The notes under the pieces were generated by a model. It made no database searches. It saw only the letters and a list, made by a program, of their open reading frames with translations, and was not told where the DNA came from. Of a stretch of DNA of 64,000 nt, positions 1 through 64,000 are shown piece by piece. Location of the stretch: NCBI GenBank assembly GCA_001414325.1, contig LLKB01000001.1, positions 758,437 through 822,436 on the forward strand, in the 5' to 3' direction. Origin of the DNA: Butyribacter intestini (GTDB lineage Bacteria; Bacillota; Clostridia; Lachnospirales; Lachnospiraceae). The position numbers and the translations under genes were made by a program. Every line of letters begins with the position of its first letter. The first letter of the stretch is position 1.

Positions 1-1
1 A

Positions 2-3000
2 GATCATACTTATTACCGTCAGCGTATTACGGTACATAAGCAGGACGAGGATGGAAAAGGACTGGGCGGTATCCAGTTTACTTTGTCTGCCGACAACTTG
101 GATGATCTGTATTCGTTCAATGTGTTTGACCGCAATGGAGACACGACAAGCAATGCGGATGAAGATGATAACACAGAGTTTGAGGTAAGCGGCTTTACAA
201 CAGATGGAGGAACCGTTGCATGGAGAATGACTTACCGTCTGGAAGCCGATGAGATGGCGTATTACACTGACGATACATTAGCAGCAATGAATGCAGACCA
301 GAAAAAAGCGGCAAAGGAAGCTCTGGAGGAGGATGGATATAAACAGGGTGTTCATTTTGGAAAGAACATGACCAAAGCAGAAGCAGATGATCTGATCAAA
401 CAGGATCTGAAAGCACAGATGAAAGACATATCCAATGCTTATACTTTGACAGAGAACAGTGTTGGGAATAATAAAAATATCTTTCTGGATCCATCCCTGG
501 CAAAAGGAGTAAAGATCACCTTGAAGGAAGCGAACAGCTGGCAGAAAAATGCAAGCGGAGACTGGCCGGATAAGCTGGTGGAGCATCCGACACAGTACGA
601 GAAAGCGTATATTACGAATCTGACGAATAAATACAAAAAGGCAGCCATTTCGATCGCAAAGAAATCCGGAGGCTCTGCAGACGGCAGTGCTCATGGAGAT
701 GCCACTTTAGACGGTGCCGTATTTCAACTGTATGCAGACAAGGAATGTACGCAGAAAGCAACCGCTTATGATGCGGCAGGCAATGCCAAAGCAGCCGGTG
801 TCTATCAGACAAGCGGCGGAAGATTAACAACCGATTATCTCAGAAGCGGTAATACCTATTACCTGAAAGAGATACAAGCCCCGACAGGTTTCTTGTTAAG
901 CGATGAAGTAAAAGAGTTAAAGATCGACGCATCTGCAAAGACGGATGAGTTTACACCGGTTCTTTTTGAAGCAGATTTTTCCGACTCACCGATCAAAGGA
1001 AAGATCGCCGTAAAGAAGAAATCTTATGATCCAACCCGAAAAAAATATTATCCGGAGAACAATACAACATTTCAGGTGTATTTGAAATCGAAAGGCAGTT
1101 ATGAAAAATGTGCCGATGACGAAAGAGCAACAATCAAGACAAATGCGGACGGATGTGCTGCAACAGGAGATCTGGTCTATGGAACCTATGTGGTACATCA
1201 GGTGGATTCCGGAGATGTAGATGCGTATTATGTGGATGATTTTGAGGCACAGATCACAGAGAATGGCAAGGTATATGAGTTTGAAAAGGTCAATGAATTA
1301 TTCAAGGCTTATTTCAAGATCATCAAGAAAGACAAAAATACCGAGAAAACCGTATTAAAGCCGGGAACCAGTTATCAGATCTATCAGGTAGTAGATGGAA
1401 AAGAAGAGCTAGTGACACAGGAATATATGGAAGATGGTGAAACAAAGACGGCAGATACCTTTATCTGTGATGAATCGGGTGAAGTAGTAACAGTGGATTC
1501 GCTCTGTTCCGGAACCTATCATATTTATGAGGCAGCGGCTGCAGATGGTATGCATATCAATCATCAGTATGTGGAGGTTGTGGTAAACAGCAAGGCAGAC
1601 AATTACGAGAGCTACATTGACGAGGAAGGATATCATCATGTGACGATCACGCTGGAGTACCTGAATGAAGAGACAAAAGGACGCTTAAATTTCTTAAAGA
1701 CCGGTGAGGTGTTAAAGGGATGGGATAACGAGAAGCAGGAGTTCATTTTTGAAGAGATGAAACTGGATGGCGTGGAATTTACACTTTACGCGGATGGAGA
1801 TATCCTGACACAGGATGGACAGAGCACCGACAATGCCCGTGACACATGGTTCAAGGATGGCGATAAAGTGGCTGCTCTTACAACCGGAAAAGGTGTGGAA
1901 TTTACTTCGGAATGTGGCGGCATTACCGGTTACACGATGGATGAAGATGGAACCATTCATGTATCGCTTCCATTAGGAAAATACAAGCTGAAGGAAACCA
2001 AGACACCTTATGGTTATGTGTATCCGGACACGAAAGAGTGGTCATTAGAGTTTCAGTGGAAGGATGGACAGGATGAATATGTCCTTAACAGCACGGATGT
2101 GACGGACGAAAAGGGACTGCTCCATATCAAAAATGATTTTGCCGGCACGAAGCTGGAACTGATTAAGCAGGACGCCAAGACGAAGGAATCCATTGAAGGA
2201 GCACAGTTTGGTTTATATTCTAAGCATGATATTTACAACTATGCCGGAGAGAAGATCGTAGATGCCGGTACGCAGCTGGCAACGCTTACCACAACGGAGG
2301 ACGGAAGCGTGGTTTGCGACAAGAAACTGCCGCTTATGAGTGAGCTTTATACAGAGACAGCTTCGGCAGAAACAGCAGGGAGTGATGCAGCGGAAACGGC
2401 TACACCGGCAGCAACATCATTACCGTTTACAGCGGGGAAACAGGAAGTGATGCCGGGCCTGGATCTGAGTGCAGCCGCTTCTCCGGCACCAACGAATGGT
2501 GCTGCAACTGTAAAGTTAAATTCCGGGGATTATTATCTGCAGGAGTTATCTGTATCGGACAGTTACTTTGTAGATACGACACCGATTAATATCCATCTGG
2601 AATATAAGAATGCGGAAAACAAGACAATCGAGGCAAAAGCAGTGAAAGAAAATACCCAGACAACCAATGTGGTCAGCAAGGTTGGTGTGACCGGATCAAA
2701 GGAGATTGACGGCTGCAAACTGGAGATTACAGATGCAACCGGAAAAAAGATTATCAGCTGGACATCCGGCGATAAGGATTCCGTGAAAGTTTATGTAACA
2801 GAGAAAGACGGTTATCAGAATTTTAAGTATTCTTTTGACGAAAAAGGGAATCTTCTTGTGGGAGGATTATTCCACGACAAGGACTATACATTGACAGAAA
2901 CAAGACCTGCAGATGGTTATGTTACAGCAGATGCGATCACCTATCAGATTAAATCCGTAGCGGCATTATCTACAACCGGAGGTACAGAGAATACTACCGC

Positions 3001-3547
3001 AAGTGGAAGTGCTGTTGCTATCAAACCGGTAAGCGGTTCTGCCGTCTCAGGAGAAGCTGGAGTGTCTTATACATCCGTTGTGTCAATCAAGAAGAAAGAC
3101 AGAAGCTATGAAGATCATACCAATGATAAGGTGATCATGGTGGATGAGCAGACACATATCCGGCTTTTGAAACTGGACAAGGTAACAGGACAAGCGCTTG
3201 GCGGTGCAAAGTTTGCTGTAACAGATTCCAAAGGGAATACGGTGATGAAGTTCGTGACAAAAGATGACGCCTATGACATCACCGGAAAACTGGTGGTTGG
3301 AGAGACTTACACCTTTACGGAGACTTGTGCTCCATCCGGTTATCAGTTGGCAAAACCAGTTAAGATTACCATCAAGGATACCGGAAAAGTGCAAACTATA
3401 ACGGTTAAAGATGCACCAATCCCGGATGTACCGGATACACCACAGACTGGAGGAACCATGCCGATCATTCCGATCGCAGTGGGACTGTTTATGGTGGCTG
3501 GTGCTGCGGTGCTGGTATGGAAAAAAAGAGGACTGGTAAAGAAATAA
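2..3547 (+). CDS. Giant CnaB/SpaA-type surface adhesin, C-terminal part (5' end outside window)
   Basis: The reading frame is open from the first bases, so this is the C-terminal part of a larger protein; the TTG at 83 is not the true start. The chain is a run of CnaB/prealbumin-like beta domains, each ending in a lock strand of the type YYLKEIQAPTGF, KYKLKETKTPYGY or YTFTETCAPSGY, as in SpaA pilins and MSCRAMM adhesins. Several contain the Lys/Glu positions that form isopeptide bonds in that family. The C terminus has a sorting signal: a TPQTGG motif, a hydrophobic stretch (IAVGLFMVAGAAVLVW) and a basic tail (KKRGLVKK). It should be covalently anchored to peptidoglycan or a pilus by a sortase; a class B sortase lies downstream after an inserted cargo block. 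The head of a related protein is at the right end of the window. Confidence 0.9.
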   Translation, partial: DHTYYRQRITVHKQDEDGKGLGGIQFTLSADNLDDLYSFNVFDRNGDTTSNADEDDNTEFEVSGFTTDGGTVAWRMTYRLEADEMAYYTDDTLAAMNADQKKAAKEALEEDGYKQGVHFGKNMTKAEADDLIKQDLKAQMKDISNAYTLTENSVGNNKNIFLDPSLAKGVKITLKEANSWQKNASGDWPDKLVEHPTQYEKAYITNLTNKYKKAAISIAKKSGGSADGSAHGDATLDGAVFQLYADKECTQKATAYDAAGNAKAAGVYQTSGGRLTTDYLRSGNTYYLKEIQAPTGFLLSDEVKELKIDASAKTDEFTPVLFEADFSDSPIKGKIAVKKKSYDPTRKKYYPENNTTFQVYLKSKGSYEKCADDERATIKTNADGCAATGDLVYGTYVVHQVDSGDVDAYYVDDFEAQITENGKVYEFEKVNELFKAYFKIIKKDKNTEKTVLKPGTSYQIYQVVDGKEELVTQEYMEDGETKTADTFICDESGEVVTVDSLCSGTYHIYEAAAADGMHINHQYVEVVVNSKADNYESYIDEEGYHHVTITLEYLNEETKGRLNFLKTGEVLKGWDNEKQEFIFEEMKLDGVEFTLYADGDILTQDGQSTDNARDTWFKDGDKVAALTTGKGVEFTSECGGITGYTMDEDGTIHVSLPLGKYKLKETKTPYGYVYPDTKEWSLEFQWKDGQDEYVLNSTDVTDEKGLLHIKNDFAGTKLELIKQDAKTKESIEGAQFGLYSKHDIYNYAGEKIVDAGTQLATLTTTEDGSVVCDKKLPLMSELYTETASAETAGSDAAETATPAATSLPFTAGKQEVMPGLDLSAAASPAPTNGAATVKLNSGDYYLQELSVSDSYFVDTTPINIHLEYKNAENKTIEAKAVKENTQTTNVVSKVGVTGSKEIDGCKLEITDATGKKIISWTSGDKDSVKVYVTEKDGYQNFKYSFDEKGNLLVGGLFHDKDYTLTETRPADGYVTADAITYQIKSVAALSTTGGTENTTASGSAVAIKPVSGSAVSGEAGVSYTSVVSIKKKDRSYEDHTNDKVIMVDEQTHIRLLKLDKVTGQALGGAKFAVTDSKGNTVMKFVTKDDAYDITGKLVVGETYTFTETCAPSGYQLAKPVKITIKDTGKVQTITVKDAPIPDVPDTPQTGGTMPIIPIAVGLFMVAGAAVLVWKKRGLVKK

Positions 3548-3575
3548 AATTTTAGTAGTAGTGTAAAGAAATCTT

Positions 3576-3633
3576 TGGTATAATCTGATTGTAGGGGACA
3601 AGAAATTGTTCCCTACAGCTTGAAAGGCTGTAG
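3576..3633 (+). promoter_or_regulatory. Extended -10 promoter and two competing leader hairpins before the EEP/TOPRIM pair
   Basis: TGGTATAAT at 3576-3584 is an extended -10 element. The transcript would start near 3591 and fold into an 11-bp stem with a GAAA loop (3591-3601 with 3606-3616). A second stem, CTACAGC/GCTGTAG (3613-3619 with 3627-3633), shares bases 3613-3616 with the first, so the two folds exclude each other. No U-tract follows either stem. The promoter is seen in the sequence; a regulatory role for the alternative folds is inference. Confidence 0.5.
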
Positions 3634-3673
3634 CACTGAAAATATGGAATAAAAAAACGAAAGTGAGACTGAG

Positions 3674-4477
3674 TTGCTTAATATTTTATTTTGGAATTTA
3701 AGAAGAAACGCAATTGAAGATTCTATTGCGGATTGTATTGTTGAAAATAATGTTGATATTGTAGTTTTTTCAGAATTTGATGGAATAGATTTTATAAAAA
3801 TCAAAAAAAAATTAGGGAAAATGTATGAACGTATAATGGCGGTACAAGATGATAGAAAAGTAACACTATTAGCGAAAACTACATTATCGGTTACGACTGT
3901 GCAGCAACAAAATAGGTATAATATATATAATGTAAAAACTGCAGTAAAAGAGTATCTTTTGGTAGCGGTTCATCTGGAAGATAGGAGGAATTATAGAGCA
4001 GCCGAAAGAATAGAAACAATTAGATGTTTAGTGGCAGATATTGAGCAGACAGAAAAATTGTTAAAATGTAGTAATACAATAGTCATTGGGGATTTCAATG
4101 CCAATCCATATGATGAAGAATTATTAAGCAAATATGCATTTAATGCGGTTTTGTTTAAAAAGATTATAGATAAATGTGAGTTAACAAATCCTAACAGTTT
4201 AAAGAAAAAACGATTTTATAATCCAATACTACATTATATATCTGAAGATACGGAGATGTATGGTAGCTTTTACTATGAAAAAGAATATATGACACCATAT
4301 TGGTATTGTTTGGATCAAGTATTGGTTAGAAAAGTTTTAGCCAATAATATAAATCATGTGGAATACTTGAAAAGAATAAATACAAGGGATTTGTTGGAAA
4401 ATGCAATTCCTAATAGTGCCATAAGTGATCATTTACCATTGTTGGTTAATTTGCAGGAGGTTGGAAATGGAGTTTGA
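3674..4477 (+). CDS. Endonuclease/exonuclease/phosphatase (EEP) family protein
   Basis: A 267-residue EEP-fold protein starting at TTG. The first strand of the fold (LNILFWNLRRN, with the metal-site Asn) begins at residue 2, which supports this weak start. Other EEP landmarks follow in order: VVFSEFDG near residue 33 (the catalytic Glu), IGDFNANP near 138 (Asp/Asn) and ISDHLPLLV near 250 (the terminal Asp-His pair). Members of this superfamily cut DNA, RNA or phosphoesters; the substrate here cannot be read from sequence. The stop overlaps the next gene by 11 bases, so the two are co-translated. The block is AT-rich and lies between an adhesin and its sortase, a cargo position. A defence role is inference. 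Confidence 0.75.
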   Translation: MLNILFWNLRRNAIEDSIADCIVENNVDIVVFSEFDGIDFIKIKKKLGKMYERIMAVQDDRKVTLLAKTTLSVTTVQQQNRYNIYNVKTAVKEYLLVAVHLEDRRNYRAAERIETIRCLVADIEQTEKLLKCSNTIVIGDFNANPYDEELLSKYAFNAVLFKKIIDKCELTNPNSLKKKRFYNPILHYISEDTEMYGSFYYEKEYMTPYWYCLDQVLVRKVLANNINHVEYLKRINTRDLLENAIPNSAISDHLPLLVNLQEVGNGV

Positions 4478-5462
4478 AAATTATTGGGGAATTAGTAAGG
4501 ATTCTCAGGAGGAGTTAAAGTATACTAATAATATTCATAAAATTATGGAGGAGCAATGCAAATATTTAGTTCAGGACACGAATGGGAAAGTTTTTGCGGT
4601 TTTTGGTGAAATAAAAACAGATGGTTCAATGCATGTGATTGCGCAAAATATTTCAAATTTATTTAAAGGTGTTTCGGGGATCACTGGCGTACAAGAAACT
4701 GTTGCAGAATTATCTACAAAAAATTTAATCAATGCTAATGATATGTATTTTGATAAGCGATATGGTTTTGAAATATGCACTGAAAAATATAGATTTAGAT
4801 TATTTGAATTAAGAATGACACCAATATATCCAGTTGAAATAATTATTGACGAAGGAATTTGCAAAAATATAGGAAATGCATTAGCTAGAATAGCAATTCA
4901 AATGGAAAAATTTAATCATTTTAAAGTAAGCGATGAAAAAATGTTTTGCGATGTGTTACAAAATATTTTACAAGACAAGAAGGTACACTATATTATTGGT
5001 GAATTGCAAAAACGGGTGCCAGACAAAAAAGAAAATGAGGATTGTTTACCAGAGAAGGTAATAATATGTGAGGGACAGACGGAAGAGATAGTTCTTCAAG
5101 CGATTGCTCAAAAATTGTGTAAAAAGGTTACAATTATAATTGCTAATGGAAAATATAATGTTCCAGCTATTTTTGATACAGTAAAAGTAAAGAATACTAA
5201 ATCTGATATTTTAATTGTTGTCGACTCTGATGGAAATGAAGAAGAAACCCAAAAAGCAATTCAAGAGAAGATAGATAACAAAAACTGTGATTTAGTGATA
5301 ATTAATGATCACATAGAGGATTGGTTTATGCCTGAAGTGGCAGATTTTAGTAAGCTTAAACTAATGCAGTCAATGGATTCAATTGTTGATGAAAGTGATT
5401 TGGAAGAGCTTAGTAAGAATCATGAGTCCCTTGCCAAAGTTGTAGATTTTTTACGAGAATAA
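4467..5462 (+). CDS. TOPRIM-like domain protein paired with the EEP nuclease
   Basis: Starts at the ATG inside the end of the EEP gene, with CAGGAGG seven bases upstream; 331 residues. The N-terminal half (about 1-180) matches nothing I recognise. The C-terminal part has a TOPRIM-like pattern: IICEGQTEEIVLQAIAQKL near residue 200 with the conserved Glu, then DILIVVDSDGN near 250 with the DxD pair, and a later acidic segment (DHIEDWFMPE). TOPRIM domains occur in OLD-family nucleases, RNase M5, primases and several phage-defence effectors. The tight overlap suggests the two proteins act together. The locus is AT-rich compared with the conjugation genes. A defence function is plausible but not shown. 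Confidence 0.6.
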   Translation: MEFENYWGISKDSQEELKYTNNIHKIMEEQCKYLVQDTNGKVFAVFGEIKTDGSMHVIAQNISNLFKGVSGITGVQETVAELSTKNLINANDMYFDKRYGFEICTEKYRFRLFELRMTPIYPVEIIIDEGICKNIGNALARIAIQMEKFNHFKVSDEKMFCDVLQNILQDKKVHYIIGELQKRVPDKKENEDCLPEKVIICEGQTEEIVLQAIAQKLCKKVTIIIANGKYNVPAIFDTVKVKNTKSDILIVVDSDGNEEETQKAIQEKIDNKNCDLVIINDHIEDWFMPEVADFSKLKLMQSMDSIVDESDLEELSKNHESLAKVVDFLRE

Positions 5463-5581
5463 TTTATAGGAAGACTCTGGATGAAATTTTGAATTAGTTG
5501 ATAAGAATATAAATTCTTATTAGTGGTGATATAAAATGGAAGTTGTTTGTTAAGTAGAGAAGTTAAAGAGAGGGGAGGCAT

Positions 5582-6577
5582 ATGGCAACACTAATGTTTA
5601 ATACCAATCAGGAAATTAATTCTATATTTCAGCTTTTGGGTACACAGGAAAATGACATAACAAAAGCAATTGTATGGGTATTGAAGACCTGTCCCAGTGT
5701 ATTGAAAGGGTTGATAAAGAAAATATGTGGGATTGAAGCGGATTGTGATAAAGTCACAATAGAATATCAAAAATTTGAAATAGTAAATGACAATCATACT
5801 TATACGGATATAGAGATTTATGATGAAGATAATTTTCACATCATTTTAGAAGCAAAAAGGGGGTGGATTTTACCACAATCGCAACAACTGGAAATATACG
5901 CTCAAAAGAGCAGCTTTTATGATTCTGTAAAGGCAATCACAAAAATTTTTTCGATATCGGAATGCAGTGAGGAATATGCTGATAGGTATTTGTCGATTCA
6001 TAAAACCGAGAATGGCATCGAAATAGGGCATGTCAGTTGGAAGAGTTTTGAGAAAATATGTGTTTCGGCAAGAAATATTTCATCCAATAAAGAAAAATAT
6101 ATTATAGATGAATTCTTGATTTATTTGAAAGGAATAATGACAATGAGAAATACAAATTCCAATAGTGTTTATGTGGTATCTTTGGCTTATTCAGAAGCAT
6201 GTGACGGATATACATATATAGATGTAGTGAAAAAAACAAGACATTATTTCTGCCCTAGAAAGTGGTTTAAGAATGATGCAAATGTACCTAATTATTTAGG
6301 GTTCCGATATGATGCAAGATTTCAGGAGGTGTGCCATGTGGATGATTATGTAATCACAAGAAATTTACATGATATTCTTGCATATATGCCGGACCATGAA
6401 GAAACAGAGGAGTATTATGTGTTTTCGCTGGGAGAACCAATTGAGCCGCATAAAGAGGTGAAATGCGGTTCAAAAGTTGTCCGCTCAACAAGAATATATG
6501 CGGATATTGATTTATTGTTGACATGCGATACATTGACGGAGGCAATGGAAAAAACAAAAGCAAGGAAAGAATGTTAG
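5582..6577 (+). CDS. PD-(D/E)XK nuclease-like protein
   Basis: 331 residues with a strong ribosome-binding site (GAGGGGAGG). The segment YTDIEIYDEDNFHIILEAKRGW (about residues 75-97) fits a PD-(D/E)XK core: Asp in the first strand, then Glu-x-Lys at ILEAKRG. It is preceded by an N-terminal helix pattern (GTQENDITKAIVWVL) seen in PD-(D/E)XK proteins of defence islands. The C-terminal third has no motif I can name. It follows the EEP/TOPRIM pair after 119 bp with no clear terminator, and its stop overlaps a possible upstream start of the sortase gene. It shares the AT-rich composition of the two genes before it, so the three probably arrived as one cargo block. Confidence 0.55.
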   Translation: MATLMFNTNQEINSIFQLLGTQENDITKAIVWVLKTCPSVLKGLIKKICGIEADCDKVTIEYQKFEIVNDNHTYTDIEIYDEDNFHIILEAKRGWILPQSQQLEIYAQKSSFYDSVKAITKIFSISECSEEYADRYLSIHKTENGIEIGHVSWKSFEKICVSARNISSNKEKYIIDEFLIYLKGIMTMRNTNSNSVYVVSLAYSEACDGYTYIDVVKKTRHYFCPRKWFKNDANVPNYLGFRYDARFQEVCHVDDYVITRNLHDILAYMPDHEETEEYYVFSLGEPIEPHKEVKCGSKVVRSTRIYADIDLLLTCDTLTEAMEKTKARKEC

Positions 6578-6600
6578 GTGCTTTTGTAGGACAGAAAATT

Positions 6601-7446
6601 ATGAACCAACAAAATAACATTTCAACCCCAAAGGGAAGAAGAGTATTTTCAAGAGGAATACTTTTCTTCCTTTTTTTGATTTTAGCAGTCATTGCTTTGG
6701 TTCTCGGTTTGAACATGAAAAGATACACGGACCGGGAGAGAAAGCAGGACAATATAGAAAAAGAGATTACCACGGAGAAAGAAAAGACGGGTGTACGGAA
6801 ACTCCACAAAAAGTACAAAGATATGATCGGGTGGCTAGAGATCAAAGGCAGCGGCTTTTCTTATCCGGTTATGCAGACAGGCATGAAAGGTCATCATCCG
6901 GATGACTGGCAGTATTATCTCCACCGGGATGTGCATGGCGGGTACAGTTTTTATGGGACGCCGTTTCTGGATGTCCGATGCATGGCAGACAGTGACAACC
7001 GCATCATTTACGGTCACAACATCAATGGCAGGAGATACTTTGGCTATCTGCAGAACTTCCGGGAGGAAGCATTTTTTATGAAGCATCCGGCGTTTTTCTT
7101 CACGCCGGTGGATGGGAAAGAGGAGAAATACCATATCATATCTGTTCTGGAGACAGACAAATATGCGGAGTATTACTCATTCACGGACTATGGCAATGAA
7201 GAGAATTATTACAGGATGGTGGAGAAAATCCTGAGTCACAGCAGATTTGAAAATGAGGCGGCAAAGAAGATGAAAAAAGAGATGGAGGAAAGCGATGCGG
7301 AAGCATTCTTTCGGAGATACCGGTTTGTAACGCTTTCAACCTGCCGGACAATGGATGGCAAAGATAAGCGGCTTATGGTGATCGGCTGCAAAAAACGACA
7401 CAATGATGAAAAAAGAAAGGAAGAAATAGGATGCACAAGGAATTAG
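6601..7446 (+). CDS. srtB: Class B sortase
   Basis: A membrane-anchored cysteine transpeptidase. Residues 15-36 form a single N-terminal membrane segment (GILFFLFLILAVIALVLGL). The catalytic triad is visible: His in NRIIYGHNINGRRYFG, Cys in FVTLSTCRTM and Arg in DKRLMVIGC. The TLSTC sequence and the long insert before it fit class B. Class B sortases in ICEs attach element-encoded surface proteins such as the CnaB adhesin just upstream, whose TPQTGG signal is the likely substrate. An alternative start at 6571 adds ten residues and has a closer AAGGA; the choice is uncertain. The 3' end overlaps the next gene by 16 bases, so it is part of the transfer operon. Confidence 0.85.
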   Translation: MNQQNNISTPKGRRVFSRGILFFLFLILAVIALVLGLNMKRYTDRERKQDNIEKEITTEKEKTGVRKLHKKYKDMIGWLEIKGSGFSYPVMQTGMKGHHPDDWQYYLHRDVHGGYSFYGTPFLDVRCMADSDNRIIYGHNINGRRYFGYLQNFREEAFFMKHPAFFFTPVDGKEEKYHIISVLETDKYAEYYSFTDYGNEENYYRMVEKILSHSRFENEAAKKMKKEMEESDAEAFFRRYRFVTLSTCRTMDGKDKRLMVIGCKKRHNDEKRKEEIGCTRN

Positions 7447-7805
7447 AAGTGATGAAACCACGATGCAAAGGACTGTGGGAAAGGTGCAGAGTAGCAGCAG
7501 TCGTTTTGTATTACCGGCTGCTTACCAGCACACCGATCCGGGCGTTGGCGGCGGAAAAGGGAAAGAGTACTGCGACGGACACCGGTGTCAAGGAAGTGAC
7601 CGATGGAATTGATGTGATCAAGGAGCTGGTGCTTGGCTGTGTTGGCGGTGTCGGTGTGATCTTTCTTGCCTGGGGACTGTTAGATTTTGGTACCGGGTAT
7701 TCTGCACACGACACAACACAGCAGAGTCAGGCGATCAAAAAGGTGATCGGCGGACTGATCATGGTCGCAGTACCGGCAATCTTAAAGCTGCTTGGTGTTT
7801 CGTGA
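7431..7805 (+). CDS. Maff2-like small membrane protein (VirB2/TrbC-type pilin candidate)
   Basis: 124 residues, overlapping the sortase end. A signal-like N-terminal region is followed by SAHDTTQQSQAIKKVIGG between two hydrophobic helices (VLGCVGGVGVIFLAWGLLDFG and GLIMVAVPAILKLLGVS). Two helices with a short polar loop are the layout of VirB2/TrbC pilins and of the Maff2 mobile-element family, which sits at this position in clostridial ICEs directly before a TrbL-like gene. It probably supplies the pilus or channel subunit of the type IV secretion system. The N-terminal extension (about residues 1-45, with an ALA-AEK cleavage-like site) is longer than in the short Maff2 proteins I know. Confidence 0.7.
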   Translation: MHKELEVMKPRCKGLWERCRVAAVVLYYRLLTSTPIRALAAEKGKSTATDTGVKEVTDGIDVIKELVLGCVGGVGVIFLAWGLLDFGTGYSAHDTTQQSQAIKKVIGGLIMVAVPAILKLLGVS

Positions 7806-7838
7806 GAATGACAGGGATCCTGAAGGGAGGTGATGCAG

Positions 7839-8696
7839 GTGGGATTGTGGGATTCCGTAACAGGATTTTTTGAAGATCTGGGAGATTTTTTCAGCGGAAA
7901 AGATTTCTTTGAGTGTGCCGGTTATGCATGGAATGACATGATGAAACTGGCAGCGGATGTTTTAACGAAGGATCCTTCTTCTGGCACTTATCAGGATGTC
8001 TGGGATAATATATCGACGATCTATACCACATTAAATGTGATCGCCGTATCGCTGTTATGCATTTTCTTTTTGTATGGATTTTGCAGAGACAGCTGCGATC
8101 TGCATGCGGATCTGACATTTGAACGAACAATAAAAATGTTTATCCGGCTGATCATCACATCCAATGTGATGAGTATGGCACTTACCTATATGCCGAAGTT
8201 TTTTACATGGGGAAAGAACCTGACATCGGCAATACTGGGAGAAAATAAGCTGTCAATGGTCTATGACTTTGATGGTGCAAAGGTGTATGAGAGGATATCC
8301 GGTGCTGATTTTGGAACGATGACCGCATTTTTAACCAGTATCCTGTTTTTTCTGTTTACCGTGGTGTGTGGATTTATCGTGGTCATGACCGTGCTGAACC
8401 GTATTTTGAAGATTTACATGATCGCTCCGTTTGCCGGTGTGGCATTATCAACGCTGGCGGCAGGAGGACAAACAGCAAATGTTGGTTATTCTTATATCCG
8501 GACATTTTTCGGCTATGTGTTTTCAGCACTGCTCATTGCGGTGGTGATCGCCATCAGTGCCAGCTTTATCAATACCGTGGCGATTGATACGGAAAATGCG
8601 ATTGTGAGACTGTTAGAGTACTGCTTGAAGATGGGAGTAATCTCATCCTCCGTGAAGATGTCGGACAGTGTGATGCAGAAGGCATTTAATTTATAA
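7839..8696 (+). CDS. TrbL/VirB6-like conjugation channel protein
   Basis: A polytopic membrane protein of about 285 residues with at least five hydrophobic segments, including VIAVSLLCIFFLYGFC, LTSILFFLFTVVCGFIVVM and YVFSALLIAVVIAISASF, plus the conserved central motif IYMIAPFAGVALSTLAAGG. It matches the TrbL/VirB6 inner-membrane channel of type IV secretion. I placed the start at GTG 7839 because AAGGGAGG (7823-7830) is eight bases away; GTG 7830 and ATG 7833 are too close to it. Its position between the pilin-like gene and PrgI is the usual order. Confidence 0.75.
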   Translation: MGLWDSVTGFFEDLGDFFSGKDFFECAGYAWNDMMKLAADVLTKDPSSGTYQDVWDNISTIYTTLNVIAVSLLCIFFLYGFCRDSCDLHADLTFERTIKMFIRLIITSNVMSMALTYMPKFFTWGKNLTSAILGENKLSMVYDFDGAKVYERISGADFGTMTAFLTSILFFLFTVVCGFIVVMTVLNRILKIYMIAPFAGVALSTLAAGGQTANVGYSYIRTFFGYVFSALLIAVVIAISASFINTVAIDTENAIVRLLEYCLKMGVISSSVKMSDSVMQKAFNL

Positions 8697-8761
8697 CAGG
8701 AAACAAGGAGGTAGAAGCTGCAAGCCATACTTTGTGATCAGAGCTTGCAGACGTTTCGTAT

Positions 8762-9148
8762 ATGACAAAGACAATCAATCCGGATGTAGCCGCCTTTAAG
8801 GATGACTTTTTCAAAGGCTTATCTTTGAGAGAGTGTGTGTTTGGCGGCATTGCATTACTTGCAGGAGCAGGAGGAATCTTACTTCTGCATTTTTATTTTG
8901 GTGTAGGGATCAATACAGCCATAACCCTGTGCATGCCGGTGATCGGCATCATTGGCCTGTGTGGCTTTTATCAGAAAAATGGAATGACACTGGTTCAGCT
9001 TGTGAGGAGCAGCATACGGCTGATTCTTCAGAAACCGTATGTTTATGAAACCTGCACAACAAACGAACGATCAGAAATGGAGGATTTAAATGATGGAAGC
9101 AAAAGAAGTAAAAAAAGAAGAAAACAAGGAAGAAACAGTGGCGTTTGA
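8762..9148 (+). CDS. PrgI-family conjugation protein
   Basis: 128 residues with the PrgI layout: a short cytoplasmic N terminus (about 27 residues), two adjacent membrane helices (FGGIALLAGAGGILLLHFYF and ITLCMPVIGIIGLCGFY), a GM-LVQLVRS amphipathic segment and a basic tail. PrgI proteins work with the VirB4 ATPase in Gram-positive type IV secretion and their genes normally lie directly before virB4. Here virB4 is 12.7 kb further on, and the methylase/helicase group plus a DNA-binding gene lie in between. That displacement is the main oddity. Confidence 0.75.
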   Translation: MTKTINPDVAAFKDDFFKGLSLRECVFGGIALLAGAGGILLLHFYFGVGINTAITLCMPVIGIIGLCGFYQKNGMTLVQLVRSSIRLILQKPYVYETCTTNERSEMEDLNDGSKRSKKRRKQGRNSGV

Positions 9149-9221
9149 TATTGAAATAAAGACGGACAGTGAAAAAAGACTGATGGGATATGCAGCCGCT
9201 GTTTCACAAAGCTGTAAATGA
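9090..9221 (+). CDS. Small charged protein overlapping the PrgI end
   Basis: ATG ATG start with GGAGG six bases upstream and 43 codons, in a different frame from PrgI and overlapping its last 59 bases. The product is rich in Lys and Glu (MMEAKEVKKEENKEET...), with no membrane segment and no known domain. The good ribosome-binding site supports translation. It may be the remnant N terminus of a protein that once followed PrgI, such as a displaced virB4 reading start, but I cannot show that. Confidence 0.4.
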   Translation: MMEAKEVKKEENKEETVAFDIEIKTDSEKRLMGYAAAVSQSCK

Positions 9222-9411
9222 TATTCACAGCCGACACAGCCCACAGACCATAGACCGCCGCAAAACCGGCGGCTGGAGTCTGTGCTTCGCACATCCACCG
9301 GCTGAGGTTGTGGGCAGTGACAGCTTACACACACCTTTCCACAGAAAAATATCTCACATAAGCGAGCTTATGCGGTCCTTTTCTGTGGAAAGCTGCTGTG
9401 AATAGTAACTA
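9222..9411 (+). other. Structured intergenic region with a long two-part hairpin
   Basis: This stretch between PrgI and the methylase/helicase has no convincing gene but strong dyad symmetry. CTTTCCACAGAAAA at 9335-9348 pairs perfectly with 9379-9392, and inside that loop CATAAGC at 9357-9363 pairs with 9366-9372. Smaller stems (CCGCC...GGCGG near 9263-9280 and GTGC-TTCG-CAC near 9290) lie upstream. No U-tract follows, so a simple terminator is unlikely. It could be an RNA element or a protein-binding or transfer site. Confidence 0.45.
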
Positions 9412-9436
9412 GCGCTTGGACAAATTGTCCAGACGC
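9412..9436 (+). repeat. Leader palindrome, copy 1 of 6
   Basis: Near-perfect palindrome with core CTTGGACAAATTGTCCAGAC, ending 25 bases before the ATG of the methylase/helicase gene and just ahead of its ribosome-binding site. Five close relatives occur at 17424, 26424, 26471, 27409 and 27456. Confidence 0.75.
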
Positions 9437-9461
9437 AGCAGGTACAGGAGGAGAACAAGAA

Positions 9462-12400
9462 ATGACGAAATACGAAAAAATCTCTGTTCTGGCGAGAGAG
9501 ACTGCAAAAAGGATCAGTGCCAACAGAGAGGAATGGATCCGATACCTTGATGTTGCGTCAAGGTTGTACAAGTATCCGTTTGAGGATCAGATTCTCATAT
9601 ACGCACAGAGACCAGACGCAACAGCCTGTGCCTCGCTTGAAATGTGGAATGAGAAGATGTTTTGCTGGGTAAACCGGGGAGCAAAAGGAATCGCTCTTCT
9701 GGATGGAGAAAGCGAAAGACCGAGGCTGCGGTATGTCTTTGATGTGACGGATGTGCACAAAGCAAAAAGGATCGGCAGAGATCCTTTTATATGGCATCTG
9801 AGGGAGGAACATAAAGAAGCGGTTCTTGCCGGGCTGGAGCATATTTACGGCAGCACCAATGATTCGCTTTCTTTTGAAAGCCGTATTTATGAGATTGCGG
9901 CAGGAATAGCGGAAGATTTTTATGAGGAAGCCGTAGATGAAGTGATCGATGCAGCGGTAAACAGTTTTCTGGAGGATCTGGATGGGGACGTGGTTTCCGT
10001 CCGGTTCCGGGAAATGCTGGTGCAGAGTGTAAGTTATATCGTTTTGAAGCGATGCGGATGTGATATGACAGAGTTTGCCGATGATTTTACCTTTGATTAC
10101 ATTCATGAGTTTAATACACTCAGAACCATATCGGTGCTTGGCAGTAGTACATCAGAACTTTGCGAACCGATGTTAGTACAGATTGGAAGAACGATCGCAA
10201 GGTACAACAGAGAGGCTGCAAGAAAGCAGATACCGTCAAGAGAACCATTACCAACAAACAATCATACAGAAAGGCAGGTGCCGGAACATGAATCTGACAT
10301 ACGAACGGAACGGGGATTATCTCATTCCCAACCTGATATCGGAAGAGGAGAAAGAAACGCTGACGAAATACGGAGTGCTGCGAAAGAATTATCTGAAAAA
10401 ACACAGGAGGGGGATTTACACGGGACTTCTTCTGAACGGAGAACTGATGAAACATTGTCTGGAAATACAGGAACAGGCAGAAGAGAGATTCGAGATATTG
10501 ACCGAGAGGTTAGCAGATTCACAGGGCGTGACGGAAGCCATGAAGCAGAAAGATCCGTGGAAGTGGACCAAAGAGATGAACATGGTCTATCAGCAGGCGG
10601 AGGAGATCATTCTGAAGGAGCTGATCTACCGGTAACCGAAAGTCGGGGAGACGGTTTCTTATCAGAGTCATCTGACCGATCCGGTGGAAATACTTTATCC
10701 GAAGCAGAATTAGAAACTTATGAACCGCCGGCGGACAGTCCGTACCGGCAGATGGATCTGTTTTCGCTGATGTCAGAGCAGATAGGAAATGTAGCCGTGG
10801 CACAGGTGGAAAGACCAGCCGAACAATCTTTTCTGGGAACGATTGCGGCGGAGCATATCGAGGAAATCCTTCGTACCGGCGGTGGGAAAAGTAACAGCAG
10901 AAAACGTATTTACTTTAAGTATCATGCAGGAAATACGCCCAAAGAAATGGAAGCCTTTCTTAGGAAAGAGTATGGAAAAACCGGAAAAGGATTTTTATTT
11001 GGAGAGGAGCAGATCTCTGTCTGGTTCGATGAGAATGGAATGTATGCAGCACACGGCACCTCAGCATTGGAACATACGGAGGTACATCTATCCTGGAGTG
11101 CGGTGGAATCTGTCATCCGGGGACAGATGGAAGCGGGAACATACATAGACAGTAACGAAGCATATCTGGCAGATTCGTTTGTAAGAAATGAGTTAGCAGA
11201 TATGCTTTTCTTTTATTACCGGGATTCGGTGGGTTCCTTTCCGGAAGAACTGGGACTTCATGGGTTTGATTATCCAAAGGATCATGCGGAGATCGCTGAA
11301 ATGCTGTCATATGAAGATGATGTCCGCATGATCGTAGAGCAGATGAACTGGACACTGCAAAAGGAGGCTGCAGGAGAAATACAATACCGGTTTCGTCTGG
11401 CAAAGGATCCAAAGGAACTGCGGGATGACATTGCAGAGTTTTTGGAAGATAAGGTGGACTATCCGTTGCCAGACAAAGTCCATGTGCTAACGGAAGATTT
11501 TATTACTGCCGATGAGATTGACTACACGCTGACCAGAGGATCCGGCTTTGAACATGGTGATTTTCGCATCTATGATTACTTTCACAAAGAACACACGCTA
11601 AAAGATGCTGCAGATTTTCTGAAAAACGAGTATGGAACCGGAGGAACCAGCCAGGCACTGCCGGGTTCTGATAACAGCTTTAAGGATTATGATGCAAAGG
11701 GAATCAAGTTAAGTAAAGGAGAGATCTTTACGCCGGATGCTAAGATCCTGCTTTCGTGGAATGTGGTGGCAAAGCGGATTGAAAAGCTGATGAAAGAGGA
11801 CCGTTACCTGACAGCAGAGAAGAAAGAAGAGTATGTCATCTATCAGCAGAAGCAGAAAGAAAAATCACTGCAGAAAGCAAAGGAAGAGTTAGGACCGGTG
11901 GTGGATGAGTCTGCAGTAGTTCATGGAGAGGTATTCGATGAACTTGGCGGATCAGATCAGGTGATAGAGACGGCAGAAACAGTTTCGGAAAAGAATCTGT
12001 CAGAGGATGCGGCAGAAAAAATGGAAGAGAACGTTCCAGTTGAAACAGTAGCAGATGGAGCTGCTCACATTCGACAGACAAAGCAAGAAGATGTAGAGTT
12101 GGCACAAAGCCTGCCAGATATCACAGACATCAGTATGCCGGCAGTTTCGGCAGAAAACTATGAGATTACCGACATGGAGCTTGGTACCGGCACGGCGAAA
12201 GAAAAGTTCCAGCGAAATGTGGAGGCTATTCGTACCCTGAAAATGATCGAATCTGAGGGCAGGATGGCAACCGCTGACGAGCAGGAGATTTTATCCGGGT
12301 ATGTCGGATGGGGAGGTCTTGCAGATGCTTTTGACGAAACCAAGAGTGCCTGGGTAAAGGAGTATGCAGAATTAAAAGATCTGATGTCCGAGGAAGAGTA

Positions 12401-15400
12401 TCTATCCGCAAGAGAAAGTACCCTCAATGCCCATTACACTAGTCCCGTGATTATCCGGGGGATTTACCGGACTTTACAGAGAATGGGATTTACGAAAGGA
12501 AATCTGTTAGAGCCTTCGATGGGGATCGGTAACTTTTTTGGAATGCTGCCGGAAACAATGAGGGAGAGTTATCTGTATGGTGTTGAGCTGGATGATCTGA
12601 CGGGAAGGATTGCCAGACAGTTGTATCCCAAAGCGGATATCACAGTGGATGGATATGAAAAAACTACATTTCCGAATGATTTCTTTGATGCTGCTGTTGG
12701 CAATGTACCCTTTGGTCAGTACAAAGTGGCAGATAAGAAATACGATAAATATAACTTTTTAATCCATGATTACTTCTTTGGAAAGACATTAGATCAGGTG
12801 CGTCCGGGTGGTGTAATTGCTTTTATTACCAGTAAGGGAACGATGGATAAGGAAAATCCAAAGGTAAGAAAGTACATTGCACAGAGAGCAGAACTATTGG
12901 GGGCGGTACGGCTTCCGAATACCGCATTCAAAGCCAATGCCGGAACGGAAGTGACATCGGATATCATTTTCCTGAAAAAGCGTGACCGTATCATGGATAT
13001 CGAACCGGACTGGGTGCATCTTTCACAGGATGAGAATGGCATTGCCATGAGCAGCTATTTTGTGGAACATCCGGAGATGGTTGTTGGCTCTATGGAAATG
13101 GTCAGCGGGCCGTATGGGATGGAAAGTACCTGTGTGCCGGATGATACACTTCCTTTTCAGGAGCAGTTAGAAAAGAGTCTATCTTTTATCGAAGGTTCTT
13201 ATGAAGAAATCGAACTGGAGGAGATGAATGAGGAGCTGACGGCTGAGGTGATCCCTGCCGTACCGGAAGTAAAAAACTTTAGTTATGCACAGATAGAGGA
13301 TCGGTTGTATTACCGTGAAAACTCGGTGATGCGTCCGGTGGAAGCCTCCGAGGGAATGCTTGAGCGGATCAAGGGCATGGCTTCCATAAGGGACTGCACA
13401 CAGGAACTGATTCGGCTGCAGTTAGAGGATTATCCGGAGGAACAGATTCGGTCTGCACAGAAGAAGTTAAATGATCTGTACGATGCCTTTGTAAAGGATT
13501 ATGGAAGGATTTATTCCAAAACCAATAAGCGTGCCTTTCATCAGGACAGCAGCTACTGTCTGCTCTGTTCCTTAGAAAAGCAGGACGAGGAAGGCAACTT
13601 TATCGGAAAAGCGGACATGTTTATGAAACGCACGATCAAGAAAGCAGAAGTGGTGACCAGTGTGGACACGGCAAGCGAAGCACTGGCGGTATCTCTGGCA
13701 GAAAAAGCAGCGATTGATTTTGAATATATGTCGGAACTAAGTGGAAAAGACCGGGATATGCTGATTCGTGAGCTGACCGGAGTAATCTTTAAAAACCCGA
13801 TCAGTGAGGAATGGGAGACAGCAGATGCTTATTTAAGCGGTAATGTGAGAAACAAACTGGAGACAGCCGAAAACTTTGCAAAGAATGAATCCATGTATGC
13901 GGTCAATGTGGAAGCACTCAAACGGGTGCAGCCAAAAGAACTGGATGCCAGTGAGATCGAAGTAAGGCTTGGAGCTACATGGATCCCGTCAAAGTACATC
14001 GAGGACTTTATGCGAGAGGTGTTTGAGACACCGGAGCATTTACTGGATCGGGATGTGATAAAGATTCAGTATTCCGATGCGACCGGGCAGTGGAATGTAA
14101 AAGGGAAAAATGCAGACTATGGAAATTCTCTTGTAAATATGACATACGGAACCAGCCGGAGAAATGCGTATCAGATTTTAGAGGATTCCCTGAATCTGAA
14201 GGACAGCCGTGTGTATGACATTATAGTGGAGGATGGGAAAGAGAAGCGTGTGCTGAATAAAAAAGAAACCACGATCGCTGCACAGAAACAGGATACCATG
14301 CGGGAAGCTTTCAGAGACTGGGTATTTCGTGACAGAGAGCGGCGCGAGATGCTGGTGGAAAAATACAATGTACTGTTTAACTCCACCAGACCAAGAGAGT
14401 ATGACGGCTCGCATTTAGTCTTTCTGGGAATGACACCGGATATCGAGTTAAAGGATTACCAGAAAAATGCCGTAGCACATGTGCTGTATGGAAACAATAC
14501 CCTGCTTGCCCACTGTGTCGGTGCCGGAAAGACCTTTGAAATGACTGCGGCTGCAATGGAGAGCAAGCGGCTGGGGTTATGCCGGAAGAGTCTGTTTGTC
14601 GTACCCAATCATCTGACCGAGCAGTGGGCAGGCGATTTTTTACGATTGTATCCGGGAGCCAATATTTTAGCGGCAACCAAGAAAGACTTCCAGCCTGCCA
14701 ACCGCAAAAAGTTCTGCTCACGGATCGCTACCGGCGATTATGATGCCGTGATCATCGGGCATTCGCAGTTTGAAAAGATCCCGTTATCCGCAGAAAGGCA
14801 GACAGCAATGATCGAGCGGCAGATCGAAGAGATCACGCAGTCCATTGAAGAGATCAAGGCAGAGAGAGGGGAACGCTACACCATCAAGCAGATGGAAAAG
14901 ATGAGAAAAAACCTGCAGACCAGACTGGAGAAACTAAATGATACTTCCAGAAAAGATGATGTTGTGACATTTGAACAGTTAGGAGTGGACAGGCTTTTTG
15001 TGGATGAAAGTCATTTTTACAAAAATTTGTTCCTTCACACAAAAATGCGGAATGTTGCGGGAATCGCACAGAGCGAGGCACAAAAATCTTCCGATATGTT
15101 TGCCAAGTGTCAGTATCTGGATGAACTGACCGGCGGAAAGGGAATCACTTTTGCAACGGGAACACCAATTTCCAACAGCATGACAGAATTATATACCAAC
15201 ATGCGTTATCTGCAGTATGGTACGCTGCAGCGGATGGGACTGGGACATTTTGATTCCTGGGCATCCTCCTTTGGTGAAACGCAGACTGCCATTGAACTTG
15301 CTCCGGAGGGAACGGGTTACCGGGCAAAGACACGATTTGCCAAGTTTTATAATCTGCCGGAACTCATCGCACTGTTTAAGGAGTGTGCGGACATTCAGAC

Positions 15401-17420
15401 ACCGGATATGTTAAATCTGCCGATCCCAAAGGCGGAGTATGAAAATGTGGTGCTGCAGCCAAGTGAGCATCAAAAGGAGATGGTAGCCTCGTTAGCGGAG
15501 CGGGCGGAAGCAGTCCGTGACCGCAGAGTAGAACCGCATGAGGATAACATGTTAAAGATCACGAACGATGGAAGAAAGCTGGCACTGGATCAGAGACTGG
15601 TCAATCCGTTGCTGCCGGATGAGGAATATTCCAAAGTAAATGCACTGGTGGAAAAGGCATATGAGATATGGGAGCGGACTGCAGATGCTAAATCGGCACA
15701 GCTTATATTTTGTGATCTGTCTACTCCGAAGAATTTGGGAAAGACTACCACAGCCGATGGAGAAGAAGTGTTGAAAGCGGAGGTGTTTGATGATGTATAT
15801 CATGACATCAAACGAAAGCTGATCCGTAAAGGTGTTCCGGAGAAAGAGATTGCCTTTATCCATGAAGCGAATACAGAATTAAGAAAGACGGAGCTGTTTG
15901 GCAAGGTAAGAAGCGGACAGGTTCGTTTTTTGATTGGTTCCACGCAGAAGATGGGAGCCGGAACGAATGTGCAGGATCGTCTGATCGCACTGCATCATCT
16001 GGATGTTCCGTGGAGACCATCGGATATCGAACAGCAGGAGGGACGTATCCTCAGACAGGGCAACCGCAATGACACCGTGCATATTTACCGTTATGTCACA
16101 GAAGGGACATTTGATTCGTACAGCTGGCAGGTGATCGAAAACAAGCAGAAGTTCATCAGCCAGATCATGACCAGTAAATCGCCGGTGCGAAGCTGTGAGG
16201 ATGTGGATGAGGCGGCACTTACTTATGCCGAGGTCAAAGCACTTGCCACCGGCAATCCCTATATCAAGGAAAAGATGGATCTCGATATCCAGGTTTCCCG
16301 ACTGAAACTGATGAAAGCAAACCATACCAGCCAGATCTACCGGCTGGAGGATAACATTGCAAAGAACTATCCGAAGCAGATCGAAATCCTGAAAGAGAGG
16401 ATCCGGGGATTTCAGGCGGATATGGAAACGGTGCAAAGAAATCTACCGGCAGAGAAAGAAAACTTCTCGATGAAAGTGGGAAACCGTATTTTCACGGACA
16501 AAAAGGAAGCAGGAAGTGCGATCCTTGCCATGTGCAAAGGGATGGATTCCCTGCAGCAGGCAGTGGAGATCGGTGCGTATGCCGGGATGACGATGAAGAT
16601 ATCGTTTGATTCCTTTAACCGGAAATTCGTGATGAGCCTGAAAGGAGCCTTGAGCCACAGCTTTGAACTTGGTCCGGATGCGTTTGGCAATATCACAAGG
16701 CTGCACCATATCCTGGATGGCATGGCGGGGGAACTTTCCGAGGCAGAGACAAAACTTAACAATGTGACACGCCAGTTAGAAACAGCGAAACTGGAGGTGC
16801 AGAAACCCTTCCCGGAAGAAGCAGAATTAAAGGAGAAGATGGAGCGGTTAGCACAACTTGATGCACTTCTTAACATGGATGAAAAAGCAGAGACACCGGT
16901 GGTTGAAAATGAACCAACGGTCACACCGCTTGGTGACTGGCTTACAGAGCACCTTTTACCGGAGTTTATGGAGGAATATGAGATATCCGAGGAGAGAGCA
17001 AGAGAACTGTTAGCCGATGTCCTGCCGGAAGAGGAGAATGAGATCGTATGCTTTTCATCGGAACAGAATGCGGAGAGTCTTGACAGTGAAGAAATGCAAA
17101 AGCAGATGGCAGAGTATATGGATGGTGATTATTATGCCATTCCTCTTTCTGATACGGAATATCTGATCGCTCCCAAAGTGGAACAGGACGCCGTGATCTA
17201 TCTGCGGACGGTACTCAGCCACTTAAGTGATTCGGTTCTGTCTTCGCCTGCAATGAAAACACATGCGGCTTATGAGTACGATGCCGGGGAAAAACGGATG
17301 AAACCGTTTGACCATTTAAGGATTTTAAGAGGACTTTTGGCGGTAGGAGAAGAAAGTCCGGTTTATCATGTAAGACCAAGAGAGCCAGCCGATACCAGAA
17401 GATCACATGGGATGCATTAA
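9462..17420 (+). CDS. Giant N6-adenine methylase/SF2 helicase fusion protein of the ICE
   Basis: 2652 residues. The N-terminal block (about 1-275) has the YPFEDQILIYAQRPDATACA pattern found at the start of these mobile-element proteins. A polar linker (about 276-395) follows, then repeated LPD-type accessory domains. An N6-DNA methyltransferase core has motif I LEPSMGIGNFFG near 1016 and a VGNVPFG variant of NPPF near 1078. A helicase has Walker A HCVGAGKT near 1683, FVDESHF (DExH) near 1848 and motif VI QQEGRILRQGNRN near 2190. Such fusions are frequent in clostridial ICEs and are thought to protect or process transferred DNA. The start has GGAGGAG ten bases upstream. The linker is read from the same DNA as an overlapping tnpV gene. 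Confidence 0.85.
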   Translation: MTKYEKISVLARETAKRISANREEWIRYLDVASRLYKYPFEDQILIYAQRPDATACASLEMWNEKMFCWVNRGAKGIALLDGESERPRLRYVFDVTDVHKAKRIGRDPFIWHLREEHKEAVLAGLEHIYGSTNDSLSFESRIYEIAAGIAEDFYEEAVDEVIDAAVNSFLEDLDGDVVSVRFREMLVQSVSYIVLKRCGCDMTEFADDFTFDYIHEFNTLRTISVLGSSTSELCEPMLVQIGRTIARYNREAARKQIPSREPLPTNNHTERQVPEHESDIRTERGLSHSQPDIGRGERNADEIRSAAKELSEKTQEGDLHGTSSERRTDETLSGNTGTGRREIRDIDREVSRFTGRDGSHEAERSVEVDQRDEHGLSAGGGDHSEGADLPVTESRGDGFLSESSDRSGGNTLSEAELETYEPPADSPYRQMDLFSLMSEQIGNVAVAQVERPAEQSFLGTIAAEHIEEILRTGGGKSNSRKRIYFKYHAGNTPKEMEAFLRKEYGKTGKGFLFGEEQISVWFDENGMYAAHGTSALEHTEVHLSWSAVESVIRGQMEAGTYIDSNEAYLADSFVRNELADMLFFYYRDSVGSFPEELGLHGFDYPKDHAEIAEMLSYEDDVRMIVEQMNWTLQKEAAGEIQYRFRLAKDPKELRDDIAEFLEDKVDYPLPDKVHVLTEDFITADEIDYTLTRGSGFEHGDFRIYDYFHKEHTLKDAADFLKNEYGTGGTSQALPGSDNSFKDYDAKGIKLSKGEIFTPDAKILLSWNVVAKRIEKLMKEDRYLTAEKKEEYVIYQQKQKEKSLQKAKEELGPVVDESAVVHGEVFDELGGSDQVIETAETVSEKNLSEDAAEKMEENVPVETVADGAAHIRQTKQEDVELAQSLPDITDISMPAVSAENYEITDMELGTGTAKEKFQRNVEAIRTLKMIESEGRMATADEQEILSGYVGWGGLADAFDETKSAWVKEYAELKDLMSEEEYLSARESTLNAHYTSPVIIRGIYRTLQRMGFTKGNLLEPSMGIGNFFGMLPETMRESYLYGVELDDLTGRIARQLYPKADITVDGYEKTTFPNDFFDAAVGNVPFGQYKVADKKYDKYNFLIHDYFFGKTLDQVRPGGVIAFITSKGTMDKENPKVRKYIAQRAELLGAVRLPNTAFKANAGTEVTSDIIFLKKRDRIMDIEPDWVHLSQDENGIAMSSYFVEHPEMVVGSMEMVSGPYGMESTCVPDDTLPFQEQLEKSLSFIEGSYEEIELEEMNEELTAEVIPAVPEVKNFSYAQIEDRLYYRENSVMRPVEASEGMLERIKGMASIRDCTQELIRLQLEDYPEEQIRSAQKKLNDLYDAFVKDYGRIYSKTNKRAFHQDSSYCLLCSLEKQDEEGNFIGKADMFMKRTIKKAEVVTSVDTASEALAVSLAEKAAIDFEYMSELSGKDRDMLIRELTGVIFKNPISEEWETADAYLSGNVRNKLETAENFAKNESMYAVNVEALKRVQPKELDASEIEVRLGATWIPSKYIEDFMREVFETPEHLLDRDVIKIQYSDATGQWNVKGKNADYGNSLVNMTYGTSRRNAYQILEDSLNLKDSRVYDIIVEDGKEKRVLNKKETTIAAQKQDTMREAFRDWVFRDRERREMLVEKYNVLFNSTRPREYDGSHLVFLGMTPDIELKDYQKNAVAHVLYGNNTLLAHCVGAGKTFEMTAAAMESKRLGLCRKSLFVVPNHLTEQWAGDFLRLYPGANILAATKKDFQPANRKKFCSRIATGDYDAVIIGHSQFEKIPLSAERQTAMIERQIEEITQSIEEIKAERGERYTIKQMEKMRKNLQTRLEKLNDTSRKDDVVTFEQLGVDRLFVDESHFYKNLFLHTKMRNVAGIAQSEAQKSSDMFAKCQYLDELTGGKGITFATGTPISNSMTELYTNMRYLQYGTLQRMGLGHFDSWASSFGETQTAIELAPEGTGYRAKTRFAKFYNLPELIALFKECADIQTPDMLNLPIPKAEYENVVLQPSEHQKEMVASLAERAEAVRDRRVEPHEDNMLKITNDGRKLALDQRLVNPLLPDEEYSKVNALVEKAYEIWERTADAKSAQLIFCDLSTPKNLGKTTTADGEEVLKAEVFDDVYHDIKRKLIRKGVPEKEIAFIHEANTELRKTELFGKVRSGQVRFLIGSTQKMGAGTNVQDRLIALHHLDVPWRPSDIEQQEGRILRQGNRNDTVHIYRYVTEGTFDSYSWQVIENKQKFISQIMTSKSPVRSCEDVDEAALTYAEVKALATGNPYIKEKMDLDIQVSRLKLMKANHTSQIYRLEDNIAKNYPKQIEILKERIRGFQADMETVQRNLPAEKENFSMKVGNRIFTDKKEAGSAILAMCKGMDSLQQAVEIGAYAGMTMKISFDSFNRKFVMSLKGALSHSFELGPDAFGNITRLHHILDGMAGELSEAETKLNNVTRQLETAKLEVQKPFPEEAELKEKMERLAQLDALLNMDEKAETPVVENEPTVTPLGDWLTEHLLPEFMEEYEISEERARELLADVLPEEENEIVCFSSEQNAESLDSEEMQKQMAEYMDGDYYAIPLSDTEYLIAPKVEQDAVIYLRTVLSHLSDSVLSSPAMKTHAAYEYDAGEKRMKPFDHLRILRGLLAVGEESPVYHVRPREPADTRRSHGMH
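10288..10635 (+). CDS. tnpV: TnpV-family protein overprinted inside the methylase/helicase gene
   Basis: 115 residues in the +1 frame relative to the large host gene and fully nested in it. The protein has the TnpV pattern: GDYLIPNL near the start, YLKKHRRGIYTGLLLNGEL in the middle, QAQERFE-like EQAEERFEIL, then DPWKWTKEMN and EIILKELIY at the end, and the usual TnpV length. AGGTG lies nine bases before the ATG. In the host frame the same bases encode a low-complexity, Arg/Glu/Ser-rich linker, as expected when one frame was added on top of an existing gene. TnpV proteins are encoded in clostridial mobile elements; their function is not established. Whether this copy is translated is unknown. 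Confidence 0.75.
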   Translation: MNLTYERNGDYLIPNLISEEEKETLTKYGVLRKNYLKKHRRGIYTGLLLNGELMKHCLEIQEQAEERFEILTERLADSQGVTEAMKQKDPWKWTKEMNMVYQQAEEIILKELIYR

Positions 17421-17423
17421 ACA

Positions 17424-17446
17424 GCGTTTGGACAATTTGTCCAGAC
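17424..17446 (+). repeat. Leader palindrome, copy 2 of 6
   Basis: Core TTTGGACAATTTGTCCAGA, ending 24 bases before the ATG of the DUF5688 gene and three bases after the stop of the helicase gene. Confidence 0.75.
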
Positions 17447-17470
17447 AGAAAGAATATGAGGTGAATCGAC

Positions 17471-18577
17471 ATGAAGAATTATCAGGAATTTATGGATTAT
17501 GTAAAAGAAAATGTGGCAGATTATCTGCCGGAGAAATTTGAGCAGGCAGAGATCACGGTGCATCAGATGGTAAAAAACAATGATGTTGTGTTAGATGGGT
17601 TAAATATTCACGATCCAGACAGCAATCTTTCTCCCAATATTTATCTGAATCCACTATATGAGCAGTATGAAAATGGAAGAGATCTGGATGAGATCGTTGC
17701 AGAGGTAGCCGATACCTATGTGGAAAATATGGGATCGGCACTCGCAAGAGATTTTCAGCTCAATGTAGAAGATATCAGAAACTTTGAGGCAGTCAAAGAC
17801 AATATCTTTCCGAAACTGGTGAATCTTGAAAAGAACGGCGGCCGTCTGGAACATGTACCATATACACAGAAGGAAGATCTTGCAGTCACTTATCATATCA
17901 AGATGACAGGGGATTCAAGGACTCTCGGTTCTTTGATGATCACGGATGCAATGCTGGAAGGGTACGGTGTGAATAAGGAGGAGCTGCATGGTTTGGCAAT
18001 GGATAACATGGGGCGGTTATTTCCTCCTACATTTCAGTCGCTGCAGGAAATGATGATCGAACTTTTTGCCGATGAATTTTCAAGAAGGGAAGGGATGCCG
18101 TTAGAAGAAGCGAAAGAGTGTGCAAAAGAGATGGTTCCGACAGGGGGACCGGAGTTGTACTGTCTCAGTAATGAATGCAAGATCAATGGAGCAGCCTGCA
18201 TTATCGATGACAATATCCAGAAAATGATAGCGGAAAAGGTGGGCGGAGACTATTTTGTTCTCCCATCATCTGTGCATGAAGTGCTGATCATGCCAAAAAG
18301 TGAGGATATGGATCCGAAAGAACTTCGGAATATGGTGCAGGATGTCAATGCCACGCAGGTGGCGGAAGGGGAGATCCTTTCGAATCAGGTGTATGAGTAT
18401 GATGCCAAGACGCACAAGCTAAGCATTTGTGCTCCGGGAAAGGAATTAAAACAGGAGCAGGGAAAGAACATTTCACAAGAACCTGCCATGGGGGTTATGG
18501 AGGAAAAGACTGCGTATGAGACAAAAACGCAGGAACAGGTTCATGAGCCGATCAAGCACAGTGGAAGAAGCCGGTAA
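17471..18577 (+). CDS. DUF5688-family protein
   Basis: 368 residues. The start NYQEFMDYVKENVADYLPE and the segment EITVHQMVKNNDVVLDGL are characteristic of DUF5688, a family found next to large helicases and antirestriction-like proteins in clostridial ICEs. A second block (about 220-330, IAEKVGGDYFVLPSSVHEVLIMP) resembles the C-terminal region of the same family. No catalytic motif or membrane segment is visible, so it is probably cytoplasmic. The gene follows the helicase after 50 bp containing a leader palindrome, which implies shared control. The function is unknown. Confidence 0.7.
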   Translation: MKNYQEFMDYVKENVADYLPEKFEQAEITVHQMVKNNDVVLDGLNIHDPDSNLSPNIYLNPLYEQYENGRDLDEIVAEVADTYVENMGSALARDFQLNVEDIRNFEAVKDNIFPKLVNLEKNGGRLEHVPYTQKEDLAVTYHIKMTGDSRTLGSLMITDAMLEGYGVNKEELHGLAMDNMGRLFPPTFQSLQEMMIELFADEFSRREGMPLEEAKECAKEMVPTGGPELYCLSNECKINGAACIIDDNIQKMIAEKVGGDYFVLPSSVHEVLIMPKSEDMDPKELRNMVQDVNATQVAEGEILSNQVYEYDAKTHKLSICAPGKELKQEQGKNISQEPAMGVMEEKTAYETKTQEQVHEPIKHSGRSR

Positions 18578-18597
18578 CGAAAAGAACGGAGGTTTAC

Positions 18598-18723
18598 ATG
18601 AGTGAGCAAATGAAAGAGAGCATCGAGATTCATTCTCTGGAAGAATTGAAAAAACTTATTATGGAAAAGGATGACAATGAGATACTTACCGTAACAGTGG
18701 AGGTGGCTGCCGATGAATCATGA
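18598..18723 (+). CDS. Small acidic protein between DUF5688 and the RadC-like gene
   Basis: 41 residues with AACGGAGG eight bases upstream; its last 11 bases overlap the next gene. The sequence (starts MSEQMKESIEIHSLEELKK, ends TVTVEVAADES) is acidic and soluble-looking, with a short helix then a strand. I do not recognise a family. Coupled translation with its neighbours supports a real gene. Confidence 0.55.
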   Translation: MSEQMKESIEIHSLEELKKLIMEKDDNEILTVTVEVAADES

Positions 18724-20818
18724 ATTAAAGCAGGTGGATGTCCGGCTGAAACTGGTGGATAAAGAGGGAGTCTTCAGTATGGAGTCGATCGATACACCGG
18801 CAAAAGCTGTTTCTATCATGGCTCCGATACTTGCAGAGCTTGACCGGGAGGAGGTCTGTGTGGTCAATCTGGATGGAAAAAACCACCCCATCAATTTTAA
18901 TATCGTAAGCATTGGGAGTCTCAATGCTTCTTTGGTGACCGGAAGGGAAGTGTATAAATCGGCGGTTTTGAGTAATGCTGCCAGAGTGATAATGCTTCAC
19001 AACCATCCCTCGTCAAGTCTCGCACCGAGCAGGGAAGACCGTGAAGTCACCGGAAAGATGATGTATGCCGGAATACTTCTGGATATTGAACTGCAGGACC
19101 ACATCATTGTTGCCGGAAGAACCGGGGAAACTTTCAGTATGCGGGAACATCTGCCGGAGCTGTTTGACCGAAAAAATTATATGGAGCCGATGGCACATGT
19201 AGCAGATATGGTAAGAGAGGAGGCACCCGGTTCAGAGGTGTCTCCGGTTACCTATGAAATCCTGCAGATCAAGGATGGAAGTAATGGCGAAGCATATCGG
19301 TTTATGGGGACACGGTATATCAGACAACAGAAACTTCCAGTCAATATAAGTGACTACAAATCAAAATATAGAGGGGAATTAAGGCCGGGAGAAACACTGG
19401 ATACACTGTATGAACGGTTCAATATACACCGTCCGGATGATTTTACCGGGCATTCGCTGTCGGTCAGTGATGTGATCGTGCTGGAATCGGATGAGAAGAA
19501 AACACCGTTTTATGTGGATTCTTTTGGATTTCAGAAACTGGAAAATTTCTTTGAGGAAAGGTTTGTGCGAACTGAAGCAGAAAAGAAAATAATATCAGAT
19601 TTCCGGGAGAAAACACAAAAATACTTTCGCCCGGTAGATGGGAGACAGGCAGAGGAGATTGAAAACAATGTCAGAGAGTACCTTCATAAAAAAGTGCGAG
19701 AGCAGGGTCTGCCGATACAAATCGGTGAAGTGCTGCTGTATGGAAGCCGAGGCCGGGGGACGGAAAAGCAGACTTCTGATCTGGATGTTTTAGTCGAATA
19801 TGAGGGAACATCCAGAGAAGATGATCTGTTTAACCTGTTTCATGAGGATGATTTTTGTATTGGAGGCTGTAAGGTGGATATCAATCCCATCAAAGAAGAA
19901 AAATCAGGAAGTCTGACAGCTTTTTTACAGCAGGCAGTCTATTTTATGGAAAGCGAACTGGCATTTTCCATCGCAGACCGTTACATTTATATTCAGGATG
20001 CAACGGAAGGATATGATTATACAATCTATGATTCAGATTTCACAGAACTGGACGGTGGCGTTTATGATGATCCGGAGATCTCCATCTATGAGGCACTGGA
20101 TAAGATCGTGAAAGATCTGAGGATGCAGCCGGATACCGACAGGATAAAGGGAGAGATTACAGAAGGATCGCAACTTATCCCTGTTAATCTGGAGGAATTT
20201 GAAGAGGCATTGGAACAAAGTCATTATGTGTCACCGGAAGTGACCTATACGGTTGCTGAATGCGGTGAATTTCATGGTATGGGACGATACCGGGATGATA
20301 TCAAAGATGTACAGGAAGCAATCGCATTGTGGAAAGAGTTTCAAGACAGCCCGTTAAATGGTATCCCATCTATCGGAATTCTAGTGCATACGCCAGGACA
20401 AACAGATTTGGATGATGAGCAGTTAGATCTGTTATCCGGACAAAAGATCGATCTGGATATGATGCAGTACTATCCGGTGATCTGTAAAGAAGAGGCTGCC
20501 ATTGAAAAAATATGTGAACTGATCGAAAATCTGCCGGAAGTCGGAATAATTGGGAAAGTGCCGGAGAGAATATCGACGGAGCTGCTTCTTCGGGAACTGG
20601 ATCAGGGAAAGAATATCTTTTCGGATAATGAGAAAAGTCTGATCCGGGAGTATGGTTTGCAGATGAAAGATGAGCGGAAAACAAGAGAGCTTGCGGAAAA
20701 AATATGCAGCAGAGATAGGCTTGGAAATCAGGATGCAGCATTGGCTATGATTACGGCAAGGAGAGAATTGTGGAAAGTTATGGAGAAAAAAGTTATTAGT
20801 TTAAAATACAGTAATTAA
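18713..20818 (+). CDS. RadC/JAB-YodL-nucleotidyltransferase multidomain protein
   Basis: 701 residues with four recognisable parts. Residues 20-140 are a RadC-type JAB/MPN domain with the metal motif HNHPSSSLAPSREDREV. Residues 180-275 match the YodL domain (FMGTRYIRQQKLPVN, YERFNIHRPDDFTGHSLSVSDV). Residues 330-430 hold a nucleotidyltransferase core, LLYGSRGRGTEKQTSDLDV (GSxxRG...SDxD). Residues 500-560 resemble the LPD domain found in ICE polyproteins (GRYRDDIKDVQEAIALWKEF). This arrangement belongs to the antirestriction/DNA-processing cassette carried with the large helicase in clostridial ICEs; the actual reactions are unknown. It overlaps the preceding small gene and ends a compact operon. 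Confidence 0.75.
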   Translation: MNHELKQVDVRLKLVDKEGVFSMESIDTPAKAVSIMAPILAELDREEVCVVNLDGKNHPINFNIVSIGSLNASLVTGREVYKSAVLSNAARVIMLHNHPSSSLAPSREDREVTGKMMYAGILLDIELQDHIIVAGRTGETFSMREHLPELFDRKNYMEPMAHVADMVREEAPGSEVSPVTYEILQIKDGSNGEAYRFMGTRYIRQQKLPVNISDYKSKYRGELRPGETLDTLYERFNIHRPDDFTGHSLSVSDVIVLESDEKKTPFYVDSFGFQKLENFFEERFVRTEAEKKIISDFREKTQKYFRPVDGRQAEEIENNVREYLHKKVREQGLPIQIGEVLLYGSRGRGTEKQTSDLDVLVEYEGTSREDDLFNLFHEDDFCIGGCKVDINPIKEEKSGSLTAFLQQAVYFMESELAFSIADRYIYIQDATEGYDYTIYDSDFTELDGGVYDDPEISIYEALDKIVKDLRMQPDTDRIKGEITEGSQLIPVNLEEFEEALEQSHYVSPEVTYTVAECGEFHGMGRYRDDIKDVQEAIALWKEFQDSPLNGIPSIGILVHTPGQTDLDDEQLDLLSGQKIDLDMMQYYPVICKEEAAIEKICELIENLPEVGIIGKVPERISTELLLRELDQGKNIFSDNEKSLIREYGLQMKDERKTRELAEKICSRDRLGNQDAALAMITARRELWKVMEKKVISLKYSN

Positions 20819-20879
20819 TGTAAGAAAATATATAAATTGGAGAAAATTTATGGGGAGGTATGAAAATACAAAATCAATA

Positions 20880-20937
20880 TTGACATCACATGCGGGGGCT
20901 GTTATAATTAACCAAAAATGATGTCACATGTGATGTC
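20880..20937 (+). promoter_or_regulatory. Consensus sigma-A promoter flanked by an 11-bp inverted repeat
   Basis: TTGACA (20880-20885), a 17-base spacer and TATAAT (20903-20908) form a perfect promoter 50 bases before the ribbon-helix-helix gene. GACATCACATG at 20882-20892 covers the -35 box and its exact complement CATGTGATGTC lies at 20927-20937. The second arm is also part of the local palindrome TCACATGTGA (20924-20933). This layout suggests repression by the gene product itself. Confidence 0.75.
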
Positions 20938-20958
20938 GATATAGAAAGGAGTGGTTGC

Positions 20959-21702
20959 ATGAAAACCATAAAAGATATCAGTGAATTATCAGGAAATATA
21001 AAATTAAGACTTCCAAAGTCATTGCATGAAGCTTTGTTGCGACAAGCAAATTTTGAAAATGTAAGTTTAAATCAGTTGTGCTTAATGTATTTAAGTGCAG
21101 GAGTTTCCCAAAATAATAATTTAGGAACATATGAATTTAATCACAGATTAGAAGTAATAGCTAAGGAAGCAAAAAGTGACGACGAGTTATTTGAAAAATT
21201 GGAAAAATTGAATGATGAGGTAGAAAGAATTAAACCCTTATTATTGCGTGAACTAGAGGGGGCATTGAATGAAAACAAGCGACAGATGAACGATTATGTT
21301 GAAGTGCTAAGAGCAATTTATCCTATTTATCAAGGTGATATTGTAGGAGAAAAGTTGCCTATGCTAAAGTTGCCTTCTGCAAAAATAGTCATGAGACCAA
21401 AGAAAAATGAGAAATTGGACTATAAGCATATTGAGAAGGTAGTAAAATCTCAGTGCGAAGAGGCTGTTATTTCGTATGGGGATTTTGATATATTTTTGCC
21501 TAGAGAGAAGCAAGCTATAGATGAAATGTATTATAAGTCTATTTCAGTTCATTTTTGTTGCGATTTTTATACATTAAGAAAATTAGTAAATAAAACAAAA
21601 GAAGCACTTTGTGCTATGCCAGAGGCAGACAGAATGTCTATACTTGTGAAGCCAAGTTATCTACACATTGCAACAAGGATTTTATTAGAAAAGAATGTAT
21701 AA
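20959..21702 (+). CDS. Ribbon-helix-helix DNA-binding protein of unknown role
   Basis: 247 residues. Residues 13-50 (NIKLRLPKSLHEALLRQANFE, then VSLNQLCLMYLSAG) form a HicB/Arc-type ribbon-helix-helix. The rest is helical with a coiled-coil-like stretch (about 65-110, LFEKLEKLNDEVERIKPLLLREL) and matches no family I know. It is AT-rich, has its own strong promoter and palindromic operator, and ends at a terminator, so it is an independent transcription unit inserted between the methylase/helicase group and virB4. Likely an autoregulated regulator or part of a small cargo; the function of the C-terminal 180 residues is open. Confidence 0.6.
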   Translation: MKTIKDISELSGNIKLRLPKSLHEALLRQANFENVSLNQLCLMYLSAGVSQNNNLGTYEFNHRLEVIAKEAKSDDELFEKLEKLNDEVERIKPLLLRELEGALNENKRQMNDYVEVLRAIYPIYQGDIVGEKLPMLKLPSAKIVMRPKKNEKLDYKHIEKVVKSQCEEAVISYGDFDIFLPREKQAIDEMYYKSISVHFCCDFYTLRKLVNKTKEALCAMPEADRMSILVKPSYLHIATRILLEKNV

Positions 21703-21783
21703 TGGAGATATCGTGATATTTATATATTAAAAATAACACTACAACTATATTAGAAATTACATTATATTTAGGGGATTTTAAGA

Positions 21784-21810
21784 AAAGAACTGCTTCGGTG
21801 GTTCTTTTTT
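21784..21810 (+). terminator. Rho-independent terminator after the ribbon-helix-helix gene
   Basis: AAGAACTGC (21785-21793) and GTGGTTCTT (21798-21806) pair around a TTCG loop, followed by six T. It separates the regulator unit from virB4. Confidence 0.7.
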
Positions 21811-21845
21811 CGTACACAAAAATACAGAACAGGAGGCGAAAACAA

Positions 21846-24266
21846 ATGTTAAACCTATTTAGAAAGGACACGCTTACACCGCAGACGAAACGCATTTACA
21901 AGGTTCCGCTATGCATTCAGGATACCATTCCCATCTACCGGATTGCTGAAAACGGTATCTTTGAACTGGAGAGTCCGATTAACAAAGACGGTGGAAAAAA
22001 AAAGCTGCATCAGTTTGACAGGATGTATCTGTTTGAGGATATCAACTTTTCCACGCAGGATGAAGAAGAAAAGGAAGAAACCGGGAAGCGGTTTGAAACG
22101 CTGCTTCGTTCCATGAATGTCAGTTACAAGATCATCGTATCCAATCATTATGCCGATAACGGAAAACTGAGGGAGGAGATCCTGCAGAAGGCAGTGAGCA
22201 AAGAACGGGAGCCTTTGGCAAGGGAATACCACCAAATGATCGAAGAGCGGCTGCAGGAAGGACGGGGAGGACTTTTGCAATCCAAGTATTTCATAGTCAC
22301 ATGCAGAAAGCCGGATTATGAGAGTGCAAAGAATTATTTCAATATCATAGAGTTTTCCATTCAGCAGTTATTTCACCGGCTGGGAAGCTGCCTGATCCCA
22401 CTCGATGCCACGGAACGCTTGCGGGCATTGCACAGTTATTACCGCATGGGTGACGAGGCATCTTTTTCTTTTGACTGGAATGAATATCTGCATCTGAAGC
22501 GTGACTGGAGAAATGACATTATCAATACTTCTCTGCGGGAGTATCCGGAGTATCTGGAGATGGAGAGTGGAAACTGCGCTTGTGTCATGTTTATCCGAAA
22601 ATATCCGAATGGACTTACTGACCAGTTTTTAAATGAGCTTACCAACATGAACTTTCCCCTTATTTATACAATGGATGTGGAGCCGCTTGACAATGATGTG
22701 GCTTATCAGATGGTGATGAAGAAATATATGTCAAATGAGCGGAGCATTAACCGGGAACAGGAGCTGAAAAACGAAAATGGTGATTATTCCACCAACATCA
22801 ACTATGAGAGAAGAAAGCAGCAAAGAGATACGGAGGAGATGTTAGAACGCATTTCTTCCTTTGATGAACGGCTTCTTTATGTGGGGATCACGATCGTTAT
22901 CAAAGCATCGTCCAGAGAAAAACTGGAGGAGCGGACGGAAAAAGTCCGCATCATAGGAAAAACACATAACATGGATATCGTTCCCCATTCACACAGGCAG
23001 CTAGACGCACTGAATACTTCTCTGCCGACGGGTGCAAGATTTGTGAATACGATGCGGACCATTACATCGGAGGAGCTTTCGATCTTTATTCCGTTCAATG
23101 TGCAGGAGATCCATGATGATCTGGGATACTGCTATGGATTTAACAAGGTATCGAAAAATCTGATCATTGGAAACCGAAAACTGTTAAAGAATGGAAACGG
23201 GATGGTGTTTGGAGTACCCGGTTCCGGAAAATCTTATAATGAGAAATCGGAAATGGGACAGGTGCTGTGTTTCTCAAAGGATGACATTATCGTGGTGGAT
23301 CCAATGGGTGAGTACAAAGGCATTGCTGCAGCATGGGGCGGTCAGTATATCAATCTGACACAGTCAGCAGAAAATGTTTTTTATGTTAATCCGTTTCATG
23401 TACCGGACGAGGTGCCGGATATTGACCGCTTTGTGGCAGAAAAAGCAGAGTTTGCGTATGCCATCTGTGAGCAGGCGCTGAAACCGGCACCGCTTACCAG
23501 CCGCCATATCGCTGTGATCGATAAGGCAGTCAGCAGCATGTATGAGGAATATTTTAGGAAAAGAAAGGATAAACGAAGAAGAAAGAACCGACCGGAATCG
23601 CCAACCATTCCTGTGATGCGAAACAGGATCATGGAATTATATGATGACAACGAAGCGGCCAAGGAAATCGCGGAGCAGCTGGAGGTATTTGCGGATGGTA
23701 CGCTGGATATTTTTGCAAGAGAACAGTCTATATCCGATGAGAACCGCTTTACCGTATATGGGTTTTCGGAGCTTGGAAAGCGGATGCGTGCGATGGCAAT
23801 GCTTGTGATGATCGAAAGTATTACGGCGAAGATCAAATACAATCAGTCTGACGGAGTTGCCACTTGGGTTTATGTGGATGAAATGCATGAACTCTGGGGA
23901 GAGGAATACAGCTTACATGCATTGGAAAAGATGTGGCGTGAGGTCCGCAAGCGGGGTGGCATCTGCACCGGCATGAGCCAGAATCTTATAGATGCAAAAC
24001 GGAACCGTTCCACGAAAACAATGGTATCCAATTCGGAGTTTATGCTTTTGCTTGACCAAGGCACAATGGATAAAGAAGCGGTGGAAGATCTGTTTGATAT
24101 TTCATCGGAGCAGCTTGCCTGTGTCAATGGAGCAGAACCGGGAACAGGTCTTATCCGGTTTGGAGATAAGATTGTTCCTTTTGACAATACAATGGAAAAG
24201 GACAGCAGTCTGTACCAGTTATTTAATACGAATTTTCATGAGATGGTAAAAGACAAAAATGCATAG
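21846..24266 (+). CDS. virB4: VirB4-family type IV secretion ATPase
   Basis: 806 residues from the ATG after AGGAGG; upstream in-frame codons lack a ribosome-binding site. The Walker A motif GVPGSGKS lies near residue 455 and Walker B WVYVDEMHELW near 673, followed by the RGG-C-G-SQN region (KRGGICTGMSQN) typical of VirB4/TraE ATPases. The N-terminal half has the usual DUF87/CagE-like region. It powers assembly and substrate movement at the inner face of the membrane and partners with PrgI and TrbL. In this element it is cut off from PrgI by a 12.7-kb insertion of the helicase group and a regulator. Confidence 0.9.
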   Translation: MLNLFRKDTLTPQTKRIYKVPLCIQDTIPIYRIAENGIFELESPINKDGGKKKLHQFDRMYLFEDINFSTQDEEEKEETGKRFETLLRSMNVSYKIIVSNHYADNGKLREEILQKAVSKEREPLAREYHQMIEERLQEGRGGLLQSKYFIVTCRKPDYESAKNYFNIIEFSIQQLFHRLGSCLIPLDATERLRALHSYYRMGDEASFSFDWNEYLHLKRDWRNDIINTSLREYPEYLEMESGNCACVMFIRKYPNGLTDQFLNELTNMNFPLIYTMDVEPLDNDVAYQMVMKKYMSNERSINREQELKNENGDYSTNINYERRKQQRDTEEMLERISSFDERLLYVGITIVIKASSREKLEERTEKVRIIGKTHNMDIVPHSHRQLDALNTSLPTGARFVNTMRTITSEELSIFIPFNVQEIHDDLGYCYGFNKVSKNLIIGNRKLLKNGNGMVFGVPGSGKSYNEKSEMGQVLCFSKDDIIVVDPMGEYKGIAAAWGGQYINLTQSAENVFYVNPFHVPDEVPDIDRFVAEKAEFAYAICEQALKPAPLTSRHIAVIDKAVSSMYEEYFRKRKDKRRRKNRPESPTIPVMRNRIMELYDDNEAAKEIAEQLEVFADGTLDIFAREQSISDENRFTVYGFSELGKRMRAMAMLVMIESITAKIKYNQSDGVATWVYVDEMHELWGEEYSLHALEKMWREVRKRGGICTGMSQNLIDAKRNRSTKTMVSNSEFMLLLDQGTMDKEAVEDLFDISSEQLACVNGAEPGTGLIRFGDKIVPFDNTMEKDSSLYQLFNTNFHEMVKDKNA

Positions 24267-24449
24267 CAGACAGTGATAAAGTAAGAAAAAATAAGGACAA
24301 ATGAATTGACGAAAATCGTTGAATTGTGACAGGAAAAATGATATATTAGTAGCATGGCGAAAGCCATAGGAAAGTACCCATGACAGGGTGGTAGCCTCCC
24401 AACACCAATGACCGGCTTGCCGGAATACATAGGAAGGGAGGTGGCGCCA

Positions 24450-24566
24450 ATGACAGCTTTTGAAATCCTTTCGATTTTCCTGGGCATACTGACATTGTTA
24501 TGTGCCTTCGGTAGTCTTGTTATAGCGTTGCTTGCCTTTCTCGACAAGAGAAACAAGCGAAAATAA
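24450..24566 (+). CDS. Putative holin-like toxin peptide (type I toxin-antitoxin)
   Basis: 38 residues with GGGAGGTGG before the ATG. The peptide (MTAFEILSIFLGILTLLCAF, then a second hydrophobic part and a basic end LDKRNKRK) has the pattern of the small holin-like toxin family: MTxFE, FG in the middle of one membrane helix, and a Lys/Arg tail. Such genes are paired with an antisense or downstream RNA antitoxin. The gene lies between virB4 and the wall hydrolase with hairpins on both sides, so it is a separate unit. It may stabilise the element. Confidence 0.7.
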   Translation: MTAFEILSIFLGILTLLCAFGSLVIALLAFLDKRNKRK

Positions 24567-24570
24567 AAAT

Positions 24571-24598
24571 GCCTATCCTGTCGGCCAACAGGATAGGC
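24571..24598 (+). ncRNA. Hairpin at the 3' end of the toxin mRNA, possible antitoxin RNA region
   Basis: GCCTATCCTG (24571-24580) pairs perfectly with CAGGATAGGC (24589-24598), four bases after the toxin stop. In this toxin class the region just downstream commonly encodes or base-pairs with the antitoxin RNA. The position is seen; the antitoxin role is inferred. Confidence 0.45.
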
Positions 24599-24629
24599 GG
24601 TGTTCGTAAGAACACTTAGTCTAACCGGG

Positions 24630-24661
24630 AGCATCCACTTTGGAGTGGGTGCTTTCCTTTT
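24630..24661 (+). terminator. Terminator downstream of the toxin gene
   Basis: AGCATCCAC (24630-24638) and GTGGGTGCT (24645-24653) pair with a six-base loop, followed by TTCCTTTTCT. Read on the other strand the same stem could end an antisense RNA less well. Confidence 0.6.
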
Positions 24662-24753
24662 CTAATATCAATATATCACATTTCCCCAGACTATTCAACA
24701 GAAAATTGAAAATCTCACGAAGTCCTATGATGAGAAATCGGAGGTGGTGATCA

Positions 24754-26424
24754 ATGGATCAGCTTGACAGAGAGGTCATTGAATCCTTGAGTGAGCCGGC
24801 AAAGAGAGTATTTGGGAGTCTGGATTACTGTTCCAGACAGCGAATGTTAAAGAAAGCCAAAGCAATGGCGAAGGAAGAAAAAACAAGAAACCAAAAGAAA
24901 AGCCGGGTAAAGAAAAAGGGGATTGAAAAACAGAATAAAGCAAAAAGAAAGAAAAAGGGCAGTTCATCCAAAAGTGAACGAGTCCTTTTTTCTATTTATG
25001 AAACAAAAGATCTTATGGTGCAATCCATGCATCTGATGCTGCTTGGAAGCAGCGTGGCAGACAATGCCTATGAAGAAAGAGACTTTGCTCATACGGATGA
25101 GCCGCAAGTTGCTTTATCCAGAGAGACGGTTCAAAAGAGCAGTCGGGTGGCAATGGGAGGTATGCGGACTTTAGTACAACGAAACCGACACAAAAAAGCA
25201 CAGAGAAAGGCTGCAGGGAAATCTACACAGAAATCTGCACAGGCGGTTCAGACAGGTGCAAAAGCGAGAACGCAGGCTGCAAAAACACTTGTTAAGACAA
25301 TGCAGAGCATCGTGAGATCAGTGGCAGCAAATCCGGTCGTATGGATCGTGCTGCTTGTCGTTATCTTGCTTGCTGTGATTGTCGGGGCAATCGGTACTAT
25401 TGTTGGTTCCGGTGGAGCTGCTAATGAATCACAGGATGGAACCTATCAGGCACAGGTATCGGAAAAGACAGAAAGTTACCGGGAGATGGTTTCAGAGTAT
25501 TGTGAAAAATATGGTATTGATGATTATGTGGATCTGTGTCTTGCCATGATCGAGCAGGAGAGTGGAGGAAATCCGCCGGATGTGATGCAGACAGCGCAGT
25601 CTTATTATAATGTGAATCCGCCTATTGACAGTGCAGAGGAAAGCATAGACTGTGGGACGCATGAACTGTCAGACTGTCTGACAAAGGCGAAGTGCAAAGA
25701 TCCCAATGACATCAACGGAATTTCCCTTGCCCTGCAGGGATATAACTTCGGCAATGGCTATATTGACTGGGCGCTCAAAAACTATGGCTGTTATACCAAA
25801 GAAAATGCACAGATATTTTCAGCAAAGATATGTGCCGAGCTTGGTTATGCTTCTTACGGGGATGTGGAGTATGTGCCTCATGTCCTGCGGTACTATGTGA
25901 TGAATGAAGAAACGAGCGTATCCAATGAATCTGCCAAAACAATCTTAGAAGAGTTAAAGAAAAACAATACGGCACCGGCGGAGGCATGGGATGTGATCGA
26001 GAAAGGTGCCTCCCTGATCGGAAGTGTAAAATACAGCATGGAAAAACGGCAGGCAGACGGAAGAGACAAGCCAGAGTTTTTGGACTGCTCTTCTTTTTCG
26101 GCATGGGCATTTCATAAGGCAGGAGTGACCAGTGTGCCATATGGCTCCACGACGGCAACCTTTATCGGTTCCAAAAAGTTTCACGATATTTCTGCGGAAC
26201 GGTTACAGCCGGGAGATATCGGACTAAAAAGCAGGACCGGTGAAACCGGTGGAGCAAACCATGTAGGGATTTACTGTGGGAAACTGAAAGATGGCAGAGT
26301 AGTATGGCTTCACTGTACCAGTTCCAGTGGATCCTCTTTGACAGGGAATACCGAGGGTGTGATGTTTGGGGTATATACGAATTTTACATATTTCAGGAGA
26401 CTAAAAAAGTGGGACAAGAAGTAG
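24754..26424 (+). CDS. CwlT-like bifunctional cell-wall hydrolase (lysozyme-like plus NlpC/P60)
   Basis: 556 residues. A long, very basic cytoplasmic N terminus (about 1-190) precedes one membrane helix (VVWIVLLVVILLAVIVGAIG). Outside the membrane come a lysozyme/SLT-like domain (about 235-390, with MIEQESGGNPPDVMQ containing the catalytic Glu) and an NlpC/P60 peptidase (about 420-550) with Cys in FLDCSSFSAW (near 445) and His in GANHVGIY (near 505). This order matches CwlT of ICEBs1 and the CD1108 group. It opens peptidoglycan so the secretion channel can assemble. It follows the toxin unit and is followed by a leader palindrome. Confidence 0.85.
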   Translation: MDQLDREVIESLSEPAKRVFGSLDYCSRQRMLKKAKAMAKEEKTRNQKKSRVKKKGIEKQNKAKRKKKGSSSKSERVLFSIYETKDLMVQSMHLMLLGSSVADNAYEERDFAHTDEPQVALSRETVQKSSRVAMGGMRTLVQRNRHKKAQRKAAGKSTQKSAQAVQTGAKARTQAAKTLVKTMQSIVRSVAANPVVWIVLLVVILLAVIVGAIGTIVGSGGAANESQDGTYQAQVSEKTESYREMVSEYCEKYGIDDYVDLCLAMIEQESGGNPPDVMQTAQSYYNVNPPIDSAEESIDCGTHELSDCLTKAKCKDPNDINGISLALQGYNFGNGYIDWALKNYGCYTKENAQIFSAKICAELGYASYGDVEYVPHVLRYYVMNEETSVSNESAKTILEELKKNNTAPAEAWDVIEKGASLIGSVKYSMEKRQADGRDKPEFLDCSSFSAWAFHKAGVTSVPYGSTTATFIGSKKFHDISAERLQPGDIGLKSRTGETGGANHVGIYCGKLKDGRVVWLHCTSSSGSSLTGNTEGVMFGVYTNFTYFRRLKKWDKK

Positions 26425-26446
26425 CGTTTAGACAATTTGTCTAAAC
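26424..26446 (+). repeat. Leader palindrome, copy 3 of 6
   Basis: Core TTTAGACAATTTGTCTAAA with perfect ten-base arms around one central base. It begins at the last base of the wall hydrolase stop codon. Confidence 0.75.
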
Positions 26447-26470
26447 ATGGCGTCAGAGGACAGAAAGCAA

Positions 26471-26495
26471 GCGTTTAGACGAATTGTCCAAACGC
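26471..26495 (+). repeat. Leader palindrome, copy 4 of 6
   Basis: Core GTTTAGACGAATTGTCCAAA flanked by GC on both sides, 24 bases after copy 3 and 16 bases before the next ATG. Confidence 0.75.
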
Positions 26496-26511
26496 AGAAA
26501 GAGAGGAAAAT

Positions 26512-27252
26512 ATGCTTAGAAAAATACGGCGATTTTACTGGAAACAACGAGACAGAGGACTTGGCAGGCAGACTGTTATGGCGGCGGTGGGCGCAGCTTT
26601 ATTTCTGATGATCATTCTGGGGGCAGTGACAAAAAGTGTGATCATGCCAAAGAATGAGAGTCGGAAAAATGTTGTGAGAACCGAGAATGCCAGTGGAACA
26701 GCTATCGGAGCTGAGACAGCATCCGGAGGAGGTGTTGCGATAGAGGGGGTAGAAGCATCCGGTGATCCGGATGGCGAAAAAACAGACACACCGATAGAGG
26801 ATTCCAGAGAGAGCATGTCTGTAGACATGACGGACCTGGAACCCTTTTTGGGTTTTATGTCAGAGACAGCTTATGAAGAGTTAAAGACGCAGCTGGTTCA
26901 GATATGTCAGGAAAGAAACTGCAGATCAGTCAGAAAGCTGACTTATCAACAGACACAAGCCTTTGATGTGACAAGTTTTATCCTGTTGCCCGATGGCAGT
27001 GTTTATCAGTGCAATTATAATCTGAAAAGTTGTCAGGTGTCTGTTTTCAAAACGGATTATACGGAAGTCCAGATCAATCAGATGAAAGAAAAGCAGTTGC
27101 AGGAGGAACAGCAAAAACTGGAACAGGAGCAGAAAGCGGAAAAACAGAAGCTGCAAAAGAAAAAGGTAAAAAAGAAAAAAACGATTAAGAAGAAAAAAGC
27201 AAAAAAGAAGCCGGTGAAAAAGAAGGTTAAGAAGAAAAGAACAAAGAAGTAA
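26512..27252 (+). CDS. Membrane-anchored protein with lysine-rich tail, conjugation-associated
   Basis: 246 residues. The N terminus is basic (LRKIRRFYWKQRDRGLGRQ), then one membrane helix (MAAVGAALFLMIILGAVT), a Ser/Gly/Glu-rich linker (about 50-105), a compact domain (about 105-185, with paired Cys in CQERNCRSVRKL and CNYNLKSCQ) and a coiled coil running into about 40 residues that are mostly Lys. I do not recognise the domain. The position between the CwlT-like gene and MobC is where clostridial ICEs encode small membrane accessory proteins of the secretion system. The polylysine tail could bind DNA or wall polymers; this is inference. Confidence 0.55.
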   Translation: MLRKIRRFYWKQRDRGLGRQTVMAAVGAALFLMIILGAVTKSVIMPKNESRKNVVRTENASGTAIGAETASGGGVAIEGVEASGDPDGEKTDTPIEDSRESMSVDMTDLEPFLGFMSETAYEELKTQLVQICQERNCRSVRKLTYQQTQAFDVTSFILLPDGSVYQCNYNLKSCQVSVFKTDYTEVQINQMKEKQLQEEQQKLEQEQKAEKQKLQKKKVKKKKTIKKKKAKKKPVKKKVKKKRTKK

Positions 27253-27276
27253 TATTATATTCATTATCAGAGGGTA

Positions 27277-27345
27277 TAAGGGATCCATCCCTTACAAGAT
27301 GAAGCATAGATGTGTCCACATTATGCGTATCTTGCAGGGCTTGAA
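27277..27345 (+). other. Candidate origin of transfer (oriT) before mobC
   Basis: Two inverted repeats lie in the 245-bp gap before the relaxosome genes. TAAGGGAT/ATCCCTTA is at 27277-27294. AAGAT-GCATA (27296-27308) pairs with TATGC-ATCTT (27322-27333). The right arm runs straight into ATCTTGCAGGGC, which resembles the nick region found next to the inverted repeat in MOBP-type origins. Position and layout fit; the nick site is inferred. Confidence 0.5.
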
Positions 27346-27408
27346 TGAGAGAGGGAAAAGGCACATTTTATGTGCCAAATAAAGCAGATAAAGCTCAGAA
27401 AACACTAT

Positions 27409-27429
27409 GTTTGGACAAATTGTCCAGAC
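27409..27429 (+). repeat. Leader palindrome, copy 5 of 6
   Basis: Core TTTGGACAAATTGTCCAGA, 26 bases before copy 6 in the mobC leader. Confidence 0.75.
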
Positions 27430-27455
27430 AAAAAGAAACAAAAAAGATAAAAATA

Positions 27456-27478
27456 GCGTTTAGACAAATTGTCCAAAC
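27456..27478 (+). repeat. Leader palindrome, copy 6 of 6
   Basis: Core TTTAGACAAATTGTCCAAA, 19 bases before the mobC ATG and just ahead of its GAAGGGAG ribosome-binding site. Confidence 0.75.
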
Positions 27479-27497
27479 ATAAGAAGGGAGTGACCGC

Positions 27498-27827
27498 ATG
27501 AATGACGCAAAAACAGAGATCCTTCGAGTAAGAATGACACCGATGGAAAAAGCTGCCCTGTCAAGACAGGCAAACGATCAGCACAAAACTATGAGTGAAT
27601 ATATCCGCAGCATTGCCAAATGTCCGCCGGAGGTGACAAGGGATGAGTTTGACGGTTCGATTCTGCAGATGATCTATGAGATCAACAAAATCGGTGTGAA
27701 CATCAATCAGATCGCCAAAAAGTATAACGAACACAATTATGTGGAACCGAGAGCAGATCTGTTAGAAAAGCTGGATGAAGTTTATGGAATGATGAAAAGC
27801 ACCATCCGGCTTATGAAAGGGGCATAA
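27498..27827 (+). CDS. mobC: MobC-family relaxosome accessory protein
   Basis: 109 residues. The N-terminal half is a ribbon-helix-helix (ILRVRMTPMEKAALSRQAND, then KTMSEYIRSIA), and the C-terminal half carries the MobC motif IYEINKIGVNINQIAKKYNEH. MobC proteins bind oriT and help the relaxase melt and nick it. The gene directly precedes the relaxase and follows the candidate oriT and two leader palindromes. Length and domain order are normal for the family. Confidence 0.85.
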   Translation: MNDAKTEILRVRMTPMEKAALSRQANDQHKTMSEYIRSIAKCPPEVTRDEFDGSILQMIYEINKIGVNINQIAKKYNEHNYVEPRADLLEKLDEVYGMMKSTIRLMKGA

Positions 27828-27854
27828 GGAAACACAAGAAACGGAGGGAGCGTG

Positions 27855-28928
27855 ATGTCGTTAATCATCAAGATGGATGCCATCAAGACAAAGGAACATT
27901 TAAGAAAGTCCATTCCGTATATCTTCAATGAAAGAAAGACGGATGGTCTGTGCTTCAGCAATGCCGGGGTGACACCGGAGCAGATCTTGGATACATTTTT
28001 TTTGACAAAGCAGCTACGCTCCACGCACGGTACCAGAGAAGGTTATCATTTTAAGTTTTCTTTTTCAAAGGATGAGATGATACTGCCGGAGGAGGCTATG
28101 GAGTTTGTAAAGGAATGGACAGAAGAATATCTTGCCGGGGCGTATGACTATGCCTGCTCGGTTCATAAAGACAGAGACCATATGCACATGCACTTGGTCT
28201 ATAATTCTGTCAGCAGAAGTGGTGGAAAGTACCGTTATCAAAAAGGAGACTGGGAGAAAGTGATACGACCACTGACAAACCGGCTGGCAGAAAAATATCA
28301 TACCGGATCATTAAAGGAAAAGGATCCGGAATTGGATTATTCAACAGATTATGAAAAAAAGGATGGCAAACGGACCGGAAAAGAGCAGGTGGAACGGGAC
28401 ATTGACCAGTGCATCCTCGAAAGCAGATCCTATGCAGATTTTAAGAAAAGAATGGTGCAGGATCACTATTACCAGTTGTGGGAAGGAGTTTCAAGAGAGC
28501 ATGGTGTCTACCTTGCCCTTACACCGCCGGGGAGAGGAAAAGCAATCCGCAGCTACCGATTAAGTGAGGGGTATATGCCGGTGGATATCGACAGGCGTAT
28601 CACATCGCAAAGACAGGAAAGAAAAGAAGAATTGTCCACAGGCAGAAATAAAAACCTTGATTGGGCAATGAGCAGAAACTATCAGTTTATCCCCTATGGT
28701 GAAATGTCAGAGTACCAGAAAATAATGGTGCGTCAGGTGCTGGAGGCAAGAAGATTGTACCGGCGGACAGGTACACCGCTTTATATGCATGAGCGGAGCG
28801 TCGGAGTGCTTCAAAAGATGAAGAATGAAACCAGAAAATGCGGTATTTATGTAAAGCGTAAAGAAGCACACAGGGTACAGAGAGAGTTGATACGAGTGAT
28901 GAAGCAAAGGAGGAATAAAACAAGGTGA
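27855..28928 (+). CDS. Relaxase/mobilisation nuclease (MOBP-like)
   Basis: About 357 residues from the ATG at 27855 (a GTG three bases earlier is too close to GGAGGG). The relaxase domain shows the metal-binding His cluster HKDRDHMHMH near residues 102-112, preceded by a histidine-rich strand (GYHFKFSFS). The early Tyr in SIPYIFNERK (near 20) is a candidate for the nucleophile that binds the nicked strand. It nicks the element at oriT and leads the strand into the recipient. The protein is shorter than many relaxases of 450-600 residues and lacks an obvious C-terminal helicase or primase domain. It overlaps the next gene by four bases. Confidence 0.8.
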   Translation: MSLIIKMDAIKTKEHLRKSIPYIFNERKTDGLCFSNAGVTPEQILDTFFLTKQLRSTHGTREGYHFKFSFSKDEMILPEEAMEFVKEWTEEYLAGAYDYACSVHKDRDHMHMHLVYNSVSRSGGKYRYQKGDWEKVIRPLTNRLAEKYHTGSLKEKDPELDYSTDYEKKDGKRTGKEQVERDIDQCILESRSYADFKKRMVQDHYYQLWEGVSREHGVYLALTPPGRGKAIRSYRLSEGYMPVDIDRRITSQRQERKEELSTGRNKNLDWAMSRNYQFIPYGEMSEYQKIMVRQVLEARRLYRRTGTPLYMHERSVGVLQKMKNETRKCGIYVKRKEAHRVQRELIRVMKQRRNKTR

Positions 28929-29455
28929 CGGAAGAACAAATGACATTGATAAAGACATTGATAAAAAAGCACGGTATTTTAGCAACAGATGGCGAATGGA
29001 CTTTAGTATTTCTTGGTGCTAGCTACGGATTGACGGAAAAACAGATTGACAGTTATCTGATAGCAGACACATTGGATTTGCTTGCAAAGCATGAAAAAAT
29101 GCTCTGCATTTTATTTGGGATAGAACCGGAATCTAATGGTGAAATTCAAAGAATGGAGAATCCGGCAGAGAGACTGCAGATGCTCCTCGCAGAGTATTTG
29201 GCTCACAATCAGTCAAAACAGGGTTATGAAGAAGTGATGGAGTATGTTATCAGGGACACCGGATTGTCGGCGGCACAGATTGAGCAGCTTCGTAAAGCGG
29301 TGGAGGCAAAAATGCCGGCAGAGGATGTCCTTGAGATGGCGAGAAATCGAAAGGATGTGATGGAGATACGACGGTGTATCGAATTTTATGAAATGATGGA
29401 GAAAGAACAGGAACCACAGGAGAAAGCAAAGAAAAACAGGAGGGAACGCAGATGA
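28925..29455 (+). CDS. Uncharacterised protein between relaxase and PcfB
   Basis: 176 residues, starting at a GTG that overlaps the relaxase stop (GTGA). It is mostly helical, with a KHGILATDGEWTLVFLGASYGLTEKQIDSYL segment (about 14-45; given here only as a region), a second helical repeat around VIRDTGLSAAQIEQLRKAVEA and a basic end (KAKKNRRERR). No membrane helix or catalytic motif is visible. Overlaps at both ends show it is translated with the relaxase and PcfB, so it is probably an accessory relaxosome or coupling factor. I do not recognise the family. Confidence 0.55.
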   Translation: MTEEQMTLIKTLIKKHGILATDGEWTLVFLGASYGLTEKQIDSYLIADTLDLLAKHEKMLCILFGIEPESNGEIQRMENPAERLQMLLAEYLAHNQSKQGYEEVMEYVIRDTGLSAAQIEQLRKAVEAKMPAEDVLEMARNRKDVMEIRRCIEFYEMMEKEQEPQEKAKKNRRERR

Positions 29456-30846
29456 GTGAAGAATTACAATCCTTAGTGCAGATCATTGAATTGTATGGAA
29501 GAGGGCTGGGCGGTTTAGGAAAGGCTATCCGCTTTTCAGCGAAAGGAGCAGCAAAAGGGGTGCAGATCGCACAGGTGAAAGCATTGCAGCACCGGATGAA
29601 ACTTCATTATGCCAGTGAGGGGACACACAATACCATGAAATTGTCTGATCTGGAGAAAATGACAGGCGGAAGATATACGATCTTGAATATTCCTTTGGAG
29701 GGGGAAAAAGAGCTGATCCCCTTTTATGACCGCTTGAAAAAGATGAAAGTAGCTTTTGCGGAACTGCCGGACTTAAATCTGGGAGACGGCTATACACAGA
29801 TCGCATACAATCCGGAGCAGGTGGAGAGCGTGCGTATGGTCATTGAATACTACAAAAAGAAATTCAGGGAAGAAGCGAAAGAGATCGATCTGGACGAATA
29901 TATGGGAATGGCAAGTCCCGGAGGACTGGAATATCTGGATGAACTTGCCGCCAAAGGATATGAAGGCAGGATGCATGAGGAGCAGCTTGAGGAGCTTCAG
30001 CAGCGGATACAGGATAAAGAGTATCTTCCAATCAGTATCAATGTGGAATCCCTTCTTTTGCGGGAAGAAAAAGATGCTTATCTGTTTCGTATTCCCCGTG
30101 GCAGGTTGGGAGAAAATCTTTCCAGTGCCATACGGATCAAAAAGTCAGACTGTATTCTTTTGGATGAGGGACAGACTGTGATCACCTGCCTGAAACGAGA
30201 GGGAGACATCTGGGGATATGCACTGGATCAAAGGCAGAACATCCATGAGAAAGAAAAAGTGAAACTGGACATTGCAAAATTGGAAAAAGCATTTGCCCCG
30301 GTGGGAAATGACCGTGTGAAAATGATCGAAAAACTGAAACCGGAGTATGCAGCGATCTTTCCATCTTTTAATCAGGGACAGGAGATGAAAGAAAAATCTT
30401 CTGTCCCTGAACCGGTTTCAGAGAAAACAGTGGGGAAAGTGTTGACCCTGGAAAAAATGAAAGAGCGTTATCAAAGTCCGGAATACATCCCGGTAACCTT
30501 TGACATGGAAACACAGATGGTGGCAGAATCACCAAATCTCTATATAGCCAATCTTCCAAAGGAGCCGCAGGAATCCAAAGACTTTATCCGGTGTATTTCC
30601 TTGGATAAGGCAGAAGTAAGTATTTCGGAGGATGGAAAACGGCTGCAGGCATACCTGAAGCGGAGCGGAACTTCTGAGGTTCGGGAAATTGATTTGGAGG
30701 GAAAAGAACTGCGAAAATACAGCAAAAAGAATGAAGACATTGCGGCAGAGTGTCTGAAGTATCAGAGAAGCAGAGGGAGAGAGAGGCAGCCGGTACCGGA
30801 AGAGATATTGCGGCACAAACCGGATGTAAACCTTAAGAAACGATAG
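29452..30846 (+). CDS. PcfB-family (DUF3801) conjugation protein
   Basis: 464 residues, starting with an ATGA overlap. The first 150 residues carry the PcfB/DUF3801 pattern: GRGLGGLGKAIRFSAKGAAKG, then LHYASEGTHNTMKLSDLEKM and a LKKMKVAFAELPDLNLGDG strand-helix. PcfB acts with the VirD4-like coupling protein PcfC to bring the relaxosome to the channel. The remaining 300 residues are longer than plain PcfB and contain two similar blocks (PISINVESLLLREEKDAYLFRIPRG and PVTFDMETQMVAESPNLYIANLPKE as regions near 195 and 345), which looks like an internal duplication of a substrate- or DNA-binding module. Confidence 0.7.
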   Translation: MSEELQSLVQIIELYGRGLGGLGKAIRFSAKGAAKGVQIAQVKALQHRMKLHYASEGTHNTMKLSDLEKMTGGRYTILNIPLEGEKELIPFYDRLKKMKVAFAELPDLNLGDGYTQIAYNPEQVESVRMVIEYYKKKFREEAKEIDLDEYMGMASPGGLEYLDELAAKGYEGRMHEEQLEELQQRIQDKEYLPISINVESLLLREEKDAYLFRIPRGRLGENLSSAIRIKKSDCILLDEGQTVITCLKREGDIWGYALDQRQNIHEKEKVKLDIAKLEKAFAPVGNDRVKMIEKLKPEYAAIFPSFNQGQEMKEKSSVPEPVSEKTVGKVLTLEKMKERYQSPEYIPVTFDMETQMVAESPNLYIANLPKEPQESKDFIRCISLDKAEVSISEDGKRLQAYLKRSGTSEVREIDLEGKELRKYSKKNEDIAAECLKYQRSRGRERQPVPEEILRHKPDVNLKKR

Positions 30847-30850
30847 GAAA

Positions 30851-30886
30851 GCAGTGTGAAATAAATGATCAGATTTTTCACACTGC
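30851..30886 (+). terminator. 11-bp inverted repeat between pcfB and virD4
   Basis: GCAGTGTGAAA (30851-30861) pairs exactly with TTTCACACTGC (30876-30886). No clean T-run follows, so it may be a weak terminator, an RNA processing site or an operator for the next gene. Confidence 0.45.
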
Positions 30887-30941
30887 GAATTTATAGTTTT
30901 GGCTCAAACTTTGTGGGCTGAGAAAGGAATATAGGATCCAT

Positions 30942-33230
30942 ATGAAACGAAAGAAAGAATGCTCCCGTGCAACGTATGTTGCCGGTGACAGCAGAAAAAG
31001 AAGATTACACCAATTATTCAAAGTGTGTGCGGTTTTGTTACTGCCCACGCTTTATTTGTTTTACAGTCTTAGCGGATTGTATCTTGTGGATGTGGAAATA
31101 TCAAAATTGAAAGAACAGATCGTCTGGTGTCTGCTGCATCCGTTGAAAGTTTATAATGACAAAAGTTACAGTATGGTTTTGGTGGGAGGTTTGCTGTGGA
31201 TGATCTGCAGTTTTCAGGCATACAGTAAAAGCGACCATAACCGGATGCCCGGCAATGAGTTTGGTTCTGCCAAATGGGGCGAAGTGCGGGCGTTCAATGA
31301 AAAGTATGCCGCAAGGACAGAAGAAACAAAGTCCGGTCTGTCTCCAGAAAACAAAGTGTTATCGCAAAATGTGCGTTTCCGCTACGACTCGGATACTCTT
31401 CGCAATAACAACATCGTGGTTGTTGGGGGCAGTGGTGCCGGCAAGACAGCGTTCTTCCTGACACCCAATCTGATGTCGTTACACGACTGCAACATCTATA
31501 CGGATCCGAAGGGAAGCCTTGCGGAGGAGCTGGGAGCATGGCTGGCGAAACAGAAGGATACCAGAGTATATACGCTGAACTTGTGTGAAATGGAGAAAAG
31601 TATGCATTTCAATCCGTTTCCGTATATCCGCAGTAAGAGCGATATCACGAAGCTGGTGACGAATCTGATCCAGAATACAAACTCAGCAAATATCAAAAAT
31701 TCTTCTCAGGATCCTTTCTGGGAAAAGGCAGAGCGAATGTTCCTAGAAAGCCTTTTTCTCTATGTATGGATGGAGTGTCCGAAGGGGGTATATAACCCAA
31801 AAAGAGGAAAGGCAGAACTTCTACAGAGAAACTGGAAATCCATTCTTTATCTGTTAGATGAGGCACAGTTCGTGGATGAAGATACGCCGCCAAAGTTAGA
31901 TGAACGCATGAAAGAACTGGCGAAGAAAAAGTCGGATCATCCGGCCGTAAAAGCATACCAGCGTTATAGAGGAGGTCCAGATGAAACGATCCGTTCCGTC
32001 ATTATGACAGTCAATGCCCGGATGCAGCCTTTTGATAATGAGGAACTTTTGGAGATCTTTTCATCCAATGACATCCCGCTGGATGAGTTTGGAACGGGAA
32101 TGGATGGAGACGGGAAAACAAAGAGCAACCTTTTTATCATCATTCCGGATGATGACGATACCTTTAACTTCGTACCGGGGATGGTGTATACGCTGCTTTT
32201 TCAAGAACTGTACCGGCAGGCGAGATTCTTTGGCGGAAAACTGCCGATGGATGTGGGATTCTGGCTGGATGAAATGGCGAATATCAAGATGCCGAATAAC
32301 TTTGATAAGATCCTTGCCACCTGCAGAAGCCGTGGTGTGTACTGTGTGCCAATCTTACAGTCTCTGGCACAGCTAAAAACGCTTTTTGCGGATGGAGCAT
32401 GGGAAGGCATTGTCGGAAACTGCGATACTTTTATCTATCTGGGCGGTAACGAAGCAAGCACCTATGAATATGTCTCAAAGCTGCTTGGAAAATGGACGAT
32501 CGACAAACGAACCAGTGGAGAAAGCAAAGGAACCAGCAGTTCTTACAGTGAGAATTACGATGTGCTTGGCAGGGAGCTGATGTTAGAGTACGAGCTTCGC
32601 CTGTTGCCGGATGATGAATGTATTATTTTTGTGCGTGGGGAAAATCCGATTCGGGATAAGAAATGGTTCCCGTGGGAACACGAAGCATATCTGGAAGCAA
32701 GAAAATGTGATGCTTTTGTCCCGGCGGTGCAGAAAGAAAAACAGAAACAGCAGATGGAAGAATGTGACTTTATCGGGGAAGAGTCATTGAAATATCTCAA
32801 AAAGCAACAATCGAAAAATGAAAACATCCGGCTGTATGAACTGGACGCCTTTTCTTTTATGATGATGGATCTGGATGTGATGGAGAAGAAGATTCATTCC
32901 ACGCCAAAAGATGTCAAAGGGGCAGAAGTGGAAAAGACGATCACTGCCGGCATGATCCAGTCTGCGGTAAATTATGAAATGAAACGGGAAGCGGAAGAGC
33001 TCAAAGCATGGTTTATCGAAAACTTTGATAAACTCGCACTGCTTGATATCTATGCTTCCGAGTGGACGAGCGAGACAAGAAGAAAAGTAATCCGCGAACT
33101 GCTGCAGGCAGGAGCAGAGGAGGATGCGATCAAGTCCATCATCCGTCCGGAGATTGAGGAAGGACAGGTGCTGCAGAAAAAGAAAATGTGGTTGGAGATG
33201 GAGACAATAACCGACAGTTGTGACTTGTAA
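30942..33230 (+). CDS. virD4: VirD4/TraG-family coupling protein (CD1115 type)
   Basis: 762 residues. Two N-terminal membrane segments (VCAVLLLPTLYLFYSLSGLY and SMVLVGGLLWMICSF) precede the ATPase. Walker A GGSGAGKT lies near residue 161 with the typical FFLTPNLMSLHDCNIYTDPKG region after it (as a region), and Walker B GFWLDEMANI near 439. This is the hexameric coupling ATPase that hands the relaxosome to the secretion channel; PcfB, upstream, is its usual partner. It is the last conjugation gene of the module; AT content rises sharply just after it. Confidence 0.9.
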   Translation: MKRKKECSRATYVAGDSRKRRLHQLFKVCAVLLLPTLYLFYSLSGLYLVDVEISKLKEQIVWCLLHPLKVYNDKSYSMVLVGGLLWMICSFQAYSKSDHNRMPGNEFGSAKWGEVRAFNEKYAARTEETKSGLSPENKVLSQNVRFRYDSDTLRNNNIVVVGGSGAGKTAFFLTPNLMSLHDCNIYTDPKGSLAEELGAWLAKQKDTRVYTLNLCEMEKSMHFNPFPYIRSKSDITKLVTNLIQNTNSANIKNSSQDPFWEKAERMFLESLFLYVWMECPKGVYNPKRGKAELLQRNWKSILYLLDEAQFVDEDTPPKLDERMKELAKKKSDHPAVKAYQRYRGGPDETIRSVIMTVNARMQPFDNEELLEIFSSNDIPLDEFGTGMDGDGKTKSNLFIIIPDDDDTFNFVPGMVYTLLFQELYRQARFFGGKLPMDVGFWLDEMANIKMPNNFDKILATCRSRGVYCVPILQSLAQLKTLFADGAWEGIVGNCDTFIYLGGNEASTYEYVSKLLGKWTIDKRTSGESKGTSSSYSENYDVLGRELMLEYELRLLPDDECIIFVRGENPIRDKKWFPWEHEAYLEARKCDAFVPAVQKEKQKQQMEECDFIGEESLKYLKKQQSKNENIRLYELDAFSFMMMDLDVMEKKIHSTPKDVKGAEVEKTITAGMIQSAVNYEMKREAEELKAWFIENFDKLALLDIYASEWTSETRRKVIRELLQAGAEEDAIKSIIRPEIEEGQVLQKKKMWLEMETITDSCDL

Positions 33231-33783
33231 TTGATCAGGGAAATGGAAATAGATTATAGAAATAATTGTATCAAATGAAGGGAGTTAAAGAGTTTTTTTA
33301 TATTCTATAGATGCGATGATTTTTCTGGAAATTTTAGAGGATAAAAATTGATGAGTAGGAAATTATCATTAACACAAGTTATTTTATTAAATACGTAACA
33401 TTCATTTTATTTTCAATACTTATGATTACGTCAGCGAGTATTGTTTATTCATTATGCTGTAACATTCATTTGAATAAAGGTTAGAGTAATGAGTGTATAA
33501 GTTGCATGGATAATGTGGGTTTTGTGTACTATATAAGCGATGATAAGACTATCACAATTGAGCGTGCTTTCAATGATGTGAATCATGACTAGAGATGAAC
33601 ATGTGACAAGATGACTCATATCAATCAATGGAAAAATTAGAAAGGAGATGTATTTCAGTTTAATCAAAGAACAATATGTAATAAAAAAAGGAATTATATG
33701 TTGTGTCCTTTGGATTGATAATAAGTTATTCTGGAATTGGATGATTTAGATGAAGGTCAAATACAAACGAGGAGGGATTTGCC
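33231..33783 (+). promoter_or_regulatory. AT-rich gap with a 13-bp direct repeat upstream of the peptide gene
   Basis: No convincing gene is present in these 553 bases. GTAACATTCATTT occurs at 33395-33407 and again at 33459-33471, 64 bases apart, about six helical turns. The region probably holds the promoter and activator sites of the cluster that follows. I could not assign -35/-10 boxes with confidence. It is also the junction between the GC-richer transfer genes and the AT-rich cargo. Confidence 0.4.
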
Positions 33784-33876
33784 ATGAGTAAAGTGATGCA
33801 GTTACAGGGTTTAATGAAGAAATTTTCTAAGAAAAATGCTGTAAAGGTATGTTCATATTCAACAGATCTTACTTAA
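33784..33876 (+). CDS. Short Lys-rich peptide, candidate RiPP precursor for the radical SAM enzyme
   Basis: 30 codons with GGAGGG eight bases upstream of the ATG. The peptide begins MSKVMQLQGLMKKFSKK and ends VKVCSYSTDLT. An amphipathic, basic leader followed by a short Cys/Ser/Tyr/Thr-rich tail is the layout of ribosomally made, post-translationally modified peptide precursors. The gene is 118 bases upstream of a radical SAM enzyme, and a strong hairpin lies in that gap, as is common between precursor and enzyme genes. Nothing in the sequence proves modification. It could also be a regulatory leader peptide, but the strong ribosome-binding site and composition favour a precursor. Confidence 0.55.
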   Translation: MSKVMQLQGLMKKFSKKNAVKVCSYSTDLT

Positions 33877-33895
33877 TTATAAGCATTTATTATTT

Positions 33896-33938
33896 GATTG
33901 GTATTATTCTGGCTGGATAAATCATCCTAATACCAATC
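33896..33938 (+). terminator. Partial terminator/attenuator between peptide and radical SAM gene
   Basis: GATTGGTATTA (33896-33906) pairs perfectly with TAATACCAATC (33928-33938). The 21-base loop can fold further (GGAT/ATCC). It is followed by an A/T-rich stretch without a long T-run, which suggests a leaky terminator or an mRNA-stabilising hairpin favouring the peptide transcript. Confidence 0.6.
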
Positions 33939-33994
33939 TAAATATTAAGTAATAAACATAAAAATGCTAACCGAGAGAGATAGGAGGAAAATAA

Positions 33995-34996
33995 ATGATA
34001 AATAAAACAGATGATTATTTGCATTTTAGTATAACAGCAACGGGGAGATGCAATGCTTCTTGTAGCTATTGTCATTTTTATGCAAAAAGACCACGTCAAA
34101 ATATGATGTATGACATAAATGAGTATATTTTTAGATATTATATTGATTTGATTAAGTTTATTAAAGAAGACATTGGACAAAAGAAAATTACATATCGACT
34201 GTCGGGAGGCGAACCGTTGGTGATGGGGGATAGAGTTTTTGAAATGTCTAGGTATGCGTATGACAGGATAGGTCAAAAACTAAATATTCTAACCAATGGA
34301 ATAGCATTAAATGATAATATCATAGAAAAGGCTAAAAAAAATAATGTAGGAGCATTTATTGTATCATTAGAGAATCCGTTCGAGGTTGCTGAGGGGGCTG
34401 CAAATCCTCAAAATATAGTAAATAAAATTATAGATTTTAATTCAGATGAATTGCAAGTTCTTCCGGGGATTGTAATTGTAAGCAATAAGATGTTTGGCGA
34501 ATTAGAACATATATGTGATTATTTTTATGAGAACTTGGGATGTATACCGCCGATTTCCGAGAAAACATATGCTTTTTATGAAAGCCCTACACAAAAAGAG
34601 TTGGAAGCGTTGAAAGAGAATGTGGCTAATATTGTTGAGAAATATAGTGAAAAGACAAATTTAGAGTTATTTCCCTATATTATCCCAGAAATTATTAATG
34701 ATGGTGGAAATGAGTACTTGGTAGAGCTTGACATTGAAGGTAATTCAATTAAAGAAACTTATAATGCTTCATATGATTATTTGATGAAAAAAATAAAAAG
34801 GTCATATCCAACTGTGCAATGTAATAAACAATGTGATTGGTCTGAGTTTTGTATTACAAGAAAATGGATTTGGGATTATTCTACTAACGATATTAATGCT
34901 GAAACAAAAAGAGAAGATTATTGTTTATTAAAGCAAAGCTTATGTGAAGGATATCTTGAAGGGATGCTTAGAATTGAGAATAAAAGAAAAGAATAA
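33995..34996 (+). CDS. Radical SAM enzyme with C-terminal cysteine cluster
   Basis: 333 residues with TAGGAGG before the ATG. C19, C23 and C26 form the CxxxCxxC iron-sulfur motif (GRCNASCSYCHF) at the first strand, followed by the GGEP-like SAM-binding motif RLSGGEPLV. The C-terminal part (about 270-325) has five further Cys (QCNKQCDWSEFC, then DYC and SLC), consistent with a SPASM or twitch domain binding an auxiliary cluster; such enzymes usually modify peptides. It stands between the short peptide gene and two kinase-like genes, all AT-rich and closely spaced. The natural substrate is probably the 30-residue peptide, or else a tyrosine-like small molecule. Confidence 0.8.
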   Translation: MINKTDDYLHFSITATGRCNASCSYCHFYAKRPRQNMMYDINEYIFRYYIDLIKFIKEDIGQKKITYRLSGGEPLVMGDRVFEMSRYAYDRIGQKLNILTNGIALNDNIIEKAKKNNVGAFIVSLENPFEVAEGAANPQNIVNKIIDFNSDELQVLPGIVIVSNKMFGELEHICDYFYENLGCIPPISEKTYAFYESPTQKELEALKENVANIVEKYSEKTNLELFPYIIPEIINDGGNEYLVELDIEGNSIKETYNASYDYLMKKIKRSYPTVQCNKQCDWSEFCITRKWIWDYSTNDINAETKREDYCLLKQSLCEGYLEGMLRIENKRKE

Positions 34997-35516
34997 TGTG
35001 ATTATAATATATGGAATGCCAGCAACTGGAAAGAGCATGATATCTGTGGTATTAGCTGACGAAATAAAAAAGAATATGCAAAAAAAGGTTTTTTTGATTT
35101 CGGGAGACAAGTTGGCAAATATATATTATGGAGGTGCACATACGGATTATGCGTTAAATTTAAAATATAAAAATTTTGAAGGTATTTTAGAAAATATTTT
35201 AGAGGTTGATGCAGATATAGTTATTGAAGATTTTTTTAAAAGAAGCGAAGATTTTTATAAAATTAAAAAAAATATTGATGGTCTGAATAGAAATCTCGTT
35301 ATAATTAGAATACAATGCGCACTCGAAGAGAGAATAATTAGGGATTCGTTTAGAGATTCTGGAAATGAATTGGGACTAGAGAAAATGCTTATATACCAAA
35401 AGAAATATGAACATATATGTAAGGGGTTACCCTATGATATATGTTTTGATTCAGGAAAAGAAACTATTGATAGCATTGTTAAAGAAATAGAGGGACTTAT
35501 TGGATATAATGAATAG
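34974..35516 (+). CDS. P-loop kinase-like protein
   Basis: Begins inside the end of the radical SAM gene; start codons TTG 34974 and GTG 34944 are both possible, so the N terminus is uncertain. The P-loop GMPATGKS lies about 15 residues in, followed by FLISGDKLANIYYGGAHTDY (a lid/substrate region) and VIEDFFKRSEDF (Walker B-like). The fold resembles AAA_33/adenylylsulfate-kinase-type small-molecule kinases of about 180 residues. It overlaps the next gene by eight bases. With the NDP-kinase-like neighbour it suggests that a phosphorylated or nucleotide-linked intermediate is made. The substrate is unknown. Confidence 0.65.
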   Translation: MRIKEKNNVIIIYGMPATGKSMISVVLADEIKKNMQKKVFLISGDKLANIYYGGAHTDYALNLKYKNFEGILENILEVDADIVIEDFFKRSEDFYKIKKNIDGLNRNLVIIRIQCALEERIIRDSFRDSGNELGLEKMLIYQKKYEHICKGLPYDICFDSGKETIDSIVKEIEGLIGYNE

Positions 35517-36216
35517 CTTATTTGTAATAATTAAACCTGATGCTCTGGAAAATAAGAGGGTAAGACAATATATATATCATGAACTATCAAAATTTGATAT
35601 AGTAATAGAGAAAAAAGTAAAAAGATTTACGACAAGTGAAGTTGAACAGCTATGGCCTGAAATAAATGAATCCAATGTCCTAAATGGCTTATTGAAGTGT
35701 TATTTAACATTGAAAAAAAGCGAGATACTTTTTCTTTTTGGAAATATTACGATTGATCAGTTGCTTTTATTAAAACAAAAAGTAAGAGATAAATATGCTA
35801 AAGGTAAATTTGCAAATTGTATACATACACCGCAAGATTTGCATGAATATAGTATGCAGTATAAAATCTTAACATGCAACAATGACTTACATGATGATGA
35901 AATTGATATGGTCGCTATAAATATTTGGACTATACTGCAAAAATATGGGTGGGATTATACATATACCAAAGGAAAAAATAAAAAATATAGAATTTATTTA
36001 GTAAATGACGATTATAATGAGATTGATTTTGTTGCCAAGTCTATTTGTGAGATAATTAGATATTATCCCATAGAAATTTGTTATATTTTAGCGTTGCAAA
36101 CGGAGTTTCATGGAAAAATATTTTTATATGGATGTGATGATGAAAGGCAAATTAATTCTATTGAAAGTGCGTTAAGAAATAGAAATATAGTAGTTTCAAG
36201 TGATTATAGGTTTTAG
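35509..36216 (+). CDS. Nucleoside-diphosphate-kinase-like protein with extra C-terminal domain
   Basis: 235 residues. Residues 3-125 follow the NDP kinase pattern: FVIIKPDAL at the first strand (Lys9 in the KPD motif) and FANCIHTPQDLHEYSMQ near 101-117, where His106 aligns with the catalytic His of the NVIHGSDS motif. The usual GSDS is replaced by TPQD, so activity may differ. Residues 126-235 form a second domain I do not recognise, with an LYGCDDERQI segment near the end. It is translationally coupled to the P-loop kinase (ATG within its last codons). A housekeeping NDP kinase would be about 135-150 residues and not lie in such an operon, so a specialised role is likely. Confidence 0.6.
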   Translation: MNSLFVIIKPDALENKRVRQYIYHELSKFDIVIEKKVKRFTTSEVEQLWPEINESNVLNGLLKCYLTLKKSEILFLFGNITIDQLLLLKQKVRDKYAKGKFANCIHTPQDLHEYSMQYKILTCNNDLHDDEIDMVAINIWTILQKYGWDYTYTKGKNKKYRIYLVNDDYNEIDFVAKSICEIIRYYPIEICYILALQTEFHGKIFLYGCDDERQINSIESALRNRNIVVSSDYRF

Positions 36217-36259
36217 TCATATATAATAATTTAGTATGGCTTTAAAAAAGTATATAAAC

Positions 36260-36288
36260 TTGACAGAAGAATTAAAATATGATATTTT
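36260..36288 (+). promoter_or_regulatory. Promoter of the tyrosine T-box leader
   Basis: TTGACA at 36260-36265, a 17-base spacer and TATTTT at 36283-36288. The T-box leader starts within about ten bases downstream. TATGAT at 36278-36283 overlaps the -10 region but is too close to the -35 box. Confidence 0.55.
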
Positions 36289-36294
36289 AAAAAA

Positions 36295-36545
36295 AACGAT
36301 GAAGAGAATAAGTAGTAATACATCGACTTTTTCAGAGAGTTGTCGGCAGGTGAGAGACGCATAAGCAGTATTATGAATACATCTTGGAGTTGCATGGCTG
36401 AAAAATGAGTAGGTTATGTCGGTAAGCACCGTTATATGCTGGAGTATTTATTTTTAATACTTGCTAAGATGTATGGTGTGAGCCATATATAAACATAAGG
36501 TGGTAACACGAGAAAACTCGTCCTTTTGTAGGAGGAGTTTTTTTT
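36295..36545 (+). ncRNA. T-box riboswitch, tyrosine specifier (UAC)
   Basis: The diagnostic T-box sequence AAGGTGGTAACACGAG is at 36497-36512 and its pairing partner CGTCCT at 36519-36524. Upstream is a Stem I-like region starting GATGAAGAGAATAAGTAG, with a GGTGAGAG element near 36351 and a bulged GAATACA segment in which TAC (36378-36380) is the expected tyrosine codon. The leader ends in a terminator (36515-36545): a stem with T at 36538-36545. When tRNA-Tyr is uncharged the antiterminator forms and transcription continues to the synthetase gene. The specifier matches the downstream enzyme. The Stem I fold is read by eye and not modelled. Confidence 0.85.
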
Positions 36546-36546
36546 A

Positions 36547-37195
36547 GTTTACCCAGCATGGGCGTAATCTAATCGGTGAAAGACCGTAAAGTGCCCTGAT
36601 AGTGGGAAACTTACAGCCAATGACAAGGGTGTCCATCGTGAGGTGGAATCTAAAGGAAGTCGGATGGCAAACCTCTGGTCTGACGGACAGAAATCACATA
36701 TAAGGCATGGTATATCGGGTAAGGTTGCTAAACAAACTGAAGCCCAATAACTATCCGAAGGTGTACTGTGTAAATGTGGCAGATAGGTGGAGGGAAAGAT
36801 TACGTACCTTAACTGGGGAAATCTGTATGGTATGCTTTGTAGAGTAATGAACAGATTTACTCCTTAGTAACCCATATCGTAAGGTATGGCTGAACATACA
36901 GAAGTCAGTTCGAGTCATAGTACCGAAGAAGTCTATGAAAGTAGATGGAGGAAAGGACTTGACGGTTGGGATAAGACAGACACTATTTATCTGATACTTG
37001 AAGATGGCAGTTGCTCGAAAGAGGTTGCTTATTTGAGGGTAGGTTGGAAACCGAGAGTAAAGGATAAGAACGCCTAGAGATAGGAATAGGTAGTGTAAGG
37101 CATAGGCACATCTTAGAACAACCGAACCGCCGCTTGCGGAACCGCATGAGCGGTGGTGTGAGAGGACGGGGGCTAGTCACCCCCTCCTACTCGAT
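36547..37195 (+). mobile_element. ORF-less group II intron (degenerate or trans-acting)
   Basis: About 650 bases with group II intron organisation. A domain I-like 5' part (CCCAGCATGGGC near 36552, GAGGTGGAATCTAAAGGAAG near 36640) leads to a short domain IV. The 3' end has a domain V-like hairpin (ACCGCCGCTTGCGGAACCGC to GAGCGGTGGT, about 37121-37157) and a domain VI-like GGGGGCTAGTCACCCCC, ending CTACTCGAT. Domain IV keeps no reverse transcriptase; the 63-codon open frame inside it lacks any such motif. The 5' end reads GTTTA rather than the usual GTGYG. It lies directly after the T-box terminator, as terminator-targeting introns do, in the leader of the synthetase gene. Boundaries are approximate. 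Confidence 0.7.
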
Positions 37196-37249
37196 TTACA
37201 ATGGAAGCATAAAAATATTTCAGTAAAGAGAGATTGGAGAGGTGATAGG

Positions 37250-39169
37250 ATGTTTTTAAAAATTGAAAAAGAAATTTGTGACATTGGAAATGGAATATAT
37301 TCAGGTGCAGTTATTGCCTATGGCATTAATAGTAGTGAAGAAAATTCGACTGTTAATGATTTGTATAATAAACAGATGGAGAAAATTATAGAGGAATATA
37401 AATTAGAAACGGTTAAAGAAGATGAAAATGTCCAATTATATAGAAATGCTATGAAAAAAATAGGTGTTAATCCATCTAAATATCCACCATCAGTTGAGGC
37501 TCTTTTAAAAAGGATTGTTCGTAATCAAGATGTTACTTCATTTTGTTCTATTCTTAATTTGGTAAATTATATCTCTATTAAGTACAGAATACCAGTTGGT
37601 ATTCATGATATTGATTCATTAGAAAATGGATTATGTTTGAGGCTTGCTACAGAAAATGATTGTAATGCAGAAAAGGATGTTCCTGATATTGGAGAACCGA
37701 TTTATGCCTCAGGAAACAGTGTTAGAACTAGAAGATGGTTTTGGAGACAGACATTGGAGGGAAGAATATCCCCTGAGTCAAAAAATTTTATTTTTTTATT
37801 GGATGGATTTGTTGACAATAAAGTTACCATTGACATGGCCTGTGAGGAACTTATGCACTTGTTGAGTGTTGTTTATATGGTTAGAGCAGAAAGAAGGATG
37901 CTTTCGAGTGAAAATCCTGAAATATTTTTTGGTTCGCTTAATGAGGAAGAGAAGGAAATTGAAAATCAAATCAATATTATGTTAAAAGGTGTAGCTCAAA
38001 ATACGGGAGAGTTTGAAATCAGACAAAAGCTCAAAAATTCGTATAGAGAAGGAAAACCATTAAGAATAAAATTGGGACTCGACCCTTCAGCTCCGGATAT
38101 TCACCTTGGACATTCTGTTGTCTTACGCAAAATTAGACAATTGCAGGATTTAGGTCATAAAGCGATTATTATTATTGGAGATTATACTGGAATGATAGGT
38201 GATCCGACAGGAAAGTCTAAGACACGGAAACAATTATCAAAAGAAGAAGTGAAGAAAAACGCGGATACGTATCTAGCTCAAATATTTAAAATAATTGATA
38301 AAACAAATACGGAAGTATATTATAATAGCGAATGGTTTAGCAAAATGGAATTTAGTGATATTATTGAATTAGCTTCGAAGTGTACAGTCGCAAGAATGTT
38401 AGAACGAGATGATTTCAATAATAGATTTTCAAAGCATTTACCGTTATCGGTTCATGAGTTTTTTTATCCATTAATGCAAGCGTATGATTCTGTCGCAGTA
38501 AGGGCAGATATTGAATTGGGAGGAACTGATCAAACATTTAACATTTTATTGGGTAGAAACATTCAAAAAGCTTATGGTCAGAGCCCTCAATTGACTCTGT
38601 TTATGCCTTTGCTTGAAGGAACAGACGGAATTGAAAAAATGAGCAAAAGTTTAGGAAATTATATAGGAATTGATGAATCTCCTGTTGTCATGTATGAAAA
38701 GGTGATGAAAATACCAGATGACTTAATTATAAAATATTATACTTTATGTACGGATTTGCATCCAAATGAAATTGAAAAAATTCAAAAAAAATTAACAAAT
38801 GGTGTTAATCCTAGAGATATAAAAATGTTGTTGGCATATGAGATAACGATGTTATATCATAGTAGAGCGGATGCTGATTATGCGCAGGAGCATTTTAAAA
38901 TGGTATTTCAGAATGAACATATACCAGAGGATGCACCAATACTGAATATTAATAGAGAGAGTTTGATATTGCCATCGGAACAAGTTATTGAAATTTTAGT
39001 GAGAGAAGGTTATTTTAAGTCAAAAAGTGAAGTGAGACGTTTGTTTATCCAAGGAGGGGTCAAACTTGATGGAATACAAATTAGAAACTCTGATGATTTG
39101 AATTTGAAAGAAGGGGAACAGGTTTTAAGAATTGGAAAATCTAAATATTTTAAAATTATATTGAAATAA
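37250..39169 (+). CDS. tyrS: Fusion of a B3/4 editing-type domain with tyrosyl-tRNA synthetase
   Basis: 639 residues. Residues 1-235 match the B3/4 domain of phenylalanyl-tRNA synthetase beta chains and free-standing relatives (YPPSVEALLKRIVRNQDV, then NLVNYISIKYRIPVGIHDID and RTRRWFWRQTLEGRIS); in PheRS this domain removes wrongly attached tyrosine. Residues about 240-639 are a complete class Ic TyrRS: HIGH-like DIHLGHSVVL, KMSKS in IEKMSKSLGNY and a C-terminal S4 RNA-binding domain (SEVRRLFIQGGVKLDG). Control is by the upstream tyrosine T-box. A B3/4-TyrRS fusion is unusual and may reject a tyrosine analogue. Its place in a radical SAM cluster suggests self-protection rather than housekeeping, but that is inference. 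Confidence 0.85.
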   Translation: MFLKIEKEICDIGNGIYSGAVIAYGINSSEENSTVNDLYNKQMEKIIEEYKLETVKEDENVQLYRNAMKKIGVNPSKYPPSVEALLKRIVRNQDVTSFCSILNLVNYISIKYRIPVGIHDIDSLENGLCLRLATENDCNAEKDVPDIGEPIYASGNSVRTRRWFWRQTLEGRISPESKNFIFLLDGFVDNKVTIDMACEELMHLLSVVYMVRAERRMLSSENPEIFFGSLNEEEKEIENQINIMLKGVAQNTGEFEIRQKLKNSYREGKPLRIKLGLDPSAPDIHLGHSVVLRKIRQLQDLGHKAIIIIGDYTGMIGDPTGKSKTRKQLSKEEVKKNADTYLAQIFKIIDKTNTEVYYNSEWFSKMEFSDIIELASKCTVARMLERDDFNNRFSKHLPLSVHEFFYPLMQAYDSVAVRADIELGGTDQTFNILLGRNIQKAYGQSPQLTLFMPLLEGTDGIEKMSKSLGNYIGIDESPVVMYEKVMKIPDDLIIKYYTLCTDLHPNEIEKIQKKLTNGVNPRDIKMLLAYEITMLYHSRADADYAQEHFKMVFQNEHIPEDAPILNINRESLILPSEQVIEILVREGYFKSKSEVRRLFIQGGVKLDGIQIRNSDDLNLKEGEQVLRIGKSKYFKIILK

Positions 39170-39256
39170 TTAAAATACAGTATTTTCTTGAGTGTTTCTC
39201 TTATATAGAAATATAGAAGAAAATTTAATAAGGTATTTAGTAGCAGTAATTTTGAA

Positions 39257-39303
39257 AATGAATGATTGTTCATGAATTGTAGAATGATCGTTCATTTTTT
39301 TTG
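39257..39303 (+). terminator. Terminator after the tyrosyl-tRNA synthetase
   Basis: A 15-base stem with G-U pairs, AATGAATGATTGTTC (39257-39271) with GAATGATCGTTCATT (39282-39296), followed by eight T. Confidence 0.75.
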
Positions 39304-39483
39304 CTTGTTTTCTTTCTTATAATAATTGTAGGGTATTTTTTGCTAGATCGACAATCTTGAGATGTATAGTCGGAGTCTTGCATGTATTGGGCAGGCATAT
39401 GACATAAGATAATTAGATTTATATAATCGAAAAATTTGATTTTATTCAAATGGTGACTTTTTGAAAAATGAGAGGTGAACAAA
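39304..39483 (+). other. Gap before the nucleotidyltransferase, no gene seen
   Basis: With the preceding terminator this is a 314-bp stretch without a gene between 39170 and 39483. I see only AT-rich sequence that must contain the promoter of the next gene; no convincing -35/-10 pair or hairpin. Confidence 0.4.
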
Positions 39484-40944
39484 ATGAAAAAAGAAGATAG
39501 ACTTTTATTGGAAGCTATAGATGTTGAAAATGAAGTCGCTGAAGTCGAGGAGGAGTATGATTGGGAGTATTTGTTTTCTATGGCAAAGTTAAATAAAATA
39601 TTTATTCCATTTTATTTAAAAAACAGAATGTTGATGCCAGAAAATGTAAGGGAAAAATTTTTAAAACAATATCATAAATATAAAGAATATGCTGAACAAC
39701 AGAAGACGGAAATGATAAAAATTACTAAACTGTTTAATAAAGAGAAGATTACATATCTTGTAATCAAAGGTATTCCGTTGTCACAGATTATTTATGATAG
39801 AATAGACTATAGACAAAGTACAGATATAGATATACTAGTTTCTGAAGAAGATATGGATTTAGCATTTGAAATGCTTAAACAGTTGGGGTATGGTTTTAAT
39901 ATGGGGATAGAGTGTGAAACAAATGAAGTGCAATTAGGAGTTAGACCTATGCTATATTATGCCACAGATTATTTTGAATATCCGTGTGTTAAAGTTATGG
40001 ACACAGGTATGTATTCATTTGTTGAAATAAAGAAAGCATCATCTGCTATAACGGTAAAGTATATTAGAGATTTTATTGGGAATAGCGTGATATTTAGTAT
40101 TGATGGATATTGTGTTAAAACGTTAAGTATTGAGTACACTTGTTTGCATTTGTTTGCTAATTTCTATGAAAATATTAAGTCTAATAAAGCTGTAAAGAAA
40201 GGAAGTTTTTTAAGAGAATTTTATGATATATATTCGTTTATGCGAAAAAATGCTGATATGGATTGGGAGATGTTATTGTATAAAGCAAAAAAATATAATA
40301 TGTCGCACAAAGTGTTATTTGCAATGAATTTGTGTAATGAATTATATCGGAAAAAAGTATTTAGTGATGATTTGATAAAAAGGTTTGAGAAAAATATTGG
40401 GGAGATCACTGATAAAGAAGACATACAGTTTATTTATCAGTGGACAGGAGATGTTAAACAAAATATTTTTAATAAAGAATTTAGAATAAGACAGTATAAT
40501 AAAGTGTATGAAGATTTTTTGCTTCATTATGTAAAAAAGAAGAGACTTGATATTAAGAAAAATACAAAGTGGAAAAAAATGAATTTTCATTACGAAGGGG
40601 AAATAGAATTTCAATATAGAATATATCACAATTTTGATAAATCGTTTTCCATTGAAATAGACGATTGTAATAATAATTTATATCAAAAAAAATGTAATAT
40701 TTATATTGAAATATTACATTTTGGTAAAAAAAATATATGTGAAATCATAGTTGGAGAAAATTACTTTTTTGGAAATGAAATAGATTGTGAGTGTTACAAA
40801 GAAAAGAAAAATGATAATATTTGGAAAATAAGAGTACTAAATGAGATGGAAAAATTTTATTTGAAACTTGAAATTAGAATTAAAGTGGGGACTGAAGGGT
40901 TTTGTAGAATAGGACCTCAGGCAGAAAACATATTTTATGTATAG
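39484..40944 (+). CDS. Nucleotidyltransferase-family protein (NTP_transf_5 type)
   Basis: 486 residues from the ATG with GAGAGG eight bases upstream (a GTG nine bases earlier is too close). The central part has the pattern of the uncharacterised nucleotidyltransferase family PF14907: TYLVIKGIPLSQIIYDRIDYRQSTDIDIL (about 90-118, given as a region), where KG and the D-x-D of TDIDIL form the nucleotide/metal site, followed by helical LCLHLFANFYE-like segments. PF14907 proteins often occur in peptide-natural-product clusters. The last 150 residues are beta-rich and AT-biased with no family I know. The gene has its own leader after the synthetase terminator. The reaction is unknown. Confidence 0.65.
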   Translation: MKKEDRLLLEAIDVENEVAEVEEEYDWEYLFSMAKLNKIFIPFYLKNRMLMPENVREKFLKQYHKYKEYAEQQKTEMIKITKLFNKEKITYLVIKGIPLSQIIYDRIDYRQSTDIDILVSEEDMDLAFEMLKQLGYGFNMGIECETNEVQLGVRPMLYYATDYFEYPCVKVMDTGMYSFVEIKKASSAITVKYIRDFIGNSVIFSIDGYCVKTLSIEYTCLHLFANFYENIKSNKAVKKGSFLREFYDIYSFMRKNADMDWEMLLYKAKKYNMSHKVLFAMNLCNELYRKKVFSDDLIKRFEKNIGEITDKEDIQFIYQWTGDVKQNIFNKEFRIRQYNKVYEDFLLHYVKKKRLDIKKNTKWKKMNFHYEGEIEFQYRIYHNFDKSFSIEIDDCNNNLYQKKCNIYIEILHFGKKNICEIIVGENYFFGNEIDCECYKEKKNDNIWKIRVLNEMEKFYLKLEIRIKVGTEGFCRIGPQAENIFYV

Positions 40945-41233
40945 AATAGAAATATCGTTTTTTGCTGGTATGTAATTGCTTGTATTAAAACAGAAATAGG
41001 TTAAGTGAATAATCCAGCATCCTTGTTTTTTATGTTCGGTGCTTGGAAACGGCAAATCTGTTTTTAAGAAAATTATCATCCCGGCATGTGTCAGAATCCT
41101 GAAAGACAAAGAGTATAAAAACATTCTTGTAATTGGTTCAGAAGACCTACTGTCAGGAACAATAGACAGCAGGCTCATATAGACAGCACACGGTATCACA
41201 AGAGGGAATGACTATTATCGGAGGTAAGTGTAT

Positions 41234-41610
41234 ATGACAAACCAAAGAATAATTGATGAATTAAATGAAATGTGCCTGATCGCTATGGCAGATGCATTCC
41301 GCAGCTAGATAAATGATCCGAAACTCAAAGAGATCCCATTTGAGGACCAGTATGGCATGCCGGTTGACATTGGACACAGCAGCCGGAAAGTAAACTTTTA
41401 AAATAGCTTATCTGTGATGCTGGATTTGATCAGCCTGATGTAAGCATTATGATATCAATTACACTTCGAGGCGTAAAATTAATAAAGAGCAGCTTAATCG
41501 CTTTGCCTCCTGAGAATATATATCTAAATTCCGGAATCTACTTATAACTAGTGCCAAAGACAGTGGAAAACATGCATGGTCTTTGCCTTTGGTCTAGAAG
41601 CTTGTAATAT
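41234..41610 (+). pseudogene. istB: Degenerate IS21-family istB (helper ATPase) remnant
   Basis: Broken reading frames recover the IstB pattern: LNEMCLIAMADAFR then a stop, NDPKLKEIPFEDQYGM, then after a frameshift SRRKLNKEQLNRFAS, CEYISKFRNLLITSAKDSGK (the decayed P-loop) and WSLPLV/GLCLWS. Stops and shifts make it non-functional. It splits the nucleotidyltransferase from the FkbM gene and shows that an IS21 element once inserted here. Sequence at 41035-41190 just upstream may be part of the same decay but I cannot assign it. Confidence 0.65.
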
Positions 41611-41743
41611 ATTAAGGGATATGCAAGAACTACTGTAAATATTGTACATTGGATTCTATTCTTCGGTTTCACGAAGAATAATATATTATGCAAGAAGATT
41701 TTTCTTTGGATAAATCCATTAACAAATTAGGAAGGATAAGAAA

Positions 41744-42895
41744 ATGATTACATTAATAAAAAAAGAAATTGAAGAGATGAATACAGAAATATGTTCCTAT
41801 ATTGAGAAAGTAAAAGAAAAAACGGTAATACTTTATCCATATAATGATCAAAGTATAAAACTGGCTAAAATAATGAAGAATGAGATGGGAATAGTCGTGG
41901 AGTATTACTGCGGAAAAGAGAAAGAGGTACTAGAAAGTAATGTTATTTCGTTGGATGATTTGAAAATAATGTCCTCCATGAATGATATTGTTATTGTATT
42001 ATCAGAGCCTACGAAAACATGGTTTGATGACTATAGCTTACTTAAAACATTTGGAATAAACGATAAACAAATTCTTAATTATGAACAGATAAAGTATTAT
42101 ATTGCAATACAAGAAAATGGGTATATTGAGGGATTTTTGGAACAAATATTTAAATCAGGATTAGATAATTTGAAATTTTCACGTAGCTATATAATTCTTA
42201 CAAATATAGAAAAATGCAAAAGTGTATATGATTTATTAGAGGACACTCTGTCTCGAAAGACATATTTAAGAATATTATGTAAAAATATAATGCAATGCAA
42301 ATTTTATTTTGATTTACCTCAAAGCAAACAATATTTTGATGAATCTGTCTTTAAAATTAGTGATAACGAATCGTTTTGGGATGTGGGAGGATATGATGGT
42401 GATACTATTCAACAATTTGTGGAATGTTGTGATGGAAAATACGATAGTATTGTCACATTTGAACCTGATAAGGAAATGTTTGTAAAATTAGTTTCCAATT
42501 CAGTGCAATATAAAAATATTATATATTTTAATGCAGGTTTATGTGATAATACGGGAATGATGATGTTTCAAAAAAGAAAATTTGGTGCCTCTCGTATAGT
42601 TGAAAATGATAATAATGATAACGATATCTCAAAAATATATGGCATAAAAGGAGATGATATACATCTGAAACCAACATATATTAAAATGGATATAGAGGGG
42701 GCAGAGAAGGAGGCATTAGCAGGAATGAAAAATACAATACAATTATTTTTCCCCAAGATGGCAATTTGCATATATCATGAACCAGAGGATATATGGGAAA
42801 TTCCACTTATGATTAAAAAAATTTCAGAGAAATATCATATTGCAATTCGACATCATTCGTATACTTCATCAGAGACGGTATGTTATGCATATTGA
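41744..42895 (+). CDS. FkbM-family methyltransferase
   Basis: 383 residues. Residues about 200-380 have the FkbM layout: SAM-binding motif WDVGGYDGDTIQQF, FEPDKEMF (acidic loop), then IKMDIEGAEKEALAGM, the family hallmark. The N-terminal 190 residues form a Rossmann-like alpha/beta region (ILYPYNDQSIKLAKIM, DIVIVLSEP) frequently seen before FkbM domains in surface-sugar and natural-product loci. FkbM enzymes O-methylate sugars or peptides. It is AT-rich like the other cluster genes and lies after the istB remnant, so it is the probable last gene of the 33-43 kb cluster. The substrate is unknown. Confidence 0.75.
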   Translation: MITLIKKEIEEMNTEICSYIEKVKEKTVILYPYNDQSIKLAKIMKNEMGIVVEYYCGKEKEVLESNVISLDDLKIMSSMNDIVIVLSEPTKTWFDDYSLLKTFGINDKQILNYEQIKYYIAIQENGYIEGFLEQIFKSGLDNLKFSRSYIILTNIEKCKSVYDLLEDTLSRKTYLRILCKNIMQCKFYFDLPQSKQYFDESVFKISDNESFWDVGGYDGDTIQQFVECCDGKYDSIVTFEPDKEMFVKLVSNSVQYKNIIYFNAGLCDNTGMMMFQKRKFGASRIVENDNNDNDISKIYGIKGDDIHLKPTYIKMDIEGAEKEALAGMKNTIQLFFPKMAICIYHEPEDIWEIPLMIKKISEKYHIAIRHHSYTSSETVCYAY

Positions 42896-43056
42896 TTGGG
42901 GATTATTGTTGATATATGATCACTTCCTCAGGATAATAACACTTCATGTGAGAGTGAATAACATAGATTTTTGTGATGTCTAATGCTTTTAGTTATTAAC
43001 TGTTAGAACTGCAAAATCTAACATTGTTACATATGAAGCACAGCTGCAATTTGCGA

Positions 43057-44412
43057 GAGTGTGATACTTTTTCTGTAAAATAATGATTAGAATGTTCTTC
43101 TATGATAAAATAAATATCATTAGGAGGACCTTTTATTATGGCAAGACAAAAGAAACCTGTACATCGAGTACAAATGACAGAGGGAAAGAGAAACATTATT
43201 CATCAGCTTCTTGAAGAGTATGATATCCAGTCCGCAGAAGATATCCAGGATGCTCTAAAAGACCTTTTAGATGGCACGATAAAGGAAATGATGGAGGCTG
43301 AAATGGATGACCATCTCGGTTACGAAAAATCAGAGCGGTCAGACAATGACGATTACCGGAATGGTTATAAGACTAAGCAGGTCAACAGCCGATATGGTTC
43401 CATGAAGATCGAGGTGCCGCAAGATTGTAGATCGACCTTTGAACCACAGGTGGTAAAGAAGCGTCAGAAGGATATTTCTGATATTGACCAAAAGATTATC
43501 TCAATGTATCCAAAAGGCATGACCACACGCCAGATCTCGGAAACCATTGAGGATATCTATGGATTTGAGACATCAGAAAGTTTTATTTCAGATGTGACAG
43601 ATAAGATCCTTCCACAGATTGAGGATTGGCAGAACCGGCCGCTGGATGAGGTGTATCCAATCCTTTATATTGATGCGATACATTATTCTGTGCGGGATAA
43701 CGGCGTGATCCGAAAACTTGCTGCATATGTCATTCTTGGAATTAATACCGAAGGAAAAAAGGAAGTCCTGACGATCAATGTTGGGGATAACGAAAGCGCG
43801 AAATATTGGCTTTCTGTCATGAATGAACTGAAAAATCGAGGGGTAAAAGATGTTTTGATCATATGTGCCGATGGACTGATCGGAATCAAGGAAGCGATCG
43901 CTACAGCATTTCCTAAAACAGAGTATCAGCGTTGTATCGTGCATCAGGTAAGAAACACCCTGAAATATGTTCCGGATAAAGATAGAAAATCTTTTGCAAC
44001 GGATCTAAAAACTATCTATCAGGCTGCTGATGAAAAGAAAGCACTGGCTGCCTTAGATCATGTGACAGAAAAATGGACTCCGAAATATCCGAATTCTATG
44101 AAACGCTGGAAAGAAAACTGGGATGCCATATCCCCGATTTTCAAGTTCTCAACAACCGTCAGAAAGGTCATTTATACGACCAACGCGATTGAATCCCTGA
44201 ATTCCACCTACCGTAAACTGAACCGCCAGAGAAGCGTATTTCCGAGCGATACAGCCCTGCTGAAAGCCCTGTATCTGGCTACGTTTGAAGCAACGAAAAA
44301 GCGGACAACAAGAATCCGGAATTGGGGGCAGGTCTATGGCGAATTGAGTATTATGTATGAAGGACGATTACCGGAATAATACATTTGCTGAAATAGTACA
44401 TTACATTGTAAA
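43057..44412 (+). mobile_element. IS256-family insertion sequence
   Basis: One transposase gene flanked by imperfect inverted ends: TGTGATACTTTTTCTGTAAA on the left (from about 43061) and, on the other strand, TGTAATGTACTATTTCAGCAA at the right (near 44405) as a degenerate match. I could not find a clear target duplication, so the limits are approximate. GC content is higher than in the flanking DNA. Confidence 0.6.
43138..44379 (+). CDS. IS256-family transposase
   Basis: 413 residues with TTAGGAGG upstream. The mutator/IS256 signature is clear: an N-terminal EAEMDDHLGYEKSER region, NGYKTKQVNSRYGSMKIEVPQDC (region near 78-100), DDE residues in YIDAIHYSVRD and ICADGLIGIKEAI, and the C-terminal TTNAIESLNSTYRKLNRQR with the catalytic Glu. 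The frame is intact, so it is probably active. It sits between the biosynthetic cluster and the quorum-sensing locus, a useful source of recombination. Confidence 0.95.
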   Translation: MARQKKPVHRVQMTEGKRNIIHQLLEEYDIQSAEDIQDALKDLLDGTIKEMMEAEMDDHLGYEKSERSDNDDYRNGYKTKQVNSRYGSMKIEVPQDCRSTFEPQVVKKRQKDISDIDQKIISMYPKGMTTRQISETIEDIYGFETSESFISDVTDKILPQIEDWQNRPLDEVYPILYIDAIHYSVRDNGVIRKLAAYVILGINTEGKKEVLTINVGDNESAKYWLSVMNELKNRGVKDVLIICADGLIGIKEAIATAFPKTEYQRCIVHQVRNTLKYVPDKDRKSFATDLKTIYQAADEKKALAALDHVTEKWTPKYPNSMKRWKENWDAISPIFKFSTTVRKVIYTTNAIESLNSTYRKLNRQRSVFPSDTALLKALYLATFEATKKRTTRIRNWGQVYGELSIMYEGRLPE

Positions 44413-45000
44413 CTAAGACAGGCGGAAACTCCGCCTGCTCTTGACATGCCATTTTTCAACTGTTATATATAGCTAAAGGGCAAAAAGCTCTGACAAAGAA
44501 TTTTTGCCTTTCATTATTATAGAAGAATCTTATTTACAGACTTTTTCTCATAATCTCCAATTTGCAAGAGGTATACTTCTTAAGTGAAGTATATCATTAT
44601 TTTAATTGTTAGATAGTCTGACGTCAGGTGGTGTGGAGCAATAGGGTTCCTATATGTTTTGAGGATACCTCGAAACTATGCGCTTACGTTCATTCATTAT
44701 GGAAAGCCAGTATTTTGCACTTTCATTATCCCTCAGAACTTTTTTTCAGTCCATTTAAGTTTTCTTACTTCTGAAATATACAGGTGACAACAATAGATCA
44801 ATTTAAAGAATATTTTATACTTGTTGGACAGATGCGAAAATAAGAATGTTCTTATTTTTGGAGAATAATTGTCAATCTCATGAAAGGATGCTGATATTAT
44901 ATCATCTGACAAAATACGCATTGCACCCATATAATGGGTATAAATACATTGAAATCAGGTATATGGTTACCATAATCGACACTATAATAAAAATGAAAAG
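44413..45000 (+). other. Gene-poor stretch with a promoter and a very short terminator unit
   Basis: AGGCGG-AAACT-CCGCCT (44420-44436) is a small hairpin after the transposase. TTGACA (44441-44446), a 17-base spacer and TATATA (44464-44469) make a good promoter, and 10 bases later GGCAAAAA (44479-44486) pairs with TTTTTGCC (44501-44508) plus TTT. That would give only a ~40-base transcript. No protein gene is apparent in 44380-45015. Confidence 0.35.
44963..44988 (+). promoter_or_regulatory. Palindrome and -10 box before the first XRE gene
   Basis: ATGGTTACCAT (44963-44973) is a perfect palindrome about ten bases before TATAAT (44983-44988). It covers the expected -35 region, the usual place for an XRE operator, and the XRE gene starts 28 bases further on. 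Confidence 0.5.
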
Positions 45001-45015
45001 TAGAGAGGTGTGATT

Positions 45016-45354
45016 ATGGCGTTAAATGATAAATCTGTAGGTCAAAAAATAAGGGATTTGCGAAAAATAAACCACATGACGCAGGTTAAATTTTGTGAAA
45101 GGATGCACATGACACAGCAAACTCTCAGCAGATATGAGACTGGAGGAAATCCGGTGCCAAATGATGTTTTGGATAATATTGCCAGAGAGTTTAATATTCC
45201 AGTCAGTTATTTTTGGGGAATTAGTACAGATAATTATACGGAAGATGAGGTTTGTTTATTGCAATATTATCGAAAAGTAGATGATCGATTGAAGGAAAGA
45301 ATTTTAGATTTGGTACGAATTATGGCAGAGGATTTTGAGGAAAGAAAAGAATAG
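45016..45354 (+). CDS. XRE-family transcriptional regulator
   Basis: 112 residues from the ATG with GAGAGG seven bases upstream. The N-terminal 60 residues are a lambda-repressor-type helix-turn-helix (VGQKIRDLRKINHMTQVKFCERM, then TQQTLSRYETGGNPVP). The short C terminus is helical. It directly precedes the response regulator, 16 bases away, and is probably transcribed with the Agr-type pair; a palindrome in its promoter suggests autoregulation. It may connect element control with peptide signalling. Confidence 0.8.
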   Translation: MALNDKSVGQKIRDLRKINHMTQVKFCERMHMTQQTLSRYETGGNPVPNDVLDNIAREFNIPVSYFWGISTDNYTEDEVCLLQYYRKVDDRLKERILDLVRIMAEDFEERKE

Positions 45355-45370
45355 TGGGACACATTATAAT

Positions 45371-46108
45371 ATGAATGTTTTAATTTTAGAGGACAAGAAA
45401 AATAACAGAGATGCTTTGTGCAAGATCATATCGTCTTGTACAGGTGTCACTTCCATTTATACATTTAGTGGATGTGGGGAAGCCTTGCAATGTGCTATGG
45501 ATAGTCATATTGACTTGTTTTTGTTAGATATTATTTTAGAGCCGGATAAAGGGAATGATAACTCTGGCATTCTATTTGCTGAAAACATAAGGAAATATAA
45601 TGAATATAAATTGACACCAATTATTTTTATTACAGTATTGGCTGGTTTGGAACGTGATTTGCTGAAACGTATCCATTGCTATGATTACATTGAAAAACCA
45701 ATTGGGGATGGCAAATTGGTTAAAAAACATATAGAAGAAGTCTTGGATGCGATATCCACAGGAAAAAAGACGGATTCTAGAGAATATATTCCTTTACACT
45801 ATGATGGTATTGGATATATGATATTTTTAGACGAAGTTATCTTCTTTGAAAATAAATCGGGTGCATTATATATTCATATGGTGGATGATGAGATTCGTGT
45901 TCCTAATTATTCAGCCAAAAAATTTAACGGAAAGATTCGCCGTTCTAGATTTTTGACACCGATTTATGGAACTTATGTTAATACAGATTATATTGCAAAT
46001 GTGGATTTTCGTAATCGTGAAGTATATATGAAAAATGATAGTGTTGTTCCCATCGGTGGAAGAAAGTTCAAAAAATTTAAAGAGGAATATTTAGAAGATA
46101 GGAGATAA
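45371..46108 (+). CDS. agrA: LytTR response regulator (AgrA-like)
   Basis: 245 residues. A receiver domain (1-125) with acidic pair E7/D8 and phospho-acceptor D53 (LFLLDIILEPD) and the switch Lys in YIEKPIG. The C-terminal LytTR DNA-binding domain (about 140-245) shows IFLDEVIFFENKSGALYIH and FLTPIYGTYVNTDYIANV. It is the probable target of the downstream histidine kinase, as AgrA is of AgrC. No clear ribosome-binding site precedes the ATG, so translation may be coupled to the XRE gene. Confidence 0.85.
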   Translation: MNVLILEDKKNNRDALCKIISSCTGVTSIYTFSGCGEALQCAMDSHIDLFLLDIILEPDKGNDNSGILFAENIRKYNEYKLTPIIFITVLAGLERDLLKRIHCYDYIEKPIGDGKLVKKHIEEVLDAISTGKKTDSREYIPLHYDGIGYMIFLDEVIFFENKSGALYIHMVDDEIRVPNYSAKKFNGKIRRSRFLTPIYGTYVNTDYIANVDFRNREVYMKNDSVVPIGGRKFKKFKEEYLEDRR

Positions 46109-46140
46109 TTTACTTTTATTGTATTTTTTGGGGTGGAGTA

Positions 46141-47403
46141 ATGTCAGAGTATGTTGTTGTTGCTAACTGTTTGTTAGAAATAGGATGTTTATCAAAATCT
46201 GTGGAAGCAATTACAGGGAAGAAAGAAAATAGAGATAAAATTATACAATATGTATTTGTTGCTTTCGTGTTAGCAATTAGTATGTACATTAATCTATATA
46301 ATGGTGATAGAATATTTCAACTATTTCATTATGTAGCACTATTTATCTTTTTTAAGATTCGATATGAAATGGATGTTATTGACACACTAACATATTCTAT
46401 ACTTGCTTTTTTAGTGGTTGGAGCATTGGAACTGTTTGTATATGTGCCATATAATTTGATTTGTTATATTTTACAGATTAAGGATGATTTTTCATTTTTT
46501 GTAGTTCTGGTTGTTTATGCGATTTGCTGTGTATTAAATAGATGTGGAATAATTATTGTCAATGGAAAATGGATTGATTCATATAAAGATAAGATTAACA
46601 TACGTTTTTTTATTATATTGTTCACTTTGTTGCTGGCTTTTATTATCAGCTTGATTAAATTTCGAAAAGGATTGTCCTGGTCAGAAGGAGCTTATTTATC
46701 AGGAGCTTTTTTTATATTTTTGGTTTTTATTCAAAAGGTAAGTACATATCAGATGGAAATAGATTGTCACAAGCGATATGAAGAAAAATATGGGGAAGTC
46801 ATAACGGAGTTGAGGGAGCGGCAGCATAAATTCATGAATCAGTTAGATTCTGTGTATGCGTTATGCAAAATATATGACAATTATGATGAGCTGGTACAAC
46901 ATCAAGCATTGGAACTGAACCATTTGAGAAAATATATGATGTCAGGAAAATTGTTGATTTTAGATAGACCTCTTGTCATAGCGCATATATATACTAAGCT
47001 GTGTGAGGCGGAAGAAAAACATATTCAACTACAGACTGATTTTTCCTGCAGTTTAAATAATATGAATATTCCTGATATCTTTCTTATTGAGATTATTGGT
47101 AATTTGTTAGACAACGCGATGGAGGAGGTGCTTGCAAGGGGAAAACATGAGAGGATCGGCATGAAAATTACAGATGCCGGAAATGAAATATGTATATCTG
47201 TTGGCAATGAACATGAGAAGATCCCATATAGTGAATATAATCAATTTTTTAAAGAGGGTTATTCTTCAAAAGGCAATTGGCGTGGAGTTGGTCTACCTTA
47301 TGTGAAAAAAATAGCAGATAAATTTCACGGGAATATTGAAGTTGGAAATGTTATATATGGAAAAGAAAATTATTTCGTTGTGAGCATTTATTTTAAAAGA
47401 TAG
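46141..47403 (+). CDS. agrC: AgrC-like sensor histidine kinase
   Basis: 420 residues with GGGGTGGAG upstream. The N-terminal 205 residues contain about six membrane helices, as in AgrC-type receptors for cyclic peptides. The dimerisation region LRERQHKFMNQLDSVYAL holds the phospho-accepting His near 228, and the GHKL ATPase has the N box LLDNAMEEV near 322 and a G box SSKGNWRGVGL. It should sense the peptide made by the convergent agrB/agrD pair and phosphorylate the response regulator upstream. Length and order are normal for the family. Confidence 0.85.
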   Translation: MSEYVVVANCLLEIGCLSKSVEAITGKKENRDKIIQYVFVAFVLAISMYINLYNGDRIFQLFHYVALFIFFKIRYEMDVIDTLTYSILAFLVVGALELFVYVPYNLICYILQIKDDFSFFVVLVVYAICCVLNRCGIIIVNGKWIDSYKDKINIRFFIILFTLLLAFIISLIKFRKGLSWSEGAYLSGAFFIFLVFIQKVSTYQMEIDCHKRYEEKYGEVITELRERQHKFMNQLDSVYALCKIYDNYDELVQHQALELNHLRKYMMSGKLLILDRPLVIAHIYTKLCEAEEKHIQLQTDFSCSLNNMNIPDIFLIEIIGNLLDNAMEEVLARGKHERIGMKITDAGNEICISVGNEHEKIPYSEYNQFFKEGYSSKGNWRGVGLPYVKKIADKFHGNIEVGNVIYGKENYFVVSIYFKR

Positions 47404-47429
47404 GGGTCAGATGACCCCAGATGATTGAT

Positions 47430-47461
47430 GCAGAGTAAAACGGTGTTCTGTTTTATTCTGC
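47430..47461 (+). terminator. Terminator after agrC, overlapping the end of agrD
   Basis: A 12-base stem, GCAGAGTAAAAC (47430-47441) with GTTTTATTCTGC (47450-47461), followed by ATTGTTTTCTTT. It ends agrC transcription and lies over the last codons of the convergent agrD. A smaller hairpin GGGGTCA/TGACCCC is at 47403-47418. Confidence 0.6.
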
Positions 47462-47593
47462 ATTGTTTTCTTTGCATGGATATTTCGGTTCACCAAAAAA
47501 GACAATACAGCTGCCTTTATAATGAAAAAATGGTGTTAATGCCAGTGCAAGAGTACATATACCTGTGATAGCTTGAAGCAAACGCCTTTTCAT
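47453..47593 (-). CDS. agrD: AgrD-like autoinducing peptide precursor
   Basis: 46 residues starting MKRRLLQAITGICTLALAL and ending PKYPCKENNAE. The start overlaps the agrB stop (ATGA), the normal agrBD coupling. The leader is an amphipathic helix; C29 is followed by IVFF and then GEPKYP, which corresponds to the conserved D/E-E-P-x-x-P tail after the mature peptide in AgrD proteins. The predicted signal is a peptide ending in SCIVFF with a five-residue Cys-to-Phe thiolactone ring, the same ring size as staphylococcal signals. The exact N-terminal cut is unknown. The gene is too short for most gene finders. Confidence 0.8.
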   Translation of the reverse strand: MKRRLLQAITGICTLALALTPFFHYKGSCIVFFGEPKYPCKENNAE

Positions 47594-48144
47594 AATGCTT
47601 TTTCTCCTTCCTTATTTAGATTGGCAACAGCAAGTTGCATAGTTTGTAAAACAATTACCCAAAAACAAAGATTTCTGTATGGGAAAGTATTTGTTGTAAG
47701 AAAAAGTCCAAAGTATACAAAAAGAACAGTCATACCACAGCAATGATAAATTTTTTCTAATTTAGCAGATAGCGGAGGTCTGTTAACAGAAGTGATTGGT
47801 TTCATTATAGCTGAAACTAGAATTATCACAGCCAATAGACCGATTTGGAATTTGTTATTTAATAATACTAAATGTGACAGCATAATTCCAATACTGCTAA
47901 ATACGAAAGAGAATGCAAGGCATGTAGCATAATGATTACAATGAAACCCACCCAAAAAGTTGCGTAGAGAAGTCAGAAACAAAATTTCAATGCAGAATTC
48001 TTTACCTAAATGCAAAAAATAAAAAAACATAAATAAAACGATGAATTTACTGACATCATAAATGACACAAAGGTATGAATACCGTAAAAGTCCTAACTCA
48101 TATGAGGAAAATGTACTTTTAAGATGTTCCTTAATAGCTTCCAT
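47590..48144 (-). CDS. agrB: AgrB-like peptide-processing membrane protease
   Basis: 184 residues with five or six membrane segments. The catalytic pair is visible: H68 and C75 in SLRNFLGGFHCNHYATC, with the seven-residue spacing and the RN-GGFH context of AgrB cysteine proteases. It cuts the C-terminal tail from AgrD and forms the thiolactone. The stop overlaps the agrD start. The gene is on the minus strand, convergent with agrC, whereas classical agr loci are all in one direction. Confidence 0.85.
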   Translation of the reverse strand: MEAIKEHLKSTFSSYELGLLRYSYLCVIYDVSKFIVLFMFFYFLHLGKEFCIEILFLTSLRNFLGGFHCNHYATCLAFSFVFSSIGIMLSHLVLLNNKFQIGLLAVIILVSAIMKPITSVNRPPLSAKLEKIYHCCGMTVLFVYFGLFLTTNTFPYRNLCFWVIVLQTMQLAVANLNKEGEKAL

Positions 48145-48571
48145 ATAGATGCTCCTCCCTACTGTTGATTTTGCAATTGTACATTCTTACTGTTTGATAT
48201 CATAACAGTTGTAGTAAAGAAAAGGCAGAATTAAGCTCCATGTAATAAGAATAAATGATTTTGTTGTTTTTAAATAGAATAAATAGTAATGGTTCTACAT
48301 AAATCAACAAAAACAATACATTAACTGTGTCAAAAGGTTATAAATTGCTATTAAGTATGCTAATAAGACAATAATGTTGTTACATTGTAGAAATAGCTCG
48401 TGTTAGTAATATATTAATAATAAATTATGTTACGTTATTCGCAATGATTAAATTATTATCATAATCTGATAAAATGTTTCTGCAATAGTACTGGACTTTA
48501 TGCGCAATTGTAGGTGTTTGTTACTGTGACTTTTAATTATGATGAAATTCGGAACAATGGGTAATGTTTGA
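48145..48571. other. AT-rich divergent promoter region between agrB and an XRE gene
   Basis: 427 bases with no gene. It must carry the minus-strand agrBD promoter and the promoter of the XRE gene to the right. I see many A/T runs but no well-spaced consensus boxes or clear palindromes that I could assign. Confidence 0.4.
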
Positions 48572-48910
48572 GTGGACAAAGGAAAGGTGAGAGAATTGAC
48601 AGTAGGTGAACGAATTATGCTGCTTCGCTGTGATCGTGGGTATACTAGAGAGCAGTTGGCCGAGTTAGCTGATATTTCTGATAAATTTCTATATGAAATT
48701 GAAACTGGAAAGAAGGGTTTTTCAGCAACGACCTTGTTAAATATTTCGAAGGCTTTGGAAGTTAGTTTGGATTATATTATGACAGGGAAAGGAAGCAGAA
48801 AGTACGATGAAGAGATTGTGGCAACGCTAGAAAAATTTAAACCAAATACCTTAGAAATGATAGATCGTCTGCTTAAAACGGTATACGAAATTTTTAAAGA
48901 TGGACGATGA
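48572..48910 (+). CDS. XRE-family transcriptional regulator
   Basis: Up to 112 residues; GTG 48572 and TTG 48596 are both possible starts, the second following AAAGGTGAGA. The helix-turn-helix is GERIMLLRCDRGYTREQLAELA with DISDKFLYEIETGKKGFS. The C terminus is short and helical (LEKFKPNTLEMIDRLLKTV). It lies next to the Agr-type locus and resembles the small XRE proteins that control ICE genes. The operator is unknown. Confidence 0.75.
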   Translation: MDKGKVRELTVGERIMLLRCDRGYTREQLAELADISDKFLYEIETGKKGFSATTLLNISKALEVSLDYIMTGKGSRKYDEEIVATLEKFKPNTLEMIDRLLKTVYEIFKDGR

Positions 48911-49023
48911 TGTATAATTTGCTAACGAAGTTTCGCTATATATAATAATTGAACGATAATATTCGGTTAAGTATGTGATTTTGTATATTAAAGATCAAAT
49001 AAGGAGAATATTAGGTCAGTTTC

Positions 49024-49073
49024 TAGAGCATAGTTTATTGTTTTAGGAACATTATCGAGAATCTAATGCTCTA
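49024..49073 (+). promoter_or_regulatory. Inverted repeat upstream of the second XRE gene
   Basis: TAGAGCAT (49024-49031) and ATGCTCTA (49066-49073) are exact complements separated by 34 bases, 50 bases before the ATG. The spacing fits two half-sites bound by a regulator or a loose stem. Confidence 0.4.
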
Positions 49074-49122
49074 AAGACATTTTATGTTATGATATGAAAA
49101 AAGATATAGGAGAGACAAATAC

Positions 49123-49455
49123 ATGGATCGAAGATTGCAGAGGATAGGGTGGAATATTAGGAGTCTTAGAGAAAGCAAAGGTTATACAATAGAATATATG
49201 GCAGAATTGGCAAAGGTCAGTCCGACGCATATTCAAAGGGTTGAAACATCCAATAAGGGGGTTAGTCTTACTTGCTTGTATCGAATCGCAGATGCCCTTC
49301 ATGTTTCATTGGGATATTTGATTGAATTGGACAGTATAACAGGAAATTTGGAGTTTAATAGCGAGTTTCAGAAAAGGATGGATGTAGAGGAATTAATGTT
49401 CTGGGAGGATGTTATTATATATTGTAAACAAGCCGTGAAGAAATATAATTTATAA
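49123..49455 (+). CDS. XRE-family transcriptional regulator
   Basis: 110 residues. The helix-turn-helix is WNIRSLRESKGYTIEYMAELA with SPTHIQRVETSNKGVSL, followed by LHVSLGYLIELD and a short helical tail. It is 38% or so unlike its neighbours by eye, so the tandem XRE genes are diverged paralogues rather than recent copies. AGGAGAG precedes the ATG. Role inferred as control of element or cargo genes. Confidence 0.75.
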   Translation: MDRRLQRIGWNIRSLRESKGYTIEYMAELAKVSPTHIQRVETSNKGVSLTCLYRIADALHVSLGYLIELDSITGNLEFNSEFQKRMDVEELMFWEDVIIYCKQAVKKYNL

Positions 49456-49606
49456 AGTTAAGTGCTGGTATATTGTTATAAAGAAAGAGTAGATTTTTAT
49501 AGTTTATATGTTGAAATCATTTAAAGCTTTGGCAGTGACAATAGGCAATTTGCTTTATGGGAATGGAAAAAAGATGAATAAAAGTCGTAAATAGATACTT
49601 TATCTT
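49456..49606 (+). other. Gap after the second XRE gene
   Basis: Part of a 485-bp gene-free stretch (49456-49940). This first part is AT-rich with no gene; the rest holds a strong terminator and the promoter repeat listed separately. Confidence 0.4.
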
Positions 49607-49660
49607 AATAAAACAGAATCCAGCAGACAATTTATTTTGTCTGCTGGGTTCTGTTTTATT
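49607..49660. terminator. Long bidirectional terminator
   Basis: A 24-base stem with a single G-U pair, arms 49607-49630 and 49637-49660 (inner part CCAGCAGACAA/TTGTCTGCTGG), loop TTTATT. A-rich and T-rich outer arms let it work in both directions. Confidence 0.8.
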
Positions 49661-49843
49661 GTATGAACATCATGTAAGCTTGAAGGGTTGGTGGTATGGG
49701 AGTTTTAAGAAAAATATAGGGATGATTTTTGGCGAAAAGAAGTATATCAATAAAAATATCCATCTATAATTGAAGTTTTTTGGAAAAGTCCAATAACCTG
49801 TTGGAACACTCCAAATGGAGGAATAATAAACATATTACGGAAG

Positions 49844-49909
49844 TCCGTGATAACTATAACGGAATAAATAGTCTTTTATGATTTAAAAAGTCATTATATA
49901 ATTTAGATG
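49844..49909 (+). repeat. 66-bp promoter repeat, copy A (before the fourth XRE gene)
   Basis: Runs from TCCGTGATAACTATAACGG to TATAATTTAGATG and aligns without gaps to 50387-50452, about 50 of 66 positions identical. It contains a CCGT...ACGG dyad and a TATAAT at its 3' end, so it is a duplicated promoter/operator. The XRE gene starts 32 bases downstream. Confidence 0.55.
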
Positions 49910-49940
49910 AGATCACAGAAAGGATGTGAATACTTGAAGG

Positions 49941-50282
49941 ATGTATGAGAGCACAGTTAGGAAAAAACTAATGCAGTATTTGGAAGAAACAAAAATGTCG
50001 AAATATCGATTTGCGCAGGAGAGTGGGATATCAATCAGTACATTGTATGATATCATTAAAAAAGAAGATTATGATATCAGGGAAAGTAACATCATTAAAG
50101 TGAGCAGGGGAATGGGGATAGGACCATTTGAATTGTTTCAAAAAAATGAAAAAGTTCTTGTACTGCAGAAGATGCAGGAAATTGATTTGATAAAAGAGAC
50201 GAGAATTCTCCCATTGGAATATCAGTTAGTTGTAGTTGAATATCTACACAGTTTGAGGAAAATTGCCGAGAAAAGTAAATAG
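49941..50282 (+). CDS. XRE/Cro-type transcriptional regulator
   Basis: 113 residues. The helix-turn-helix is the compact Cro-type KLMQYLEETKMSKYRFAQES with GISISTLYDIIKKEDYDI; the C-terminal half (VLVLQKMQEIDLIKETRILP and LEYQLVVVEYLHSLRKIA) is helical. GAAGG precedes the ATG. It is driven by the copy A promoter repeat and ends before a terminator. It is probably a control switch of the integration/excision genes to the right, which share the promoter sequence. Confidence 0.7.
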   Translation: MYESTVRKKLMQYLEETKMSKYRFAQESGISISTLYDIIKKEDYDIRESNIIKVSRGMGIGPFELFQKNEKVLVLQKMQEIDLIKETRILPLEYQLVVVEYLHSLRKIAEKSK

Positions 50283-50309
50283 TAGAAACCTAGTCATAGT
50301 TATTTATGA

Positions 50310-50353
50310 CAGCATGAAAAGGGGTGGCTTGTAAGCTGCCTTTTCTGTTTTTT
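50310..50353 (+). terminator. Terminator after the fourth XRE gene
   Basis: AAAAGG (50317-50322) pairs with CCTTTT (50339-50344), with an inner GCTT/AAGC stem, and is followed by CTGTTTTTTT. Confidence 0.65.
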
Positions 50354-50386
50354 GGGGGATGGGAATCATACCAGGTATTCCGATCA

Positions 50387-50452
50387 TCCGTAATAAGTAT
50401 ATCGGAACAAATAGTCTACCATTTTTCAAAACCTACTTTTATAATTTAGATG
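50387..50452 (+). repeat. 66-bp promoter repeat, copy B
   Basis: Runs from TCCGTAATAAGTATATCGG to TATAATTTAGATG; ungapped relative of 49844-49909. It lies about 430 bases before the DUF6462 gene. The DNA between them (50453-50877) has no convincing gene and looks like decayed coding sequence. Confidence 0.55.
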
Positions 50453-50877
50453 TGTCCACAGGAAATAATCCTATCAGACACAGACAACTGAATACGATGA
50501 TTTCACTGGACATGAGGAACAGTTACGCATTGCGCCGTGCCGCAGATGCGCCAGGATCGGTAGGACAGACACAAAGGAGATAGCTTATCAGGTATTTTTT
50601 TGATTGATCTGTCTGATGTGAGATGCCGGGAGCGATAACATCCATGCAAAAGAGGGATTGTGGTGATTCCGTGGTTGCGACTGTTCTATGATAATGATAC
50701 TCCCTTTATGGTCTATAAGAGATGGTGCGAGTCCAGAGTGTGCTGCTAACTACAGTGACCGGTGATTTCAACTGGAGGAAAAGCTTCTTTTTCAAGCAGA
50801 GCATATATTGAAAAATGTGTGTTGTGTTTGGAAAGTAATGATTACATAAGAATTTGCTCAGGAAGGAGTTTATTAAA

Positions 50878-51105
50878 ATGGCTGAAAATGTTGTCGAACA
50901 TGTTATCAACAGTAATGATTTATGGAAACATAAACGGTTTGTCCGGTATAAAGATGGTGCAGTATTGTATAGCATGAGTTTAAATCAATTTAAGAAACTT
51001 GCTCGTGATGCAGATGCAGTATATAAATATGGAAAGATGGTTTTGGTAAATACCAAAATTGTTGATGAATATTTGGAATACTTTCATGTGCAAATGGATG
51101 AATGA
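50878..51105 (+). CDS. DUF6462-family small protein, excisionase-like position
   Basis: 75 residues from the ATG with GGAAGGAG upstream. The pattern KRFVRYKDGAVLYSMSLNQF, then KKLARDADAVYKYGKMVLVN, then YLEYFHV is that of DUF6462 proteins, which have an excisionase-like winged helix shape. It is two genes before the integrase, where a directionality factor is expected. Three more genes with the same domain lie after the integrase (53093, 53323 with two domains, 53785). Confidence 0.7.
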   Translation: MAENVVEHVINSNDLWKHKRFVRYKDGAVLYSMSLNQFKKLARDADAVYKYGKMVLVNTKIVDEYLEYFHVQMDE

Positions 51106-51184
51106 GAGAATTATGGAGAAAGTGCTTGACTTTTTGGAGGACAAAAAGTATACTATAGTTAGAATGTGATGGAGGTATATACAA

Positions 51185-51352
51185 ATGGCAAGGACAGGAA
51201 GACCAAAAGCGGAAAATCCAAAAACAAAGAAAGTGGATGTACGCTTGACGGAATATGAGTATGCCAGATTAAAAGAGTATGCCAAGCGTCACAATCAAAC
51301 ACTTGCACAAACATTGCGATTAGAAGTCGAGAAGATGATTGCTTCGTTGTAA
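51185..51352 (+). CDS. Small ribbon-helix-helix protein
   Basis: 55 residues with GGAGG nine bases before the ATG. GRPKAENPKTKKVDVRLTE and YEYARLKEYAKRHNQTLAQT form the strand and two helices of a CopG/Arc-type ribbon-helix-helix. It lies between DUF6462 and the integrase, 49 bases before the latter, and may regulate integrase expression. It is too short for many gene callers. Confidence 0.7.
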   Translation: MARTGRPKAENPKTKKVDVRLTEYEYARLKEYAKRHNQTLAQTLRLEVEKMIASL

Positions 51353-51401
51353 ACTCCTATAGATTCTTTCTTGTTTATCATAATAAGAAAGGAATGGTTT
51401 G

Positions 51402-52634
51402 ATGGCGAAAGTCAGAAAGGATTCAAAAGGAAGAGTTCTCCATAAAGGTGAGACATATCGCAGTGAAGATGGCTTGTATAGATTTACCTATTCCGATGCT
51501 TATGGCAAAAGAACTTCAGTCTATTCAAAGGATTTAAAACAACTGAGAGAAAAGGAAAAAAATATCCTTCGTAATCAGTTGGATGGACTAGACATTTATG
51601 CGATGGGAAAGTCAAATGTCAATTCTGTGTTTGATAGGTACATATCTACTAAGACAGAGTTGAGGAGTTCTACAAAGTCAAATTATATCTATACATATAA
51701 CCAATATGTAAGAGAGGGATTTGGCAAAAAAAAGATAGCAAATATAAAGTATTCGGATGTGTTGATTTTTTACAGGCTTTTAGTCAATATGGGTTTAGGA
51801 ATAAGTACAGTAGAAAATGTACACACCGTATTGCACCCGACATTTCAGCTGGCAGTCCGGGATCAAATTATTAGAAACAATCCAACGGACGGTGTAATGG
51901 CTGAATTGAAAAAAACTACTAAGAAAAATACCGGGATTCGTCGAGCATTAACTTATGAACAGACGAGATGCTTTTTGGAATACCTGGAGGGTAGTGAGTA
52001 TGTCAGGTGGAAAAATTTGTTTACAGTTATGTTTGGCACAGGTTGCAGAGTTGGCGAGATTATTGGTTTGCGTTGGGAAGATATTGACTTGAAGGAGCGG
52101 ATGATCAATATTAATCATGGTATAACATATTATCCCAGAGTTGATAATTCTTTTAAGTGTGAATACGAGGTATCTTTGCCTAAGACGGAAAAAGGCATTC
52201 GCATCATTCCAATGCTGGATGAAGTATATAACGCATTGGAAGATGAAAGAAAGTATCAGGAATGTACAGGAGAAAGATGTGAGTTTACCATTGATGGAAT
52301 GGAAGGATTCATTTTTTATAACCGCTATCATTCGATACATAATCCGGCATCGATCAATCGTGTAATCAAACGAATTGTAGACAAATATAATGCGGACGAG
52401 ATTTTGAAAGCAAAAAGAGAGAAAAGATCTCCGGTATTGCTTCCTCGTTTTAGCTGCCACATCACCAGGCATACATTTTGCTCAAGACTTTGCGAAAATG
52501 AAACAAATGTTAAAGTCATTCAGGAAGTCATGGGGCATAAAGATATTCAAACAACATTGGATATTTATGCAGAAGTTTCAAATCAAAAAAAGCGAGAAGT
52601 GTTTGAACAACTTAATAGCAAAGGTGTACTTTAG
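51402..52634 (+). CDS. int: Tyrosine recombinase/integrase (Tn916-Int-like)
   Basis: 410 residues from the ATG with AAAGGAATGG upstream (a TTG one codon earlier is less likely). The N terminus has an arm-binding region (YRSEDGLYRFTYSDAYGKR) and a core-binding SAM-like domain (about 60-160). Catalytic residues of the C-terminal domain are Arg in GTGCRVGEIIGLRWED (near 211), H-x-x-R in CHITRHTFCSRL (near 352), His in VMGHKDIQTTLDIYAEV and the nucleophile Tyr (near 388). It integrates and, with a small factor, excises the element. Three GTAACAC repeats directly after the gene are likely arm sites. It marks the right end of the first element. Confidence 0.9.
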   Translation: MAKVRKDSKGRVLHKGETYRSEDGLYRFTYSDAYGKRTSVYSKDLKQLREKEKNILRNQLDGLDIYAMGKSNVNSVFDRYISTKTELRSSTKSNYIYTYNQYVREGFGKKKIANIKYSDVLIFYRLLVNMGLGISTVENVHTVLHPTFQLAVRDQIIRNNPTDGVMAELKKTTKKNTGIRRALTYEQTRCFLEYLEGSEYVRWKNLFTVMFGTGCRVGEIIGLRWEDIDLKERMININHGITYYPRVDNSFKCEYEVSLPKTEKGIRIIPMLDEVYNALEDERKYQECTGERCEFTIDGMEGFIFYNRYHSIHNPASINRVIKRIVDKYNADEILKAKREKRSPVLLPRFSCHITRHTFCSRLCENETNVKVIQEVMGHKDIQTTLDIYAEVSNQKKREVFEQLNSKGVL

Positions 52635-52678
52635 AAAGAATCGTATGGGATTGATTCGATACAGTCATGCTATTGAAG

Positions 52679-52716
52679 GTAACACAAATTACTTCCAAGT
52701 AACACTACAGTAACAC
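52679..52716 (+). repeat. Three GTAACAC repeats after int, candidate integrase arm sites
   Basis: GTAACAC at 52679-52685, 52699-52705 and 52710-52716, directly 3' of the integrase stop. Short direct repeats near the element end are the usual arm-binding sites of Tn916-type integrases. The attachment core was not identified; the gap to 53092 contains no gene. Confidence 0.45.
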
Positions 52717-52992
52717 AAAATGGCAACTTATAATGTTGCATAGTGACAAATCAATAAATGATTCTGGCAGACAGTCGGCAATAGTGGTGGATGTTGGAGA
52801 ATAATGGATATCAGCATCTGGTAGTCCCAACAATGAAGAGCTTGGATAAATAAACCTAGTGTTTATGCGGGGTTGAGGCATTTGAGTACGTCAAAGGACG
52901 CATTAAAAGACGCATTTTGACATAGTCATTTACATCAGTATGAAAGAGTACACAATCTGAAAAGAAAAAGATTCAATCAAATATGAACTACT

Positions 52993-53037
52993 AAGAGGAC
53001 ATTTTCTAAAGAAATTTAGAAGATGTCCTCTTTTTTG
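52993..53037 (+). terminator. Strong terminator before the DUF6462 genes
   Basis: An 18-base stem (52993-53010 with 53015-53032) with a GAAA loop and one G-U pair, followed by six T. It may insulate the second element from transcription out of the first. Confidence 0.8.
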
Positions 53038-53092
53038 CGTTATGGAGAAAATACGTCATTTGTTATGAAGTCAAAGTGAAAGGAGCACAGCA

Positions 53093-53314
53093 ATGAATGA
53101 ATCAACGAAGAAAGATAGATATGAGGATGCAAAAAAGTTTGTAAGATATTCAGATGGTGCAAAAATGTACAGTATGGGAATGACAAAATTTCAAGAAGTG
53201 GCTAAGGATGCCAAGGCTTGTTATAAAATTGGTCAGCTTGTACTTGTTAATACAGAAATATTGGATAAGTATCTTGAAACTTTTCATATTACAGATTCTG
53301 AGTTTTATAAGTAG
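53093..53314 (+). CDS. DUF6462-family small protein
   Basis: 73 residues with AAAGGAG ten bases upstream. KKFVRYSDGAKMYSMGMTKF, QEVAKDAKACYKIGQLVLVN and YLETFHIT repeat the pattern of the protein at 50878 closely. It is the first of three tightly spaced genes of this family. Role unknown; the excisionase-like fold suggests DNA binding. Confidence 0.7.
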   Translation: MNESTKKDRYEDAKKFVRYSDGAKMYSMGMTKFQEVAKDAKACYKIGQLVLVNTEILDKYLETFHITDSEFYK

Positions 53315-53322
53315 GTGATGTT

Positions 53323-53781
53323 ATGGTAAATACATTGAGTGGTTCAGTTTGTGCCTATAGAAAAGAAACTGTAAAACCAAGATTTATTCGTATTGATGAG
53401 GTAATGGCTTTATTAGATGTAACACAAGATGAGGCAATGGATATAGCGTTGGCTGCTGGAGCAAGATATCAGCTTGCAAAGATTATATTAGTACGTAAGG
53501 AAAGGTTGATGAAATTTATGAAACATTCTGCAAGAGTTCCTAGTTCAAATAAAATTGTGGAAAAGAAGTTTGTGAGAATCGGAGAGGGTTCAATGACTTA
53601 CAGCATAGGACATCATAGATTTATCGAAATGGCTAGAGCAGCTGGAGCTGTATATAAGATAGGCGAAGCAAAAGGAAATACTATTCTGATTAATCTGGAG
53701 GTGTTTGATGAATATATGGAGCAATTCAGAGAATCGCCAACAGAAATGAAACATCCATTGCCAAATGTGAAAGGAGACTGA
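53323..53781 (+). CDS. Tandem DUF6462 protein with two domains
   Basis: 152 residues. Residues about 17-62 (PRFIRIDEVMALLDVTQDE, ARYQLAKIILVRKERL) are a diverged copy and residues about 80-140 (KKFVRIGEGSMTYSIGHHRF, GAVYKIGEAKGNTILIN, YMEQFRES) are a second copy of the same domain. Eight bases separate it from the gene before and three from the next, so all three are one operon. Two domains in one chain would bind DNA as a built-in dimer. Confidence 0.65.
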   Translation: MVNTLSGSVCAYRKETVKPRFIRIDEVMALLDVTQDEAMDIALAAGARYQLAKIILVRKERLMKFMKHSARVPSSNKIVEKKFVRIGEGSMTYSIGHHRFIEMARAAGAVYKIGEAKGNTILINLEVFDEYMEQFRESPTEMKHPLPNVKGD

Positions 53782-53784
53782 TGA

Positions 53785-54069
53785 ATGAGTTACTCATATA
53801 AGTGCTATTCAGATACAAAGGATTTTATGAAAAAATTTGTCAATGCAGAGGAAGGAGCGATTATTTATGGGATAAGTAAATCGAGAATCATAGTAATTGC
53901 GAGAGAGGCAGGAGCAGTCTATAAAGTCGGTAATTCAGCATTAATCAATACGGAATTATTTGAAAAATATCTTGAACTATTCAGAGAGCCGGCAAGAGAA
54001 CTGCCTAAGCATACATGGAACAAATTAAAGGAAATGACAAATACACCAAAAACTGGTGAAAATTCGTAA
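53785..54069 (+). CDS. DUF6462-family small protein
   Basis: 94 residues with AAGGAG upstream. KKFVNAEEGAIIYGISKSRI, VIAREAGAVYKVGNSALIN and YLELFREPARELPK repeat the family pattern, with a longer C-terminal tail. Last gene of the triplet; a structured noncoding region follows. Confidence 0.65.
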   Translation: MSYSYKCYSDTKDFMKKFVNAEEGAIIYGISKSRIIVIAREAGAVYKVGNSALINTELFEKYLELFREPARELPKHTWNKLKEMTNTPKTGENS

Positions 54070-54210
54070 AAATACACCAGTGGTGTCACTTCCGTAAAAT
54101 TAAAGTGCATTGTAGAATATCAATTGTCCAAGAGAGATTGGACATAACAATTGAATAATCAGTTACAGATTTGCAAAGTAGTTTGCACTACAGAATTTCT
54201 GTAGGTAGTA
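54070..54210 (+). other. Three small hairpins between DUF6462 genes and the structured region
   Basis: ACACCA/TGGTGT (54074-54086), TGCAAA/TTTGCA (54172-54187) and CTACAGAA/TTCTGTAG (54188-54204) are adjacent dyads, and CAATTGTCCA...TGGACATAACAATTG (54121-54153) forms a larger stem. They may be the 5' part of the RNA that follows or operator sites. Confidence 0.4.
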
Positions 54211-54612
54211 AAATTACGGGGCATGTACCTGGAGGATGAAAGTCACAGCTATCATATTAGTAGTCTGATGGATCGAAAGATGAAGGGCGAGAAGCTGGAT
54301 GGAAATCTGGTAAAAGGGCGCAAGAGATCCGGTGGATCTCTGCTCTGCGCGGACCGAAGCGAAGCGTAGACCGGCATGTTGCGTAAGGATAATTAACCAC
54401 AGAGGGCGAGAAGTTCGTCCTTATCCTCAAAAGGCTAAAAGAGGAGATAGTGCTTCTGATAATTCAGAAGGGCGTCGTGAAACACATTTTGTGGCTCGTC
54501 TGTAACTCCCGGAGGTGAGAACACCTCTTTGTACACGGGGCGATATAGGAGTCTAGAAGACTGGCGTGTACCTACATGCTTAGCATTAAGCATAGCCATG
54601 TAGACTATATCA
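54211..54612 (+). ncRNA. Large structured noncoding RNA candidate
   Basis: About 400 bases with no open frame, higher G+C than its flanks and many hairpins: AGAGATCC/GGATCTCT near 54326, AAGGATAA/TTATCCT around 54385-54425, CTTCTGA/TCAGAAG near 54455, GAGGTG/CACCTC near 54511, GTACAC/GTGTAC enclosing AGTCT/AGACT near 54530-54570, and TACATG/CATGTA enclosing GCTTA/TAAGC near 54573-54603. Size and complexity recall large ornate bacterial RNAs such as ROOL or GOLLD that travel with mobile elements, but I cannot assign it to a class. It lacks group I or group II intron landmarks. Confidence 0.55.
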
Positions 54613-54666
54613 CTTCCAAATTCAAATTCTGTCTATATGGCAACTAATTTGAAGGAGGATAAAGTG

Positions 54667-54816
54667 ATGATGGGATTTAGCATAGCATTAATAATTATTG
54701 TTCTTATCGTATTGTATTCGTTAGCTAGGACGGCAGGAGAGTCGGACAGGACAATGGAACAGATAAGAGAGCAATCACTCCTTGGAAGGGAGGAGAGCTC
54801 TGGTGGGAACAGTTGA
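54667..54816 (+). CDS. Small single-span membrane protein
   Basis: 49 residues with GAAGGAGG upstream. The sequence starts MMGFSIALIIIVLIVLYSLA, one membrane helix, followed by a charged tail (RTAGESDRTMEQIREQSLL). It overlaps the next gene by 14 bases. No family recognised; it is likely a small accessory membrane protein of the element. Confidence 0.6.
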   Translation: MMGFSIALIIIVLIVLYSLARTAGESDRTMEQIREQSLLGREESSGGNS

Positions 54817-55057
54817 AAAAAGAGATAAGCATAAGAAACGCAGGTTTGTATCTCCAGAAGAAAAGCTTGAAAGAGAATTAAAAGATTGTATGCATTGTAG
54901 ATTCTTCTGGGGACATAACAACAGATGTGCCAATGGAACATGTTGTAAACCATCTAAGAAAAAAGAACAGAAACTTCCGACGGAATGTGTCGGATGTCCA
55001 TATTATCAAGGGAATGGTTATTGTTTTCCTTGTATGCGAAAGCTGATAGGAAAGTAG
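54803..55057 (+). CDS. Small cysteine-rich zinc-ribbon-like protein
   Basis: 84 residues from GTG 54803, with GGGAGGAG seven bases upstream. After a basic start (KRDKHKKRRF) it has eight Cys in paired knuckles: CMHC, CANGTC-C, CVGC and CFPC, typical of zinc-binding folds. It overlaps the preceding gene and is followed after nine bases by the parM-like gene, so it belongs to that operon. It may bind nucleic acid; the family is unknown. Confidence 0.6.
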   Translation: MGTVEKRDKHKKRRFVSPEEKLERELKDCMHCRFFWGHNNRCANGTCCKPSKKKEQKLPTECVGCPYYQGNGYCFPCMRKLIGK

Positions 55058-55066
55058 GTGGTTAAG

Positions 55067-56029
55067 ATGTTCAAGTGTCTGTTTAAGAAGAAAGGATGTG
55101 CAAAACACATGAATAACAAGTTAGAAGTAATCGGCATTGATCATGGATGGTCAATGATGAAAACAATCTCTCAGGTATTTGTCACAGGTGTTAAGGAGAT
55201 TACAACAACTCCGGCACTTTTCGGCGATGTACTTGAGTATGAAGGAAAGTTCTATAAGGTTGGAACTGTGAGGCAGGAAGTAAAGGATACAAAGGTCGAA
55301 GATGACAGCTTTTATCTTCTCACTCTTGCAGCAGTTGCTAAGGAACTTAAAAGAAGAGGTCTTGCAGAGGCAAAGGTATTTCTTGCTGTAGGACTTCCAC
55401 TTACAAGATTTGGAGCTGAGAAGAATGACTTTATCAAGTACCTGACAAAGAATAAGCGTGTAAGCTTTAAATATGAGAATGAGTCATATCATATTGAAAT
55501 TGATGATGTGGCAGTATTTCCTCAGTGTTATGCAGCAGTAGTTGACAAGATACCTGCTATGACAAAGAAGACGCTGATAGTAGATATCGGTAGCTGGACA
55601 ATAGATATTATGCCGGTAATCAACAAGTCACCGGATGAATCAAAGTGTGTGACGATTCCCAAAGGTCTTATTACCTGTATGCGTTCTATCAATGAGCAGT
55701 GTGTAAGACAGCTTAACGGAGAGATAGACGAGTCAGAGATACAGAACATCATGCGATATGGCAGGTCAGATATTGATGATGAATACTTTGCCATTATTAA
55801 GGCAGAGATAGAGGATTTTGTTGATAAGGTGTATAACTCAATCCGTGAGTTTGGGTATAACTTAAAGACTACACCGATTGTATTTGTCGGTGGCGGGGCA
55901 GTTGTGATGAAGAATTTTGGTAGTCACGATGCCAAGAACATTTCCTATAACCTTGATGTAAAGGCAAATGCAAGAGGATATGAGCAGCTTGCCACAATGG
56001 GACTTAAAAGCACTAAGCGATTATCATAA
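55067..56029 (+). CDS. parM: ParM/StbA-family actin-like segregation ATPase
   Basis: 320 residues from the ATG with AGGTGG upstream; ATG 55109 is an alternative. Actin-fold landmarks are GIDHGWSMMKT (phosphate 1), FLAVGLPLTRFG, LIVDIGSWTIDIM (phosphate 2) and VFVGGGAVVM (adenosine motif). Such proteins form filaments that push plasmid copies apart; in an ICE they would stabilise an excised circular form that replicates. A small ribbon-helix-helix gene follows directly, matching the parM-parR pair. This is the first clue that the right-hand element has an extrachromosomal phase. Confidence 0.8.
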   Translation: MFKCLFKKKGCAKHMNNKLEVIGIDHGWSMMKTISQVFVTGVKEITTTPALFGDVLEYEGKFYKVGTVRQEVKDTKVEDDSFYLLTLAAVAKELKRRGLAEAKVFLAVGLPLTRFGAEKNDFIKYLTKNKRVSFKYENESYHIEIDDVAVFPQCYAAVVDKIPAMTKKTLIVDIGSWTIDIMPVINKSPDESKCVTIPKGLITCMRSINEQCVRQLNGEIDESEIQNIMRYGRSDIDDEYFAIIKAEIEDFVDKVYNSIREFGYNLKTTPIVFVGGGAVVMKNFGSHDAKNISYNLDVKANARGYEQLATMGLKSTKRLS

Positions 56030-56040
56030 GGAGGCTGATG

Positions 56041-56487
56041 ATGGGAAGAAGACTTGAATATGAAGTAAAAACTTCTGTCCGCCTCAACATGAGCAATCCT
56101 CAGCATGTGAAAATCAATGATGTGATTCAGAACCTTGATCCGAAGATTTTCAAATCTAAGAATCAGTTCATCATAGATGCGATTCAGTTTTACATTGATA
56201 ATTATGGAAAAGAAACCTTTGTTATCAAGAAGAAGGAAAAAGAGAGGGCTGAATATATCCGGTCAGAAGATATTGATGACATTAAGGAAGAAGTCATTGA
56301 AGCAGCAACCAATGAGGCTAGGAAAGAGGTCATAAGGCTGTTAGGCGGAGTGATATCCGGGATGAATGTTGGTCAGCCGGTAATAATGCAGGCAGCCAAT
56401 AGTGAAGCACAAGAACCTACAGAAGATGTTATGGACGATGCAGATGTTGCAGGACTTGCAATGGGATGGATGTCGAAAGGAGACTGA
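56041..56487 (+). CDS. ParR-like ribbon-helix-helix centromere-binding protein
   Basis: 148 residues. The N-terminal half (SVRLNMSNPQHVKINDVIQ and KSKNQFIIDAIQFYIDN) is a ribbon-helix-helix; the C-terminal half is acidic and coiled-coil-like (DIDDIKEEVIEAATNEARKE), the region that contacts ParM in ParR proteins. AAGGAGG precedes it 12 bases after parM. A centromere site was not identified; repeats near 54070-54210 are candidates. Confidence 0.65.
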   Translation: MGRRLEYEVKTSVRLNMSNPQHVKINDVIQNLDPKIFKSKNQFIIDAIQFYIDNYGKETFVIKKKEKERAEYIRSEDIDDIKEEVIEAATNEARKEVIRLLGGVISGMNVGQPVIMQAANSEAQEPTEDVMDDADVAGLAMGWMSKGD

Positions 56488-56492
56488 TTATT

Positions 56493-56666
56493 ATGAGAAG
56501 AGTTATGGAAGCCGTAGGAACAGTGATTTTAGAGATACTCAAGTGGATATTAAGGATAATTCTTGGAGCTTTGAAGCTGGTCTTAGGACTTGCCAGAATA
56601 ATTCTTCTTCTATTCGCTATGGTGGCAAGGGTATTTCTTTCATTCGTAAGAATGGGCACATTCTGA
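56493..56666 (+). CDS. Small very hydrophobic membrane peptide
   Basis: 57 residues with AAAGGAG upstream, six bases after the parR-like gene. After MRRVMEAVGT the chain is nearly all Ile/Leu/Val with a few Arg/Lys spaced about every ten residues (EILKWILRII, GALKLVLGLARIILLL), so it would lie in or on the membrane as an amphipathic helix. It could be a toxin, a bacteriocin-like peptide or a structural membrane factor. No family recognised. Confidence 0.55.
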   Translation: MRRVMEAVGTVILEILKWILRIILGALKLVLGLARIILLLFAMVARVFLSFVRMGTF

Positions 56667-56682
56667 GAGGAGGTGAGCATAT

Positions 56683-56760
56683 ATGCAGGCAAAGGGTTTA
56701 TTCTTGAATTATAAGAAAAACAGACGACTTATGCAGTATTTCTTTAAAATAAGTGTTGTC
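56683..56760 (+). pseudogene. 5' fragment of a gene interrupted by the DUF6431 transposon
   Basis: An ATG with GGAGG nine bases upstream starts MQAKGLFLNYKKNRRLMQY and runs into the left end of the transposon after 26 codons, where it meets a stop a little further in. The rest of the gene was not found on the right side. Confidence 0.45.
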
Positions 56761-56938
56761 CGTCAAATTAGATGCACCTGCTCCATGCAGATTAGATGCA
56801 TCTGATTTAGATCTTATTTGTTATGCATCCGCAGATTGTCTGCACCAACATCTGCAAGTTATCTGATCGACATAAAAAATGATGCAGATTAAGAGATCAG
56901 GGAAAATACAATAAAAGCAGGCTGCCCTGCTTTTACTG

Positions 56939-57739
56939 CTAAATCTCATTATTATTGATTGCCTGCATGACGATCTCTGCAGTAATCATGTCACTTTTTT
57001 TAGAGTCTCCAATCAGAAGACAACTATTGCATAGATTGTTGATGATACGAGGTGTTCCATCAGATGCATTTAAGATGGCTTCAAGTGCTGCGTCTTCAAA
57101 GATTGCCCTGGTTGCACCTGCTCTTTGAAGCTTATCGAGGACATAAGATCTGCCTTCTTCTTTTGTAAATGCAGGAAGTTCATAATTCATGATGATCCTC
57201 TGACGGAATGGCTCATGCACACTCAGGCGAAGTGTAGCGTTAAGTGATGGAAGTCCTGACAGGAGAACAACAGCACGATCCCTGGAATCCATCTCAAAGT
57301 TAAACAACAGCTTAAAATCATTCAGAATGGCAGAACTGATATAGTTCGCTTCATCAATGATGATTACTGGAGTTTTCCTTTTCTCAACAGAGAGCCTTGT
57401 GAGCTCTTCCTGAATTACCCGGAAGTTATCTGGTTTTCGGTAGTGGGCCTGCGCACCAAGTTCTGTGGCAAGATTCCGATAAAAATCATTGGGGCTAAAA
57501 GTGGAAAAACAGGTATAGACTACTTTGTATTGTGAGTTATTTAAGGTTTGTACCCATTTCCTGATTGCGGTTGTTTTTCCGCGGCCGGGGCTGCCGGTAA
57601 GCAGTCCAAAGCCCTTTGTTTTTGCAAGATAGTCCAGCCGGAATAAAACTTCTTTGGATTCGTCTGTTGATACAAAGATTTCTTTGGAATTCTTTAGGAA
57701 AGGATTGAATTCCAAACCATAGCGGATCGTATAATCCAT
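56939..57739 (-). CDS. AAA ATPase of the transposon (TniB/ExeA-like)
   Basis: 266 residues. P-loop LLTGSPGRGKTTAIRKW near residue 37 and Walker B VIIIDEANYIS near 123, with sensor-like VVLLSGLPSL near 160 and a C-terminal winged-helix-like region (RIINNLCNSCLLIGDSK). It follows the transposase directly (its start is the last base of the transposase stop), so the two are co-translated. By analogy with MuB/TniB it selects target DNA and activates the transposase. Confidence 0.8.
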   Translation of the reverse strand: MDYTIRYGLEFNPFLKNSKEIFVSTDESKEVLFRLDYLAKTKGFGLLTGSPGRGKTTAIRKWVQTLNNSQYKVVYTCFSTFSPNDFYRNLATELGAQAHYRKPDNFRVIQEELTRLSVEKRKTPVIIIDEANYISSAILNDFKLLFNFEMDSRDRAVVLLSGLPSLNATLRLSVHEPFRQRIIMNYELPAFTKEEGRSYVLDKLQRAGATRAIFEDAALEAILNASDGTPRIINNLCNSCLLIGDSKKSDMITAEIVMQAINNNEI

Positions 57740-58983
57740 TAGTCGTCACCTCCATAAAGACGTGGTTTTTCACGTTTGATATCCGCGTTTTCAACTTTGT
57801 TTAAAAGGCGGATCGGGGTAAGCGTACCATCTGCTTCAACGACATAGATAGATTCCATATCAGGAGAATAACGGAGTTTGATCCTCTGTTTTGCAAAACG
57901 GTAATCCACCTCATACTCGATGTGGTCAATCGTAACTACACAGTCAATGGAAACACGACGCTCTAACTCCAGTAGGAATAACTGGTCAATCTTATCTTCT
58001 GGTAAGCGTAGGAAACAGTCCGGCTCGCTAAAGTAGCGCTCTTGTGGACTTCTTCCATTTAGGGAAGAATGAATCCTCTGGTTATACTGGGAGACATAGG
58101 TATAAAGACTGCCACGAAGCTTGTCAAGAGTGTGAAAATCTCTCATATCAAGGCCTGCCATCCACTGGTCTTTCATGGTACGGAACCAACGCTCCACCTT
58201 GGCCTTCTGGGTTGGCGTATACGGCTGGTCATAATGAACTGTAGACCCGATACGTGCGGCAAGCAGATCCATCTGTTTATTCTTATAGGAACTGCCATTA
58301 TCGAAGTTGAATAACTTTGGAACACCAAACTTTGCAACTGCTGATTTCATGACAGACATGAGATTGACGAAGTTATCATTGAAAAAGACATCAATGCCAA
58401 CAATGTAGCGGCTGGCGTCATCAATGAGGGCAATCACATATACCTTATGCTTTTTGCCGTCTTCTGTTTTCAGGTAAGGGCCAACACTGCTGTCACCGCA
58501 CCATACCTCATTGACATGGGCACGTTCATAACGACGCATATCCTGATTGTTTGTCGTCTTTTCTTTTAAAGCAAGGTTGTTTAAGAAACGGTTTACGGTG
58601 GATTCTGACAGTTCATTACGGCTCGTGGATCCATTTGTGCACAACTGACGGAAGATAGCAGCAGCAGACATACGGGGATAGGTTGTTTTCAGATATCGGA
58701 TCTGTTCCTCAAGGTCAGGGTCGATCTTTCTGGAAGTTCCCTCGTCGCTGCGGCTGGAAGGGAGCAGAGCATCAAAACCATTCTTCTGATAGTGCTGGTA
58801 CCAGCGTTTGATGGATGTCGGTGCCGGATGGATGAAGGATCCGTTTGGATGGAGTGCACCACGTGCAGAGGCCGCACGAAAGTAAGCCTCCTTGGATCTG
58901 TACTCATCCGGGAGACCAACAATCAGTGGTGAGATCATGGAATACCGCATCAAAGCGATATCCTGTGCTAATTCCTGTTTCAT
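57739..58983 (-). CDS. DDE transposase with integrase core (rve)
   Basis: 414 residues. An N-terminal helix-turn-helix (SIKRWYQHYQKNGFDALLP) and a second one (AIFRQLCTNGSTSRNELS) precede the integrase core with DDE residues in EVWCGDSSVGPY, FNFDNGSSYK and TQKAKVERWFRTM. A beta domain follows (CVVTIDHIEYEVDYRFAKQRI). The layout matches TniA/MuA-type transposases rather than simple IS481. The frame is intact. Confidence 0.85.
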   Translation of the reverse strand: MKQELAQDIALMRYSMISPLIVGLPDEYRSKEAYFRAASARGALHPNGSFIHPAPTSIKRWYQHYQKNGFDALLPSSRSDEGTSRKIDPDLEEQIRYLKTTYPRMSAAAIFRQLCTNGSTSRNELSESTVNRFLNNLALKEKTTNNQDMRRYERAHVNEVWCGDSSVGPYLKTEDGKKHKVYVIALIDDASRYIVGIDVFFNDNFVNLMSVMKSAVAKFGVPKLFNFDNGSSYKNKQMDLLAARIGSTVHYDQPYTPTQKAKVERWFRTMKDQWMAGLDMRDFHTLDKLRGSLYTYVSQYNQRIHSSLNGRSPQERYFSEPDCFLRLPEDKIDQLFLLELERRVSIDCVVTIDHIEYEVDYRFAKQRIKLRYSPDMESIYVVEADGTLTPIRLLNKVENADIKREKPRLYGGDD

Positions 58984-59046
58984 TTGAAGTCCTCTCTTTC
59001 ATTTTTTCTTAAGTATAGAAGGGATCGGGAGAGGTTTCCTGTAAGG

Positions 59047-59568
59047 CTATGTGGGTGTATGAAATAAGATATTTGGGGTCTGTCTTATCTGCATGAACTG
59101 GTTCATAAAAAGTGAAAAACACAGCTTTACAAGACGGGATGGGAAGGATAAATCAACCCGAAAGGAACGGATCTTCTGCATCCAGTGCATTATATAGCGT
59201 TTGGTGATGGAGGCAATAAGATTTTCATCAATAGAAGGAGTTCTGTCCATGATCTGTTTAAAATCTCCGGTATCTTCATAAGCAGATATGATAGCAGCCT
59301 GCTCCTGTAAGGATACCTGGGAATAAGGCACAAGCTGGGAAGGAAGCAGAGCATGGGTTTTACCACAGTGAGAGCATTTAACCCTGCAGATAGATAAAGT
59401 GATTTCAGAATCATTTTCCTTGAGGGAACGGGGATAGTAGCCATGAATGGTTAAACATCCTGAATGGCCACAAGTACACTGTAACAGATGGAACTGTAAG
59501 GTGTTGATAAGATTTTCGTAAGTTTTTTGATTTAACGGATTGTCAAAAGGTACTGTAATTGTTATCAT
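59047..59568 (-). CDS. DUF6431 zinc-finger protein of the transposon
   Basis: 173 residues. CTCGHSGCLTIHGYYPRSLK and CRVKCSHCGKTHALLPSQLVP form the Cys4-type zinc finger of DUF6431, followed by a helix-turn-helix-like EQAAIISAYEDTGDFKQIM. It is the first gene of the transposon transcript and probably recognises the ends or the target. Function in transposition is inferred from constant co-occurrence with the two genes above. Confidence 0.7.
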   Translation of the reverse strand: MITITVPFDNPLNQKTYENLINTLQFHLLQCTCGHSGCLTIHGYYPRSLKENDSEITLSICRVKCSHCGKTHALLPSQLVPYSQVSLQEQAAIISAYEDTGDFKQIMDRTPSIDENLIASITKRYIMHWMQKIRSFRVDLSFPSRLVKLCFSLFMNQFMQIRQTPNILFHTPT

Positions 59569-59817
59569 AGCGTTGGTGCAGCATCTCCCTGTTTAAGGAT
59601 GTAGTGGTGCATCGGATTGTTATGATAGCAGGTGTCAAACTTTGGTCGGGGAGATACCTGCTATTCTTGTAACTTTGATATGATAACACAAGAAGGTACC
59701 GGTTCAAACACTCTGCTGTAAAAAACATCAGAATATCTGAGTCAGTACCTTCATTTAATTTGACTGATATAAGAATGATTTGGAGCACCAAGGGTGCTGG
59801 ATAACAAATAAGAGAGC

Positions 59818-59888
59818 TGGTATAATGAAAGGAGTTTAAGATGCACAGAATACGGGACAGTCCTATGTGTCCCGTGCATTACAGATAA
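59818..59888 (+). promoter_or_regulatory. Extended -10 promoter and a 15-residue leader peptide
   Basis: TGGTATAAT at 59818-59826, AAGGAG at 59829-59834 and an ATG at 59841 that opens 15 codons (MHRIRDSPMCPVHYR, stop 59886-59888). Inside is a stem CGGGACA/TGTCCCG (59853-59859 with 59868-59874). The leader lies 75 bases before the lipoprotein, whose own start region can pair CCGCAAG with CTTGCGG. It may be an attenuation or translation-control region. Confidence 0.4.
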
Positions 59889-59962
59889 ATAGTTCACCGC
59901 AAGGGTGGATGGCACGGAACACAAAGCCCGTCCCTCTTGCGGAGAAGGGATGGGTGATTACT

Positions 59963-60751
59963 ATGAAGAAGATAAGTATTATCTTATTATCCGCAGTACT
60001 GGTCTTTTCAATGGCTGCCTGTAATGGTGGTAAGGAAAAGGCTGATAATCAGACAGAGAAACAGACGGAAAGCATAAAGCCAACTGAAGAAGTAGCAATG
60101 GCAACGGAAGCTGTCACAGAGGTCACAACCGAAGCTGGAAGTGAAGAGACAGAGAAAGATATTGCAGAGGCTAAAGATTCAGAAGAGAAGACTGATAAGG
60201 AAGATAACCAGTCCGCTGATAATGAAACTACTTCAAAGCAGGAAGAAAAGCCAAAGCAGAATGACGAGCCGGAACAGAAAGCTCCTGTAAATGATAATGA
60301 GGAAGCTGGCGGAAATCAGAGTAATGCAGGTAATGGTGGTCAGACTACAGACAGTCCGAAAGACAATGTGAGCAATCCACAGCCTGCATCCGTGGCATAC
60401 AGTCCACAGAATGTTGTGTCACTTGCAACAGCAAAGTGTCAGGCAGGAGGGATGATTACCACACAGCAGAATTTACAGAACCATTTGAATGATGGCAGTA
60501 TCACGCAGGAAGAGTACAATGAGTATTATCCTTACGATGGTATGGAAGGCTCTTATTACAGTGTGTTTGTAGAGACAGACCTCAACAAAGCAAGTACCAT
60601 TGATGGACAGCGGTTATCATCTGAGGATGCAATCGCAGAATATATTGCAAGTATGTTACTTTTGGAAACAGATCCGGTATTCTACATCAGTTATGATGGA
60701 GTTTACACGACAGGCGGCACAGACTATTACGAGTTTCGATGTCACAGATAA
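59963..60751 (+). CDS. Lipoprotein with long acidic linker
   Basis: 262 residues. The signal peptide ISIILLSAVLVFSMAAC has the lipobox SMAAC, so the mature protein is attached to the outer face of the membrane at Cys20. Residues about 25-150 are a Glu/Thr/Lys/Gln-rich spacer crossing the wall; residues about 165-262 form a small domain (VSLATAKCQAGGMITTQQNL to YYEFRCHR). No known domain found. It stands directly before the giant adhesin, as lipoproteins of the ICE surface module often do. Confidence 0.65.
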   Translation: MKKISIILLSAVLVFSMAACNGGKEKADNQTEKQTESIKPTEEVAMATEAVTEVTTEAGSEETEKDIAEAKDSEEKTDKEDNQSADNETTSKQEEKPKQNDEPEQKAPVNDNEEAGGNQSNAGNGGQTTDSPKDNVSNPQPASVAYSPQNVVSLATAKCQAGGMITTQQNLQNHLNDGSITQEEYNEYYPYDGMEGSYYSVFVETDLNKASTIDGQRLSSEDAIAEYIASMLLLETDPVFYISYDGVYTTGGTDYYEFRCHR

Positions 60752-60777
60752 ATAAAAACGAATAGAAGCAGAAGGAA

Positions 60778-60815
60778 GAAAGATGTAAGCCATAAACTTA
60801 TGTCTTTCTTTTTTT
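60778..60815 (+). terminator. Terminator after the lipoprotein gene
   Basis: GAAAGATGTAAG (60778-60789) pairs with CTTATGTCTTTC (60797-60808) using G-U pairs, followed by seven T. Confidence 0.65.
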
Positions 60816-60842
60816 ATGCGTAAATTAAGGAGGAAAGAGCAC

Positions 60843-63800
60843 ATGAAACAGAAACTAAAGCGATTTATGGCTATGCTCACACTGGTTGGAACACTCTTTA
60901 CGAATGGAACAACAGCATTTGCAGCCAGTCCGCAGGCAAATATTGCGTTCTGGAATGCATCAGTCAAAAATTCCGGAGAAGTAAGTGAGCTGAAGCCCGG
61001 ATATAATCATGGCAAGATTCTGTATTCAATTCTTGACGGAAATTCTGCATATTGTATGAATTTCGGATTAAGAGCAGATGGCGGTCAGCTTATGAACAGC
61101 TACGATGATGCGAGCACATCAATGTCAGCACAGCAGAGAAAGCTTTTAAGTTACTGCCTTTATTATGGGTTTAACAGTACACAAAAGGCGGCACCAAGCA
61201 ACAGTCAGTGCGATGAGTATATCGCAACTCAGGCAATGGTATGGGTTATTGTAGCAGATATCTTTGGAACCGGAAGTGGTGATTCGGCAGCAAGAAAGCT
61301 CTGTAACACAGCACCAAGTCCTGATTCTTCATACAGCTATTATGAGAGGCTCAGGGACAATATCAGCAGCTCCTACAATGCAACGCTTCCAAGTTTTGCA
61401 TCACGCAGAACCAGTGAGGCACCAACTTATGAGTTGAAGTGGAATGAGGGAAGTCAGAGATTTGAAACAACATTATCTGACAGCAATGGTGTCTTATCAG
61501 ACTTTGATTTTGGCATCAGTGGATATTCTGTTGATAAGAATGGCAACAGTATTACAATCTCTTCAACGAGCGTGAATACCACAGCCACAACAGGAACATT
61601 CACATCCAATGCTGGCAAGGTTGAGACAACATCAAGCTGTGTATTCTGGCTTACAGGAAAAAGCGGATATCAGGAGTTTATTTCTGAAAGACCGACAGCA
61701 GATCCTGTCAAAGCCTATATCAAGGTCAAGACAGAGAACATCGGATATGGTGAGATTACAAAGACAGATGAGTCAAGCGGAGTGAAGCTTTCCGGTGCAG
61801 TTTATGGAATCTATTCTGACAGCGGATGCACAAACAGAGTACAGACCATGACAACAGATGGAAACGGATATGCAAAGTCAGCTGCACTTGTTGCAGGCAC
61901 TTATTATGTAAAAGAGATTACCGCTCCAAAGGGATATGTCCTTTCCGGTAAGGTTCATACACTTACTGTAAAAGCAGGACAGACAACAGGAATCTCTGCA
62001 ACAGATAAAGAGCAGCTTGGAGCAATCACAATCTATAAAGAGGGTGAGGTGCTTAGCTCATGGAATGGAAGCAATTTCACTTATGAGAAAAAGAAGCTTT
62101 CCGGAGCAGCGTTCAAGGTAACTGCAGGAGCAGATATCTACAAGGCAGATGGTACAAAGGTGTATAGTGCTGGCGATGTTGTGGCAGAAAGCCTTACAAC
62201 AGGAACTGACGGACAGGTGGTATTATCTGACCTTCATCTTGGAACCTATGTGGTTACAGAGATTAAGAGCATTGACGGATATACAATCAATACCACACCT
62301 CAGACAGTAGCAGTTGAGTATAAGGACCAGACTGTGACAGTACAGTATGAATCAACTACGATTGAGAATACAAGACAGAAAGCGGATGTATCTGTCGTAA
62401 AGAAGGACTCTGACACAGAGAATCCTCTTGATGGCGGCAAGTACACACTTTATGCCGGAAATGACATCATAAACTATGCCGGACAGGTTATTGTCACAAA
62501 GGGTACAGCTCTTGAGACAGTAACTACAGGTGAGGACGGAAAGGCAAGCTACAGCGTGGATCTGCCAATCTCTAACGGATATTATGTCTCAGAGACACAG
62601 GCACCATATGCGTATATCAGAAATAGTAAAGATGTTTACAGCTTCAATTTCAATGTATTACCTGAAACACAGGCAAAGGCATCATTCAGTCACACATTTG
62701 TAAATGACAGAACCACAGCAAAGATTCATATCTACAAGGTAGATAAGGAATCAGGCAAGGCAGTAGCCCAGGGAGATGCAAGCCTTGAAGGTGCAGTTTA
62801 TGGTCTTTATGCGAGAAACGATATCGTGCATCCGGACGGAGCAACAGGAGTCGTATTCAAGGCAGGAGATCTTGTAGCAACACTTACAACAGATAAGAAT
62901 GGCGAAGCAGAGGTCAATAACCTTTACCTTGGAAACTATTATGTGAAAGAAATCACTCCATCAGAGGGGTATCTTTTAGACGAAGAGGAGCACGATGTAG
63001 TATGCGACTATGAGGGAGACCTTGTAGCAGAGGTATCAAGAAGCACAACATCAGCAGAGCAGGTCATCAAGCAGCCATTCCAGCTTATCAAGGTATCTGA
63101 CAATGGCGATGATACTGAAGCAGGCTTGTTGGCAGGTGCAGAGTTCACAGCATACTTAAAATTTTCTTTATCCGTAAAGGCAGATGGAAGTTATGACTTT
63201 GATAAGGCTACTCCTGTGGTAATCGGGGAAAACGGAGCAACAACAATCACATCCGATGACAAGGGACATGCAGTTTCCATTGCAATTCCTTATGGAACTT
63301 ATGTGGTAGTAGAGTCAAAGACTCCGCATAACATGAAGACAATCAAGCCATTTGAGGTGAAAATCAGCGAGAACCATCCTGACAAGCCTCAGACATGGAG
63401 AGTATTCCTTGACAGGGAGTTTACAGCAAAGCTTCGTGTAATCAAGAAGGATTCTGACACAAAGCAGACAGTACTTGTACCAAATGCTGAGTTTAAGATT
63501 TTCAATCTTGATAAGAACGAATATGTAACCCAGTACACAACTTATCCGTCAAAGGTTAAGCATACTTCATTCTTTACAGATGAGGATGGAGATTTAATCT
63601 TACCGGAAGCACTTAAAATCGGTAACTACCGCATTGAAGAGGTCAAAGCACCATTCGGATATGTGGTAAACGATAACTATATCAACATTTCGGTTGATAC
63701 AGACACAGCATTTGAGACTGATGGAGATACCAATGATGCCATCATCACAGTGGAATATTCCGATGCCCCGGCAGTAGGAGAACTTACTGTTGAAAAGAAG

Positions 63801-64000
63801 GGAGAGGTACTTGACGGATTTAAGGGCGGACTTTTTGCAAACTCTGAGGATAAGGAGTTTGTCTATAAAGAGGGCTCTCTTGCCGGAGCAGTATTCAAGG
63901 TGTATGCAGCGGAAGATATTTTCACAGCAGACAACCAGAAGGACGCAGATGGCAACCGTACAAAGTATTACAGCAAGGGCGACCTTGTGGCAACTCTTAC
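60843..64000 (+). CDS. Giant thioester-domain adhesin with CnaB repeats, N-terminal part (3' end outside window)
   Basis: The open frame runs from ATG 60843 (AGGAGGAAAG upstream) to the end of the window, over 1050 residues. A signal peptide (LTLVGTLFTNGTTAFAA) is followed by a thioester domain: C71 in SAYCMNFG and Q130 in ATQAMVWVI form the Cys-Gln bond that binds host surfaces in Gram-positive adhesins. Then come at least six CnaB repeats with lock strands YYVKEITAPKGY, YVVTEIKSIDGY, YYVSETQAPYAY, YYVKEITPSEGY, YRIEEVKAPFGY. The sorting signal must lie beyond the window. It is the same class as the protein at the left edge and could be its counterpart in a second element. Confidence 0.9.
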   Translation, partial: MKQKLKRFMAMLTLVGTLFTNGTTAFAASPQANIAFWNASVKNSGEVSELKPGYNHGKILYSILDGNSAYCMNFGLRADGGQLMNSYDDASTSMSAQQRKLLSYCLYYGFNSTQKAAPSNSQCDEYIATQAMVWVIVADIFGTGSGDSAARKLCNTAPSPDSSYSYYERLRDNISSSYNATLPSFASRRTSEAPTYELKWNEGSQRFETTLSDSNGVLSDFDFGISGYSVDKNGNSITISSTSVNTTATTGTFTSNAGKVETTSSCVFWLTGKSGYQEFISERPTADPVKAYIKVKTENIGYGEITKTDESSGVKLSGAVYGIYSDSGCTNRVQTMTTDGNGYAKSAALVAGTYYVKEITAPKGYVLSGKVHTLTVKAGQTTGISATDKEQLGAITIYKEGEVLSSWNGSNFTYEKKKLSGAAFKVTAGADIYKADGTKVYSAGDVVAESLTTGTDGQVVLSDLHLGTYVVTEIKSIDGYTINTTPQTVAVEYKDQTVTVQYESTTIENTRQKADVSVVKKDSDTENPLDGGKYTLYAGNDIINYAGQVIVTKGTALETVTTGEDGKASYSVDLPISNGYYVSETQAPYAYIRNSKDVYSFNFNVLPETQAKASFSHTFVNDRTTAKIHIYKVDKESGKAVAQGDASLEGAVYGLYARNDIVHPDGATGVVFKAGDLVATLTTDKNGEAEVNNLYLGNYYVKEITPSEGYLLDEEEHDVVCDYEGDLVAEVSRSTTSAEQVIKQPFQLIKVSDNGDDTEAGLLAGAEFTAYLKFSLSVKADGSYDFDKATPVVIGENGATTITSDDKGHAVSIAIPYGTYVVVESKTPHNMKTIKPFEVKISENHPDKPQTWRVFLDREFTAKLRVIKKDSDTKQTVLVPNAEFKIFNLDKNEYVTQYTTYPSKVKHTSFFTDEDGDLILPEALKIGNYRIEEVKAPFGYVVNDNYINISVDTDTAFETDGDTNDAIITVEYSDAPAVGELTVEKKGEVLDGFKGGLFANSEDKEFVYKEGSLAGAVFKVYAAEDIFTADNQKDADGNRTKYYSKGDLVATL

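What the first reader, a model, noticed from the sequence alone, without database searches (positions are those of the whole stretch)
33784..36216. Candidate new peptide-modification cluster: 30-residue peptide, radical SAM enzyme, P-loop kinase and NDP-kinase-like protein
A short Lys-rich peptide ending in VKVCSYSTDLT, with a strong ribosome-binding site and a downstream perfect hairpin, precedes a CxxxCxxC radical SAM enzyme with a C-terminal Cys cluster. Two kinase-like genes follow with overlapping ends. Radical SAM/SPASM enzymes commonly modify such peptides (known), but pairing with an adenylylsulfate-kinase-like P-loop protein and an NDP-kinase-like protein with an altered catalytic loop (HTPQD) is not an arrangement I know. 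It suggests a phosphorylated or nucleotide-linked peptide product (inference).
Basis: partly seen in the sequence, partly recalled or inferred. Interest (0 to 1): 0.78.

Follow-up and report, generated by a model that had tools for sequence, protein, structure and literature searches.

The report
Mobile peptide-modification cassette with editing TyrRS
A rare gene set found in two bacterial genomes appears to modify a tiny gene-encoded peptide and carries its own tyrosine-charging enzyme with a proofreading domain, which suggests, but does not prove, that the product interferes with tyrosine use and that the enzyme protects the producer.

Summary
A 30-residue peptide (33784-33876), a radical SAM enzyme, an APS-kinase-like P-loop protein and an NDK-like protein are followed by a tyrosine-type T-box (36290-36528) and a second tyrosyl-tRNA synthetase fused to a B3/4 aminoacyl-tRNA editing domain (37250-39169). 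All five genes and the T-box recur in the same order in a related element of an uncultured Lachnospiraceae genome (L004); the shared peptide core is VKVC[SC]YSTDL[ST]. A distant radical SAM homologue (36%) on a Caballeronia plasmid is also preceded by a peptide, ending WSSDSF (shared ending: aromatic-S-[ST]-D-x-x). The NDK-like protein also has a weak but above-cut-off ClpS-like (N-degron-binding) domain. The B3/4 domain's nearest solved structure is CtdA, a deacylase that guards against a toxic amino-acid analogue. Best reading: a ribosomal-peptide pathway to a tyrosine antimetabolite or TyrRS poison, with the editing TyrRS as T-box-induced immunity. Cassette and homologies are shown; chemistry, product and immunity are inferred. 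The B3/4-TyrRS fusion also occurs without the cassette in one other genome, so it was probably recruited. Only two full cassettes were found.

The parts
33770..33775 (+). AGGAGG, likely ribosome-binding site of the peptide
   Evidence: sequence
33784..33876 (+). 30-aa putative precursor peptide MSKVMQLQGLMKKFSKKNAVKVCSYSTDLT
   Evidence: homologue MTKVDRLASLVKKLTKSSNVKVCCYSTDLS at the same place in L004; constraint at amino-acid level
33896..33938 (+). hairpin between peptide and radical SAM gene (11-bp perfect arms), perhaps setting the peptide-to-enzyme ratio (inference)
   Evidence: a different hairpin at the same place in L004
33995..34996 (+). radical SAM enzyme, 333 aa, CxxxCxxC plus four conserved C-terminal Cys
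   Evidence: homologues L004:10001-11002 (69-70%) and L003:9953-11065 (36%)
34944..35516 (+). P-loop protein, APS-kinase/CPT-like (start uncertain: GTG 34944 or GTG 34998)
35509..36216 (+). NDK-like domain (conserved NCxHTPxD) followed by ClpS-like domain
36290..36528 (+). T-box leader, specifier UAC (Tyr)
   Evidence: RF00230 130.9 bits; L004 118.5 bits
36632..36958 (+). group II intron domain hits between T-box and TyrRS; no full intron-encoded protein seen
   Evidence: RF02001 150.8 bits and RF01998 44 bits; weak trace at the same place in L004, 27.9 bits, E 0.0011, below gathering
37250..39169 (+). B3/4 editing domain fused to TyrRS (second TyrRS of the genome)
39475..40944 (+). NTP_transf_5 nucleotidyltransferase-like protein, possible accessory gene only
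   Evidence: PF14907 123.2 bits; cannot be judged in L004, whose contig ends 241 nt after the TyrRS

Best explanation
This is a mobile biosynthesis-plus-immunity cassette. The 30-aa peptide is a precursor whose C-terminal core VKVC[SC]YSTDL[ST] is modified by the radical SAM enzyme, probably at or beside the conserved aromatic residue. The P-loop kinase and the NDK/ClpS-like protein then phosphorylate the product or pass a phosphate or nucleotide to it; the ClpS-like domain would hold a peptide with a free N-terminal aromatic residue such as Tyr. The product, or a breakdown product, acts as a tyrosine analogue or tyrosyl-adenylate mimic that poisons ordinary TyrRS or is mischarged onto tRNA-Tyr. 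The cassette's own TyrRS, with a CtdA-like domain, is the immunity gene. Its Tyr T-box turns it on when tRNA-Tyr is uncharged, that is, when the poison works. Shown: the gene unit, its conservation in two different settings, the domain homologies, the Tyr specifier, and that this TyrRS is an extra copy. Inferred: site and nature of the modification, phosphorylation, toxicity, immunity, release and export.
For: The same five genes and T-box occur in two related elements at different positions: after a T4SS coupling-protein (TraG-type) gene in the window, after a helicase-like and a SpoVG gene in L004. Both host genomes also have another, TyrS-type TyrRS (type read by eye from the sequences), and in 2 of 2 of these no T-box reached the gathering score in the about 1.4 kb held upstream. 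Both cassette T-boxes read UAC at the specifier (place of the specifier recalled). The B3/4 domain's best solved relative is CtdA (E 6.8e-17), which deacylates canavanyl-tRNA-Arg and prevents misincorporation (PMC10018355, abstract and sections 17 and 22 read). In G395 the fusion is the only TyrRS found, the other two PF00579 hits being TrpRS by eye, so the fusion is likely an active synthetase; that genome is 84% complete. The core ending is shared with a distant locus. The ClpS match is above Pfam cut-off in both proteins. Precedents: agrocin 84 and its self-immunity LeuRS (PMC5059758), microcin C and AspRS (PMC9239234); title and start of abstract seen in the listing.
Against: The fusion also exists in G395 in a chromosomal setting without the peptide, kinases or T-box; a radical SAM gene does lie beside it there, on the other strand, but is not recognisably related (27% over 86 residues, E 0.058). 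A T-box-controlled close relative without B3/4 exists in G179. So neither fusion nor T-box is specific to poisoning. The Caballeronia plasmid has no TyrRS or TrpRS and no kinase annotated near the gene; its chromosomes were not searched. No exporter or protease shows among the seven sequences scanned. ClpS and NDK similarities are weak: ClpS 24.3 and 24.4 bits against a cut-off of 23, NCBIfam 18.6 of 107 (ClpS) and 13.5 of 155 (NDK), PDB ClpS matches only E 0.12-0.27. Only two full cassettes are known. No product or activity has been shown.
Confidence: 0.42

Rival explanations
1. The TyrRS is a travelling spare: an editing, T-box-controlled TyrRS that helps the host in tyrosine shortage or against tyrosine analogues from outside, functionally unrelated to the peptide pathway, which makes some other modified peptide (signal or bacteriocin).
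For: Fusion without cassette in G395 and a related T-box TyrRS in G179; the four TyrRS form one group at 100/100.
Against: The TyrRS keeps its place after the peptide genes in 2 of 2 full cassettes although the genes upstream differ; the core tyrosine is conserved in both.
Confidence: 0.22
2. The TyrRS supplies Tyr-tRNA as a building block: tyrosine is attached to the peptide and then modified, as in pearlin pathways.
For: Second TyrRS in a peptide cassette; pearlins are amino-acid-derived products made on a carrier peptide (PMC9303977, PMC9016710, titles and starts of abstracts in the listing).
Against: No LanB-like ligase or other aminoacyl-tRNA-using transferase among the seven sequences scanned with Pfam and NCBIfam; an editing domain is not needed for this role; the peptide already contains Tyr.
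Confidence: 0.1
3. A phage-defence or abortive-infection module that happens to use a modified peptide, carried as cargo of a mobile element.
For: Radical SAM similarity to pVip viperin models (44.8 and 35.9 bits) and cargo position beside conjugation genes.
Against: No PADLOC match at E 0.1 for 5 of the 7 sequences (peptide, NDK/ClpS, TyrRS, NTP_transf_5, FkbM), and only weak P-loop matches; the viperin match is far below the NCBIfam cut-off (43.6 of 180 bits) and covers only about 100 residues.
Confidence: 0.1
4. The kinases and radical SAM enzyme act on nucleotides (viperin-like chain terminator) and the peptide is incidental.
For: Two nucleotide-kinase-like proteins beside a radical SAM enzyme.
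Against: A peptide with the shared ending in 3 of 3 confirmed loci, one of them without kinases nearby; conserved C-terminal Cys in the enzyme.
Confidence: 0.06

Closest known systems
Radical SAM RiPP pathways (SPASM/twitch maturases)
   Same: short precursor-like peptide with RBS and hairpin just before a radical SAM gene with extra C-terminal Cys
   Different: none of the 25 NCBIfam families listed (of 50) is near its cut-off, no SPASM or RRE Pfam hit; APS-kinase-like, NDK/ClpS and TyrRS partners
CtdA canavanyl-tRNA deacylase (PMC10018355)
   Same: B3/4 domain homologous to its structure (9f7e, E 6.8e-17; a second B3/4 protein, 9mkl, E 5.2e-13)
   Different: fused to a TyrRS rather than standing alone; substrate unknown
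Microcin C and agrocin 84 (synthetase poisons)
   Same: small product thought to hit a tRNA synthetase; agrocin producers carry a self-immunity synthetase (PMC5059758, title and start of abstract)
   Different: no ThiF-like adenylyltransferase among the seven sequences scanned; radical SAM and NDK-like proteins instead; target inferred only
TyrZ-type TyrRS with Tyr T-box (B. subtilis TyrZ, recalled)
   Same: KLGLDPSAPDIHLGH-type TyrRS behind a Tyr T-box
   Different: B3/4 fusion, seen in 2 of 23 matches at 1e-125 in 397 genomes of the family

Membership tests
Radical SAM RiPP cluster | conserved precursor peptide beside the radical SAM gene | tested here: met
   3 of 3 confirmed loci
Radical SAM RiPP cluster | enzyme modifies the peptide | not testable with these tools
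   needs co-expression and mass spectrometry
SPASM peptide maturase | SPASM domain and family match above cut-off | tested here: not met
   no SPASM Pfam hit at E 1; best NCBIfam match is viperin, 43.6 of 180 bits, best SPASM maturase 43.1 of 600; four conserved C-terminal Cys only
RRE-dependent RiPP | PqqD-like recognition element | tested here: not met
   no such Pfam hit in the seven sequences; distant RREs could be missed
Viperin | family match above cut-off | tested here: not met
   43.6 of 180 bits
TyrRS | full catalytic domain, HIGH-type and KMSKS motifs | tested here: met
   TIGR00234 375.4 bits, cut-off 113.8; HLGH and KMSKS in both
B3/4 editing (CtdA-like) | homology to a proven deacylase | tested here: met
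   9f7e E 6.8e-17
B3/4 editing (CtdA-like) | deacylase activity on a mischarged tRNA-Tyr | not testable with these tools
   needs enzymology
NDK | domain match and catalytic His in NxxH motif | tested here: inconclusive
   L004 30.8 bits, cut-off 27; window 21.5, below cut-off; NCxHTPxD invariant in the two, meaning of motif recalled; no fold hit at E 0.001 on a low-confidence model, NDKs lead at E 0.003-0.02
ClpS | domain match | tested here: met
   24.3 and 24.4 bits, cut-off 23; weak by NCBIfam (18.6 of 107) and PDB profile (E 0.12)
ClpS | N-degron-binding residues (recalled: N34, D35, H66) | tested here: inconclusive
   N and D kept in both; the His column holds Glu by the alignment
Microcin C type | ThiF-like MccB | tested here: not met
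   no ThiF hit in the seven sequences

The most novel reading that the evidence does not exclude
A ribosomally encoded tyrosine antimetabolite or TyrRS poison, made by radical SAM plus phosphotransfer chemistry with an N-degron-type domain holding the peptide, and paired with an editing TyrRS as self-inducing immunity through a T-box. This would be a new class of peptide antibiotic whose target can be read from the cluster.
Probability: 0.32. Interest if true: 0.88.

Novelty: new variant of a known kind. Interest (0 to 1): 0.66.

Why it matters
If true, it shows a route from a gene-encoded peptide to a poison of tyrosine charging, names the target from the immunity gene, and adds an NDK-ClpS protein as a new kind of tailoring partner. 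It would also show an aminoacyl-tRNA editing domain used as antibiotic immunity, which is directly testable with purified parts.

Tried and rejected
Searching for more cassettes gave little. Viral contigs: 0 confirmed relatives in 6 scans. Phages: 0. Plasmids with the radical SAM protein: 1 of 72,556 records, Caballeronia. Whole genomes with the radical SAM protein or alignment: only the own genome among 397 (family), 392 (order) and 398 (phylum), and only G478 among 244 relatives of G478; these samples overlap. The genome-contig scan rested on two short patterns; 7 of 107 stretches were relatives by tblastn, of which L004 alone is close. L005-L010 (27-35% identity over 75-125 residues) were dropped on that ground; only the records of L005 and L010 were searched further (4.3e-9 and no match).

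The B3/4 part alone matched 174 plasmid records, all under 60% identity; 19 cover at least 80% of the query, and of the 20 rows listed 17 carry names of stand-alone B3/4 or PheRS-beta-related proteins, 2 have no record annotation and 1 no feature. I did not check these for fusions.

Structure models were made from two sequences each: P-loop protein pLDDT 65, NDK/ClpS protein 53, so their fold hits are supporting only. The first TyrRS tree contained wrongly picked frames (L025, L027) and was rebuilt with 15 rows: 13 of the 14 non-own loci returned (L025 left out; 8 of its 23 matches had no locus) and the two cassette proteins. Promoter and terminator scans were at chance level (25 found against 22.5 expected; 1 against 1.0). 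Viperin and pearlin readings were set low for the reasons given under rivals.

Among the papers listed I saw none that describes such a cassette; the searches closest to that question are no paper; no paper. The library holds open-licence papers only, and lists were capped.
Full report
WHAT IS THERE. The peptide (33784-33876) has AGGAGG eight bases upstream. A hairpin lies between it and the radical SAM gene (33995-34996). The P-loop gene and the NDK-like gene follow closely; the NDK-like gene overlaps the P-loop stop, and the P-loop start is uncertain. Pfam gives PF04055 for the radical SAM protein (49.3 bits), ClpS for the C-terminal part of the last protein (24.3 bits, cut-off 23) and sub-cut-off matches to CPT, APS_kinase and NDK. 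The unit goes on: a T-box (130.9 bits), group II intron pieces and a 639-aa protein made of a B3/4 domain (51.2 bits) and a TyrRS (TIGR00234 375.4 bits).

IT IS A CONSERVED UNIT. A two-row profile of the window and Caballeronia radical SAM proteins found one close relative in genome contigs: L004, an uncultured Lachnospiraceae bacterium (RUG11188), at 70% identity. L004 carries, in the same order, a 30-aa peptide MTKVDRLASLVKKLTKSSNVKVCCYSTDLS, the radical SAM gene, the P-loop gene, the NDK/ClpS gene, a T-box (118.5 bits) and a B3/4-TyrRS fusion. Identities are 69% (radical SAM), 46% (P-loop), 43% (NDK/ClpS) and 56% (fusion). The five proteins or domains tested show constraint (dN/dS 0.14-0.36), and the peptide has pS 0.78 against pN 0.31, on only 30 codons. 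A weak trace of the same group II intron family sits between T-box and TyrRS in L004 (27.9 bits, E 0.0011, below the gathering score), which suggests common descent of the whole unit.

IT MOVES AS A UNIT. The window's element has a relaxase (PF03432 89.5 bits) and a T4SS coupling protein (PF02534 183.2 bits). The two surroundings share related genes: local identities are 48% (helicase-like protein), 43% (coupling protein) and 34% (relaxase). But the cassette follows the coupling-protein gene in the window and follows the helicase-like gene and a SpoVG gene (PF04026) in L004. Nucleotide similarity of the cassette appears in three blocks, from 10 bases before the radical SAM gene into the TyrRS; the short peptide gene itself gave no blastn hit at 1e-4 and is aligned by protein only. 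L004's contig ends 241 nt after the TyrRS, so the window's NTP_transf_5 and FkbM genes cannot be judged.

THE DISTANT RELATIVE. On Caballeronia sp. NK8 plasmid pNK84 a 36% identical radical SAM protein is preceded by a 62-aa ORF (L003:9736-9924) ending LLSIMWSSDSF, whose stop lies 28 bases before the radical SAM start. Its ending and ours share aromatic-S-[ST]-D-x-x. This ending occurs in 4 of 8367 stop-to-stop frames of at least 20 codons in the loci held at that time (eight duplicate loci left out, some overlap remaining); three of the four are these peptides and the fourth, in L035, is in an unrelated place. No kinase is annotated in the 21 kb shown, and the plasmid has no TyrRS or TrpRS; the strain's chromosomes were not searched.

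THE TyrRS. Both host genomes have three PF00579 proteins: the cassette fusion, a TyrS-type TyrRS and a TrpRS (types read by eye). So the cassette copy is extra. Both T-boxes read GAA-UAC-A at the specifier place, the Tyr codon (the place of the specifier is recalled). A survey of 397 genomes of the family gave 23 matches at 1e-125: the fusion in 2 (own genome and G395) and TyrRS without B3/4 in 21; more diverged fusions could lie below that threshold. In G395 the fusion stands in a chromosomal setting without the peptide, kinases or T-box. A radical SAM gene (PF04055) does lie beside it there on the opposite strand, but it shows no clear relation to ours (E 0.058). The fusion is the only TyrRS found in G395; the other two hits look like TrpRS (genome 84% complete). 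A midpoint-rooted tree of 15 TyrRS rows puts window, L004, G395 and G179 in one group at 100/100. So the editing TyrRS was probably recruited into the cassette. The B3/4 domain's nearest solved relative is CtdA (E 6.8e-17), a deacylase that clears canavanyl-tRNA-Arg and prevents canavanine incorporation (PMC10018355: abstract and sections 17 and 22 read).

THE PHOSPHOTRANSFER PROTEINS. The L004 P-loop protein passes the APS_kinase (35.4, cut-off 21.1) and CPT (32.2, cut-off 22) scores. The nearest solved structure by profile is a probable adenylyl-sulfate kinase (2yvu, E 2.9e-7), and Foldseek also lists O-phosphoseryl-tRNA kinase among its top ten (model pLDDT 65). The L004 NDK-like domain passes the NDK cut-off (30.8, cut-off 27) and ClpS (24.4, cut-off 23); other libraries give only weak support. 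Foldseek with the low-confidence model (pLDDT 53) finds mostly NDKs at E 0.003-0.02 and nothing at 0.001. NCxHTPxD, with the His where NDKs carry theirs (recalled), is invariant in the two. No ordinary NDK was found in either host genome. ClpS binds N-terminal Tyr, Phe, Trp or Leu (recalled). The N and D of its amine site are kept and the His column holds Glu.

MECHANISM. Four clues point at tyrosine or an aromatic N-terminus: the core Tyr (Trp in Caballeronia), the ClpS-like domain, the Tyr T-box TyrRS and the B3/4 editing domain. I therefore favour a product that mimics tyrosine or tyrosyl adenylate, with the editing TyrRS as immunity. Uncharged tRNA-Tyr would itself switch on the immunity gene. 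None of the chemistry is shown, and the TyrRS could be a passenger (rival 1).

LIMITS. Only two complete cassettes are known, one at a contig end in a metagenome assembly. Searches covered samples, and pattern-based scans can miss relatives. The taxonomic name of the window's host was not determined.

Noticed in passing
window 45335-48144: Agr-like quorum-sensing set: LytTR response regulator and GHKL histidine kinase, AgrB (PF04647 79.5 bits) and a 46-aa AgrD-like ORF at 47453-47593 (-) with SCIVFFGEPKYP (AgrD likeness by eye).
   Followed up: partly
window 36632-37200: Group II intron domain hits without a full intron-encoded protein, between a T-box and its TyrRS gene; a weak trace sits at the same place in L004.
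   Followed up: partly
L035:10698-12647: Chromosomal B3/4-TyrRS fusion that may be the only TyrRS of its genome (G395), beside a different radical SAM gene (L035:12654-13496, opposite strand); no T-box found there.
   Followed up: partly
window 39475-44379: NTP_transf_5 protein and FkbM methyltransferase follow the TyrRS, then a Mutator-type transposase at 43138-44379; the first two may be accessory to the cassette.
   Followed up: no
window 54258-54576: Clostridiales-3 RNA, 249.1 bits.
   Followed up: no
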